DNA from: Chlorobiaceae bacterium
Lineage (GTDB): Bacteria > Bacteroidota > Chlorobiia > Chlorobiales > Chlorobiaceae
Length of the DNA: 45,695 bases
NCBI GenBank assembly: GCA_013334925.1
Contig: JAAXWP010000017.1
Span: 1-45,695 of the forward strand
Reading direction: 5' to 3'
In this document: one piece after another, positions 1 through 45,695 of the stretch
How positions within the stretch are numbered: the stretch's first letter is position 1
How the letters are laid out: each line of letters opens with the position of its first letter
Notes under the pieces: model-generated
What the model saw: only the letters and a program-made list of their open reading frames with translations
Told to the model about the DNA's origin: nothing
Databases searched by the model: none
Translations under genes and position numbers: made by a program

Positions 1-75
1 CGGAACTCTTTGTGATCGCCACCTATTCTAAACCCATAACGAGTGCTGAAAATTCTAAAAAGTCTCCTTGTGGAT

Positions 76-104
76 TTGCATTCATATGAGCGTATGCTTA
101 TAAT
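76..104 (+). promoter_or_regulatory. Sigma70-type promoter for the SQR-family gene
   Basis: TTGCAT at 76-81 and a perfect TATAAT at 99-104 are separated by 17 nt, the ideal spacing. The first gene downstream is the flavoprotein at 316, which would give a leader of about 200 nt. No convincing gene lies in that leader. The call rests on the two hexamers and their spacing only. Confidence 0.6.
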
Positions 105-315
105 AGAATATATGGAGTTTTCATGTACGGATTCGGCATTCGCTGCTGGTCCGGCAAAGCGGCCACTGAACCAATCCCTCTTCGTTCATGCCTTCATGTT
201 CTCCTCATAGCTTGTCTCCATACTGCTCTGCAGGTATCACTCCATGGACCCGTTTGCCGGCAGATTGCCGGTCCAGTCTGCGGTGTGCTTTTAAACAATC
301 GAAAATTCTGACGTT

Positions 316-1773
316 ATGGCAAAGGTCGTCGTAATGGGAGCCGGTGTATCAGGGCATACCTGCGCCTCGTTTCTCAAGAAAAAGCTCGGGAAGGACCATG
401 AAGTCGTCGTGGTCAGCCCCAACAGCTACTACCAGTGGATTCCTTCGAACATCTGGGTCGGCGTAGGCCAGATGACCATCGACCAGGTCCGCTTCAAGCT
501 GCATAAAGTCTATGATCGCTGGGGAATCGTCTTCAAGCAGGCCAAAGCGCTGTCGATCCATCCTGAAGGTGACGAAACCACCGATCGGGGCTACATCACG
601 ATCGAATACACCGACGAGCAGTATGCAGGTCAGACCGAGATCGTCGATTACGACTATCTCGTCAATGCCACCGGTCCTAAACTGAACTTCGATGCGACCG
701 AAGGCCTCGGACCGGACAAGAACAGCCTTTCCGTCTGTACCTACAGCCATGCAGCCCATGCCTGGGAAAAGCTGCAGGAGAGCTTCGAGAAGATGAAAAA
801 TGGCGAGAAGCAGCGCTTCGTCATCGGCACGGGCCACGCCATGGCCACCTGTCAGGGCGCGGCATTCGAGTATATCCTGAACGTCGCTTACGAGATCTCC
901 AAACGAGGTCTGAGCAAGATGGCCGAGATTACCTGGATTTCGAACGAGTACGAGCTTGGCGACTTCGGCATGGCCGGCGCGTTCATCAAACGCGGAGGCT
1001 ACATCACTCCGACCAAGGTTTTCACCGAGTCTCTTCTGGCCGAGTATGGCGTCAAGTGGGTTCGCCGCGCAGGTGTTTACAAGGTTGAGCCGGGAGTCAT
1101 CCATTACGAGAACCTCGACGGTGAAATGAATACGCTCGAGTACGATTTTTCGATGCTGATTCCGTCGTTCACGGGTGTTGGGCTTACCGCTTTCGACAAG
1201 AGCGGCAGCGACATCACCGACAAGATGTTCGCCCCGAACAAGTTCATGAAGGTAGACGCGGATTATTCCGCCAAACCCTTCGAGGAGTGGACTGCCGGTG
1301 ACTGGCCGACCATTTACAAGACCCCGATGTACGACAATATCTACGCTGCGGGTATCGCTTTCGCACCGCCGCACCCGATTTCGAAGCCTCTGTCGAGCCC
1401 CAATGGCAGGCAGATCTTCCCGACTCCGCCTCGTACCGGCATGCCGTCTGGCGTTATCGGCAAGATCGTGGCGCTCAACATCGCCGAGCAGATCAAGGGT
1501 GGCCACAAGGAACACCACCATACAGCCTCGATGGCTCGAATGGGTGCTGCCTGTATCGTGTCCGGTGGCTTCGGTTCGTTTGACGGCCTCGGTGCGTCAA
1601 TGACGGTCTTCCCGATCGTGCCCGACTGGGAAAAATATCCCGAATGGGGCCGCGACATGAACTACTCGGTCGGAGAAGCCGGTCTTGCCGGTCACTGGCT
1701 GAAGTTCATCCTGCACTACCTCTTCTTCCACAAGGCGAAAGGGTATCCGTTCTGGTACCTTATTCCGGAGTAG
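316..1773 (+). CDS. Sulfide:quinone oxidoreductase-family FAD flavoprotein (non-canonical cysteine set)
   Basis: The 485-aa protein starts with an FAD-binding Rossmann motif, GAGVSG at residues 8-13. It then follows the SQR/flavocytochrome c sulfide dehydrogenase fold, with YYQWIPSNIWVGVG around 38-51 and the NATGP motif near 117. SQRs oxidise sulfide at the membrane surface and pass electrons to quinone. The C-terminal stretch, rich in W, F, Y and L (about 461-485), fits monotopic membrane attachment. C141 and C179 align by context with the first two redox cysteines of classical SQR. The place of the third, before the proline-rich PPHPISKP segment, reads GIAFAPP without Cys. It therefore belongs to a divergent SQR type; green sulfur bacteria carry several SQR paralogs. 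No Shine-Dalgarno is seen at the ATG. Family assignment is firm; sulfide activity is not certain. Confidence 0.85.
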   Translation: MAKVVVMGAGVSGHTCASFLKKKLGKDHEVVVVSPNSYYQWIPSNIWVGVGQMTIDQVRFKLHKVYDRWGIVFKQAKALSIHPEGDETTDRGYITIEYTDEQYAGQTEIVDYDYLVNATGPKLNFDATEGLGPDKNSLSVCTYSHAAHAWEKLQESFEKMKNGEKQRFVIGTGHAMATCQGAAFEYILNVAYEISKRGLSKMAEITWISNEYELGDFGMAGAFIKRGGYITPTKVFTESLLAEYGVKWVRRAGVYKVEPGVIHYENLDGEMNTLEYDFSMLIPSFTGVGLTAFDKSGSDITDKMFAPNKFMKVDADYSAKPFEEWTAGDWPTIYKTPMYDNIYAAGIAFAPPHPISKPLSSPNGRQIFPTPPRTGMPSGVIGKIVALNIAEQIKGGHKEHHHTASMARMGAACIVSGGFGSFDGLGASMTVFPIVPDWEKYPEWGRDMNYSVGEAGLAGHWLKFILHYLFFHKAKGYPFWYLIPE

Positions 1774-1818
1774 TGCTCGATCTGTTACGCGAATTGATAG
1801 TTGCGTTGGGCGGTGCTA

Positions 1819-1853
1819 GAAATCCTCATGTACTATCAGTACACTCCGGTTTC
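1819..1853. repeat. Interrupted dyad between the SQR gene and the 52-aa gene
   Basis: TGTACT (1829-1834), ATC, then AGTACA (1838-1843) form a perfect 6-bp dyad with a 3-nt centre. GAAA (1819-1822) and TTTC (1850-1853) extend it on the outside. The 180-nt gap in which it lies holds no other gene. It could be an operator, or a REP-like intergenic element. Confidence 0.45.
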
Positions 1854-1954
1854 TCCGCTCCGTCCGCCTTGCTCTCGATCCGCTCACGACGATCGATCAA
1901 TAACGATTGAGATGTCTCGGAGGAATTAGTCGAAAACTTAAAACTCAGTGAACC

Positions 1955-2113
1955 ATGGGTAACTATAGATTCAAAGCCTATTACGACGAAGCCTATCCGC
2001 CGGTCCCCGACAAGGCTACACTGTTCTGGCGCAAGTTCGTGCCGTGGCAGCTTTTCAGGTTTCTCATCCTGAACATCAAGATGATCCGAATCGTCGCAGG
2101 CGGCCACTCCTGA
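1955..2113 (+). CDS. Small aromatic amphipathic protein downstream of SQR-family gene (52 aa)
   Basis: ATG at 1955 opens a frame of 52 codons ending in TGA at 2111-2113; an in-frame TGA at 1949-1951 fixes this ATG as the first possible start. The product begins MGNYRFKAYYDEAYPPVP, and its second half runs FWRKFVPWQLFRFLILNIK, a basic and aromatic amphipathic segment that could lie on a membrane. Codon use looks genuinely coding. A hairpin terminator follows at 2199-2227. An AGGA-like site lies about 30 nt upstream, too far to be a normal ribosome site. I do not recognise the family. From position it may be a small partner of the flavoprotein, for instance a membrane anchor. That is inference. 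Confidence 0.6.
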   Translation: MGNYRFKAYYDEAYPPVPDKATLFWRKFVPWQLFRFLILNIKMIRIVAGGHS

Positions 2114-2198
2114 TCACCTTGCTGGCGCTGCGCAGGCGTCTTTCCTTCAGGTATCCTGAGTCTCTGCCATGCTCTTCAGGTAAGAGCGAGGCGTTCAT

Positions 2199-2232
2199 CC
2201 GAAGTCCCGGCCTTGTCGGGACTTCGGCCATT
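2199..2232 (+). terminator. Rho-independent terminator after the SQR locus
   Basis: CCGAAGTCCCG at 2199-2209 pairs perfectly with CGGGACTTCGG at 2217-2227 (11 bp, 7-nt loop), followed by CCATTTTA. It closes the unit formed by the flavoprotein and the 52-aa gene. The following 320 nt, up to the lysozyme gene, are AT-richer, and I see no gene in them. Confidence 0.75.
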
Positions 2233-2548
2233 TTATGCTGTCGTATTATTTTCGCCGGCTTCGGCAGGTTGGTTAAGTCAACCACTACTCCCTCCTCTTG
2301 TCATTCTTAGTTCACCACCCTTGGGTCAGAATCCATCGCCCCCATTCACTGGAATACTGGTTACGCCAATTTGCACTTAATGACAGCAACAGTGCGGAGT
2401 ATTTTGCTTCCCATAGTTGAAAAATCACTTTTCTTTTACTACGTTACTTCATATAGGGATAGCAGTTACGTCCTTTGCAGTTCTCCTCCTGCCGTTTGTA
2501 TTTATTGAGTTTATTTATCTGCGTTCAGAAACTCAGACCTGACGAACG

Positions 2549-2998
2549 ATGAAGGTATCAGACAACTGTTTGGAGCTCATCCGCAAGAGCGAAAGTTTCA
2601 GGGCTCACCCCTACCGCTGTCCGGCTGGTATTCCCACGATCGGTTATGGTTCCACTCGCTACGCCGATGGGCGTTCAGTCAAACTCTCCGACCCGCCGAT
2701 CACGGAAGACCTAGCCAACGATATCCTCTACGCCACCCTCGGCGAATACGAGAATGCCGTCAGCCGCTACGTCACCGTCCCGATCAATCAGAACCAGTTC
2801 GACGCCCTCGTCGACTTCGCTTACAACGCAGGCACCCAGAACCTCCGCACCAGCACCCTCCTCAAACAGCTCAATCAGGGCAACTACGACAAAGCCGCCG
2901 ACGAATTCGGAAAGTGGGTGTATGGAGGGGGAAAGAAACTTGGAGGCCTTGTCAAACGCCGGGCATTGGAGCGGGAGCTCTTCATGGTAACGGCCTGA
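2549..2998 (+). CDS. Phage-type lysozyme (GH24 endolysin)
   Basis: The 149-aa protein is a full-length GH24 muramidase of the T4/lambda-R21 class, which cuts the MurNAc-GlcNAc bond of peptidoglycan. The catalytic layout is E15, eight residues, C24, five residues, T30 (in GIPTIGYG). Many phage endolysins have exactly this E-8-D/C-5-T spacing, with Cys in place of Asp. The fold signatures NQFDALVDFAYNAG and the C-terminal GLVKRRALERELF are present. There is no signal peptide or SAR segment, so export would need a holin. No tail, capsid or integrase gene is nearby, and this looks like an orphan phage gene or a phage remnant. No clear ribosome site. Confidence 0.88.
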   Translation: MKVSDNCLELIRKSESFRAHPYRCPAGIPTIGYGSTRYADGRSVKLSDPPITEDLANDILYATLGEYENAVSRYVTVPINQNQFDALVDFAYNAGTQNLRTSTLLKQLNQGNYDKAADEFGKWVYGGGKKLGGLVKRRALERELFMVTA

Positions 2999-3067
2999 CG
3001 GCTAAAGACCATGGTACATTGATTTCAAACTCTTTTAAGACGCATTACACATTTTATTAAAACGAGG

Positions 3068-3589
3068 ATGTACAATAAAAAGTATTTTCTTGGCTTTTCT
3101 GATCATTGGGTTGGTCCCTATACTATCAATGAATTAAGAGATCTGCCGTTAGCTAAGACCAATAAGATATGGACTGAAGGGTTGAAAGAATGGGCGGATA
3201 TTGAAAGTGTCGACGAACTTCGCGGACTTATCAATCTGATTCCGCCAGCATTAACGTCCTATGATGAAAAACAGCGGCGTGAAGACTATAAAATAGATTA
3301 CGTTGTTCGTGGATTGGAAGATGTTGGGGAAAGGTATTTGAATTATAGTTATGTATTTCAGTTTCTTTCGGCTGTGCTTTTGATCGTATCGGTTTTAGCT
3401 GGTTGGTATTGCATATTTGCTTACCCGCCAGCCTTTATTTGTTATAATTGTAGTGCTATTTTTGTATTGACTTTTTTTATGTGCATGGCCTTGGTGGTGC
3501 TTGGTTTTTTGAACTGGCAGAAATATTTGGAAATAAAGAAAAAGATTTGCGATGTGCTTAGCGGTGGTATTGGGAGATGTGATTCTTAA
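3068..3589 (+). CDS. GYF_2-domain membrane protein, AT-rich
   Basis: Residues about 4-52 resemble the GYF_2 (DUF4339) module: YFLGFSDHWVGPYTINELRDL followed by IWTEGLKEWADI, which carries the typical G-P-[YF]-x3-EL and W-x-EG-x2-W pattern. GYF_2 domains are thought to bind proline-rich or other peptide ligands. Two membrane segments follow, at about 96-116 and 122-147, and then a short basic tail. It is much richer in A and T than the core genes, with codons such as TTT and ATT, which suggests recent acquisition. It lies 70 nt after the lysozyme and 53 nt before another membrane protein. Function unknown. Confidence 0.65.
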   Translation: MYNKKYFLGFSDHWVGPYTINELRDLPLAKTNKIWTEGLKEWADIESVDELRGLINLIPPALTSYDEKQRREDYKIDYVVRGLEDVGERYLNYSYVFQFLSAVLLIVSVLAGWYCIFAYPPAFICYNCSAIFVLTFFMCMALVVLGFLNWQKYLEIKKKICDVLSGGIGRCDS

Positions 3590-3641
3590 ACGGATATGGT
3601 TTAAAGGCTTGATCGTTTTTTTGTAAAAAAAATAATAGTCG

Positions 3642-4523
3642 ATGTTTAGGAAAAAAGTATGGCGAGCCCTGGAAAGGGAATTGGATAATCGGCATCTGCT
3701 ATTGGATCGATTCAGCGAAAAGTTGAGGCGAGGAGGATTCGATAAGTATAAGTCTGAATTGGCGGCTACAGATATTTTTGTTGAGAAGGCACAGGTTTAT
3801 TTGACATGGCGAGCGAGGTTCCTTACTCTGGCAGGTGTTGTTACGGGGGTATTGTCTTTGATTGCATTGGTTTTGCCTGCTACGCTTTTAATAAATGATT
3901 CAATTAGATTAGATGGTGATGGTAATGTGAGGCTTGGGAATCAAGACTCGCTCAGTGTATCAAAGTATTTAATAGTAAAGCTTGTCCAGCCAGCAGAGGA
4001 GACTGTTACGCGTTCGGTTAACGCAAACACAGGGTCTAAGGTTAATAATGGAAAGAATGCACAGATAAATGATACTTCTGTCGGCCAGGAAACTGTAAAT
4101 AAGAAGTTATATACGAACAAGAATCAGTATAACTATATATTTTATTTGCTCCTTCTGAGAAGCTCAAGTATTGGTGGTGCATTTGTTGCGGGGGCAGGCT
4201 TTCTGATATATCTGAGCAGGTCATGTTTTCATGAGGCAACTATATTATATAACAGACGGCATGCTTTACGGTTTGGACGGCTGTTCGTGTATTTGAAGAT
4301 GTCCGGAGATATGTTTGATCTCAAAGAACTTGAAACGGCGTTTAAGTGGACAGACGAATATTCAACAGCCTTTAAAGAACTGAAGCCTGAAGCTGCAGCG
4401 TCACCAAATATAATTCCGGGTCTGTCATCTGTTATTGATCTGTTACAGAAAGTTGCTGATAATTTGGGTAAAAAGACAAAAAAAGTCAAAAATGATTTGA
4501 CTGAAGAAGAAAAAGATGATTAA
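3642..4523 (+). CDS. Unrecognised two-TM membrane protein, AT-rich
   Basis: The 293-aa protein has a charged N-terminal region of about 60 residues. A first membrane segment (about 63-88, TLAGVVTGVLSLIALVLPA) is followed by a loop of about 85 residues rich in N, S and T. A second membrane segment at about 168-192 leads into a cytoplasmic C-terminal region that ends in a Lys/Asp/Glu-rich tail. I recognise no known domain. Base composition matches the preceding GYF_2 gene and differs from the hsd genes downstream, so these two probably travelled together. A pair of membrane proteins beside a restriction locus invites a defence hypothesis, but the sequence does not show one. Confidence 0.6.
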   Translation: MFRKKVWRALERELDNRHLLLDRFSEKLRRGGFDKYKSELAATDIFVEKAQVYLTWRARFLTLAGVVTGVLSLIALVLPATLLINDSIRLDGDGNVRLGNQDSLSVSKYLIVKLVQPAEETVTRSVNANTGSKVNNGKNAQINDTSVGQETVNKKLYTNKNQYNYIFYLLLLRSSSIGGAFVAGAGFLIYLSRSCFHEATILYNRRHALRFGRLFVYLKMSGDMFDLKELETAFKWTDEYSTAFKELKPEAAASPNIIPGLSSVIDLLQKVADNLGKKTKKVKNDLTEEEKDD

Positions 4524-4609
4524 TCAGCTCTTTTAGATGTGGCTCATTGTGTGTATTGTAATAGCAGAATATCGAGTACATGCAGTAAAGCCGTCAGATT
4601 ATTATAACT

Positions 4610-6310
4610 ATGCACTGGATTGCCCCGGCCGAAAAAGATACCGCTACCGCCGCCCTCGAAAAACGCCTTTGGGATGCTGCTGACCAGCTTCGGGCCAACT
4701 CTGGCCTGAAAGCTCAGGAGTATTCGGCGCCGGTACTCGGCCTCATTTTTCTTCTTTTTGCGGAAACCCGTTTTACCGATCGACGGAAAAAGCTCGAACA
4801 GGCAGGTTCGAGCTCGCGCCGGGGAAGCAGGGTCGATGATCCGGATGCCTACCATGCCGAAGGCATCCTGTATCTTCCAGAAGTGTCACGTTTCGGTTAC
4901 CTGCTCAACCTGCCCGAAGGTGAGCACATCGGCGCCAAAGTCAACGACGCCATGCGCGAGATCGAAAAATACAACTCGCAGCTTGCCGGTGTGCTGCCAA
5001 GGACCTACCACCTGTTCTCCAGTACGGTGCTCAAAGAGTTGCTGAAAAAGATTTCCGAGATACCCCACACGGTTGATTACGACCTGTTCGGGCGTATCTA
5101 CGAATACTTCCTCGGTGAGTTCGCCATGACGGAAGGCCAGGGTGGCGGGGAGTTTTACACCCCCGGCAGCATTGTCCGTCTGCTTACCGAAGTGATCGAA
5201 CCATTCCACGGCAGAATTCTCGACCCTGCCTGCGGTTCAGGTGGCATGTTCGTCTCTTCCGCGAGGTTCGTTTCCGAACACAAGAAGAATCCCTCGGACG
5301 AACTCTCCATCCACGGTGTCGAGAAAACCGATGAGACCGGCCGTCTCTGTCGGCTGAACCTCGCTGTTCACGGTCTTGAAGGTGAAATCCTTCATGGAGG
5401 CCACATCAACAGTTATTATGACGATCCGCATACTGCTACCGGCCGTTTCGACTTCGTGCTTGCCAATCCTCCTTTCAACGTCAATGCAGTCGACAAGGAG
5501 CGCCTGAAGGACTCGGTCGGCCCCGGTCGCCGCTACCCATTTGGCCTGCCGCGCACGGACAACGCCAACTACCTCTGGATTCAGCTCTTCTACTCGTCGC
5601 TTAACGAGAAAGGGCGAGCAGGGTTCGTCATGGCCAACTCCGCTTCCGATGCACGTTCATCAGAACAGGAGATCCGACGCCAGCTCATCGAAAGCCAGGC
5701 AGTCGATGTGATGGTTGCGGTCGGACCGAACATGTTTTATACCGTTACGCTTCCCTGTACGCTCTGGTTCCTTGACAAGGGAAAGACAGGGTCGGCGCGT
5801 GCAGATCAAGTACTTTTCATCGACGCACGGCACATCTACCGGCAGGTCGATCGTGCGCATCGCGACTGGACTGCTTCGCAAATCGGTTTCCTTGCCAATC
5901 TCGTCCGTCTCTGGCGTGGCGAAGCCCTCGACTACACGCTTGGCGGTGACGAAACCAGGGCAAAGATCGAAGAGGCTTTTGGTACAGCAACTCCATCTGT
6001 AGCAAAGGATAGCAATGAGCGCGTTCAGCTCTTTGCTGCCGAGGAACGGTCAGCTTATGGCACTGACGGGATAGCTTACCACGATATTCCCGGGCTCTGC
6101 AAAGCTACGACGATCGAAGAGATAGAGGCGCAGGGCTGGTCGCTCAATCCCGGACGCTATGTCGGCGTTGCCCCTGGTGAAACCATGAGTGACGAGGATT
6201 TCAAGGAGCAGCTCGCAACCCTGAACGAGGAACTCGAACGACTCAACGCCGAAGCTCGTGTGCTGGAAGCCACGATTGCCCGCAACGTCGCACAGATACT
6301 GGAGTTTTGA
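4610..6310 (+). CDS. hsdM: Type I restriction-modification DNA N6-adenine methyltransferase subunit (HsdM)
   Basis: The 566-aa protein carries the HsdM N-terminal helical domain (about 15-140) and the N6-MTase domain. The AdoMet-binding motif [11 protein letters not shown], is at 205-214, and the catalytic NPPF is at 286-289 (motif IV, N6-adenine). Upstream of motif I it has [13 protein letters not shown], the usual HsdM signature. The C-terminal end is coiled-coil-like ([20 protein letters not shown]), where HsdS is normally contacted. It modifies the host target and is required with HsdS and HsdR for restriction. Start at 4610 follows a TATTATAAC stretch with no clear ribosome site. It is the first gene of the island. 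Confidence 0.95.
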
Positions 6311-6362
6311 GGCGTCCCTCGTGAATTTATCAATGAGAGACGCAACCGTCAACAAACAGGCA

Positions 6363-6389
6363 TTAAGAATTCAACCCCCAAATTCTTGA
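6363..6389 (+). repeat. Inverted repeat just upstream of dinD start
   Basis: AAGAATT (6365-6371) and AATTCTT (6381-6387) are perfect arms around a 9-nt C-rich loop. A further T-G and T-A pair can be added at the base. The dyad ends only a few nucleotides before the dinD ATG at 6393. It could be an operator, or an RNA hairpin over the ribosome site. It does not match an E. coli-type LexA box. Confidence 0.4.
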
Positions 6390-6392
6390 TCT

Positions 6393-7247
6393 ATGAAAAA
6401 GGAAATGGTACAGAACCTCACCTCAACGTTCGAGGCTCACGCACAACAGACTGAAGGCGGAGTCGAGTTCTGGCTTGCCCGTGATCTTCAGCACTTGCTT
6501 GGGTATGGTGAATGGCGCAACTTCTCTTCGGTTATCTCCAAAGCAAAGACGGCCTGCGAGGTTTCTGGTTATGACGTGTCAGACCATTTTGTTGACGTCA
6601 ACAAAATGGTCGATCTCGGTTCTGGCAGCCAGAGAGAGATCGACGACATCATGCTGACCCGATATGCCTGCTACCTTATTGCCCAGAACGGTGATCCCCG
6701 CAAGCAGGAGATCGCGTTTGCCCAGACGTACTTCGCCATTCAGACACGACGAGCAGAGGTTATCGAGCAGCGTCTGCTTGAAGCAGAACGGGTTTCGGCA
6801 CGCAAAAAACTCACGGAAACTGAAAAGGAGTTGTCGGGGGTCATTTTCGAGCAAATTGGCAATTTAGATAGCTTTGCTTTGATTCGAAGTAAAGGTGATA
6901 GTGCCCTTTTCGGTAAAAGCACACAGGCGATGAAGGCCAGTTGGAACGTTCCGGATAAACGTCCGTTGGCTGATTTCGCTCCCACCATCATTCTCAAAGC
7001 GAAAGACTTTGCGACCGAGATTACCATCTTCAATGCCCGGGAGCATGGGATGAGTACCGAATCGGAGATTTCAAAAGAGCATATAACTAACAACAAGGCG
7101 GTACGGAATACCCTGATCGATCGGGGTATTCAACCGGAAAAGCTTTCTCCTGCCGAGGACGTCAAGAAAGTGGATCGCCGCCTGGCTTCAGAGGCAAAGA
7201 AGTCTTTGAAGAATCCTGATGGATTGAATGAAGCAAGTGAGGAGTGA
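6393..7247 (+). CDS. dinD: DNA damage-inducible protein D (DinD) homolog
   Basis: The 284-aa protein has the complete DinD signature: FWLARDLQHLLGYGEWRNF (26-44), followed by the DHF...MVDLGSGSQREIDDIMLTRYA region and GDPRKQEIAFAQTYFA. The N-terminal part belongs to the Bro-N family of phage antirepressor-like domains. In E. coli, DinD (PcsA) is SOS-induced and inhibits RecA filament functions. Here it lies between hsdM and hsdS, an arrangement found in other type I loci, where it probably tunes the host response to restriction breaks. It follows hsdM by 82 nt and has an inverted repeat directly before the start. Family assignment is strong; the role in this locus is inferred. Confidence 0.92.
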   Translation: MKKEMVQNLTSTFEAHAQQTEGGVEFWLARDLQHLLGYGEWRNFSSVISKAKTACEVSGYDVSDHFVDVNKMVDLGSGSQREIDDIMLTRYACYLIAQNGDPRKQEIAFAQTYFAIQTRRAEVIEQRLLEAERVSARKKLTETEKELSGVIFEQIGNLDSFALIRSKGDSALFGKSTQAMKASWNVPDKRPLADFAPTIILKAKDFATEITIFNAREHGMSTESEISKEHITNNKAVRNTLIDRGIQPEKLSPAEDVKKVDRRLASEAKKSLKNPDGLNEASEE

Positions 7248-7441
7248 AGAAGTGAGGGGTGAGGCAAAACAAATTCCATCAACGGGTCAGAGTTTGTTAT
7301 CAGACGGACAGTCACCGTTGGCGGTGTCAACTGTTCAGGAAAGCCTAACAGCTCTTTGGTAGAGTATTCGTTCTGTCATAGGCGTTGAAAAGAATGGCTT
7401 CCGGGACGGTAATAGCCAGAATAATCGAGAGGAGTTAACGA

Positions 7442-7465
7442 ATGGGATTGTCGGAGTTGCTATGA
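7442..7465 (+). CDS. Seven-residue leader ORF overlapping the hsdS start
   Basis: ATG at 7442 is preceded by GAGAGGAG (about 7427-7434) at ideal Shine-Dalgarno spacing. It encodes MGLSELL and stops at TGA 7463-7465, which overlaps the hsdS ATG (7462-7464) as ATGA. The hsdS ATG has no good ribosome site of its own. The short frame could couple translation to hsdS, or be the last trace of a gene removed from this 214-nt gap. The gap also holds a small hairpin, CACCG/CGGTG, at 7313-7326. Peptide function is not claimed. Confidence 0.35.
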   Translation: MGLSELL

Positions 7466-8628
7466 GTGAGTGGAGAATTATGACGCTTGGTGAAATATGT
7501 GACGAAGTGGATGGTCTTATCCAGACTGGGCCATTTGGTTCCCAATTACATGAATCAGATTACTCTGAGGATGGAACCCCAGTTATTATGCCAAAAGACC
7601 TTGTTGAAGGAAAAATTACGACCGATAAGATTGCACGAGTATCTTATGATCATGTTGAACGTCTTTCTCGACATAAGCTGGTAAAGGGTGATATCGTATA
7701 CGGTAGACGTGGGGATATTGGCCGCCAGGCACTGATTAGAGAAGAGGAAAACGGCTGGTTGTGTGGTACAGGTTGTCTCCGGATAAGCTTGGGTGATTCT
7801 ATCATCGATCCCCTTTTTCTTCATTACTATTTACAACAAAAGTCTGTTATCAAATGGATAGCAAATCAAGCTGTCGGTGCTACTCTTCCAAATCTTAATA
7901 CAAGGATTCTTAGAGATGTATCCGTATGTATGCCTGATTTTCAAGAGCAAAAACGGATCGCGGGAATCTTGTCAGCTTACGATGATCTGATTGAAAATTG
8001 CCAGCGGCGGATAAAGATACTGGAGACGATGGCCCGCTCTATCTATCGCGAATGGTTTGTCAAATTCCGCTTCCCCGGCCACGAAAACGTTCCACTCGTC
8101 CCCTCCCCCCTCGGCAATATCCCGCAGGGCTGGGAGGTGAAGCGGCTTGGAGAAGTGCTCGAACTTAGCTATGGAAAAGCTCTTAAAAAGGAAAATAGGT
8201 GCGAAGGTGTTGTCCCTGTTTATGGCTCAAGTGGGATTGTTGGCTATCATGATACTTGTTTGGTTGAAGGCCCTGGAATCATCGTTGGGCGAAAAGGGAA
8301 TGTTGGTAGCGTATTCTGGAGTGACGACGATTTTTTTGTGATAGATACAGCTTACTTTATTACATCAGCGCTTCCTTTAAGATTTTTCTACTATTTGCTG
8401 CCTACCCTGAACTTCATTAACAGTGATGCTGCAGTTCCTGGGCTAAGTCGGAATCAGGCCTATACATTGGAGATTCTGATTCCATCAACTGTGTTGCTGT
8501 ACAAATTTTGCGAGTTTGTAGACACGTTTGAACATCAAGTATCAACGCTTCAAAGTCAAATTCAAAATCTTCGCTCAACCAGAAACCTACTTTTACCACA
8601 TCTTTTATCGGGCCAAACGGAGATTTAA
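7462..8628 (+). CDS. hsdS: Type I restriction-modification specificity subunit (HsdS)
   Basis: The 388-aa protein has two target-recognition domains, at about 1-155 and 215-345. Each is followed by a conserved helical spacer: QEQKRIAGILSAYDDLIENC at 161-180, continuing through ILETMARSIYREWF, and FCEFVDTFEHQVSTLQSQI near the C-terminus. The TRD hallmarks GIIVGRKGNVGSV and AVPGLSRNQAY in the second half, and TLPNLNTRILRDV in the first, are typical. It sets the bipartite DNA target of the HsdM/HsdR complex. Base composition is AT-richer within the TRDs than in the conserved spacer, as is usual for swapped TRDs. Its ATG is overlapped by a seven-codon leader frame. The stop overlaps the next gene (TAATG), which implies coupling. 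Confidence 0.93.
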   Translation: MSEWRIMTLGEICDEVDGLIQTGPFGSQLHESDYSEDGTPVIMPKDLVEGKITTDKIARVSYDHVERLSRHKLVKGDIVYGRRGDIGRQALIREEENGWLCGTGCLRISLGDSIIDPLFLHYYLQQKSVIKWIANQAVGATLPNLNTRILRDVSVCMPDFQEQKRIAGILSAYDDLIENCQRRIKILETMARSIYREWFVKFRFPGHENVPLVPSPLGNIPQGWEVKRLGEVLELSYGKALKKENRCEGVVPVYGSSGIVGYHDTCLVEGPGIIVGRKGNVGSVFWSDDDFFVIDTAYFITSALPLRFFYYLLPTLNFINSDAAVPGLSRNQAYTLEILIPSTVLLYKFCEFVDTFEHQVSTLQSQIQNLRSTRNLLLPHLLSGQTEI

Positions 8629-9218
8629 TGATGAACAATGTTTCTCCGTCAATTGTTCAGAGGTTTGAACGGGATTCTACCCTTCGCTTGTCGTGCAGAA
8701 AAGGGGACTATGTGGTTTGGGTGGCGACGGATTCTCTATTTGCATCAAATACGGCTTCGGCCTGGGATGTTCGGGATTTCTGGGAAATGCGAGATGGCGA
8801 CTATATAACTATTACGAATCGTATGGTGGATTTACCGGGTTGGCTGGAGCTTCATCCAGTTGAAACGGCAGGCAGAGCTGCTTTTGAAATGGCTAAACGT
8901 CTGGAAGAAGGCTACAAACCGAAAGATATCATGGATGGCCCAAATCTTTGGCGCATAAGGGCTGGTGATCGCTTGGTATGGGTGAGTACACTCACGACGG
9001 AAAATCCGATAAAATCTGTGCTGGATTTTTGTTCATGTGCTATGGTTATCGGGGAAAATGCTGTCCCTTGGTCATTTGGTGAAAACACGTTTTTCGGTGC
9101 GCCTGAAAACGAAACGCTGTCGCAAACTTCTGCAGACTTGATACGGTCAGGAATCAATACGGCGATCAGCTTGGGAGCTGTTCAAGTCTATGCGCCTGAA
9201 TGGAGATTTGGCGCATAA
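8628..9218 (+). CDS. Unrecognised 196-aa protein inside the hsd operon, with duplicated GD-VWV motif
   Basis: The ATG at 8628 shares one base with the hsdS TAA, so it is translated in coupling with hsdS. I recognise no family. A motif recurs: RKGDYVVWVATD at 24-35 and RAGDRLVWVSTL at 111-122. This suggests two related beta-rich halves. There is no membrane segment or signal peptide. A helical stretch, TAGRAAFEMAKRLEEGYKPKD, lies between the halves. The tight position between hsdS and a nuclease-like gene implies a role tied to restriction: a regulator, an antitoxin-like control protein or a target-sensing subunit. These options are inference only. Confidence 0.7.
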   Translation: MMNNVSPSIVQRFERDSTLRLSCRKGDYVVWVATDSLFASNTASAWDVRDFWEMRDGDYITITNRMVDLPGWLELHPVETAGRAAFEMAKRLEEGYKPKDIMDGPNLWRIRAGDRLVWVSTLTTENPIKSVLDFCSCAMVIGENAVPWSFGENTFFGAPENETLSQTSADLIRSGINTAISLGAVQVYAPEWRFGA

Positions 9219-9245
9219 GTTGGATTAAAACAATCGAATCTCAGC

Positions 9246-10232
9246 ATGAGTAATTATTGGCAGGTGGCGGCTGGGTCAGATGGTCGCGACTATTCAGATG
9301 TATTCCTCAAATACGGTATGGCGTTTGTCGGTGGGGAAACTCAGGAGGCGACCATGAAAATGGTTCAGCCGGGTGATTACATGATCCTGAAGAAGGGCAT
9401 GAAAGAAATTCAAGCCGTAGGTGTTGTCGTTAAACGAGGTGGTAATCCTGGAGGTAATGGCGATAAACGATGGTTATGGGATGTTGATGGTTGGGATTTG
9501 CCCGCCTATTGTTACGTGGATTGGCATAAACCGCCATACTCGATAAATATTCCTGGATTGACCAGGGGAACTTTACAGATGACATGGGACAGGACTATCA
9601 TTGATGCTGCAAAGTTATGTGTGGCAAGTTTCCCTGCTTTCCCGTTTGAACCCGAGCCCAACATGCCGGTTAAGGTTGAAGATGAAGAGATCATTGAATT
9701 TCTGGTTGGAAATGGCCTGAGGGTTGCTGCTGCTGAAGATTTGACGGCAACGTTTCGGCGAATCAGGCGCTTGGCTAAATATTACAGAGAGAATGTCGAT
9801 TGGGGGGAAGTTCGTGAACATGAAACACGAACGTTTCTGATCGTTCCGTTACTCATCGCACTGGGGTGGCCGGAACAATCGATCAAAATTGAGCAGCCTG
9901 TGCCGGGAGGCCGAGTGGATCTTGCCTTGTTCAATGGCCCTTACAACGGGAACCCCCAAGATGCAGCGGTTTTGATTGAAACAAAAGGCTTTGCACAAGG
10001 TCTCTCTTATGCGCCCGGTCAAGCTAGAGGCTATGCGGATCATTTTCCCAGCTGTAAGGTTATTTTTGTTTCAAACGGCTATTGCTACAAGGCATATGTA
10101 AAAGAGGGCAATACGTTTTCCGATGAGCCATCAGCGTATTTGAATATTCTGGAACCAAGAAGCGCTTACCTATTGAATCCGAAGATACCAGGGGCACTTG
10201 AATTGCTGGGGTTACTTCTCAAAACAGTCTGA
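9246..10232 (+). CDS. PUA/EVE-like N-terminal domain fused to HsdR_N-like PD-(D/E)XK nuclease domain
   Basis: In the 328-aa protein, residues about 1-130 (MSNYWQVAAG, then VQPGDYMILKKGMKEIQAVGVVVK) look like an EVE/PUA-type fold, the class that reads modified bases. Residues about 145-285 resemble the N-terminal nuclease of type I R subunits: REHETRTFLIVPLLIALGW, then VD at D225, IETK with E245 and K247, and Q259-x3-Y263. The D...ExK...QxxxY layout is that of an active PD-(D/E)XK nuclease. There is no helicase part. It lies 27 nt after the 196-aa gene and 3 nt before hsdR, so it is part of the operon. It may act as a modification-dependent nuclease or as an accessory to HsdR. The domain calls are from pattern reading and not a search. 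Confidence 0.65.
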   Translation: MSNYWQVAAGSDGRDYSDVFLKYGMAFVGGETQEATMKMVQPGDYMILKKGMKEIQAVGVVVKRGGNPGGNGDKRWLWDVDGWDLPAYCYVDWHKPPYSINIPGLTRGTLQMTWDRTIIDAAKLCVASFPAFPFEPEPNMPVKVEDEEIIEFLVGNGLRVAAAEDLTATFRRIRRLAKYYRENVDWGEVREHETRTFLIVPLLIALGWPEQSIKIEQPVPGGRVDLALFNGPYNGNPQDAAVLIETKGFAQGLSYAPGQARGYADHFPSCKVIFVSNGYCYKAYVKEGNTFSDEPSAYLNILEPRSAYLLNPKIPGALELLGLLLKTV

Positions 10233-10235
10233 TCC

Positions 10236-13200
10236 ATGATCAACCCCTACACCGAAGATCAGCTTGTCGAGCAGCCTGCGATTGGGCTGTTTGCGGAGCT
10301 TGGATGGTCGACGGTGTCGGCGTTGGATGAGTCGTTCGGGCATTCGGGTACTCTTCGGAGGGAGACGAAAGGCGAGGTGGTGCTGCTTTCTCGATTGCGG
10401 GATGCTTTGGTGCGATTGAATCCGTCATTACCGTCAGATGCTGTTGGGTTCGCTGTGGACGAACTGGTTCTTGACCGCTCGGCCATGAGCCTCGAAGCGG
10501 CGAACCGTGAGGTGTATCGGTTGCTTAAAGACGGTATTAAGGTATCGGTGCCGGATCATGAGCGCGGAGGTCAGAAAACTGAGCGGGTGCGGGTTATCGA
10601 CTGGGAGCATCCGGAAAAGAACGATTTTCTGCTTGTCAGCCAGTTCAGCGTCACCGGTCAACTCTACACCTGCAGGCCGGATCTGGTCGGTTTCGTGAAT
10701 GGGTTGCCGCTGGTGGTGATCGAACTGAAGAAGCCCGGCGTGCAGGCCCGCACGGCATTCGATGAGAACCTTACGCACTACAAACAGCAGATTCCTTCTC
10801 TTTTCTGGTACAACGCTCTGCTGATCGCCTCGAATGGCACGGAGAGTAGGGTTGGGTCGTTGACGGTGGATTGGGAGAGATTCTTCGAGTGGAAACGGAT
10901 CGCGCGGGAGGATGAACCGCGGCGTGTGTCGCTGGAGGTGATGCTTCGTGGTACCTGCGACCGTGTGCGTCTGCTCGATCTGGTGGAGAATTTTACCCTG
11001 TTCTCCGAACACAAGGCAGGACTTGTCAAGATCGTCGGCCAGAACCACCAGTTTCTCGGTGTGAACAATGCCATCGCGTCGATGCTCGAAGCTCGTAAGC
11101 TCGGGCATGGCCGGGCGGGGGTGTTCTGGCAGACGCAGGGCAGCGGCAAGAGCTTTTCGATGGTCTTCTTTGCCCAGAAGGTGTTGCGTAAACTTGCAGG
11201 CAACTGGACCTTCGTTGTAGTGACCGACCGGGTTGAGCTGGATGTGCAGATTGCCAAAACCTTCAAGGCGGTTGGTGCGGTGACTGACGCCAGTCAGTGT
11301 CATGCGGAGAGCGGAGCGCATCTGCGCGAACTGCTCCGGGGGAACAATCGCTACGTGTTCACGCTGATCCACAAATTCCAGACGCCGGAGCGGCTGTGCG
11401 ACCGTTCGGACGTGATCGTGCTGACGGATGAGGCGCACCGGAGCCAGTACGACACATTGGCGCTGAACATGCGTGCAGCGTTGCCTAAGGCGATGTTCCT
11501 GGCGTTCACCGGTACGCCGCTGATCGCTGGCGAGGAGCGTACCCGGGAGGTTTTTGGCGATTATGTTTCGATCTACGATTTCCAGCAGTCGGTCGAGGAT
11601 GGTGCGACGGTGCCGCTCTTCTACGAGAACCGGACGCCGGAGCTGAAGCTGGTCAATCCTGACCTGAACGACGACCTGTACCGGCTGATCGAGCAGGCTG
11701 AACTCGAACCCGATCAGGAGACAAAGCTTGAACGGGAGTTGAGCCGCCAGTATCACCTTTTGACCCGAGATGACCGGCTGGAGACTGTGGCTCAGGATAT
11801 CGTGCGCCATTTTCTTGGACGAGGGTTTACTGGCAAGGCTATGGTGGTGTCGATCGACAAGGCGACCACGCTTAGGATATACGATAAGGTTCAGCGTTAC
11901 TGGACTGATGAACTGCGCAGGGTGCATGACGCATTGCGTTATGATCTTGATGCCGATCAGGAAAAGGCGCTGCAAGAGCGGTTGCAGATTCTGGAGCGTA
12001 CGGATATGGCGGTGATAGTATCGCCTGCCCAGAACGAGATCGACGCAATGCGTAAGCTTGGGCTCGACATCGAGCCGCATCGCACACGGATGGTCAAGTC
12101 CGATCCTGGTTTGGACGAGAAGTTCAAGGACAGCGATGACCCTTTGCGGATTGTGTTTGTCTGTGCCATGTGGCTGACCGGTTTTGACGCACCGAGCTGC
12201 TCGACGGTCTATCTCGACAAGCCGATGCGGAACCATACGCTCATGCAGACCATTGCACGGGCCAACCGGGTCTATCCCGGCAAGCACAGTGGTACGATCG
12301 TCGATTATGCGAATGTGTTCGCTTCGCTTGAAAAAGCGCTGGCGATCTATGGTGCCGCGACAGGCGGGCACCATCCGGTTCAGGACAAATCGGCGTTGGT
12401 TGAGGAGTTGCGCGAAGCGGTCGAAGCGGCGTCGGGTTTCTGTGGCCGTCACGATGTGAGCCTAAGGGGAATCGAAGCTGTAGCTGATGGTCTGGTTCGC
12501 TTGCAGTCGATCAGCGATGCCGTCAATGCATTGATCTCACCCGATCCGGTCCGGCGTGAATTTCTGGAGCATGAGCGCATCGTTGGTATGCTGTATAGTG
12601 CGGTGAAGCCCGATCCGGCCGTGCTTGAGTTTGCCGGACGGGTGGCCTGTCTGGCAGCTGTCGCCGATGCGATTCGTGCAAGGCTTAACCCCGGAACTCC
12701 TGACATTTCACAGGTGATGCGTGCGGTCAATGGGCTGCTTGACGAGTCGATTGTTGGCCATGAAATCCGTGACGCAGGCCAGGATGCGCTTGATTTGTCG
12801 AAAATCAATTTCAAGGCGCTGGTGGATCGCTTCAACCGCTCCAAGCAGAAAAACACCGATCTCGAAGTGCTGAAGACAGCGATCCGGGCGCAACTGGAAA
12901 AGATGATCGAGTTCAATCGCATGAGGGCCGATTTTGCAGCGAAATTCGAGTCGCTGATCGAAAGTTACAATGCCGGAAGCCGAAGCATCGAGTCGCTGTT
13001 TCAGGAGTTGCTCGATCTGTCCATAAGTCTGAGTGATGAAGAGCAGCGCCATATCCGTGAGCGGATGAGCGAGGAGGAGCTGGTGATTTTCGATATCCTC
13101 ACTCGACCGGCCCCGGAACTCAGCACAGAAGAACGCGATGAAGTGAAAAAGGTTGCCCGGAGTCTGCTGATCAAAATCAAGAGCTTGCTGGTGCTGAACT

Positions 13201-13379
13201 GGAGGCGCAAAACCACTGCCCGGTCGAAGATGAAAACCGAGATCGAAGAAGCGCTCGATCAGGGGCTTCCGCGAGCATATTCTCCGGAACTCTATCGCCA
13301 GAAGTGCTCTGCGGTTTTCGAGCATGTGTATGAGAGCTATCCTGAGCAGGGGCAGGGTGTTTACGCCCATGCGGGGTGA
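10236..13379 (+). CDS. hsdR: Type I restriction endonuclease, motor subunit (HsdR)
   Basis: The 1047-aa protein has the nuclease domain first, with D149 (RPD) and E163-x-K165 (VIELKK) as PD-(D/E)XK residues. The SF2 translocase follows: Walker A QGSGKS at 301-306, DEAH at 398-401, and the motif III-like AFTGTP near 424. The motif V/VI region reads FVCAMWLTGFDAPS, then QTIARANRVYPGK. The C-terminal helical part docks to HsdM/HsdS. It translocates DNA with ATP and cuts unmodified DNA far from the site. Length is normal and the frame is intact. It starts 3 nt after the preceding nuclease-like gene. HsdR is last in the operon, so HsdM and HsdS are made first. Confidence 0.95.
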   Translation: MINPYTEDQLVEQPAIGLFAELGWSTVSALDESFGHSGTLRRETKGEVVLLSRLRDALVRLNPSLPSDAVGFAVDELVLDRSAMSLEAANREVYRLLKDGIKVSVPDHERGGQKTERVRVIDWEHPEKNDFLLVSQFSVTGQLYTCRPDLVGFVNGLPLVVIELKKPGVQARTAFDENLTHYKQQIPSLFWYNALLIASNGTESRVGSLTVDWERFFEWKRIAREDEPRRVSLEVMLRGTCDRVRLLDLVENFTLFSEHKAGLVKIVGQNHQFLGVNNAIASMLEARKLGHGRAGVFWQTQGSGKSFSMVFFAQKVLRKLAGNWTFVVVTDRVELDVQIAKTFKAVGAVTDASQCHAESGAHLRELLRGNNRYVFTLIHKFQTPERLCDRSDVIVLTDEAHRSQYDTLALNMRAALPKAMFLAFTGTPLIAGEERTREVFGDYVSIYDFQQSVEDGATVPLFYENRTPELKLVNPDLNDDLYRLIEQAELEPDQETKLERELSRQYHLLTRDDRLETVAQDIVRHFLGRGFTGKAMVVSIDKATTLRIYDKVQRYWTDELRRVHDALRYDLDADQEKALQERLQILERTDMAVIVSPAQNEIDAMRKLGLDIEPHRTRMVKSDPGLDEKFKDSDDPLRIVFVCAMWLTGFDAPSCSTVYLDKPMRNHTLMQTIARANRVYPGKHSGTIVDYANVFASLEKALAIYGAATGGHHPVQDKSALVEELREAVEAASGFCGRHDVSLRGIEAVADGLVRLQSISDAVNALISPDPVRREFLEHERIVGMLYSAVKPDPAVLEFAGRVACLAAVADAIRARLNPGTPDISQVMRAVNGLLDESIVGHEIRDAGQDALDLSKINFKALVDRFNRSKQKNTDLEVLKTAIRAQLEKMIEFNRMRADFAAKFESLIESYNAGSRSIESLFQELLDLSISLSDEEQRHIRERMSEEELVIFDILTRPAPELSTEERDEVKKVARSLLIKIKSLLVLNWRRKTTARSKMKTEIEEALDQGLPRAYSPELYRQKCSAVFEHVYESYPEQGQGVYAHAG

Positions 13380-13411
13380 ACTTGAATCTGACAGATCATG
13401 GCCTCGTGTGA

Positions 13412-15508
13412 TTGTCAATTCAATGGTTATCAGTGAAACTTCAAATCTGCAATACCATGAGACGATACGTAGGGAGGGTGGGAATTTCCTGCCTGCAAGA
13501 TTCTGGAACCGGATCAACCGGTTCCGGGAATGGCGCCGACAAGGCTGGAGCCAGGTTCGGCTCGTGGGGAGTCGAAACGCAGTACATCTCACCGGCCATC
13601 GCTCCCGGAGATGATTTCTATCGGTATGTGAACCAGGGCTGGCTGGACACGGCCAAGATCCCGGCTGGTTTTCCGCTGGACGGGGCGTTCATAGAGCTTC
13701 TGTTGCGGACGGAGAAGCAGGTGCAGCACCTTGTCGACGAAGTGGTGTCGCATACCGCTGAACCGGGCTCACCGGCGCAGCAGATTGCTGACATGCACGC
13801 GAGCTATCTGGACATGGAGCGTCGTAACGCGCTGGGGTGCTCCATGCTGCTGCCGGAGGTGGAGGCTGTGCTGGAACTGAAAGATCATCGCCAGATCGCC
13901 CGCCGCATGGCCATGAACGGGCATATGTCATTGGTAAGCTGCCATGTGGACCAGGATCCCGGTCATCCGGAGCGCTACATCCTGACGTTCGCGCAATCCG
14001 GCCTTGGCCTGCCGGGGCGCGATTATTACCTGAAGCGTGAGAAGCATTACATCGGGCTGCGAGCCGCTTACGAAAAATATATCGAGGGTGTATTGCAGCG
14101 TGCCGGAATCAAAGGGGCCGGGAAAAAGGCTGCGGAGATTCTCGCTTTCGAAAAGGAGGTTGCACGGCGGCAGTGGACGCCTGAACAGGCCCGGGACGCG
14201 CTGAAGAACTACCATCCCATGCCGCTCACGAAGCTTGAGGCTTATGCGCCGGGTTTTGACTGGAAGGAGTTCCTTGTCGAAGCTGGCTACGACGAAGTCG
14301 ATCTGGTGGATGTCAATACCGACAAGGCCATCCGGAAGCTGGCGAAGCTCTTCTCCGAGACGCCGGTCGATACGCTTCGTGCTTACCTCGTGTTTCATTA
14401 CCTGAACAACCACGCCGAGCTGCTTTCGGACGAATGGGTGGATGCCCATTTCGATATGTTCAAGCGCCGCATTTCAGGGGTCAGGGAGCAGCGGCCGCTC
14501 GAGGTGCGTGTCGTGGAGTTTCTGAATGCTACCGTCGGCGAGCAGCTCGGCAAGCTGTATGTGGCGCGATATTTCCCGACTGAAGCAAAGGCGGAGATCG
14601 ACCGTCTGGTGAAGTTCGTGATCGAGGCTTTCCGTGAGCGCCTCGCCCAGGTCGAGTGGATGGATGAGGATACCCGCAAAGCGGCCCTTGTCAAGCTGGA
14701 GGCGATCACCACCAAAATCGGCTACCCTGACCAGTGGCACGACTACAGCTCGATACAGGTGAGCCGTGACGATCTGGTCGGCAACGTCCGTCGGCAGCGG
14801 GAATGGCACCGGCAGGATGATCGCGACAAACTCGGCAAGCCGTTCCGGAAGTGGGAGTGGTACATGTATCCGCAGAAGGTCAATGCCTACTATTCGCCGA
14901 CCGGAGCGGAGATCGTGTTTCCTGCCGCTATCCTTCAGGCGCCGTTCTTCGATCCCAAGGCAGATCCGGCAGTCAATTTCGGTTCCATCGGCATGGTCAT
15001 CGGCCACGAGCTCGGCCATGGATTCGACGACCAGGGGCGCAGGTACGACGCAACGGGTGCGTTGCGGGACTGGTGGGGCGAGGAGTCGAGCCGGAACTTC
15101 GAGATACGCACGCGGAGGCTGGTTGAACAGTACAACCGGTACGAGCCGATTCCCGGACTGCGGATGAACGGCAAGCTTACCCTGGGCGAGAACATCGGTG
15201 ACCTCGGCGGGATGACGGTCGCCTGGGTGGCATACCGGAAATTCGTGGAGTCCGAGTACCATGGTAAGGCACCGGTAATCGACGGCTTCACCGGCGACCA
15301 GCGGTTCTTCATCGGGTACGCCCAGCTCTGGCGCACGCTTGCTGCCGACGATTACCTGAGGAAAATCACCCTGACGGACCCGCACAGTCCCGGAGAGTTC
15401 AGGGTCAATGGTGTGGTGCGCAATTTCGCTCCGTGGTACGAAGCGTTCGGCGTCATGCCGGATCACAAGCTCTACCTGGCTCAGGATGAGCGCGTCGCCA
15501 TCTGGTAA
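13412..15508 (+). CDS. M13 family zinc metallopeptidase (neprilysin/PepO type)
   Basis: The catalytic zinc motif HELGH is at 532-536, the third ligand E593 lies in GENIGDLGG (with D597), and substrate-binding NAYY is at 491-494. These residues make it an active-type M13 oligopeptidase. The mature-type start, PGDDFYRYVNQGW (about 65-77), agrees with the family. Upstream of it are about 60 residues without a hydrophobic signal. An alternative start is ATG at 13457 (MRRYVGR). Most bacterial homologs that I know are exported or lipoproteins, so this copy may be cytoplasmic or may have a degraded signal. It starts 33 nt after hsdR but is functionally unrelated to it. A likely terminator hairpin follows at 15557-15594. 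Confidence 0.9.
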   Translation: MSIQWLSVKLQICNTMRRYVGRVGISCLQDSGTGSTGSGNGADKAGARFGSWGVETQYISPAIAPGDDFYRYVNQGWLDTAKIPAGFPLDGAFIELLLRTEKQVQHLVDEVVSHTAEPGSPAQQIADMHASYLDMERRNALGCSMLLPEVEAVLELKDHRQIARRMAMNGHMSLVSCHVDQDPGHPERYILTFAQSGLGLPGRDYYLKREKHYIGLRAAYEKYIEGVLQRAGIKGAGKKAAEILAFEKEVARRQWTPEQARDALKNYHPMPLTKLEAYAPGFDWKEFLVEAGYDEVDLVDVNTDKAIRKLAKLFSETPVDTLRAYLVFHYLNNHAELLSDEWVDAHFDMFKRRISGVREQRPLEVRVVEFLNATVGEQLGKLYVARYFPTEAKAEIDRLVKFVIEAFRERLAQVEWMDEDTRKAALVKLEAITTKIGYPDQWHDYSSIQVSRDDLVGNVRRQREWHRQDDRDKLGKPFRKWEWYMYPQKVNAYYSPTGAEIVFPAAILQAPFFDPKADPAVNFGSIGMVIGHELGHGFDDQGRRYDATGALRDWWGEESSRNFEIRTRRLVEQYNRYEPIPGLRMNGKLTLGENIGDLGGMTVAWVAYRKFVESEYHGKAPVIDGFTGDQRFFIGYAQLWRTLAADDYLRKITLTDPHSPGEFRVNGVVRNFAPWYEAFGVMPDHKLYLAQDERVAIW

Positions 15509-15556
15509 CTGATTTTGCCTGGCCGGAACATGGCGTTACACAGTCCGGGAAAACTG

Positions 15557-15600
15557 ACGAGGCTGCTTCGATCATAGTGATGAGGTAGCCTCGTGTGTTT
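15557..15600. terminator. Hairpin between convergent genes (M13 peptidase and collar protein)
   Basis: ACGAGGCT (15557-15564) pairs perfectly with AGCCTCGT (15587-15594). The loop contains a second small dyad, ATCA/TGAT, at 15571-15581. The position between two converging stop codons fits a shared terminator. On the plus side GTGTGTTT follows, not a strong T tract. Confidence 0.5.
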
Positions 15601-15616
15601 GCAGGATACCGTTTCG

Positions 15617-15892
15617 TCAGTACTCGCGGATCGGGAACATGCCTTGGGTGCAGATGATGTAGGAGGGTTTGCCGAGTTCATAGCCGATCCTCGGGGTGCC
15701 CTGTTCGTCTTTTTCCCGCATGTCCGGCAGCGCGAAGGTGTGTTGGCCGTCACCTCCGTAGGTGGTGCCGATCAAGGCGAAAAGGGGCGTGTTCTGCTGG
15801 ATCTGCAGCAGCTGTCCGGCGCAGAATGTCCATCCTTTTGGCGCGAAATTGCCTGCGAAAAGAATGATCTGGGCGAGGTATCCTTCATCCAT
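15617..15892 (-). CDS. Short phage tail-collar (MDP-type) domain protein
   Basis: The 91-aa product starts at MDEGYLAQIILFAGNFAPKG. It has the collar-domain hallmarks WTFCAGQLLQIQQN, LFALIGTTYGGDG and TFALPDM, and ends YIICTQGMFPIREY, the usual C-terminus of microcystin-dependent-protein-like proteins. Usual members are about 170-180 aa; here the middle section after ALPD is almost missing. The ATG at 15892 is chosen because AGGAGA lies just upstream of it; a longer reading lacks family similarity. These proteins occur in phage tails and in secreted or tail-like particles. No other tail gene is nearby. Confidence 0.8.
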   Translation of the reverse strand: MDEGYLAQIILFAGNFAPKGWTFCAGQLLQIQQNTPLFALIGTTYGGDGQHTFALPDMREKDEQGTPRIGYELGKPSYIICTQGMFPIREY

Positions 15893-15979
15893 GGTGTTCT
15901 CCTGATGATTGTTGAGAGAAGCGGTCCGTGAAACGTGGCGGTTCAACAGACCACACAAAAATCAAGGCAGATGCAGTAG

Positions 15980-16009
15980 ATGAGCACCGGTCCGGAGATC
16001 GGTGCTCAT
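15980..16009. repeat. Perfect 10-bp hairpin upstream of the collar gene
   Basis: ATGAGCACCG (15980-15989) and CGGTGCTCAT (16000-16009) are perfect arms with a 10-nt loop. No T tract follows on either strand. It lies about 90 nt upstream of the collar-protein start on the minus strand, within a 450-nt gene-free stretch (15893-16343). That stretch holds nothing else I can name. Confidence 0.45.
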
Positions 16010-16343
16010 ATGTATGTTACGAATATTTTGTCAGATGTCGAGTTGGATTCACTAGGTATCTATGAGCAGGAGCAACTTTGTCTGGGTGCTTTACGGAATA
16101 TGTCAGTAATACATGTATTGACATTGTTGTTGCGCTATGGTCGCATCTGGGGGGCTTGCATTGGGTGTCAGGGATTGGTAACATGAACGAATGTGCAGTC
16201 AAAGAGCCGGGGCGTGGTTTTCCGGCAAATGCACAGCCCTGGGCATTAACGATTCGGGTCAATGTCATGGAGCATTTTAATTGCCATAACAAACAGAAGA
16301 AGGGTATTTACCGGCGGGTGAATGAACAAAAAAACATGGGAAT

Positions 16344-17057
16344 ATGAACAATAACCTCCCTGACAATGGTGTGCCTGGCCCGTTATCAGGCCGGGAGCTC
16401 GAGCGGCTTGAGATATTTCTTCTCGAGGAGTCAGGCCTGAAACAGTCGATGAATCTGGAAATGCTGGACGGCTACCTGACAGCATTGATAGTCGGACCTG
16501 ATACCATCATGCCCAGCGAGTGGCTTCCTTTTGTCTGGGACATTTACGGCGAAGGCCAGTCGCCTGAGTTCAAAAACACCGAACAGGCATCGGAGATCAT
16601 TGGTATCATGATGCGGCTGATGAATTCGATCATCTTTACCCTTGATAAAACCGGAGATGCTTATGAGCCCTTACCCGACCTGGTGGAGTACCCGGACGAT
16701 GAAGAACGTCGACGCTCAGTACAGTCATGGTGTATCGGTTTCCTGCTTGGCGTCGACATCCGGGAGGGGGCATGGGATGCACTTTTTCAGGATAAAGAGA
16801 CCTCGATCGCCGTTTCCGCTATCGAAGTCGTTTCGGGGATGTTTCAGGATGATCAGCCGTTCAGTGAAGAGGATGTGGATGAGATCTGGTCGGAGGTGCC
16901 TGATGCGGTTTTCGACATCAGGGCATTCTGGCTGCCTTATCGCCAACGGGGATTAGACCGAATGAAGGCACGCTCGGGCATGGTTGCCGGAAGAAACGAT
17001 CCATGCCCTTGCGGCAGCGGGCAGAAGTACAAGAAATGCTGCGGAAAGGCGGGCTGA
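16344..17057 (+). CDS. UPF0149/YecA-family protein with C-terminal SEC-C zinc motif
   Basis: The 237-aa protein has the YecA helical domain (about 14-190: [30 protein letters not shown], and [10 protein letters not shown]). It ends in a SEC-C motif, [16 protein letters not shown], which binds zinc and is shared with the SecA C-terminus. E. coli YecA binds SecB-free SecA substrates and ribosomes. The function here is likely in protein targeting or quality control, but that is not shown. GGGAAT just before the ATG is a weak ribosome site. It converges with the hydrolase at 17076. Confidence 0.85.
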
Positions 17058-17075
17058 CAGGTAAGGGCCGCTTTT

Positions 17076-18116
17076 TCAGTTTTTCTTTTTCAGCATGGTC
17101 TTTTCCAGCCAGTCGAAGGTCGTTTCGATGGCTTTTCTTGATGCGGTTGCCGTTTCCTCGGCGTCCGGTCCGGTCCATGAGTGGTCAGCCCAGTCGATGA
17201 GCTGCAGATCTGCCTTCACTCCTGCGGCTTTGAGCCTGTTGTAGAAGTTGATGGACTGGTCTGGCGGCACGGTCGTATCGGATGTGCCGTGAACGAGCAG
17301 CGTCGGCGGGTCGTTCTTGTCGATCCAGGTGACCGGGCTCGCTTTTTCAATAATGCCTGGCGGGCAGCCCTGCATGGTGCATCCGAAGAAGTTCAGGGGG
17401 CCCATGGCTTCGGCTGCGGCTTCGGGCGAGCCTGGATTGGCTGGTGCTGGCGACGCTGATGCAGCCTGTTTGAACATGGTTGCCATGTCGTATGGGCCAT
17501 ACCAGCCGACGAGGGCCTGAACGCGGTCGGAGAGCTCACTGTTGTCCCGGTATTCCGGCTCGAGTGAAGGCTCGTCGCCGGTGAGTGCGGCCATGGCCGC
17601 AAGGTGTGCTCCGGCAGATGCGCCCCAGACGGCTACCCGGTTACGGTCGATACCGTAGCGGGAGGCATTGGCGCGCATGTAGCGTATGGCGGCCTTCACG
17701 TCCTGAACTGCTGCGGGGAATTTCGCTTCGCTGCTCAGCCGGTAGTCGATGGAAGCTACCGTGAAGCCCCGGTTCGCCAGACTGGCGAGCACGCCGGGGA
17801 AATCGGCATAGTGGCCGGTCAGACGCTTCGAACCCATGGTCCAGCTTCCGCCGTGGACGAAGATGACGAGTGGTCTCGGGCCTTTCGATGCTGGCACGTA
17901 GAGATCGAGCAGCAGGGGTCTGAAGCCGGGCACGGTCGAATAGGTGAGGTCGGTGTAGACGGTGGTCGTGCCGATCCGGATACTCGGTTGATGGGTTGAT
18001 TTGACGGCTGCCACGTTTTCGGCGATCGGGATCTCCTGCCGGACAGCGGCGACGCATGGTGCCGAAGCCGACGCGAGGGCTGCGGTAAGGATAAGCGGTT
18101 TGACAGTACGACGCAT
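17076..18116 (-). CDS. Secreted alpha/beta hydrolase (esterase/lipase, BD-FAE/carboxylesterase type)
   Basis: I chose the ATG at 18116 because it gives a classical signal peptide, MRRTVKPLILTAALASAS, with a likely cut after CVAA. The frame extends upstream only as antisense to the nitroreductase. The 346-aa protein has the oxyanion motif HGGSW (89-93), nucleophile S167 in GASAG, acid D280 in HGTSD and base H312 in DWADHSW. It is thus a complete serine esterase of the periplasm. It begins 13 nt after the nitroreductase stop and is the last gene of the minus-strand operon. Substrate unknown. Confidence 0.88.
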   Translation of the reverse strand: MRRTVKPLILTAALASASAPCVAAVRQEIPIAENVAAVKSTHQPSIRIGTTTVYTDLTYSTVPGFRPLLLDLYVPASKGPRPLVIFVHGGSWTMGSKRLTGHYADFPGVLASLANRGFTVASIDYRLSSEAKFPAAVQDVKAAIRYMRANASRYGIDRNRVAVWGASAGAHLAAMAALTGDEPSLEPEYRDNSELSDRVQALVGWYGPYDMATMFKQAASASPAPANPGSPEAAAEAMGPLNFFGCTMQGCPPGIIEKASPVTWIDKNDPPTLLVHGTSDTTVPPDQSINFYNRLKAAGVKADLQLIDWADHSWTGPDAEETATASRKAIETTFDWLEKTMLKKKN

Positions 18117-18129
18117 AAATATTGACTCG

Positions 18130-18651
18130 TTACAGGTATTCGACCAGCTCTTCGATGGGTTTTCTGGTTTTTGGGCGCGTTTCCGCGTCGGGCGAGGCAT
18201 AGCCAAGCGGTGTGATGGCAAATATCTCCTCGTCGGGAGTGAGGCGCAGCACCTTGTGCAGGAGAACGGAGTCGAATGCCGAGATCCAGCAGGTGGCGAC
18301 CCCTTCGGCATGGGCGGCGAGCACCAGGTGGTCCATGGCGATGGCCATATCGGTTTCAAGCGAGTTCCAGCTGTCGGACGGCCTGACCCATGCGGCATTT
18401 CGGTCACCCTTGACGATCAGGATGTGTGGTGCCTGCCAGAACCATTCACGTTCGTAGCAGGGGCGGATGGCCGCAAGCATTTCGGATGAAGAGACGACAA
18501 GGAATCTGAACGGCTGCAGGTTTTTCGCCGTCGGCGCGAGTCTTCCGGCATCGAGGATGCGGTTGAGTACCTCCTGGGGAACCGGCCTTGACGGATCATA
18601 GCCTCGGACGCTTTTTCGCGAGGCGACGAGTTCATGAAAATCCATGATCAT
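18130..18651 (-). CDS. Nitroreductase-family FMN oxidoreductase
   Basis: The 173-aa protein has the nitroreductase start, ELVASRKSVRGYDPSRPV. This is followed by LDAGRLAPTAKNLQPFRF, the FMN-phosphate and ribityl site, and GVATCWISAFD before the C-terminal GYASPDAETRPKTRKP. These enzymes use NAD(P)H and FMN to reduce nitro groups, quinones or other substrates. The physiological substrate cannot be told. The first ATG (18651) overlaps the stop of the channel gene as ATGA, so translation is coupled; a second ATG two codons on is also possible. GGAGG lies just upstream. Confidence 0.9.
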   Translation of the reverse strand: MIMDFHELVASRKSVRGYDPSRPVPQEVLNRILDAGRLAPTAKNLQPFRFLVVSSSEMLAAIRPCYEREWFWQAPHILIVKGDRNAAWVRPSDSWNSLETDMAIAMDHLVLAAHAEGVATCWISAFDSVLLHKVLRLTPDEEIFAITPLGYASPDAETRPKTRKPIEELVEYL

Positions 18652-19673
18652 TTTCCTCCCTGGGCGAGGTGGTTGAGTATTTCGAGATCCCCACCCTTGC
18701 CGATGGCGATGATGGTGCCGTACTTCTGGATGATTTCAGCCGGGCGGGGGCTGGTGTGCAGGTCGCCGGCGGGTAGTTTGTAGCCGACGACGTTGATCCT
18801 GTGGTTGTTGTACAGGTCGATCTCCTGGAATGACTTGCCGATGAGCGTCGAGTTGTCGCTGATCACGAACTGGGCGATCCTCAGGTTGAGATTGCTGGCG
18901 TCGTTGAGCTCGTCGAGGTACTCTTCGAGCTCCGGTTCGATCAGGAGGTTCGCCATGCGTTTGCCGGCGGAGCGGTAGAGCATGACCACCTTTTCGGCTC
19001 CTGCCCGGAAGAGCTTGCTTTCGGACTCCTCGCAATCGGCCCTGGCAACGATATGCAGGTCCGGCTTGAGGTTTTTGGCCGTGAGCACGATGAAGACGTT
19101 TTCGGCGTCGTTGCCGGCGGCAGCGATAAGGCCCTTGGCCCGATGCAGCCCTGCATCGATCAGCACACTCTCGTCCGCGGCGTTACCCTTGATGGCCAGA
19201 TCGCCGTTATCGCGTGCCCTGAGCACCGGCTCGATGGTATTGTCGATGACGACGAAAGGGATGCCCTTTGCTTTCAGTTCCTCGGCCACGTTGCCGCCGA
19301 GACGGCCGTAGCCGCAGAGAATGAAATGTTCGTTGAGCTTGCGGAGCATGCGTTGGTTGCGTTGTTGTTCCCAGTGTTCCCGCCATTCGCCCGACAGGAG
19401 AAAGACGGCCACGTTGGTCAGGGTGAAGAAGAATATGCCGGTTCCGCCGATAATCAGGAAGATGGTGAAGAGCTTGCCGGCGTTGCTGAGCGGATGGACC
19501 TCGCTGAAGCCGACCGTCGCCACCGTGATGACGGTCATGTAGAGCGCATTGAGCAGTGACATGTGCTCGATGACGATGTAGCCGGCAGTTCCGGTCGCAA
19601 TGAGCAGCGTGACGCTGATAATGGAGGCCGAGAAGAGACGTATGGCCGAAAGCTGTTGCGAGTCCTTGGTCAA
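18648..19673 (-). CDS. Potassium channel-type protein with TrkA-N/RCK domain
   Basis: The 341-aa protein has two membrane segments, about 13-35 and 68-93, with a pore loop between them. Its filter reads TVGFSE at 53-58, where most K+ channels have TVGYG. The RCK domain follows, with NAD-type GYGRLG at 121-126, and then a TrkA-C-like domain (about 255-330, LIGKSFQEIDLYNNHRINVVGY). This is the layout of MthK-like channels gated by cytosolic ligands. It lies 34 nt after the SRPBCC gene and overlaps the nitroreductase. The altered filter leaves ion selectivity open. Confidence 0.88.
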   Translation of the reverse strand: MTKDSQQLSAIRLFSASIISVTLLIATGTAGYIVIEHMSLLNALYMTVITVATVGFSEVHPLSNAGKLFTIFLIIGGTGIFFFTLTNVAVFLLSGEWREHWEQQRNQRMLRKLNEHFILCGYGRLGGNVAEELKAKGIPFVVIDNTIEPVLRARDNGDLAIKGNAADESVLIDAGLHRAKGLIAAAGNDAENVFIVLTAKNLKPDLHIVARADCEESESKLFRAGAEKVVMLYRSAGKRMANLLIEPELEEYLDELNDASNLNLRIAQFVISDNSTLIGKSFQEIDLYNNHRINVVGYKLPAGDLHTSPRPAEIIQKYGTIIAIGKGGDLEILNHLAQGGK

Positions 19674-19707
19674 TGGGCGATGTTGGTCATGATGGATTGG
19701 AAGGCCG

Positions 19708-20316
19708 TTACATCTGGCGAACCGTGCCGAAATCGTTCGATATGCTCTGGAACATCTTGTTGGTGGCCGTCTGCATGATGAGCGACATGCCGGCGTTGGT
19801 CATGGCCCGGATGATCCCTTCCGGAATGATGCGGAATGCCGGGTAGAGGATGAACTTCACGTCGATTTTCAGATCGAAATCAACCTTGGTTTTTCCTCCG
19901 GCGAGGGGCAACAGGAGCATGTCGGCGCTCGCCTTGCCTTCGAACAGGTACTTCTCCGGGTTCTCGATGTTTTCTTCGAGCGGGTGGTGACGCCAGGTGA
20001 TTTTTCGTCCCACCGTGTACTGGCTGATCATCTCTTCAGTCAGCTCTTCGACGTTGATGCCTTCGGCAGTTTCCGGCAGTTCGAGAAGGAGTTCGTCCTC
20101 CTGCCGGACATTGAAGATGACGTCGAACGGGTTGTTCTGAGGGTCGGTCACCCGGAAAAGCCATCGGTAAGCATTCTGGCCAATAGGTTCGACGCTGTGG
20201 CAGAAGGGATTGAATCCGAGGATTTTTTTCTGGTCCGAGAGGTAGTTGACCGTCCTGTCGAACTCGCCGTGAAAGACCCATTGTCCCCGGCTCTTGCCTG
20301 TGGCTTCCATTTCCAT
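19708..20316 (-). CDS. SRPBCC/DUF1997-like lipid- or pigment-binding fold protein
   Basis: The 202-aa soluble protein has alternating beta strands and a long C-terminal helix: [24 protein letters not shown]. This resembles START/SRPBCC-type proteins of the DUF1997 kind, known from phototrophs. [18 protein letters not shown] at the start fits the first strand and helix. It has no signal peptide. It heads the four-gene minus-strand operon, with GGGAGAG upstream of the ATG. The ligand is unknown, and the family call is moderate. Confidence 0.55.
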
Positions 20317-20520
20317 GATCGCATGCTCTCCCGTTCTTTACGCGGCAGTTATATCTGGTTGATGAGTGTATTTGCAGTGCATGATGCAACCGGCGGTTGC
20401 GACTCCAGCTGCAATCTGTTCCGGAGTGGTGAACTATGATATTTCAGTCTGCAATATAAAAATTTCGCACCGCATTAACTTGGTCGGCGATACCCGCATC
20501 TCCTGTAAAATCGGGGAACC

Positions 20521-20546
20521 GAAAAACCCCGGCTGGTCACCGGGGT
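20521..20546 (-). terminator. Rho-independent terminator of the DUF1566-type gene
   Basis: Read on the minus strand, ACCCCGG (20546-20540), a 7-nt loop and CCGGGGT (20532-20526) are followed by TTTTT. The hairpin lies about 45 nt after the stop of the gene at 20590-21096. The rest of the 270-nt gap up to 20589 holds only the upstream region of the SRPBCC gene. Confidence 0.85.
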
Positions 20547-20589
20547 CTCTCTCATCGTCATCCATACGTTCTCATCCGTTCCTGCGTGA

Positions 20590-21096
20590 TCAGAAGTTTC
20601 TGACTGGCCTGATGTAGTTGTAGTCGAGTTTGTAAGCAAGTGAGCGTTTTCCGGTACGTATGCTGATGTCCCAGGCGTCATCGCTGTCACTTTCTGTACC
20701 GGACCAGTAGTAGTGGTTGTTTTTGAATCCGCCAATGGCAAAGCGATTTTCATAGAGTCGTCGTAACTCATCCTTTTTCGGCAGACGCCAGTCACGGTGG
20801 TTCCCGGCATGATAGTTACGGCAGGCCAGAACAGCGTGTTTCCAGTTTTTTGCCGTGCCAAGGTCAATTCTGGCAGCGATCAGCCCGTGGGTCTGACCGG
20901 CGACATAGCCACGCTCTCCGGGCTTCAGGATGTGGGCGATCTTGCCGCCCCCGAAGTGATCGCCGATCTGCAGGGCTGTCTGCGAAGCGGCATTGGCATG
21001 GGATGCGGGAATCGGTGCGAGTACCGAACCCAGCAACAGGATTTTCAGAAATCCTCTGACAGCTTTCGACGTGACGTCGTTCTCACCGGTTTTCAT
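20590..21096 (-). CDS. Exported DUF1566 (Lcl C-terminal-like) domain protein
   Basis: The 168-aa product has a basic N-terminus, then LKILLLGSVLAPIPASHANA, a signal peptide. The mature part carries the DUF1566 pattern: a cluster of W and R (CRNYHAGNHRDWRLPKKDEL), then YYWSGTESDSDDAW and the C-terminal YNYIRPVRNF. Such domains occur in surface or periplasmic proteins of unknown function. GGAGG lies 6 nt before the ATG and a good terminator follows, so this is a single-gene unit. The 290-nt gap to prfA holds nothing I can name. Confidence 0.75.
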   Translation of the reverse strand: MKTGENDVTSKAVRGFLKILLLGSVLAPIPASHANAASQTALQIGDHFGGGKIAHILKPGERGYVAGQTHGLIAARIDLGTAKNWKHAVLACRNYHAGNHRDWRLPKKDELRRLYENRFAIGGFKNNHYYWSGTESDSDDAWDISIRTGKRSLAYKLDYNYIRPVRNF

Positions 21097-21382
21097 AAGT
21101 GCCTCCAGGTTTTAAGCGATTATTCAGGTACCTGACACAGGGGTTGGATCGGACTTGTACAAAGCTACATGTCCGGTCTGCGGTACTGAATGACGGATCT
21201 CTTTCCTGCCTGTGCCGATCATGCTGGCCGGTTTTCATGAATCAGACCAACTATTTCCATGATAACATCTGTCGCTTAAACGGAAATTAACAATCGTTAA
21301 AAATTATCTTAAAAATTGATATTCGGGTCAGGTGGGACTTTTCACGAAGAGGAAACGCCTTGAGTACGGTAGGGTGTGGTGA

Positions 21383-22456
21383 TCAGGCGGTCTCTGCCTG
21401 CAGGCGTTCGGCCTGGTCGTGCAGCAGGAGAGCTTCGATGACGCTGTCGAGCTCACCCTGCATGATCTGCGGAAGGGCATGGCTCGTGAAGCCGATGCGG
21501 TGGTCGGTGACTCTCGACTGAGGGTAGTTGTAGGTTCTGATCTTGGCGCTGCGATCGCCCGTGGTGACCATCGAACGGCGCAGGTCAGCCCGCTGCTTCT
21601 GCTGTTCGGCGATCTGGATGTCGTAGAGTTTGGAGCGGAGCATCTTCATCGCCCGCTCGCGGTTCTGGAGCTGCGAGCGCTCCTCCTGGCATGCGACCAC
21701 AATACCGCTCGGCACATGGGTGATCCTGACGGCGGTTTCGACTTTATTGACGTTCTGGCCACCTTTGCCGCCGCTGCGAAAGGTGTCTACCTGGAGGTCA
21801 TCCTTGCGGATCTCTACATCGACCTCCTCGGCTTCGGGAAGAACGGCGACGCTGGCCGCCGAGGTGTGGATGCGTCCCTGGGTTTCGGTTTCCGGCACGC
21901 GTTGCACACGGTGCACGCCACTTTCAAACTTCAGGGTTCCGTACACGTTGTTCCCGCTGATTTCGAGCACCGCCTCCTTGAGGCTGCCAGGCACCGAACC
22001 TTCGTTGGCGTCAAGGAGCTGGCAGCTCCAGCCCCGCCGCTCGGCATATCGCTGGTACATGCGCATGAGATCGGCGGCAAACAGCCCCGCTTCGTCGCCG
22101 CCGGTACCCGCCCTGATCTCCATGATGACGTTGCGGGAATCAGCTTCATCTTTGGGCAGAAGCAATACTTTGAGTTCCTGCTCCAGTACGGGCATCCGTT
22201 CCTGCAACTCCTCGACCTCCATCTGAGCCAGGGCTCGCATCTCCGGATCCTGCTCGTTCCTGAGCATCAGGTGAGCCTCTTCAAGCTGCTTTCTGGTGCC
22301 CGACCATGCGTCGAAAGCCTGCACGATCTCCTTCAGGCCGCTGTACTCCTTGTTGAGTTTGCGGAACCGGGGCTGGTCGGAGACCACCTCGGGATCGGAG
22401 AGCTGCTGTTCGAGCGTCTGGTATTTATCCTTTATGGACTGAAGCTTGTCAAACAT
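21383..22456 (-). CDS. prfA: Peptide chain release factor 1
   Basis: The 357-aa protein has GGQ at 232-234 (in [11 protein letters not shown]), which triggers peptidyl-tRNA hydrolysis. The tripeptide anticodon of RF1 is P188-E189-T190, in the conserved [18 protein letters not shown]-x-T marks RF1 (UAA/UAG), while RF2 has SPF. The length is standard. It follows rseP by 21 nt on the minus strand and is probably the last gene of the dxr-rseP-prfA unit. No classical terminator is evident after 21383. Confidence 0.97.
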
Positions 22457-22477
22457 GGTCGATGGTGTCCGACACGG

Positions 22478-23839
22478 TCACTTGTTGAGAATATCGTTGA
22501 TCATGAAATAGGCGAAGATGGCCAGAAGTATGGCCATGCCGACCTGCTGGATGCGCATTTTCAGTTCGAGCGGAAGTTCCCTCCCCATGATGCCTTCGAT
22601 GGCATTGATCACGAACTGTCCGCCGTCGAGAGCAGGGATCGGCAGGATGTTGATGACGGCCAGGGAGATCGACAGCACGGAAACGAAATAAAGGAAGCTC
22701 AGCGGGCCCTGTTCCGCGCTCTGGTTGGCCAGACGAGCGATCTTGATCGGGCCACCGACCGATTTGCGGAAATCCTCCTGTCCCGAGAAGATCTTGCCGA
22801 AGCCCTGCACAGTCAGGACGGTCGTTTTCCAGGTCTGGTTGACGCCGCTCGCAATCGATTCGCCAAGGCCAAGTTTGCGGCGTTCTGTCGGAATGGTCTG
22901 CTTCAGCGAGATGCCGATTTTGCCCGTCTTGTTCGGGACCACTTCGGAGGTGACACTTTTGCCCTTGCTGCGGATCATGTCGGCCGTAAGATTTTCCGAA
23001 TCGGGGGACTGAAGGTACATCCAGGTAACGGAGACCTTTTTCCCGGCACTTTTCGAGATGATGTCGACCACTTGGGTCCAGTCGGTCACCGGCTTGCCCT
23101 CCACCGAGGTGATAAGAGCTCCTGATCTGATGCCAGCGGCTTCTGCGGGTTCACCTTTGAGTACCTCATCGACAATAGGCGGCATGACCGGTCTGATACC
23201 GAGCGTCTGGGTGTCGTTGATACGGGTGATGATATCCCGTGGCGCAGTGACCGTCAGGAGCTGACCGTCACGCGCAACGGTGTACTGCAGGCTTCTGGCA
23301 GTGAGAAGCTCAGGGGCTACAGCCTCTTCCCAGTAGGTGAGTTTCTGTCCGTTGACCGAAACCAGCCGGTCCCCTGTTCTGACGCCCATCGAGGCGAATA
23401 CCGATCCGGATTCGACAAACGCGGGGGTCGTCAGGGGGGTGCGGGTTTCACCCACGAAGGCTGTGATGCCTATGAAGATTGCCGCTGAGAGCACCATGTT
23501 CATACCGACGCCTCCAGCAAGCACGATGAGACGCTGCCAGGCGGGTTTGGCGCGGAACTCCCAGGGCTGGGCAGGCGTGCTCACATAGTTGGTGTCGAGG
23601 CTCTCGTCGACCATTCCGGCAATCTTGACATAGCCCCCGATGGGGAAAGCGCCGATGCCGTACTCGGTCTCGCCGATCTTCTTCTGCCAGAGTTTGATGC
23701 CGAAAAAGTCGAAGCCGATGAAGAAACGATCTACCCTCATGCCGAAGATGCGGGCTGTGATGAAGTGCCCGAATTCGTGTGCCGTCACGAGGATGAAGAT
23801 GGCGACGATGAAGAAGAAAATGGTATTGATCAGGTCCAT
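22478..23839 (-). CDS. rseP: Site-2 intramembrane zinc protease (RseP family)
   Basis: The 453-aa protein has HEFGH at 21-25 in the first membrane helix, a central PDZ region (about 190-280, containing [22 protein letters not shown] split by strands) and the C-terminal [12 protein letters not shown] motif with the third zinc ligand. These are the parts of RseP/YaeL, which cuts anti-sigma factors and remnant signal peptides in the membrane. It lies between dxr and prfA, as in several bacterial phyla where rseP neighbours isoprenoid genes. A large hairpin sits just upstream of its start. Confidence 0.95.
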
Positions 23840-23858
23840 GGCGATTAGTGTCGGTTTC

Positions 23859-23908
23859 GTTCATCGATCGTGCCTGCCGCCAGGGTGGCGCAGGCGCGAT
23901 CGATGAAC
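23859..23908 (-). repeat. Large near-perfect hairpin between dxr and rseP
   Basis: GTTCATCGATCG (23859-23870) pairs perfectly with CGATCGATGAAC (23897-23908). Inside it, GCCTGC (23872-23877) pairs with GCAGGC (23890-23895), and GCCA/TGGC (23879-23889) closes a GGG loop. The stem lies between the dxr stop and the rseP start. No T tract follows on the minus strand. An RNA processing or attenuation element is possible. Confidence 0.6.
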
Positions 23909-23915
23909 AGGAAAA

Positions 23916-25064
23916 TCAGGGGATAAGCTGTTCGGCCGTCTGGCGAGCCCACTGGTCGGCCTGGATATACTCTTCGAGTTCTACGGGTTCCCAGGCAACA
24001 TGCGCCTGCATGGTTTTTTCCACGAGTTCCGGAATTCCGGTGAAGCCGATTCTGCCGTCGAGGAAGGCTGCAACGGCTATTTCATTGGCGGCATTGAGTA
24101 CCGCCGGATAGGTCCTTGCCGCTTTCAGCGCGTCGTAGGCGAGGCGCAGGCACGGGAACCTTTCGGTATCGGGCTCATGGAAGGTCAGGGTGCCCGTTTT
24201 GGTCAGGTCAAGCCGCTCGATACCACTCGGGCAGCGTTCCGGCCAGGCCATGGCATAGGCGATAGGGGCACGCATGTCCGGCATGCCGAGCTGGGCCATC
24301 ACACATCCGTCAATGTATTCGACCATGGAGTGGATGATGCTCTGCGGATGGACAACAACGCCGATCTTTTCGGCGGGCATGTCGAAGAGCCAGTGTGCTT
24401 CGATCACCTCGAGGCCCTTGTTCATCAGGGTTGCCGAGTCGATGGTAATTTTTGCACCCATGTTCCATTTCGGGTGCTTGAGCGCCTGGGCGGGAACCAC
24501 TTTCGCAATCTCCTCTGCTGGCGTGTTCAGGAACGGACCGCCGGAAGCGGTGAGAATGACTCGCAGCACATCTTCGTGGCGATGTCCCACAAGTGACTGG
24601 TAGATAGCCGAATGCTCGCTGTCCACCGGTATGATCTCGACCTGGTGCTGACGTGCCAGGTCGGAAACGAGGCGGCCGGCAACCACCATGGTCTCCTTGT
24701 TGGCGAGACCTATATGTTTACCTGCCTTGATGGCGGTGACGGTCGGTACGAGGCCGGCTGCGCCGACGATGGCCGAAATGACCATCTCGGCCTCCTCCAC
24801 TGCGGCTACGGCCGAAGCTCCTTCGGTGCCGTGCAGAATTTCAGGGCAGTCGCTTCCGAGTGCAGCCCGCAGGGTATTGACCGAAGATGCGTCCCGGACC
24901 GAGACCACCTTCGGGCGGAACTCCCTGATCTGTTCGGCCAGGAGTTCGGTATTGTTGCCTGCAGCCAGGCCTGCTACCGAGAAGCGGTCGGGATGCTGTC
25001 TGACGACGTCGAGCGTGCTTACACCGATCGATCCGGTGCTGCCGAGGATAGCGATTGATTTCAT
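23916..25064 (-). CDS. dxr: 1-deoxy-D-xylulose 5-phosphate reductoisomerase
   Basis: The 382-aa protein has the NADPH-binding ILGSTGSIG (about 6-14), then LANKETMVV, the metal site [11 protein letters not shown], and [10 protein letters not shown]. The C-terminal region, with [14 protein letters not shown] and [12 protein letters not shown], matches the family. It makes MEP, the committed step of the non-mevalonate isoprenoid pathway, which feeds quinones, carotenoids and chlorophyll tails. It is first in the dxr-rseP-prfA order on the minus strand. Length and motifs are normal. Confidence 0.97.
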
Positions 25065-25177
25065 GTGGTGTCGAGACGAGGTTGCCGGTATTGATGTAGT
25101 AGGCCTGAATTTATGCTTTTTAGCGTCGGCTTACAAACCGGCCGGCAGCCGGTCCGGCGGAAAAATCGTTTCCCGGT

Positions 25178-25205
25178 TTGTTATCTCTGGAAAATGTGTT
25201 ATACT
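25178..25205 (+). promoter_or_regulatory. Promoter of the tRNA-Val gene
   Basis: TTGTTA (25178-25183) and TATACT (25200-25205) are spaced by 16 nt, with the tRNA starting at 25221. The predicted transcription start would fall about 8 nt before the mature tRNA end. Confidence 0.65.
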
Positions 25206-25220
25206 GTTTGCCCTTTCAAT

Positions 25221-25294
25221 GGGTCTCTAGCTCAGCTGGTTAGAGCGACTGGTTTACACCCAGTAGGTCGGGGGTTCGAATCCCTCGGGACCCA
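25221..25294 (+). tRNA. tRNA-Val (UAC anticodon)
   Basis: The full cloverleaf can be drawn. The acceptor GGGTCTC pairs with GGGACCC with one T-G wobble. The D stem is GCTC/GAGC, the anticodon stem ACTGG/CCAGT encloses TTTACAC with anticodon TAC, and the T loop is TTCGAAT. The discriminator base is A25294 and the 3' CCA is not encoded. The anticodon reads GUA and other valine codons. Confidence 0.95.
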
Positions 25295-25365
25295 CACTCT
25301 TCTTCCCCTGTTTTCCCGTATCATCCGCTTCTGTTTCCGCACTGACGGGCTCTGAGCTACTGCAT

Positions 25366-25644
25366 TCAGTACAGGATGCGAAAGTTTTCGTTCGTCTTTT
25401 CTATGGTGGTTTCCCGAACGCTGACTGATGTCACGCGTGATTTTGACGGGCCGATGTTGACCTGCCGGATCAGTTCGTCAACGAGCCCCGATGTTCCCTG
25501 CGCTTCGAGTTCAACCGAACCGTCAGGCAGGTTGCGTGTCCACCCTGAGAGGTTTCTGGCGTTGGCTTCACGCACGACGAACATGCGGAAGCCAACGCCC
25601 TGCACCAGGCCTCTGACCCTGACGTTTACCCGTTTTTCCATCAC
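25366..25644 (-). CDS. acyP: Acylphosphatase
   Basis: The 92-aa protein has the whole acylphosphatase fold and signature VRGLVQGVGFRMFV, with catalytic R20, and GWTRNLPDGSVE with catalytic N38. It hydrolyses acyl phosphates such as acetyl phosphate or 1,3-bisphosphoglycerate. Start is MMEK at 25644; either of the two Met codons could be used. It begins 5 nt after the ftsH stop, so it is cotranscribed with ftsH. Confidence 0.93.
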   Translation of the reverse strand: MMEKRVNVRVRGLVQGVGFRMFVVREANARNLSGWTRNLPDGSVELEAQGTSGLVDELIRQVNIGPSKSRVTSVSVRETTIEKTNENFRILY

Positions 25645-25649
25645 CGCGC

Positions 25650-27773
25650 TCAGTTCGATGACAGGTCCCTGGACTGGCGGAGACGTTCCACAGCATCTTC
25701 GAGCTCTTTGCGCTCAGTCTCCGACATGGAGGTATCGGCAGGCTTTGGCTCTGTTTCAGATGCGGAGACTGCGATATGCTGATCGTTCTGGTCAACGCCG
25801 TTGACACAGTTGTGCACCAGGTGCTCGGAGAATTTGTCCGCCGGACGCTTGCCGAGGATCTCTTCGATCTGGCAGTATTGCAGGATCTCTTTCGAGAGAA
25901 GCTCCTTTGCAATCGTTTCCAGTTTGCCACGGTGCTCCGAGAGCATCTCGAAGACTCGCTTGCGGGCCGCCTCGACAATTGCCTTCACTTCGCTGTCGAT
26001 CAGTCTGGCAGTTTCATCACCATATTTCTTGTCGACCCCTGGGCCGCCGTAGTACGGGTTGTTGCTCTCGAGGAACGAGAGGTAGCCGATCTTTTCACTC
26101 ATACCGTAGACCACCACCATGTTGTAAGCGATCTCCGTGACGCGCTCGAGGTCGTTCTGCGCTCCGGTCGAGATCTCACCGAAGATGATCTCTTCGGCGA
26201 TACGGCCACCAAGCAGCCCGCAGATTCTGGCAACCAGTTCGTTCCTGGTCATCAGGTAGCGGTCTTCGAGCGGGATGTTCAGAGTGTAGCCAAGTGCGCT
26301 GACGCCCCTCGGTACGATCGAGATCTTCTGTACCGGGTCGTTCTCGGGCATCATCCAGCTGACGATGGCATGGCCAGCTTCATGGTAGGCCACGATCTCC
26401 TTTTCGCGCGGGTTGATCACCTTGTTCTTCTTTTCAAGACCGGCGATGACTCGCTCGATGGCATCTTCGAAGTCTTTCATTTCGATGCTCTGCTTGCCGC
26501 GTCGCGATGCGAGCAGCGCGGCTTCGTTGGCCGCGTTGGCGATTTCGGCACCGGCGAAACCCGGAGTCTGGGTGGCCAGAACCTTCAGATTGACGTCGGG
26601 CGAAAGCGACAGGTTCTTGGTGTGCACCGTGAAGATGTCGATGCGGCCTTTGAGATCAGGCTTGTCTACCACGATCTGGCGGTCGAAACGTCCAGGGCGC
26701 AGCAGCGCGGTGTCGAGAACGTCTGCACGGTTGGTGGCGGCCATGAGGATGACCCCCTTGTCAGTTGCGAAACCGTCCATCTCGACCAGGAGCTGGTTCA
26801 GCGTGTTCTCTCGCTCGTCGTTCGCACCCATCATGAAGCCCTTGCCGCGGCTGCGGCCAACGGCGTCGATTTCGTCGATGAAAATGATGCAGGGGGCTTT
26901 TTCCTTTGCGGACTTGAACAGATCTCTCACCCTTGCAGCACCGACGCCGACGAACATCTCCACGAAGTCGGAACCGCTGATGCTGAAGAACGGCACGTCC
27001 GCTTCACCGGCGACGGCCTTTGCCAGCAAGGTCTTGCCGGTACCGGGAGGGCCGACCAGCAGTACGCCTTTCGGCAGCTTGCCGCCGAGCTTGGTATACT
27101 TTTTCGGGTCTTTCAGGAAGTCCACGACCTCCATCACCTCGGCTTTTGCTTCGTCGAGACCGGCGACATCCTTGAAGGTGATGCGGGTATGCTCGTCGAG
27201 GTTCTCGTACAGGGCAGCCTTGTTCTTGCTGATGTTCATGAACTGCGAGCCGGGAGCGCCCATCCTGCGGAACATGAAGAAGTAGATGCCGATAAGCAGG
27301 GCAAAGGGCAGGACCCACTGGATCAGTTCACCGATCCAGCTGTTGCCGGGGGTTGCCTGATAACGCACACCTTTCGATTCGAGCAGCTGAACCAGACTGT
27401 CATCACGCACCGGATTGACAAACACCTCCTGGTTCTGCGAGGATGCACCCGGCATGTGGATACCCTGGGGCGGAGGAGGAATCCTGTATTTCTGTTCTGC
27501 CGGAGAAAGGGCCTCCTGCCTGAGCTGTACGTAGATACGCTCCGGGGATATACGTACCGACTCTACCTTGTTCTCGGTGATCAGTCGCCTGAATTCGCTG
27601 TAAGCGATCTCCCGGGAAGAGCCTGACCAGAAGAATGCAAGCTGAAAGCCGATGATCAGCAGAATGACTGCAAGGTAGTAGACTATCGAAAACCGGGGGC
27701 GGCGCTCGCCGTTTTCAGGCTGGTTTTTATAGGGATTGTTCGGCTTGAATGGATTTTTTGGCATCGAAAGCAC
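25650..27773 (-). CDS. ftsH: ATP-dependent membrane zinc metalloprotease FtsH
   Basis: The protein is up to 707 aa, with two membrane segments at about 29-49 and 147-168 around a periplasmic domain. The AAA domain has Walker A GPPGTGKT (241-248), Walker B IIFIDEID, and an SRH region with RPGRFDRQI. The zinc protease site HEAGH is at 464-468. It degrades misfolded membrane and short-lived regulatory proteins. The periplasmic part contains a proline-rich stretch (about 98-110). The ATG three codons in (27764, MPKNPF) is an equally good start. It is transcribed away from pyrF. Confidence 0.96.
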
Positions 27774-28085
27774 TCATGATTGAAAAGATACGCTGACCTG
27801 GTTCATCGGACCTGAGCACTTGTACTTCAGGCGGTAACCATTGGACGTTCCGTTGTTTTCTGGACGAAAATATTACAAGTTTCGTGCCGGCATACAATAT
27901 GTATTACCGCAAACGATTAATGTACACATCGCTCTAATAGTTTCAAAAACAGGTTTCGGTGTCGTTCCGGCACCGCCGGCGCAAACAAATAGGGCTGAGC
28001 ATAATGTCACTCTGTTTATATTTAAGTATAAAGGCACATTAATTCGCGGAGCTCATCGTTCCGCAAGGAAAACGTTTCCACTACC

Positions 28086-28922
28086 ATGAGTTCAGCAAGG
28101 AACAAGACGAATGCACGCATTTCCACACTGAAATCGATGCTCTGCGTCGGTCTCGACAGCGATCCGGCAAAAATACCTGCCATTTTTCATTCCATGGGCA
28201 ATCCTGTACTCGAGTTCAACCGGTCAGTGATCCGTGCGACACGGGAACATGCCGTTGCCTACAAGGTGAACACGGCATTTTACGAGTCTCGTGGTATGCG
28301 TGGCATGATGGATCTCGAAGAGACGCTTTCCATGCTGCCTCCGGAGTGCCTGAGCATCGCCGATGCCAAACGTGCTGATATCGGCAACACCAGCCGTCAG
28401 TATGCGAAGGCCTTTTTCGATGCATGGCCTTTCGACTCGATCACCGTGGCTCCTTACATGGGATTCGATTCGCTGGAACCGTTCTTCGAATATGACGACA
28501 AACTTGTCTTTGTCTTGTGCCTGACCTCCAACTCCGGATCGAGAGATTTCGAGGAGCAGCTGATGCAGGACGGGCGCCCGATGTATCGTGCGGTGCTCGA
28601 TCGTGTCCGTCAGTGGCAGCGCAACGGGAATGCCGGTATTGTCGTCGGAGCGACCAAGCCCGGACTGCTCGGCGAACTGCGCCAGGAGGCTCCCGACCTG
28701 TTTTTCCTCATCCCCGGTGTCGGAGCTCAAGGCGGATCGATGCAGGAGGCCGTCTCACAGGGGGCTGATGCTGCGCGTCAGAGCGCCGTCGTGAATGTCA
28801 GCCGCGCCCTTATTTTTCCTGAAGGATCGTTCGGATCGGTCGAAGAATTTGAGGCCGCCGTGGGCAGGGAAGCAAAAATCCTGCATGAAGGGATGAACGG
28901 AATGGTTGCGGATTTTGTATAA
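28086..28922 (+). CDS. pyrF: Orotidine 5'-phosphate decarboxylase (type 2 family)
   Basis: The 278-aa protein has LCVGLDSDPAKIP (about 19-31), the catalytic ADAKRADIGNTS motif and the phosphate-binding VVGATKP and PGVGAQGG. These are the features of the longer type 2 OMP decarboxylase, which makes UMP from OMP in pyrimidine synthesis. The 312-nt gap to ftsH is AT-rich and contains the dyad TTTATA/TATAAA around 28014-28031, where the divergent promoters probably lie. Confidence 0.95.
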   Translation: MSSARNKTNARISTLKSMLCVGLDSDPAKIPAIFHSMGNPVLEFNRSVIRATREHAVAYKVNTAFYESRGMRGMMDLEETLSMLPPECLSIADAKRADIGNTSRQYAKAFFDAWPFDSITVAPYMGFDSLEPFFEYDDKLVFVLCLTSNSGSRDFEEQLMQDGRPMYRAVLDRVRQWQRNGNAGIVVGATKPGLLGELRQEAPDLFFLIPGVGAQGGSMQEAVSQGADAARQSAVVNVSRALIFPEGSFGSVEEFEAAVGREAKILHEGMNGMVADFV

Positions 28923-28957
28923 TTCGTATTTATAAAGAAACTATATAATCTCTGTCG

Positions 28958-28992
28958 TGCCTCCGCAGATGCGGTGGACGGCATTTATTTTA
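28958..28992 (+). terminator. Weak hairpin between pyrF and glmS
   Basis: TGCC (28958-28961) and GGCA (28980-28983) form the base. CCGC/GCGG with an AGAT loop forms the tip. TTTATTTTAT follows. It may be a weak terminator or an attenuator ahead of glmS. Confidence 0.4.
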
Positions 28993-29018
28993 TCGATCAA
29001 TAACGGGGGGCAGTATTT

Positions 29019-30863
29019 ATGTGTGGAATAGTCGGGTATATCGGCAGTCGCGAAGCGGCGCCGCTACTGCTGAATGGCCTGAAACGACTGGAGTATCGCG
29101 GATATGACTCGGCGGGTATCGCTGTGCTGAATGGTGATATGCAGGTGCTGAAGCGAAAAGGAAGCGTCGGTAACCTCGAGGAGCTGCTTGGCGAATCCGG
29201 TGAAAAACTGAATGGTGCCACGGCAGGTATAGCCCACACCCGCTGGGCGACCCATGGTGATCCGAGTGACCGTAATGCCCACCCCCACATGAACGTGTCC
29301 GGTGATATCGCCATAATTCACAACGGTATCGTCGAGAACTACTCGGTGCTGAAGCAGGATCTCATTTCGCAGGGGTACACGTTCAGCAGCGATACCGACT
29401 CCGAAGTGCTCGCCCATCTGATCGACCGAATCTGGAAATCCGACCCGTCTCTTGAACTCGAAGCTGCCGTCCGTCAGGCTTTGCGCCATGTCGATGGTGC
29501 TTACGGCCTTTGCGTTCTTTCTTCCCGCGAACCCGACAAGATCGTGGTTGCCCGTAAAGGCAGTCCGCTGGTCATCGGCATCGGTAACGGTGAATTCTTC
29601 ATCGCTTCAGACGCGGCCCCGATCGTCGAACATACCAACAAGGTGGTCTATCTTTCCGATGGCGAGATGGCCATCATCACCCGTGATCACTATACGGTCA
29701 AGACGATCGAGAACGTCGAGCAGGAGAAGCTGGTGACCGAGCTCGATTTCAGTCTCGAGAAGATTGAAAAGGGCGGGTACGAACATTTCATGCTCAAGGA
29801 GATCTTCGAACAGCCGGAGGTCATGCGCGACGTGATGCGCGGCCGGGTCCGTATCGACGAGGGCAGGGTTCAGCTCGGTGGTATCGAGGACTATCTCGAC
29901 CGTCTGAAGCAGGCCAAGCGGGTCGTGATCTGTGCGTGTGGTACCAGCTGGCATGCAGGCCTGATCGGTGAATACCTGATCGAGGAGTTTGCCCGCATTC
30001 CTGTCGAGGTCGATTACGCTTCCGAGTTCAGGTACCGCAATCCTATCGTGAGCTCAGACGATGTGGTGATCGTCATTTCACAGTCCGGTGAGACCGCCGA
30101 TACCCTGGCAGCACTCAGGCTTGCCAAGGAGAAGGGTGCCATGGTGATGGGTATCTGTAACGTTGTCGGTTCGACCATTGCCAGGGAGACTCTCTGCGGT
30201 ATGTATACGCATGCCGGCCCCGAAGTCGGCGTGGCTTCGACCAAGGCGTTTACCGCACAGGTGATCGTTCTGTTCATGCTGGCTATGGCCCTGAGCAAGG
30301 GGCGCACCATTTCGCAGGACGAAATCCGGCTGAATCTCCGCGAGCTTGCTGCCGTACCGGACAAGGTCGCCCGTATCCTCGAGCAGAATGATGCGATCAA
30401 GGCGATCGCCAGCGAATTCAAGGATGCGAAAAATGCTCTCTACCTGGGCAGGGGCTTCAACTTCCCGGTCGCACTCGAAGGTGCGCTGAAGCTGAAGGAG
30501 ATCTCCTACATCCATGCTGAAGGATATCCGGCCGCCGAGATGAAGCATGGTCCCATCGCGCTCATCGATGAGGATATGCCGGTGTTTTTCATCGCAACCA
30601 GGGACAATACCTACACCAAGATCCTGAGCAACATCGAGGAGGTCAGAAGCCGCAAGGGTCGTGTTATCGCCATAGCGAGCGAAGGTGATCGTGAAATCAG
30701 TCGCCTGGCCGAGCATGTGATCTACGTGCCCCAGGCATCAAGTCCTGTCATGCCACTGCTCACGGTCATTCCGCTGCAGTTGCTTGCCTACCATATCGCT
30801 ACGTTGCGCGGATGCAACGTCGACAGGCCTCGCAACCTTGCCAAGTCCGTGACCGTTGAGTGA
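29019..30863 (+). CDS. glmS: Glutamine--fructose-6-phosphate aminotransferase (isomerizing)
   Basis: The 614-aa protein begins MCGIVGYIG, so C2 is the glutaminase nucleophile after Met removal. The Ntn domain has HTRWATHGDPSDRNAHPH and the loop around HNGIVENY. Two SIS domains carry CGTSWHAG and SQSGETADTLAAL, with the lysine-bearing RGFNFPVALEGALKLKE. It ends KSVTVE, as GlmS proteins do. It makes glucosamine 6-phosphate for peptidoglycan and LPS. GGGGGG 8 nt upstream serves as ribosome site. No glmS ribozyme is seen in the 96-nt leader. Confidence 0.97.
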   Translation: MCGIVGYIGSREAAPLLLNGLKRLEYRGYDSAGIAVLNGDMQVLKRKGSVGNLEELLGESGEKLNGATAGIAHTRWATHGDPSDRNAHPHMNVSGDIAIIHNGIVENYSVLKQDLISQGYTFSSDTDSEVLAHLIDRIWKSDPSLELEAAVRQALRHVDGAYGLCVLSSREPDKIVVARKGSPLVIGIGNGEFFIASDAAPIVEHTNKVVYLSDGEMAIITRDHYTVKTIENVEQEKLVTELDFSLEKIEKGGYEHFMLKEIFEQPEVMRDVMRGRVRIDEGRVQLGGIEDYLDRLKQAKRVVICACGTSWHAGLIGEYLIEEFARIPVEVDYASEFRYRNPIVSSDDVVIVISQSGETADTLAALRLAKEKGAMVMGICNVVGSTIARETLCGMYTHAGPEVGVASTKAFTAQVIVLFMLAMALSKGRTISQDEIRLNLRELAAVPDKVARILEQNDAIKAIASEFKDAKNALYLGRGFNFPVALEGALKLKEISYIHAEGYPAAEMKHGPIALIDEDMPVFFIATRDNTYTKILSNIEEVRSRKGRVIAIASEGDREISRLAEHVIYVPQASSPVMPLLTVIPLQLLAYHIATLRGCNVDRPRNLAKSVTVE

Positions 30864-30889
30864 CGCCCGATAAACTCAGCATGTTCGGT

Positions 30890-30927
30890 GCGCTGACGAC
30901 CAGGCTTCACCTGCCTGCAGTCAGCGC
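30890..30927 (+). terminator. Hairpin after glmS
   Basis: GCGCTGAC (30890-30897) and GTCAGCGC (30920-30927) pair perfectly, with AGGC/GCCT pairing inside the loop. No T tract follows. It lies 27 nt after the glmS stop. Confidence 0.5.
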
Positions 30928-31055
30928 GCCAATGCTCCATCTCCCACCCTGTTTTCTTTCCCCCGTCAGTTGCCTTGAGTCCTGCGCATTTGCTTTTGGT
31001 CAGTCTGGTCGGCTCGTGCTCACTCCAGACAACTTGTTCGAGACATGACTCTCAA

Positions 31056-31129
31056 AATGAGACTGATTTGTTGTCTCATTGGCTCGTATGGTCAGCGCTT
31101 TTTATGAGACAACGTAGTTTGTTGCCTCG
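31056..31129. repeat. Cluster of alternating GAGAC / GTCTC inverted repeats
   Basis: AATGAGAC (31056-31063) pairs with GTCTCATT (31073-31080). GTTGTCTCAT (31070-31079) also pairs perfectly with ATGAGACAAC (31104-31113), and a degenerate GTTGCCTC follows. The same core occurs in the terminator at 32696-32729, on the other side of the acyltransferase. The 600-nt stretch 30864-31460 has no gene. The cluster may be decayed tandem terminators. Confidence 0.55.
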
Positions 31130-31460
31130 CTAGTACGCTGCTAAATAAGAGGTTGTTTTAATTGATGCTCTTTTGGCATGTAAGTTGCAAAAGGAATGTG
31201 AGCACGTGATTCATGTATGGTTATGAAGTTATTTCGGATATGGCGGGTTCTTTGCCATGCGTGTTTTTCCCGGCATCCTGATGCTTTGTTCGGCAGATGT
31301 TATGAAGATTTTTCTTCGATAGACAAGGTTGTTTGCGCAGTCGATCGACCGATACCTGAAGTGCCGATATAAGCTGATACCGGATTTTATTCTCTGTCTG
31401 GTACGACAGGCGGCGACAGTCAGAACCAGTTTCGATTTCAACATCAATTTTACATTCCCC

Positions 31461-32669
31461 ATGGATATGTCTCTGCAAAATAGAACTGGCGAACCTCCTG
31501 TCGGCGATGCGCGGCCGGCAAGGAGCGTGCCGTCCAACAAAAACGGGAAGCGCTTCGGGCTTGACCTGATAAGGGTCATTCTCTCGTTTGGTATCATTGT
31601 CTGGCACTACCAGCACTTCGCCTATCACACTGCGAGCCCGGTTAATCTTGTGCGTGACCAGCAGCCCTTCTATTCGCTGTTCTATTTTTTCTACAACTTT
31701 GGTGGAGAGTATCGTATTCCTGCGTTCTGGTGTCTGAGCGGATTTCTGTTTTTCTGGAAATACAACGCGAAGATCGCCGATCGCCGGGTTGGCACGAAAG
31801 AGTTTTTCATTCTCAGGCTTTCGCGTCTCTATCCGGTTCATATCCTCACGCTGATGATTGTGCTGTTCCTGCAGGTGCTGTACCGTAAAGTCAATGGCGG
31901 GTACTTCGTTTTTCAGGACAACGATATCAAGCATTTCTTTCTGCAGTTGTTTTTTGCCAGCAACTGGGGCTTTGAAAACGGTTCGAGTTTCAATGGCCCT
32001 ATCTGGTCGCTTTCTGTCGAGGTGCTGATCTATTTTGCCTTCTTCTTCATTGCGCGCTATCTCGGCAAGGCGATCTATGTCAACATTCTGGTGCTGGTAG
32101 TGCTGGCAGCGATGCGGATAGGACATATTTCCAGCCCGATCATGCACTGTATGGCCTGTTTCTATGCAGGGGGTCTGGCATCGTTCGCTTTTCTCAAGAT
32201 GCTCGATAGCGATGTGTATCGTAAACGTTTCAATGCGATCGCATTCGCACTGGCCATATTCATTCCGGTTGTTGCTGCGGTCTTCAGGCTGTATGAGCAT
32301 CGTTTCTTCTCGGCTCTTTTCGTGATGATCTATGCGCCGGTGATCATCTACCTTTCCGTTCAGGATATCACCGTGCCGGCAAGGCTTCAGAAGATTGTCG
32401 AAACGTTTGGAAACATGATCTATTCCACGTATCTGGTTCATTTTCCGCTTCAGCTGATCATCGCGCTGTTCTGCACCTACTACAGAATCGCCATTCCGAT
32501 GTACAGTCCGGTGTTTTTCATTGCCTATAACGTTGCGGTGTTCTCACTTGCGTATCTCCTGTGGTACCACTTTGAACGGCCGGTACAGTCGGCTATAAGA
32601 CGCTGGTGGAAAGAGGTTGGTTCGGTTCATCTCGGCACACGAGTCGCTCCTGAAAAGGTCGCTGCCTGA
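31461..32669 (+). CDS. Acyltransferase family 3 (OafA-like) membrane protein
   Basis: The 402-aa multi-pass protein has the family start, GLDLIRVILSFGIIVWHYQHF, with the catalytic-type His of the first helix. It also has the RLSRLYPVHILTL motif, GPIWSLSVEVLIY, and the late YSTYLVHFPL helix. Such enzymes O-acetylate or O-acylate polysaccharides or lipids at the cytoplasmic membrane. I use the ATG at 31461 (MDMSL): a longer reading from 31329 begins with TTG and gives an odd Arg/Cys-rich extension. It stands alone, flanked by related inverted repeats, and could be a later insertion. Confidence 0.8.
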   Translation: MDMSLQNRTGEPPVGDARPARSVPSNKNGKRFGLDLIRVILSFGIIVWHYQHFAYHTASPVNLVRDQQPFYSLFYFFYNFGGEYRIPAFWCLSGFLFFWKYNAKIADRRVGTKEFFILRLSRLYPVHILTLMIVLFLQVLYRKVNGGYFVFQDNDIKHFFLQLFFASNWGFENGSSFNGPIWSLSVEVLIYFAFFFIARYLGKAIYVNILVLVVLAAMRIGHISSPIMHCMACFYAGGLASFAFLKMLDSDVYRKRFNAIAFALAIFIPVVAAVFRLYEHRFFSALFVMIYAPVIIYLSVQDITVPARLQKIVETFGNMIYSTYLVHFPLQLIIALFCTYYRIAIPMYSPVFFIAYNVAVFSLAYLLWYHFERPVQSAIRRWWKEVGSVHLGTRVAPEKVAA

Positions 32670-32695
32670 GCACGGTTCTTAATCCGTTATTCCAT

Positions 32696-32737
32696 GAGGT
32701 TGTCTCAGTTCTGTAGTTGAGACAGCCTCTTTTTTTT
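32696..32737 (+). terminator. Strong terminator after the acyltransferase
   Basis: GAGGTTGTCTCA (32696-32707) pairs with TGAGACAGCCTC (32718-32729) with one G-T wobble, followed by eight T (32730-32737). The core GTCTCA/TGAGAC also recurs at 31056-31113. Confidence 0.9.
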
Positions 32738-32841
32738 GCCGGTCACTTCGTGTGGGAGCAGGGAATTATTTTGACACGCCTTTCGGTTGATTGTTTGCAA
32801 AGAGATTTTCTTCAGCTGAATTGTTCTCAAACCAGGATCTT

Positions 32842-33783
32842 ATGCAAGGTCATATCGTTATCACCGGAGCTACCGGTATCATCGGCAGTGAACTTTCCAG
32901 AAGACTGATCAGCACCGGCAGACGTGTGGTCATTTTCGCCAGGTCACCCGAAGCTGCGGCAGCGAAGATTCCGGGGGCAGCAGCATATGTGAAATGGGAT
33001 GCCGACATGGAGTCCGGCGAGTGGACGCAGTCGCTTGATGGCGCCTATGCGGTCATTCATATGGCAGGTAAGCCGTTGCTCGATTCCCGCTGGACCGAGG
33101 AGCACAAGGAGGCCTGCTATAATTCACGAATTCACGGGACCAGGATTCTGGTGAAGGCAATGGCCGAAGTGTCCAAAAAGCCGGAGGTCTTCATCTCATC
33201 ATCGGCTATCGGGTTCTATGGCGCATTCGAGCACTGCAACGATACTGGTGACCTGATTGAATCGGATGGAGCGGGCGATGATTTTCTTGCAAAGATCTGC
33301 CATGACTGGGAGCAGGAAGCGCGACCCGCTGAGCAGTCCGGGATACGGGTCGTTTTGCTCAGGACAGGTATTGTGCTTTCGACCCGGAGCGGTATGCTGC
33401 AGAAGCTCATAACGCCGTTCAGCCTGTTTCTCGGTGGCCCGGTCGGATCGGGCGACCAGTGTATCTCGTGGATTCATATCGATGACGAGATAGCGGTCAT
33501 TCTGGCGGCGCTTGACAATCCCGATTACCGGGGGCCTGTCAATGCCGTGGCGCCAAATCCGGTCAGCATGAAAGCGTTTGCATCGGAACTTGGAGCCGTT
33601 ATGGGGCGGCCGTCACTGCTGCCGGTACCAAAATTCGCGGTTCAGTTGTTGATGGGCGAAGGTGCTGAATATGCGGTCAAAGGGCAGAAGGTGCTTCCCG
33701 GTTTTCTGCAGGCACACGGCTTTTCGTTTGCCTGGCCGAAGCTGCATGAGGCACTGGCTGATCTGATCGGAAAGGGGAAATGA
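32842..33783 (+). CDS. TIGR01777-family NAD(P)-dependent epimerase (YfcH-like)
   Basis: The 313-aa short-chain dehydrogenase-type protein has the Rossmann motif ITGATGIIG (about 6-14), then the family signatures HMAGKPLLDSRWTEEHKE, ISSSAIGFYG and a C-terminal DUF1731-like part (LPVPKFAVQLLMGEGAEYA). Members are widespread; related SulA/cell-division inhibitor names are historical. The substrate is unknown. The ATG at 32842 is used because AGGA lies just before it and the Rossmann fold starts at once; an upstream ATG at 32791 adds 17 unlikely residues. Confidence 0.9.
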   Translation: MQGHIVITGATGIIGSELSRRLISTGRRVVIFARSPEAAAAKIPGAAAYVKWDADMESGEWTQSLDGAYAVIHMAGKPLLDSRWTEEHKEACYNSRIHGTRILVKAMAEVSKKPEVFISSSAIGFYGAFEHCNDTGDLIESDGAGDDFLAKICHDWEQEARPAEQSGIRVVLLRTGIVLSTRSGMLQKLITPFSLFLGGPVGSGDQCISWIHIDDEIAVILAALDNPDYRGPVNAVAPNPVSMKAFASELGAVMGRPSLLPVPKFAVQLLMGEGAEYAVKGQKVLPGFLQAHGFSFAWPKLHEALADLIGKGK

Positions 33784-33794
33784 AGGAGAAGGGT

Positions 33795-33826
33795 AAAAAA
33801 AACAGGCGACACCATCAGGGTCGCCT
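33795..33826 (-). terminator. Terminator of the RRM protein gene
   Basis: On the minus strand AGGCGAC (33826-33820) and GTCGCCT (33810-33804) form a 7-bp stem with a 9-nt loop. This is followed by a run of T (33802-33795 on the plus strand are A). Confidence 0.9.
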
Positions 33827-33855
33827 ATCAGAGAGTTGCATGAGGAGAGTAGCTC

Positions 33856-34128
33856 TCAGTAACGCTCCCTTCTCATCGGCCTTTCTTCGCGAGGCCTTGC
33901 TTCGTTGACCTTTATGGTACGACCCTTGAAATCCTTGTCGTTCATGGATTCAATGGCTTCGCGGGCTTCGCTGTCGTTAGGCATATCGACAAAACCGAAA
34001 CCTTTGGAGCGACCAGAAAATTTGTCGGTGATGATGTTGGCGCTTTGCACCTGCCCGAACTGACCGAACGCATCGCGCAGATCTTCTTCGGAAACGCTGT
34101 ACGGCAGATTGCCAATGTAAATATTCAT
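33856..34128 (-). CDS. RRM RNA-binding protein
   Basis: The 90-aa single RRM has RNP2 IYIGNL (3-8) and RNP1 KGFGFVDM, followed by an Arg-rich tail (PREERPMRRERY). Bacterial proteins of this kind are RNA chaperones, often induced by cold or involved in mRNA stability. It stands alone with its own terminator. The leader up to amt (34129-34619) is about 490 nt long and AT-rich; it includes TATAAT on the minus strand at 34251-34246. I see no gene in it. Confidence 0.93.
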   Translation of the reverse strand: MNIYIGNLPYSVSEEDLRDAFGQFGQVQSANIITDKFSGRSKGFGFVDMPNDSEAREAIESMNDKDFKGRTIKVNEARPREERPMRRERY

Positions 34129-34619
34129 TGTAGGACGGTAGAAACATGTGCCTTGACAGAAAGAGACGCGACCGAATAACCAAAGGCACGAATTACTCGA
34201 GAGCGATCAGCCAACCACTGGCTAATTTAACTATCAATTTACCTTATTATATAGCGGTTTTCAAAATGAAAAACATATCTGAAGACGTAGAATTGTCGAA
34301 ATAGTTCGCTCTTTACCCCCGTTTACCCACCTTTTTTCTGTTTTTCCGCTTCTTTTTTTTATGAAAAATTGCTTGTCGCACAGCTGTCGATGAGTTGTTT
34401 CTCTGTCTGTGGTCATTACCATGATTTGCACGGCGGATTCTCGTTTTTTGCGATTTGAACAACGACCTTCTGTGGTTTTAATCCCTTGAAATTTCGGCAT
34501 CATCCTACTTTTTAGTAAGAAAAGTGCGTTTTTCTCTTGCTGTGACTTAAAATTTTAATTATTATGACAATGTGTTCGTTAATAATTAAGGAGCATCATT
34601 CACAATAAACACAAGGGTT

Positions 34620-35951
34620 ATGTTCAAAAAATTTAGTGCATCGCTGTTGCTGGTTATGGCCGCGATGTTGGTCCACGGCACCGGATGGGCTGCCGAGGCG
34701 GTCGTGACCGACACCGGTACGACCTCGTGGATGCTGACATCCACCGCGCTTGTTCTGCTTATGGTTCCTGGTCTGGCCATGTTCTATGGCGGTCTGGTGA
34801 GAACCAAAAACGTTATCGGAACCATGATGCACAGTTTCGGTGCGATGGTGGTTATCGGTGTTCTCTGGCCGATGCTTGGTTACTCGCTCAGCTTCGGCCC
34901 TGGCATCCTCGGTGGCCTGGTCGGCTGGGAACCCAAGTATTTCATGCTGCAGGGTATCGATGACACGATCATGTCCACGCAGATTCCTGAGTACGTGTTC
35001 GCGATGTTCCAGGGTAAATTCGCGATCATCACTCCCGCACTTATCGCCGGTGCATTTGCCGAGCGAGTGAATTTCAAGGGCTACCTCGTGTTTATCGCCC
35101 TGTGGAGCATTCTTGTGTACAGCCCCATCTGCCACTGGGTATGGGCCGCTGACGGTTTCCTGTTCAATCTCGGTGCCATGGGTGCAATCGATTTCGCCGG
35201 TGGCACGGTCGTTCATATCTCTTCCGGTGTGACTGGTCTGGTTGCTGCTCTGTTCCTTGGTGCCCGCAGGGGATATCCCAGGAACGTGATGTCTCCGAAC
35301 AATCTGGTCATGACGCTCATGGGCGCAGGTCTCCTGTGGGTAGGCTGGTTTGGTTTCAACGCCGGTAGCGCCATCGCCAGCAACCTCGCTACGGCTCGTG
35401 CACTGACGGTTACCCAGATGGCTGCTGCTGCTGGCGCGTTCACCTGGATGATGATCGAAATCCTGCATCATGGTAAAGCTACCAGCCTCGGTGTGGCTTC
35501 AGGTATCCTTGCCGGTCTTGTCGCTATCACGCCTGCCGCAGGTGTCGTTCAGCCTGTCGGTGCTTTCGCTCTCGGTGCAATTGCCGCTGTTATCTGCTAT
35601 CTTGCAATCCTGCTGAAGGGCAAACTCGGTTACGATGACAGCCTCGATGCCTTTGGTGTTCACGGTGTTGGTGGTATTGTCGGCGCTCTGGCACTGACCT
35701 TCTTTATCCGCCCGTCCTGGTATGTCGATGCGGCCGCCAAGGTCGGTGGCAGCTGGACCATGTGGCAGCAGCTCAGCGTGCAGGCAACCGCAGTCGGTAT
35801 CACCGTTGCCTATGCAGCAGTCGTGTCTCTGGTTCTTCTCTTCATCGTCGAGAAAACGGTTGGATTCCGTCTGAAAGAGAATGATGAAATGTCCGGTCTT
35901 GATCACAGCATGCACGGTGAGCAGGGATACGGCCTTATCAACCCTAACTAA
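34620..35951 (+). CDS. amt: Ammonium transporter
   Basis: The 443-aa protein begins with a signal-like stretch (MFKKFSASLLLVMAAMLVHG), then the Amt start STALVLLMVPGLAMFYGGLVRTKN. The remaining membrane helices include the conserved DFAGGTVVHISSGVTGL (first pore His), the GWFGFNAGSA motif and DAFGVHGVGGIVGAL (second pore His). It brings in ammonium or ammonia. It is followed 8 nt later by the PII gene, the usual amt-glnK pair in which PII blocks the channel when nitrogen is ample. I see no clear sigma54 site upstream. Confidence 0.96.
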   Translation: MFKKFSASLLLVMAAMLVHGTGWAAEAVVTDTGTTSWMLTSTALVLLMVPGLAMFYGGLVRTKNVIGTMMHSFGAMVVIGVLWPMLGYSLSFGPGILGGLVGWEPKYFMLQGIDDTIMSTQIPEYVFAMFQGKFAIITPALIAGAFAERVNFKGYLVFIALWSILVYSPICHWVWAADGFLFNLGAMGAIDFAGGTVVHISSGVTGLVAALFLGARRGYPRNVMSPNNLVMTLMGAGLLWVGWFGFNAGSAIASNLATARALTVTQMAAAAGAFTWMMIEILHHGKATSLGVASGILAGLVAITPAAGVVQPVGAFALGAIAAVICYLAILLKGKLGYDDSLDAFGVHGVGGIVGALALTFFIRPSWYVDAAAKVGGSWTMWQQLSVQATAVGITVAYAAVVSLVLLFIVEKTVGFRLKENDEMSGLDHSMHGEQGYGLINPN

Positions 35952-35959
35952 TACGAAGC

Positions 35960-36301
35960 ATGAAACTGATAACCGCAATCATTCAGCCCGACAGGCTCGA
36001 CCATGTTCGTGAAGCGCTGATCCAGGCCGATATTACGAGGATTACCGTGACCAGGGTTACGGGGCACGGCCGACAGGAGGATATCGAGTACTATCGTGGT
36101 CAGAAGATCGCTCCGAATCTGATTCCTAAAGTTCGTCTCGATATCGCGGTCAACGACCAGTTCGTCGATATCACGGTCGATACCATTGTCAAAGCAGCAA
36201 GGCACGACGTGGGCGAGATCGGTGACGGCAAAATCTTCATCACCCCGATGGAGCAGTGTGTCAGGATCAGAACCAACGAACGCGGCGGCAGCGCAATCTG
36301 A
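35960..36301 (+). CDS. PII nitrogen regulatory protein (GlnK/GlnB-like)
   Basis: The 113-aa protein has the PII fold: MKLITAIIQPDRLDHVREAL at the start, the ATP-site VTGHGRQE, and the C-terminal EIGDGKIFITPMEQCVRIRT. The T-loop is one residue shorter than in E. coli GlnB and reads EYYRGQKIAPNL. The uridylylated Tyr51 of enteric PII is absent, though Tyr44 and Tyr45 lie nearby. It therefore probably senses 2-oxoglutarate, ATP and ADP without that modification. The genetic link to amt points to gating of Amt. Confidence 0.93.
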   Translation: MKLITAIIQPDRLDHVREALIQADITRITVTRVTGHGRQEDIEYYRGQKIAPNLIPKVRLDIAVNDQFVDITVDTIVKAARHDVGEIGDGKIFITPMEQCVRIRTNERGGSAI

Positions 36302-36327
36302 TCTCAGCCGGTAACATCCGGACAACA

Positions 36328-36369
36328 AAACAGGAAAAGGCAGGGCGTTCACCCTGCCTTTTCCTGTTT
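36328..36369. terminator. Bidirectional terminator between the PII and TPR genes
   Basis: An 18-bp perfect stem (36328-36345 with 36352-36369) has the 6-nt loop CGTTCA. A runs on one side and T runs on the other let it work for both convergent genes. Confidence 0.92.
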
Positions 36370-36382
36370 ATATATATGGCGG

Positions 36383-36934
36383 TTATTGAGTTTTTCTGAT
36401 CTGGCGCCAGCCTGGATTTCTTGCATCCAGCCACCGTTCAGCATCGGGGTCGCCGAGGCGTGCAGCCTGCATGAAGTCATCCATGTTGCCGATCGTATCG
36501 CCAGCCTTGCTTCGTGCGATGGCGCGATGAAAGTAGGCCGGTCCCATAAATCTGTCGAGAGCTATGGCCTGATCGAAGTCTGGAATGGCTTCGGAGTAGA
36601 GACCGGACATGTTTTTGACGATGCCCCTGTTCAGGTAGCCAGCAGCCTTGAATGATGTTTCTCCCATGGCGATGACCATCGAGTAGTCGTCGATGGCTTT
36701 CGAGTATTTGCGCATCTGCTGCCAGGCGGCGGCGCGCATCTGGTAAGCCATCACGAATCTGTCGTCTATTTCGATGGCTCTCGTGTACATCCTTATCGCT
36801 TCGGTCAGGTTGCCTGACTGTTGCATGGAGAATCCGGAACTGAACCAGGAATCCGGAGAGTCGGCAAGGCAAGGTTCACCCGCCAGGGTCAGCCCTGTTA
36901 TGGCAAGCGCGAGTGATGTCGCAAGGCGTTTCAT
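36383..36934 (-). CDS. Exported TPR protein
   Basis: The 183-aa protein has a signal peptide, MKRLATSLALAITGLTLAG, with cleavage near CLADS. It has about four TPR units, with the classic alternation A-x-x-x-Y-x-x-A-I (for example LTEAIRMYTRAIEID and SEAIPDFDQAIALD). The Cys at the end of the signal (EPCLADS) is not a clear lipobox. TPRs bind protein partners in the periplasm. It is a single-gene unit with GGGGGGAC upstream of the ATG. Partner unknown. Confidence 0.85.
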   Translation of the reverse strand: MKRLATSLALAITGLTLAGEPCLADSPDSWFSSGFSMQQSGNLTEAIRMYTRAIEIDDRFVMAYQMRAAAWQQMRKYSKAIDDYSMVIAMGETSFKAAGYLNRGIVKNMSGLYSEAIPDFDQAIALDRFMGPAYFHRAIARSKAGDTIGNMDDFMQAARLGDPDAERWLDARNPGWRQIRKTQ

Positions 36935-37133
36935 GGGGGGACCCCGTTGAAGATTCGGTGAGTCCGGAAGTGCCGGAAGTGTTCGAGATAAAAATACCGA
37001 TCGCTACTCAAAAAATTAAATGGAAAGTCTGTACCTTGATAAATGATGTTCCCCTGCCGGGAGTTCCGGTGATTGTCTGGAGGGGATGGTCTGTTCCGGT
37101 CAATGTCCCAAATTATTAATCAGCAGGGCCTGA

Positions 37134-37862
37134 ATGTTCCGAATCAGTCTCGACGAGTTCGAAGGACCCCTGGACCTTCTGCTTTTTTTTATCAGGAGGG
37201 ATGAGCTCGACATCTACAATATTCCCATCTCGAAAATCACCGGTGATTTCATTGATTATATCAGAACGATGCAGAACCTCAATCTCGAGGTGGCTGCCGA
37301 GTTCATTTACATGGCTTCGATGCTGATGAGCATCAAGGCTCGCATGCTGCTTCCTCGTCCGGAGGAGGATGTTGTCGATGACGGCGAGTTCGATCCCAGG
37401 ACCGAACTTGTTCAGCGACTGCTCGAATACAAACGCATAAAGGAGGGGGCTTCCGATCTGGAATTCCTGGCCATCGACCGGGAACGGATGTTTCCTGCAG
37501 GATTTTTCGAAAAGTTTGAGCCTGAGGTGATCGATGAAATGGACGAGGAGGTCAATCGCCCGACCCTGTACCATCTGATGCTGGCGTACCAGTCGGTGAT
37601 GGACAATATGCCGAAAGTCAGACTGCAGAATGTCGTGGAGGCGCCAGTTACCGTCGAGGAGCAGTCCGCTCTGATCCTCGAACGTCTGCGAAGCCGCGTT
37701 CAGGTGTCATTCAGTTCACTGTTCGAAGATCGTCGCGAGGCGATCGTACTGGTTGTAACGTTTCTGGCCGTGCTCGAGCTCTGCCGGAACAGAAGGGTTG
37801 TCGTTGTCGTCAAGGATGGCTACAACGATTTCTGGATTTCACAGCGGGAACCTGTCGAATAA
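37134..37862 (+). CDS. scpA: Segregation and condensation protein A
   Basis: The 242-aa protein starts MFRISLDEFEGPLDLLLFFI, the ScpA kleisin N-terminal signature. It continues through the hallmark IYNIPISKITGDFIDYI, EVAAEFIYMASMLMSIKARMLLP and a C-terminal winged helix with VVTFLAVLELCRNRRV. ScpA binds SMC and ScpB and closes the condensin ring. scpB is not next to it here. It follows a 199-nt gene-free gap and is 19 nt before the DUF1015 gene. Confidence 0.95.
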   Translation: MFRISLDEFEGPLDLLLFFIRRDELDIYNIPISKITGDFIDYIRTMQNLNLEVAAEFIYMASMLMSIKARMLLPRPEEDVVDDGEFDPRTELVQRLLEYKRIKEGASDLEFLAIDRERMFPAGFFEKFEPEVIDEMDEEVNRPTLYHLMLAYQSVMDNMPKVRLQNVVEAPVTVEEQSALILERLRSRVQVSFSSLFEDRREAIVLVVTFLAVLELCRNRRVVVVVKDGYNDFWISQREPVE

Positions 37863-37881
37863 CCTATAACCATGAAAGCCT

Positions 37882-39165
37882 ATGCCTGAAATCGTGCCGT
37901 TCAAGGGTATCATCTACGGATCCGGGGTCATCAGGGAAGCTGACCGGTTGATCTGTCCGCCGTATGATGCAATTCCGCCAGTCGTGCAGCAGGCGCTGTA
38001 TGATGCTTCACCGTATAACGCCGTAAGGATGGAATTGCCCATGGAGGCGGATCCCTATTCGGAGGCTGCCGGTAGACTCCGGGACTGGCTTGCCGAAGGA
38101 GTACTCGAAAAGGATGAATTGCCTGCGATCTATCCGTGCACCCAGACGTATCTGGACAGTAACGGAATCGAACGCACCAGGAGCGGATTTTTCGCGGCGC
38201 TTCGCCTGTACGATTTCGAGGAGGGGCAGGTGCTTCCTCATGAGCGTACGCTTTCAGGGCCGAAAACGGACCGTCTGAACATGTTCAGAAAGACCAATGC
38301 CAACCTGAGCAGCATATTCGGCATTTATGCCGATGATTCGAGGAGTGTCGATGCGATTGTTCGTGATTTCACCGGGGCGAGTGAGCCGGTTGTCGATGCG
38401 GAGTTCCAGGGGGTGCGGAACCGGATGTGGCGAATGACCGATCCGGCAGTGATCTGTCGTATCCAGGATGTTCTCGCAGGACTCAGGGTCTACATCGCCG
38501 ATGGCCATCACCGATACGAGACCGGCGTGGCCTATCGTAACGAGTGTGCCGCAGCCAATGCAGCCCATACCGGCAAAGAGCCCTATAACTATATCATGGC
38601 CTATCTGTCCAACATCCATGACGAAGGATTGCTTATCCAGCCGATCCATCGTCTGGTTCGTGGTCTTCAGAGCTTTGACAGGGAGGCGTTCGTTTCGAGG
38701 CTCGACCAGTGTTTCACGGTATGGGAGCTTCCGGGCAGGAAGGCGCTGACAACATTTCTCGCCGAATGCCCGCAGTGTATCGCCTATGGCATCGTGTTGC
38801 CAGATATTACGCTGGGCATCACGCTTGACTGCAAGCCGGATGAGACCCTTTCCGGCCAGATTCCGGAAGCACTCCGGAAATTGCCGGTCGTGGTGCTTCA
38901 TGAGCTGGTATTGGGTCAGATGCTTGGAATAACTGCCGAAGCCACGGCAAAGGAGAGCAATCTTTCGTATGTGAAGAACGAACAGGAGGTGTTTGACGCG
39001 GTCGGGTCTGGCGCTGCCCAGATGGGTGTCGTACTCAAACCGACAAGGGTCGAAGATGTCATTGCGGTTGCCGGTTCAGGAGAGGTCATGCCGCAGAAAT
39101 CAACCTGGTTCTATCCGAAAATCATGACTGGTATGGTATTTCGTTCACTGGAGGGTGATGCATGA
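37882..39165 (+). CDS. DUF1015 family protein
   Basis: The 427-aa protein has the DUF1015 start, [10 protein letters not shown], followed by [10 protein letters not shown]. Further inside it has the family motifs [11 protein letters not shown] and [18 protein letters not shown] and, near the end, [17 protein letters not shown]. The family is probably enzymatic (it contains a conserved DGHHR) but its reaction is not settled. It is soluble. The stop overlaps the ATG of tsaE as ATGA, so the two are translationally coupled. Confidence 0.93.
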
Positions 39166-39590
39166 CTGGTGAGTTTCTGTCCCGGTCGGCTGAAGAGACC
39201 CGTGAATACGCCCGGCGGTTCGCCGTCGGGCTCAGGCCGGGCGATGCCGTCTGCCTGACCGGACCACTCGGCGCTGGCAAGACCGAATTCATGCGAGGCA
39301 TAACGGAGGTTTTCGGATGCGACAGCCAGCTGTCGAGCCCGACCTTCTCGTTACTCAACATTTACGAGGGGAGCATGAAGGGGCAGGTGCTCGAAGTGCA
39401 CCATTTCGATCTCTATCGCCTCGAGTCTGAAAAGGAGCTTGAGGCAACGGGATTCGAAGAGTATCTTTCCGGGCCTTTCATCTCGGTTGTCGAGTGGGGG
39501 GAGAAGTTCCCTTCCTATGCAGATCGCTTCACCCGTCGGGTGACATTCTGCATTGCCGGCGAGGGGGTGAGAAAGATTACCATCATGTAA
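39162..39590 (+). CDS. tsaE: tRNA t6A biosynthesis ATPase TsaE
   Basis: The 142-aa P-loop protein has [14 protein letters not shown] (Walker A about 35-42) followed by the conserved [13 protein letters not shown] and [22 protein letters not shown]. With TsaB and TsaD it makes the N6-threonylcarbamoyl group on tRNA A37. It begins in ATGA overlap with the DUF1015 gene and is 9 nt before tsaB, so tsaE and tsaB form a unit. tsaD is not in the window. Confidence 0.95.
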
Positions 39591-39599
39591 TTTGTTAAG

Positions 39600-40280
39600 A
39601 TGAAGATTCTTGCCATCGAGTGCACGCACCAGGTTGCCTGTGTCGCGGTCAGTAACGGAAACAGGATTGTCGAAAGGGTCAGCGCCGAGTGGCAGAAAAC
39701 AGCCGAAGCCATAGTTCCCCTGGTCATGCAGGCCATGACCGGTGCCGGCCTCAGCCCCGCGGATCTCGACGGTGTTGCGGTCTCGGCAGGTCCCGGATCG
39801 TTCACCGCTTTGCGTATCGGCATGTCGGCAGCCAAGGGGATCGCTTATGGTGCCGGCTGTCCGCTCGTGCCCGTGCCTACTCTGCTGGCAATGGCATCCG
39901 CAGCATGCGCTCATACAGGGGCACAATGCCTTGTCCCGCTCATTCCGTCCCGTCCGGGAGAGTACTTTTATGCTGTGTACCGGTGTGAGGATGGTGCCGG
40001 CATCGTGAAGGAACTCGATAACGGCCGCTGCATGGTGGCCGAACTGACTGAAAAACTCAAGGCGCTCGACACATCGTTCACCATTCCTGTGAGGGATATG
40101 TCCTTGCTGGTGTCATATGCTCCGGAGCTCGCCGGCAGTGTGCTCGATGCCTCGTTTTTCACTGCTGAAAGTCTGCTTGGCTTTGCTGAATCGGAGTTGT
40201 CAAAGGGTGCCGGCGCAGCTCTTTCCGATGCCTCTCCGGACTATCGTCAAATCTTTGTTCCGTTACGGAAAAAACAGTGA
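39600..40280 (+). CDS. tsaB: tRNA t6A biosynthesis protein TsaB
   Basis: The 226-aa protein has the ASKHA fold start, [18 protein letters not shown]. This is followed by [30 protein letters not shown], a nearly diagnostic TsaB motif, and the later [17 protein letters not shown]. It is the dimerisation partner of TsaD. It follows tsaE by 9 nt. A short hairpin lies after it at 40301-40317. Confidence 0.95.
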
Positions 40281-40300
40281 ATCTATTCTTATATTAATGC

Positions 40301-40331
40301 GCGGGAACTTGTCCCGCAGTGAGGATTTTTT
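40301..40331 (+). terminator. Hairpin plus T run between tsaB and rsfS
   Basis: GCGGGA (40301-40306) and TCCCGC (40312-40317) form a 6-bp stem. AGTGAGGA and a run of T (40326-40331) follow. The T run starts late, so it is at most a weak terminator; GAGGA there could also be a ribosome site. Confidence 0.4.
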
Positions 40332-40350
40332 GTCATTAAAACTGATGTTT

Positions 40351-40782
40351 ATGTCCCTTTCGGAACAACAGGTTCCCGTCACCCATGAGGCCCGTGAAGT
40401 GGCTGAGAGCGAGCTGCTTGCGCGACGCGCAGCCGAATTGTCGCTGGAAAAGAAAGGCGAAGATGTGAAGATTCTCGATCTTCGTGGCCTGACCTCTATT
40501 ACGGATTATTTTGTGATTATCACGGCCGACTCTGAACGCAAGGCCAAGGCGGTCGCAGAGCATATTGTCGATGAGCTGAAAGAAGACGGCGAGCGTCCGA
40601 TGCACGTTGAAGGTCTTGATTCGCTGCATTGGGTTCTTCTCGATTACGTCGATGTTGTCGTGCACATTTTTCAGCCTGACGAACGTCGTTTCTACGACCT
40701 TGAATCGCTCTGGTCTGATGCCCCGGTCACCAAGGTCGTCGAGCCGCCACCGGCTGCTGTGGAGGAGTCTCCGGAGGCTTGA
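40351..40782 (+). CDS. rsfS: Ribosomal silencing factor RsfS
   Basis: The 143-aa product ([10 protein letters not shown] onward) has the RsfS/Iojap core: [25 protein letters not shown] in two parts, the [18 protein letters not shown] stretch, and [21 protein letters not shown]. It binds L14 and keeps the 50S subunit from joining 30S when nutrients are scarce. The start is not certain: ATG at 40345 and TTG at 40330 (4 nt after GAGGA) are in frame. Frames that start further upstream overlap tsaB and are unlikely. A good terminator follows. Confidence 0.92.
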
Positions 40783-40788
40783 ACAAAG

Positions 40789-40835
40789 GCCTTGCCAGCC
40801 CTGATTACCGGGTTGGCACAGGCTTTATCTTTTTG
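40789..40835 (+). terminator. Terminator after rsfS
   Basis: GCCTTGCCAGCCC (40789-40801) pairs with GGGTTGGCACAGGC (40810-40823) with one bulge and one wobble. TTTATCTTTTT follows. gyrA starts 60 nt later. Confidence 0.8.
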
Positions 40836-40895
40836 CAGCTATTTTATACATTATGCCATTGTTTTCAGTGGTAATTCTAAGTCAGGACATCAATT

Positions 40896-43379
40896 ATGCA
40901 CCGCGAAAAAATATTGCCGATCAGCATTGAAGAGGAAATGCGGGATTCATATCTCGACTATTCAATGTCGGTCATCGTCAGCCGTGCGCTTCCCGATGTC
41001 CGTGATGGTCTCAAGCCTGTGCACCGCAGGGTCCTCTACGGTATGCACGAGCTTGGCCTGCAGGCCGGCAAACCTCACAAGAAGTCCGCCCGTGTGGTCG
41101 GTGAGGTGCTCGGTAAATATCATCCGCACGGCGACTCCGCCGTGTATGACAGTCTTGTGCGTATGGTGCAGGACTTCTCATTGCGTTATCCGCTGATCGA
41201 CGGCCAGGGCAACTTCGGCTCCATCGACGGCGACTCCCCTGCAGCCATGCGATACACCGAGGTTCGCATGAAAGCCATCGCGGCCGAGATGCTCAAGGAT
41301 CTCGACAAAGAGACGGTCGATTTTTCACTCAACTTCGACGATTCGCTCGAGGAGCCGACGGTGCTGCCTTCGGCGATCCCGAACCTGCTCGTCAATGGCG
41401 CTGCGGGTATCGCGGTCGGTATGGCGACCAATATCCCGCCGCACAACATGCGTGAGGTGGTCACTGGCCTTATCTCGCTCATCGACAACCCGGAGATCGA
41501 AATAACCGATCTGATGAAGCATGTTACGGCTCCGGACTTCCCTACCGGCGGCATCATTTATGGTTACGACGGTGTCCGTCAGGCTTACCTGACTGGCAGG
41601 GGCAAGGTGGTTATCCGTGCACGGGCACTGGTTGAAGTCACCCAGAAGAATGGCCGTGAATCGATCATTGTCACCGAGCTTCCCTATCAGGTCAACAAGG
41701 TCCGTCTGATCGAGAAGATCGTCGAACTGGTCCACGACAAGAAGATCGAAGGCATCGCGGATATCCGCGACGAGTCCGACCGCGAAGGTATGCGCCTCGT
41801 GATCGAGCTGAAGCGTGATGCCGTTGCAAAGGTTGTGCTGAACAATCTCTACAAGCACACCCCGATGCAGGACACTTTCGGCGTCATCATGCTGGCCCTC
41901 GTCGATGGAGTGCCGCGTGTGCTGAACCTGAAGGAGATGATGGAGTACTATATCCGGCACCGCAACGAGATCGTGTTGCGCCGGACCCAGTACGATCTTG
42001 CGGCTGCCGAAAAGCGGGCGCATATCCTCGAAGGTCTCAAGATCTGTCTTGACAACCTTGACGAAGTCATTTCCACCATCCGTCAGTCGCCTGATACACC
42101 GACTGCGCAGGAGCGTCTGATGGAGCGTTTCGGACTCACCGAGGTTCAGTCCAAGGCGATCCTCGAGATGCGTCTCCAGCGCCTGACCGGCATGGAGCGC
42201 CAGAAGATCGAGGCCGAGTACCAGGAGACTCTTGCACTCATCGAAGAGCTGAAGTCCATTCTGGCGAGCCCTGCCAGGCAGATGCAGATCATCAGGGACG
42301 AACTGCTGAGGGTGAGCGAAGTTTATGGCGACGAGCGTCGCACCGAGCTTCGTCCGCACGAAGGCGATTTCTCGATTGAGGACATGATCGCCCAGGAGGA
42401 TGTGGTCATCACCATCACCCATGACGGGTTCATCAAGCGCTTCCCTGTTTCCGGTTATCGTCGCCAGCATCGCGGCGGCAGAGGCGTCGCAGGTGCCCAG
42501 GCAAAACAGGACGATTTCGTGGAGCACATGTTCATCGCCTCCACGCACAACTACATCCTGTTCTTCACCACGGCAGGCCGATGCTACTGGCTCAAGGTGT
42601 ACGAGATTCCTGAGGCCGGTCGTGCCGCAAGGGGCCGTTCGCTGGCCAACATCATGGAGCTGCCTCCCGGTGAGAAGATCAGGACCTACATCAATATCCG
42701 GAACTTCGACGATCCTCATTTCATCATCATGGCGACGGCCAACGGTATCGTCAAGAAAACCGATCTCAAGCAGTACTCCAACCCGAGACGGACTGGCATT
42801 AACGCCATCAGGATCGAGGATGGGGACGAGCTGATCGATGCCCGCCTGACCGACGGCGATCATCAGATTATCCTCGCCAAGAGCTCCGGGTATGCCGTTC
42901 GTTTTCCTGAGTCCGAAGTGCGTTCCCAGGGACGCGACACGGTGGGCGTCAGGGGCATTACCCTCGACGACGACGAGCGCTGCATCTCGATGGTCACCAC
43001 CAAGAGGAACGATACCTCCCTCCTGGCTGTTACGGACAACGGGTATGGCAAGCGCAGCAAGGTCGAGGATTACCGTATGACCAAACGCGGTGCCCGCGGT
43101 GTGATCACCATCAAGGCGCACGAGAAAATCGGTAACCTGGTCGGGCTGCTCGATGTGAACGATGAAGACGATCTGATCATCATCACCACGAATGGCATTG
43201 TCATTCGCCAGCATGTGTCAGATATCAGGGTTCTGGGTCGGAACACTTCGGGTGTAAGGCTCATCAAGCTCGATTCCGGTGACCGCATCTCGGCGACGGC
43301 AAGGGTTCCGAAGAGCGATGACGATTCGGCTTCGGAGGTTATCAATGAGGACGAGGACGGCCAGATCGATCTGTTCTGA
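40896..43379 (+). CDS. gyrA: DNA gyrase subunit A
   Basis: The 827-aa protein has the catalytic Tyr120 in [10 protein letters not shown], and the quinolone region [15 protein letters not shown] with the wild-type Ser and Asp. Its C-terminal beta-pinwheel has the GyrA box QHRGGRG (a variant of QRRGGKG). This box is the mark of gyrase as opposed to topoisomerase IV. It introduces negative supercoils with GyrB, which is not here. It ends in an acidic tail. The start [22 protein letters not shown] is the family start. Confidence 0.97.
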
Positions 43380-43406
43380 CCGGTCTGGAATGAAAGATAA
43401 AGAGCA

Positions 43407-43440
43407 TATCGCCGCAAAGCGGCAAGGCTTTGTGGCGATA
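43407..43440 (+). repeat. Long hairpin between gyrA and the CDGSH gene
   Basis: TATCGCCGCAAAGC (43407-43420) pairs with GCTTTGTGGCGATA (43427-43440) over 14 bp with one wobble and loop GGCAAG. There is no T tract. It could stop transcription weakly or protect the gyrA mRNA end. Confidence 0.6.
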
Positions 43441-43460
43441 CACTGAATAAAGGAGCGATC

Positions 43461-43688
43461 ATGCAGCGGGAAAACAGACCGGCCATCATCACCGAAGACA
43501 CTGGAGTCAAATACTATTGTGCCTGCGGGAATTCTGGCAACTGGCCGTACTGCGATGGCAGTCATGCCGGCAGCAGCTTTTCGCCGTTTAAGGTCGAGAT
43601 CGAAAAATCCGGAAATGTGGCGATCTGCGGTTGCGGGAAATCGGCGAAACTGCCGTTCTGTGACGGGACCCACAATACGCTGCAGTGA
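43461..43688 (+). CDS. Dual CDGSH-type iron-sulfur protein
   Basis: The 75-aa protein has two CDGSH modules: CACGNSGNWPYCDGSH and CGCGKSAKLPFCDGTH. Each has three Cys and one His and would bind a 2Fe-2S cluster. Small dual-CDGSH proteins are found in bacteria and archaea and are presumed to be electron carriers or cluster donors. AAAGGAG lies 6 nt before the ATG. It stands between gyrA and pyrG without an evident functional link. Confidence 0.93.
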   Translation: MQRENRPAIITEDTGVKYYCACGNSGNWPYCDGSHAGSSFSPFKVEIEKSGNVAICGCGKSAKLPFCDGTHNTLQ

Positions 43689-43749
43689 GGCGCTTCTGAT
43701 CACGAGTTGTTATCATTTGCTATCACTACTTAATAACATCATTTGACGT

Positions 43750-45447
43750 ATGGCGCGCCCGAAGAATGTAAAGCATATTTTTGTCACCGGCGGGGTGGTT
43801 TCATCCCTTGGAAAGGGCATCCTTTCCGCTTCACTTGGGTTTCTGCTCAAGTCCCGCGGACTGCGCGTCGCCATCCAGAAATACGACCCCTACATCAACG
43901 TCGATCCCGGTACCATGTCTCCTTATCAGCATGGTGAGGTCTATGTGACCGATGATGGAGCCGAAACCGATCTCGATCTCGGCCACTACGAGCGGTTCCT
44001 TGACGAGCCGACCTCGCAGGCCTCTAACCTGACGATGGGCAGAGTCTACAAGTCGGTGATTGACAAAGAGAGAAGAGGAGAGTATCTCGGCGGAACCGTG
44101 CAGGTCGTTCCTCACGTGATCGACGAGATCAAGGAGAAGATGAATGACCTGGCCAAGAACGGCAACCTGGATGTGCTTATCACGGAGATCGGCGGTACGA
44201 TCGGTGATATCGAGTCGCTTCCCTTTCTCGAGGCGATGCGTCAGCTCAAGCTCGAGCTTGGAGAACGCAACCTGCTGAACATTCACCTGACCTTCGTGCC
44301 GTACATCAAGGCGGCCTGTGAGCTGAAGACCAAGCCTACCCAGCACAGTGTCAAGATGCTGCTCGAGACCGGTATTCAGCCGGATATCCTGGTCTGCAGG
44401 AGCGAAAAACCGCTCTCCAAAGACATCAAGAACAAGGTTGGTCATTTCTGCAACGTCCACGATCAGGACGTTATCGGTCTGAACGACTGCGAGACCATTT
44501 ACGAAGTACCCCTTATTCTTCTCAAGGAGCAGCTCGATCAGCGGGTCATGAAGAAGCTGTCGCTGAAGAAGTTCAAGGAACCGAACCTCGATTACTGGCG
44601 CCAGTTCTGCGACAAGGTCAAGCATCCGAAAGATGGCGAGATCACGATCGGCATCTGCGGTAAATACACCGAGTACCCCGACGCCTACAAGTCGATCCTC
44701 GAGTCGTTCGTGCACGCCGGCGCGAGCAACGACGTCAAGGTTTCTGTGCGTCTCCTCAGGGCCGAGGATGCGGAGGATCCGAAGTTCGATATCGGCAAGG
44801 CGTTCGAAGGGGTCAGTGGACTGCTTGTCGCTCCCGGTTTCGGTGACCGTGGCATCGAAGGCAAGGTGCAGTTTATCAGGTATGCCAGGGAGAACAATAT
44901 TCCTTTCTTCGGGATTTGCCTCGGCATGCAGTGTGCGACCATCGAATTCGCAAGAAGCGTCTGCGGTCTGCAGGAGGCCAACTCGACCGAATTCAACAAG
45001 CGCACCCGCTACCCGGTCATCGACCTCATGGAGCACCAGAAGAAGGTCAAGGAGAAGGGCGGCACCATGCGTCTCGGCAGCTATCCCTGTATTCTCAAGG
45101 AGGATTCAAAGGCCTACGAGGTCTACAGGAAGTTCCTGATCAACGAGCGTCATCGTCACCGCTACGAGTTCAACAACCAGTACCGGAAGGCACTGGAAGA
45201 TAAGGGGATGCTCTTTTCCGGCACCTCACCGAACGGCGACCTCGTCGAGATCGTCGAGCTGAAAGATCATCGCTGGTTTGTGGCCGTACAGTTCCACCCG
45301 GAATACAAATCAAGGGTGCAGAAGGTTCATCCATTGTTCAGTGGTTTTGTCAATGCAGCCAAGGAGTACGCTCTGGGCAAGCGTCAGCTGTCGCTTGAGG
45401 TTGAGCTGCCAAGGCTGAGCGCCACGGAGATGGAGAACGCAAACTGA
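43750..45447 (+). CDS. pyrG: CTP synthase
   Basis: The 565-aa protein has the synthase domain start [17 protein letters not shown] (P-loop-like) and [20 protein letters not shown]. The class I glutamine amidotransferase domain has [10 protein letters not shown] (nucleophile Cys) and VQFHPEYKS (His, Glu). It makes CTP from UTP, glutamine and ATP. The end, [13 protein letters not shown], is typical for length. A strong terminator follows 28 nt after the stop. No ribosome site is clear. Confidence 0.97.
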
Positions 45448-45475
45448 GTATTTCCAGTCCGGTTATAGTATTCAC

Positions 45476-45507
45476 GAGCGGCGCAGCAAGGCGCCGCTCT
45501 TTTTTTT
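45476..45507 (+). terminator. Strong terminator after pyrG
   Basis: GAGCGGCGC (45476-45484) pairs perfectly with GCGCCGCTC (45491-45499), loop AGCAAG, then eight T (45500-45507). Confidence 0.95.
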
Positions 45508-45531
45508 GGTGAACTTCGATGGCGAACCTCG

Positions 45532-45617
45532 ATGGACTTTATGGACGGCATGGACGTGATGGACAAAGAGCCTGATTTCCTGTCCATTCAGTCCATAACG
45601 TCCATTTGGTCCATTTT
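45532..45617. repeat. Symmetric array of 9-nt repeats, four ATGGACNNN and four GTCCATNNN
   Basis: Four units ATGGACNNN start at 45532, 45541, 45550 and 45559. After a 14-nt spacer, four units GTCCATNNN start at 45582, 45591, 45600 and 45609. The left and right arrays are inverted copies of one hexamer with variable triplets, and could fold into a long imperfect stem. It lies directly after the pyrG terminator. Its extension beyond the window is not seen. Confidence 0.75.
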
Positions 45618-45695
45618 CTTCTCTTTTTTCAAGAAAAGTGAGGAAATAATTTGGAGGAAAGGGGTGAAGGTAGTACATTAGGAACCTTCACTTGA

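Follow-up and report, generated by a model that had tools for sequence, protein, structure and literature searches.

Introduction

Slippage is the usual explanation for short tandem arrays in bacterial spacers. REP sequences and REPINs are dispersed extragenic palindromic repeats that occur as inverted pairs; copies of the repeat flank the cognate RAYT (TnpA-REP) gene, and non-autonomous copies occur genome-wide. Four-helix proteins of the IVP/S23 type were first recognised from rRNA intervening sequences. The accessible portion of PMC4990558 describes their function as not known, quotes a pentameric ring for the Xanthomonas campestris IVP and records that tandem heptamers precede the ORF of the IVS-encoded S23p in Coxiella. 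Avd and PF05635 have been compared previously, according to the available part of PMC10053308. Passages of PMC4692102 describe GGGAATC heptamers in Xanthomonas, with about 180 dispersed intergenic arrays per genome and 70–75 inverted pairs near gene ends, and GGGGA(C/T)T heptamer arrays in Nostoc; both are discussed there as G-quadruplex formers, and those passages name no protein partner.

We analysed a mirrored array near the end of a 45,695-nt stretch of DNA (the window) from a green-sulfur-type genome, and compared it with these systems. As in REPIN/RAYT systems, the repeat is inverted, extragenic and scattered through the genome; unlike REPINs, its arms are tandem arrays with free triplets, its unit length varies with the protein, and that protein is an all-helical bundle in place of a Y1 nuclease. 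At gene-bearing loci it resembles 23S rRNA intervening sequences, hairpin elements with a four-helix IVP ORF that RNase III excises, but the arrays are intergenic (the window copy lies after pyrG) and outside the 23S rRNA gene, their units are of 9 nt, their proteins carry a suffix domain and most copies are gene-free. The heptamer (STRR-like) arrays of Xanthomonas and Nostoc differ in having a 7-nt unit, as against exactly 9 nt in the window array, although the IVP structure Xcc0516 likewise comes from X. campestris. The likeness to Avd of diversity-generating retroelements, which comprise a reverse transcriptase with template and variable repeats, is one of fold class, in a comparison that covered the protein fold alone; neither a template nor a variable repeat was noticed here. 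The protein domain names were already known, as were the Xanthomonas and Nostoc heptamer arrays (passages of PMC4692102) and the Coxiella heptamers (part of PMC4990558). No prior report of a link between such arrays and these four-helix proteins was found in the open-licence literature searched.

A mirrored array of 9-nt units beyond the pyrG terminator

The initial annotation described a mirror array with a strict 9-nt period, a constant hexamer, four units on each side and a 14-nt spacer. Pattern searches of the window reproduced these features at the exact positions, with ATGGAC starting at 45532, 45541, 45550 and 45559 and GTCCAT at 45582, 45591, 45600 and 45609 (Table 1). The triplets are TTT, GGC, GTG and AAA in the forward arm and TCA, AAC, TTG and TTT in the reverse arm, and the loop length of 14 nt assumes that the last triplet belongs to the array.

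Table 1. Positions in the window of the array and of the features next to it
Feature	Position	Strand	Evidence
Array, forward arm: four ATGGACNNN units	45532..45567	+	sequence, pattern matches
Array, loop, 14 nt	45568..45581	.	sequence; weakly paired or unpaired in folds
Array, reverse arm: four GTCCATNNN units (ATGGAC on the opposite strand)	45582..45617	-	sequence, pattern matches
pyrG intrinsic terminator, separate from the array and just upstream	45476..45507	+	terminator scan
pyrG, CTP synthase, upstream neighbour of the array	43750..45447	+	ORF; Pfam CTP_synth_N and GATase

The array lies near the window end, in the spacer after pyrG and past the pyrG terminator. That terminator, a stem at 45476–45499 followed by a T tail, is the sole scoring site in a terminator scan, which excludes the array itself as an intrinsic terminator and agrees with the original view that a separate one stands just before it. 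A CRISPR, discounted from the outset, is likewise excluded: the array consists of hexamers with 3-nt gaps and mirrored arms, and not of long identical repeats with long unique spacers. The suggestion of a structured element was borne out by folding, since the hairpin potential of the segment is strong both as RNA (z −5.5) and as DNA (z −6.5), with none of 200 shuffles equally good in either case. Rfam gave no match at gathering score in four orthologous stretches, and the window locus yielded sub-threshold matches only.

To the right of the array, the final 53 bases of the window (45643–45695) are found again 3′ of pyrG in a number of relatives, often close to the end of a contig. This recurrence suggests that a multi-copy element, for example an rRNA operon, adjoins the array on that side; the last 60 bases of the window had no match in four complete relatives.

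A dispersed hairpin family mainly between convergent genes

The genome from which the window comes (G000) holds about 30 hairpin arrays, and the stretches around these sites were examined. A three-unit pattern has 86 matches in this genome (51 forward, 35 reverse) and its backward reading has none, so the array is not a product of chance; the spreading repeat family that had been proposed is indeed dispersed. Opposed triplets were complementary in none of 45 pairs in the G000 arrays, with 1.5 expected from shuffling, and the hairpin is therefore essentially a series of 6-bp stems split by 3 × 3 internal loops. The triplets are non-random, with C rare at the first position on both arms. A second motif, GAATGTAAGA / TCTTACATTC, occurs in mirrored positions beside or inside the ATGGAC arrays at L135, L137, L148, L154, L156 and other loci of this genome.

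Runs of a single identical triplet in some arrays (L136, L150, L073) suggest slippage, and neutral tandem-repeat slippage with mirroring by chance might be offered for the whole family. Yet the order is forward then reverse in every one of 25 adjacent arm pairs, and the unit dialect is identical on both arms in 24 of them, which argues against this explanation; as a full account it is largely refuted, and we consider it barely credible.

The arrays sit directly after stop codons, mostly in convergent spacers. With genes called by a simple longest-ORF rule, 16 of 20 clean array spacers were convergent and four tandem, compared with 26 convergent among 151 other gene pairs (p=3e-8). Such placement fits two roles in the service of the host, which together form the main alternative to selfish spread. 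The first is regulatory: the four-helix protein described below would be an RNA-binding regulator, the arrays would be 3′-end sites that protect or terminate convergent transcripts, and the protein would regulate itself through its own arrays. The strong RNA fold and the run of at least five A or T in 9 of 25 loops accord with it, but an intrinsic terminator precedes the window array. The second is architectural: the arrays would serve as boundaries, nucleoid sites or sinks for supercoils in convergent spacers, bound by the four-helix protein in an architectural capacity; the strong convergent-spacer bias, the capacity of the arrays to form cruciforms and the many sites per genome all point that way.

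Array dialects and their distribution among relatives

Across 61 genomes (G000 and 60 relatives) the ATGGAC form was found in five, all in one genus, and a looser pattern, GGAC every 9 nt, in 21 of 41 genomes. Most members of this genus have the same hairpin design in other unit dialects; those found in the genus are ATGGAC, GTGGAC, A[AG]GGAC, T[AG]GGAC and CACGGAC, and several can coexist in one genome. The initial annotation would have been contradicted by a unique copy with an irregular period, and arrays instead recur in the relatives.

The orthologous locus of the window array was inspected in 14 genomes. ATGGAC or mixed AT/GT arrays occupy it in G000, G007, G013 and G018 and GTGGAC-type arrays in G009 and G019, with G015 cut by a contig end; a 10-nt CACGGAC array is present in G008 and its start in G006 (cut), and there is little or no array in G002, G004, G005, G014 and G017. 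A convergent gene pair at L150 behaves similarly, having ATGGAC arrays in G000 and G007, A[AG]GGAC arrays in G018 and G019, a short spacer in G004 and G005 and practically no spacer in G013 and G017. Orthologous sites that are empty, filled, or filled with a different dialect favour a selfish element; neither a transposition event nor a target duplication was seen.

Six species have one gene-flanking array in common, in which the proportion of differing comparisons was 6% for the GTCC core, 17% for the two dialect bases, 46% for the triplets (inflated by one species with shifted units) and 13% for the flank. With the shifted-unit species and a decayed copy in G011 set aside, the values for this single array became 26% for triplets, 3% for the core and 11% for the flank. 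In this one array the core is held and the triplets are free to vary, which accords with the selfish reading and also with either role in the service of the host. Against a regulatory role, however, stand sister species that differ in dialect or miss the array at the same gene, and arrays that persist in G000 and G005, where the TIGR04258 gene described below was undetectable even by direct protein search; we regard this role as unlikely. Patchy presence, both across the genus and per locus, several dialects per genome and arrays flanking the gene itself all fit a selfish element better than host architecture, which we judge more doubtful still. The arrays of G000 are orphans, either relics of recent gene loss or served by something else.

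A four-helix protein family associated with the arrays

A scan of species genomes for four ATGGAC units gave at least 113 stretches, and the groups among the matches listed include Chlamydiae, Lentisphaerae, Hydrogenedentota, Sumerlaeota, Cloacimonadota, Planctomycetes, Verrucomicrobia, BRC1 and others. Matches at L017, L019, L020, L040, L053, L112, L117 and L119 resemble ordinary simple or coding repeats; TIGR04258 was found in the genome of L040 and in none of the genomes of the other seven. The longest ATGGAC array seen (L015, 1635–1940) has 34 forward units with a few reverse units alongside.

Among the ORFs near the scan arrays, one family recurs at six loci from different groups, although the first nearest-gene clustering had mixed common families with this true lead. 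All five members tested matched TIGR02436 (four helix bundle) and TIGR04258 (4helix_suffix), with a weak match to PF05635 (23S rRNA intervening sequence protein). TIGR02436 was above cut-off at the gene-bearing loci tested, the window copy being gene-free.

TIGR04258 is present in 19 of 41 genomes, comprising 16 of the 18 array genomes among these relatives and 3 of the 23 others (p=1.2e-6), where an array genome has at least four matches, a cut set after the counts were known; within the window's family alone the corresponding figures are 16 of 18 and 3 of 7 (p=0.03). It also occurs in 31 of 50 genomes drawn from the ATGGAC scan. Two of these, G007 and G018, were already known, and in the 48 other-group genomes kept for comparison the median net array count was 110 with TIGR04258 (n=29) and 4 without it (n=19; p=4.5e-6). 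There are exceptions in both directions: G011, G021 and G022 have TIGR04258 but 0, 2 and 0 pattern matches, and five genomes (one Desulfomicrobium, Prosthecobacter, one Lentisphaeria and two Chlamydiae) have at least 20 net matches without it.

Arrays were detected at 35 of 58 suffix loci by a test of at least three GGAC units within 400 nt, and at the remaining 23 there were none. Those upstream of the suffix gene are mostly forward and those inside or downstream of it mostly reverse; in G007 a forward-loop-reverse hairpin lies 5′ of the gene and five reverse units 3′ of it, and in several phyla a reverse array lies inside the coding sequence, ahead of the suffix domain. Suffix gene loci are often common to close relatives, so the gene itself moves rarely. 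We are highly confident that the TIGR02436 and TIGR04258 family and the arrays are cognate partners.

At two loci, L260 (Oligosphaera ethanolica) and L262 (a Lentisphaeria genome), the suffix proteins have a zinc-ribbon-like tail and their genes are embedded in long stretches of GGAC arrays of mixed TG/TA/GG type. Pattern matches are most numerous in the O. ethanolica genome, which has 761.

Array dialect and protein clade

On a tree of 51 suffix proteins, 42 of them labelled with a dialect (eight rows had no label and one was 'other'), five dialect classes, T[AG]GGAC, A[AG]GGAC, [AG]TGGAC, TCGGAC and a GATCNG[AT]CN type, required 5 changes, compared with a mean of 24.0 and a minimum of 18 in 2000 shuffles. 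Duplicates (L268, L271), a protein with masked letters (L234) and proteins of less than 120 aa (L225, L229, L233, L243, L253, L264) were left out of the tree, as were columns filled in less than 60% of rows, and arrays inside the reading frame were used for the dialect label. Genomes outside the genus had been found through ATGGAC and their suffix genes picked regardless of dialect; the 23 proteins from other-phyla loci alone gave 5 changes, as against 12.1 when shuffled (lowest 8). Organism groups do not follow this protein tree, 19 of them requiring 26 changes, a pattern expected under horizontal transfer. Dialect tracks protein clade almost perfectly across phyla, a congruence that also counts against slippage. 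The one protein tested from the GATCNG[AT]CN-type clade has a DNA-binding zinc ribbon of the topoisomerase type.

Unit length and protein type

Because heptamers had been reported before the Coxiella S23p ORF, we examined IVP genes that lack the suffix. By a strict test, period 7 was found at 9 of 16 such loci in the genus and periods 5, 6 and 8–11 at none, whilst period 9 was found at 42 of 58 suffix loci. A fresh test used 19 IVP loci on plasmids of cyanobacteria and other bacteria, fetched from 43 listed, together with one suffix record. Strictly scored, these 19 loci gave period 7 in 12, periods 5, 6 and 8 once each and period 9 in none. The best autocorrelation period was 7 at 16 of the 19 plasmid loci (8 in two, with one tie) and at 14 of 15 IVP loci of the genus, from which L198 was excluded as its gene position was unset; it was 9 at 26 of 30 and 23 of 28 suffix loci. 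The only plasmid suffix gene, from Prevotella nigrescens, has period 9. Random controls reached equal autocorrelation strength in 0 of 300 window flank pairs and 0 of 300 transposase-locus pairs. The heptamers at cyanobacterial plasmid IVP genes are presumably the classical cyanobacterial STRRs.

Only at L229, L264 and L265, three suffix loci with a protein motif in common, do period-10 GGAC arrays of at least three units occur; none was found at L239, a neighbour of this group on the tree. Unit length therefore tracks protein type, being 9 nt with suffix proteins, 10 nt with one suffix clade and 7 nt with suffix-less IVPs, as confirmed on the separately sampled plasmids. Neither this rule nor the absence of such arrays from random controls is accommodated by slippage.

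The same results bear on the proposal that Y1 (RAYT) transposases, which the genus also has, mobilise the arrays as REP-type repeats. Y1_Tnp genes are present in 18 of 21 genus genomes, and several RAYT-like genes (L162, L163, L165, L168, L170, L172, L173 and L174) have inverted ends that begin with GGAC and end with GTCC, the core tetramer of the arrays, possibly by coincidence. Nevertheless, the stretches examined around G000 Y1 genes contain no array of at least four ATGGAC/GTCCAT hexamers, the presence of Y1 genes does not track that of arrays, and it is the four-helix proteins that dialect and unit length follow. Following a genus-wide Y1_Tnp search and inspection of the ends of 16 Y1 genes we rejected RAYT/REPIN as the driver, an origin that now seems very improbable.

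A candidate repeat-and-protein system

A suffix protein modelled with AlphaFold (mean pLDDT 89.6, pTM 0.83) consists of a four-helix bundle and a C-terminal helix. Structural comparison ranked the IVP Xcc0516 highest (Z 16.3), followed by an S23 protein (14.1) and by Avd within a DGR complex (12.4); since an unrelated helical protein scores 12.3, on a par with Avd, the Avd match alone is no proof of kinship. A PDB sequence search with the suffix protein returned chance matches only, and plain Foldseek gave nothing with E <0.001. We recognised in the suffix protein no nuclease or other catalytic domain that would explain copying.

Taken together, the arrays and their protein look like a repeat-and-protein system of an unrecognised kind, with nuclease-free, REPIN/RAYT-like working and an IVP/Avd-type protein, and we lean towards the window array being a non-autonomous copy of a selfish system of this sort. 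The complete unit is a TIGR02436 and TIGR04258 gene ringed by arrays, mostly forward upstream and reverse downstream or near the 3′ end. The protein, by analogy an oligomeric ring, may bind the folded-back strand with one contact per unit, so that its geometry would set the unit length. Because no nuclease domain was recognised, we propose that host replication or repair enzymes copy the hairpin to new sites with the protein's assistance; copies would persist chiefly between convergent genes, where insertion does least harm. DNA is favoured over RNA as the substrate because one clade has the topoisomerase-type zinc ribbon and because the window array lies past the pyrG terminator.

The interpretation of the array offered in the initial annotation is supported by these results. 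Its idea of a protein-binding array gains from the observation that the unit tracks the protein family, which points to a cognate binding protein; that the arrays are bound, and that they are mobile, we infer. That annotation could not have revealed the partner protein, the existence of dialects or the correspondence of unit length to protein type. In many phyla, protein type predicts unit length and clade predicts wording, a simple, testable rule that connects a protein family with a repeat class, both of them orphans. If the protein does spread or read the arrays, this would be a new kind of repeat-protein partnership.

More tentatively, and with rather less than even confidence, the whole IVP/S23/Avd-like four-helix superfamily may read and spread bacterial tandem hairpin arrays, protein type fixing the unit length (7 for IVP, 9 or 10 for suffix proteins) and clade fixing the wording. 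If true, this would provide one explanation for rRNA intervening sequences, for the Xanthomonas and cyanobacterial heptamer arrays and for the present arrays, and would define a class of mobile repeat without a nuclease of its own.

As a separate observation, plasmid IVP genes at L283, L286, L292, L295, L300 and L301 lie between defence-operon genes, the neighbours being cas6/cas4, cas10/cmr3, hsdS/hsdR, DUF1156/Swt1-HEPN and helicase/N6-methylase; IVP genes in cas loci are reported in the available part of an earlier study (PMC3936711).
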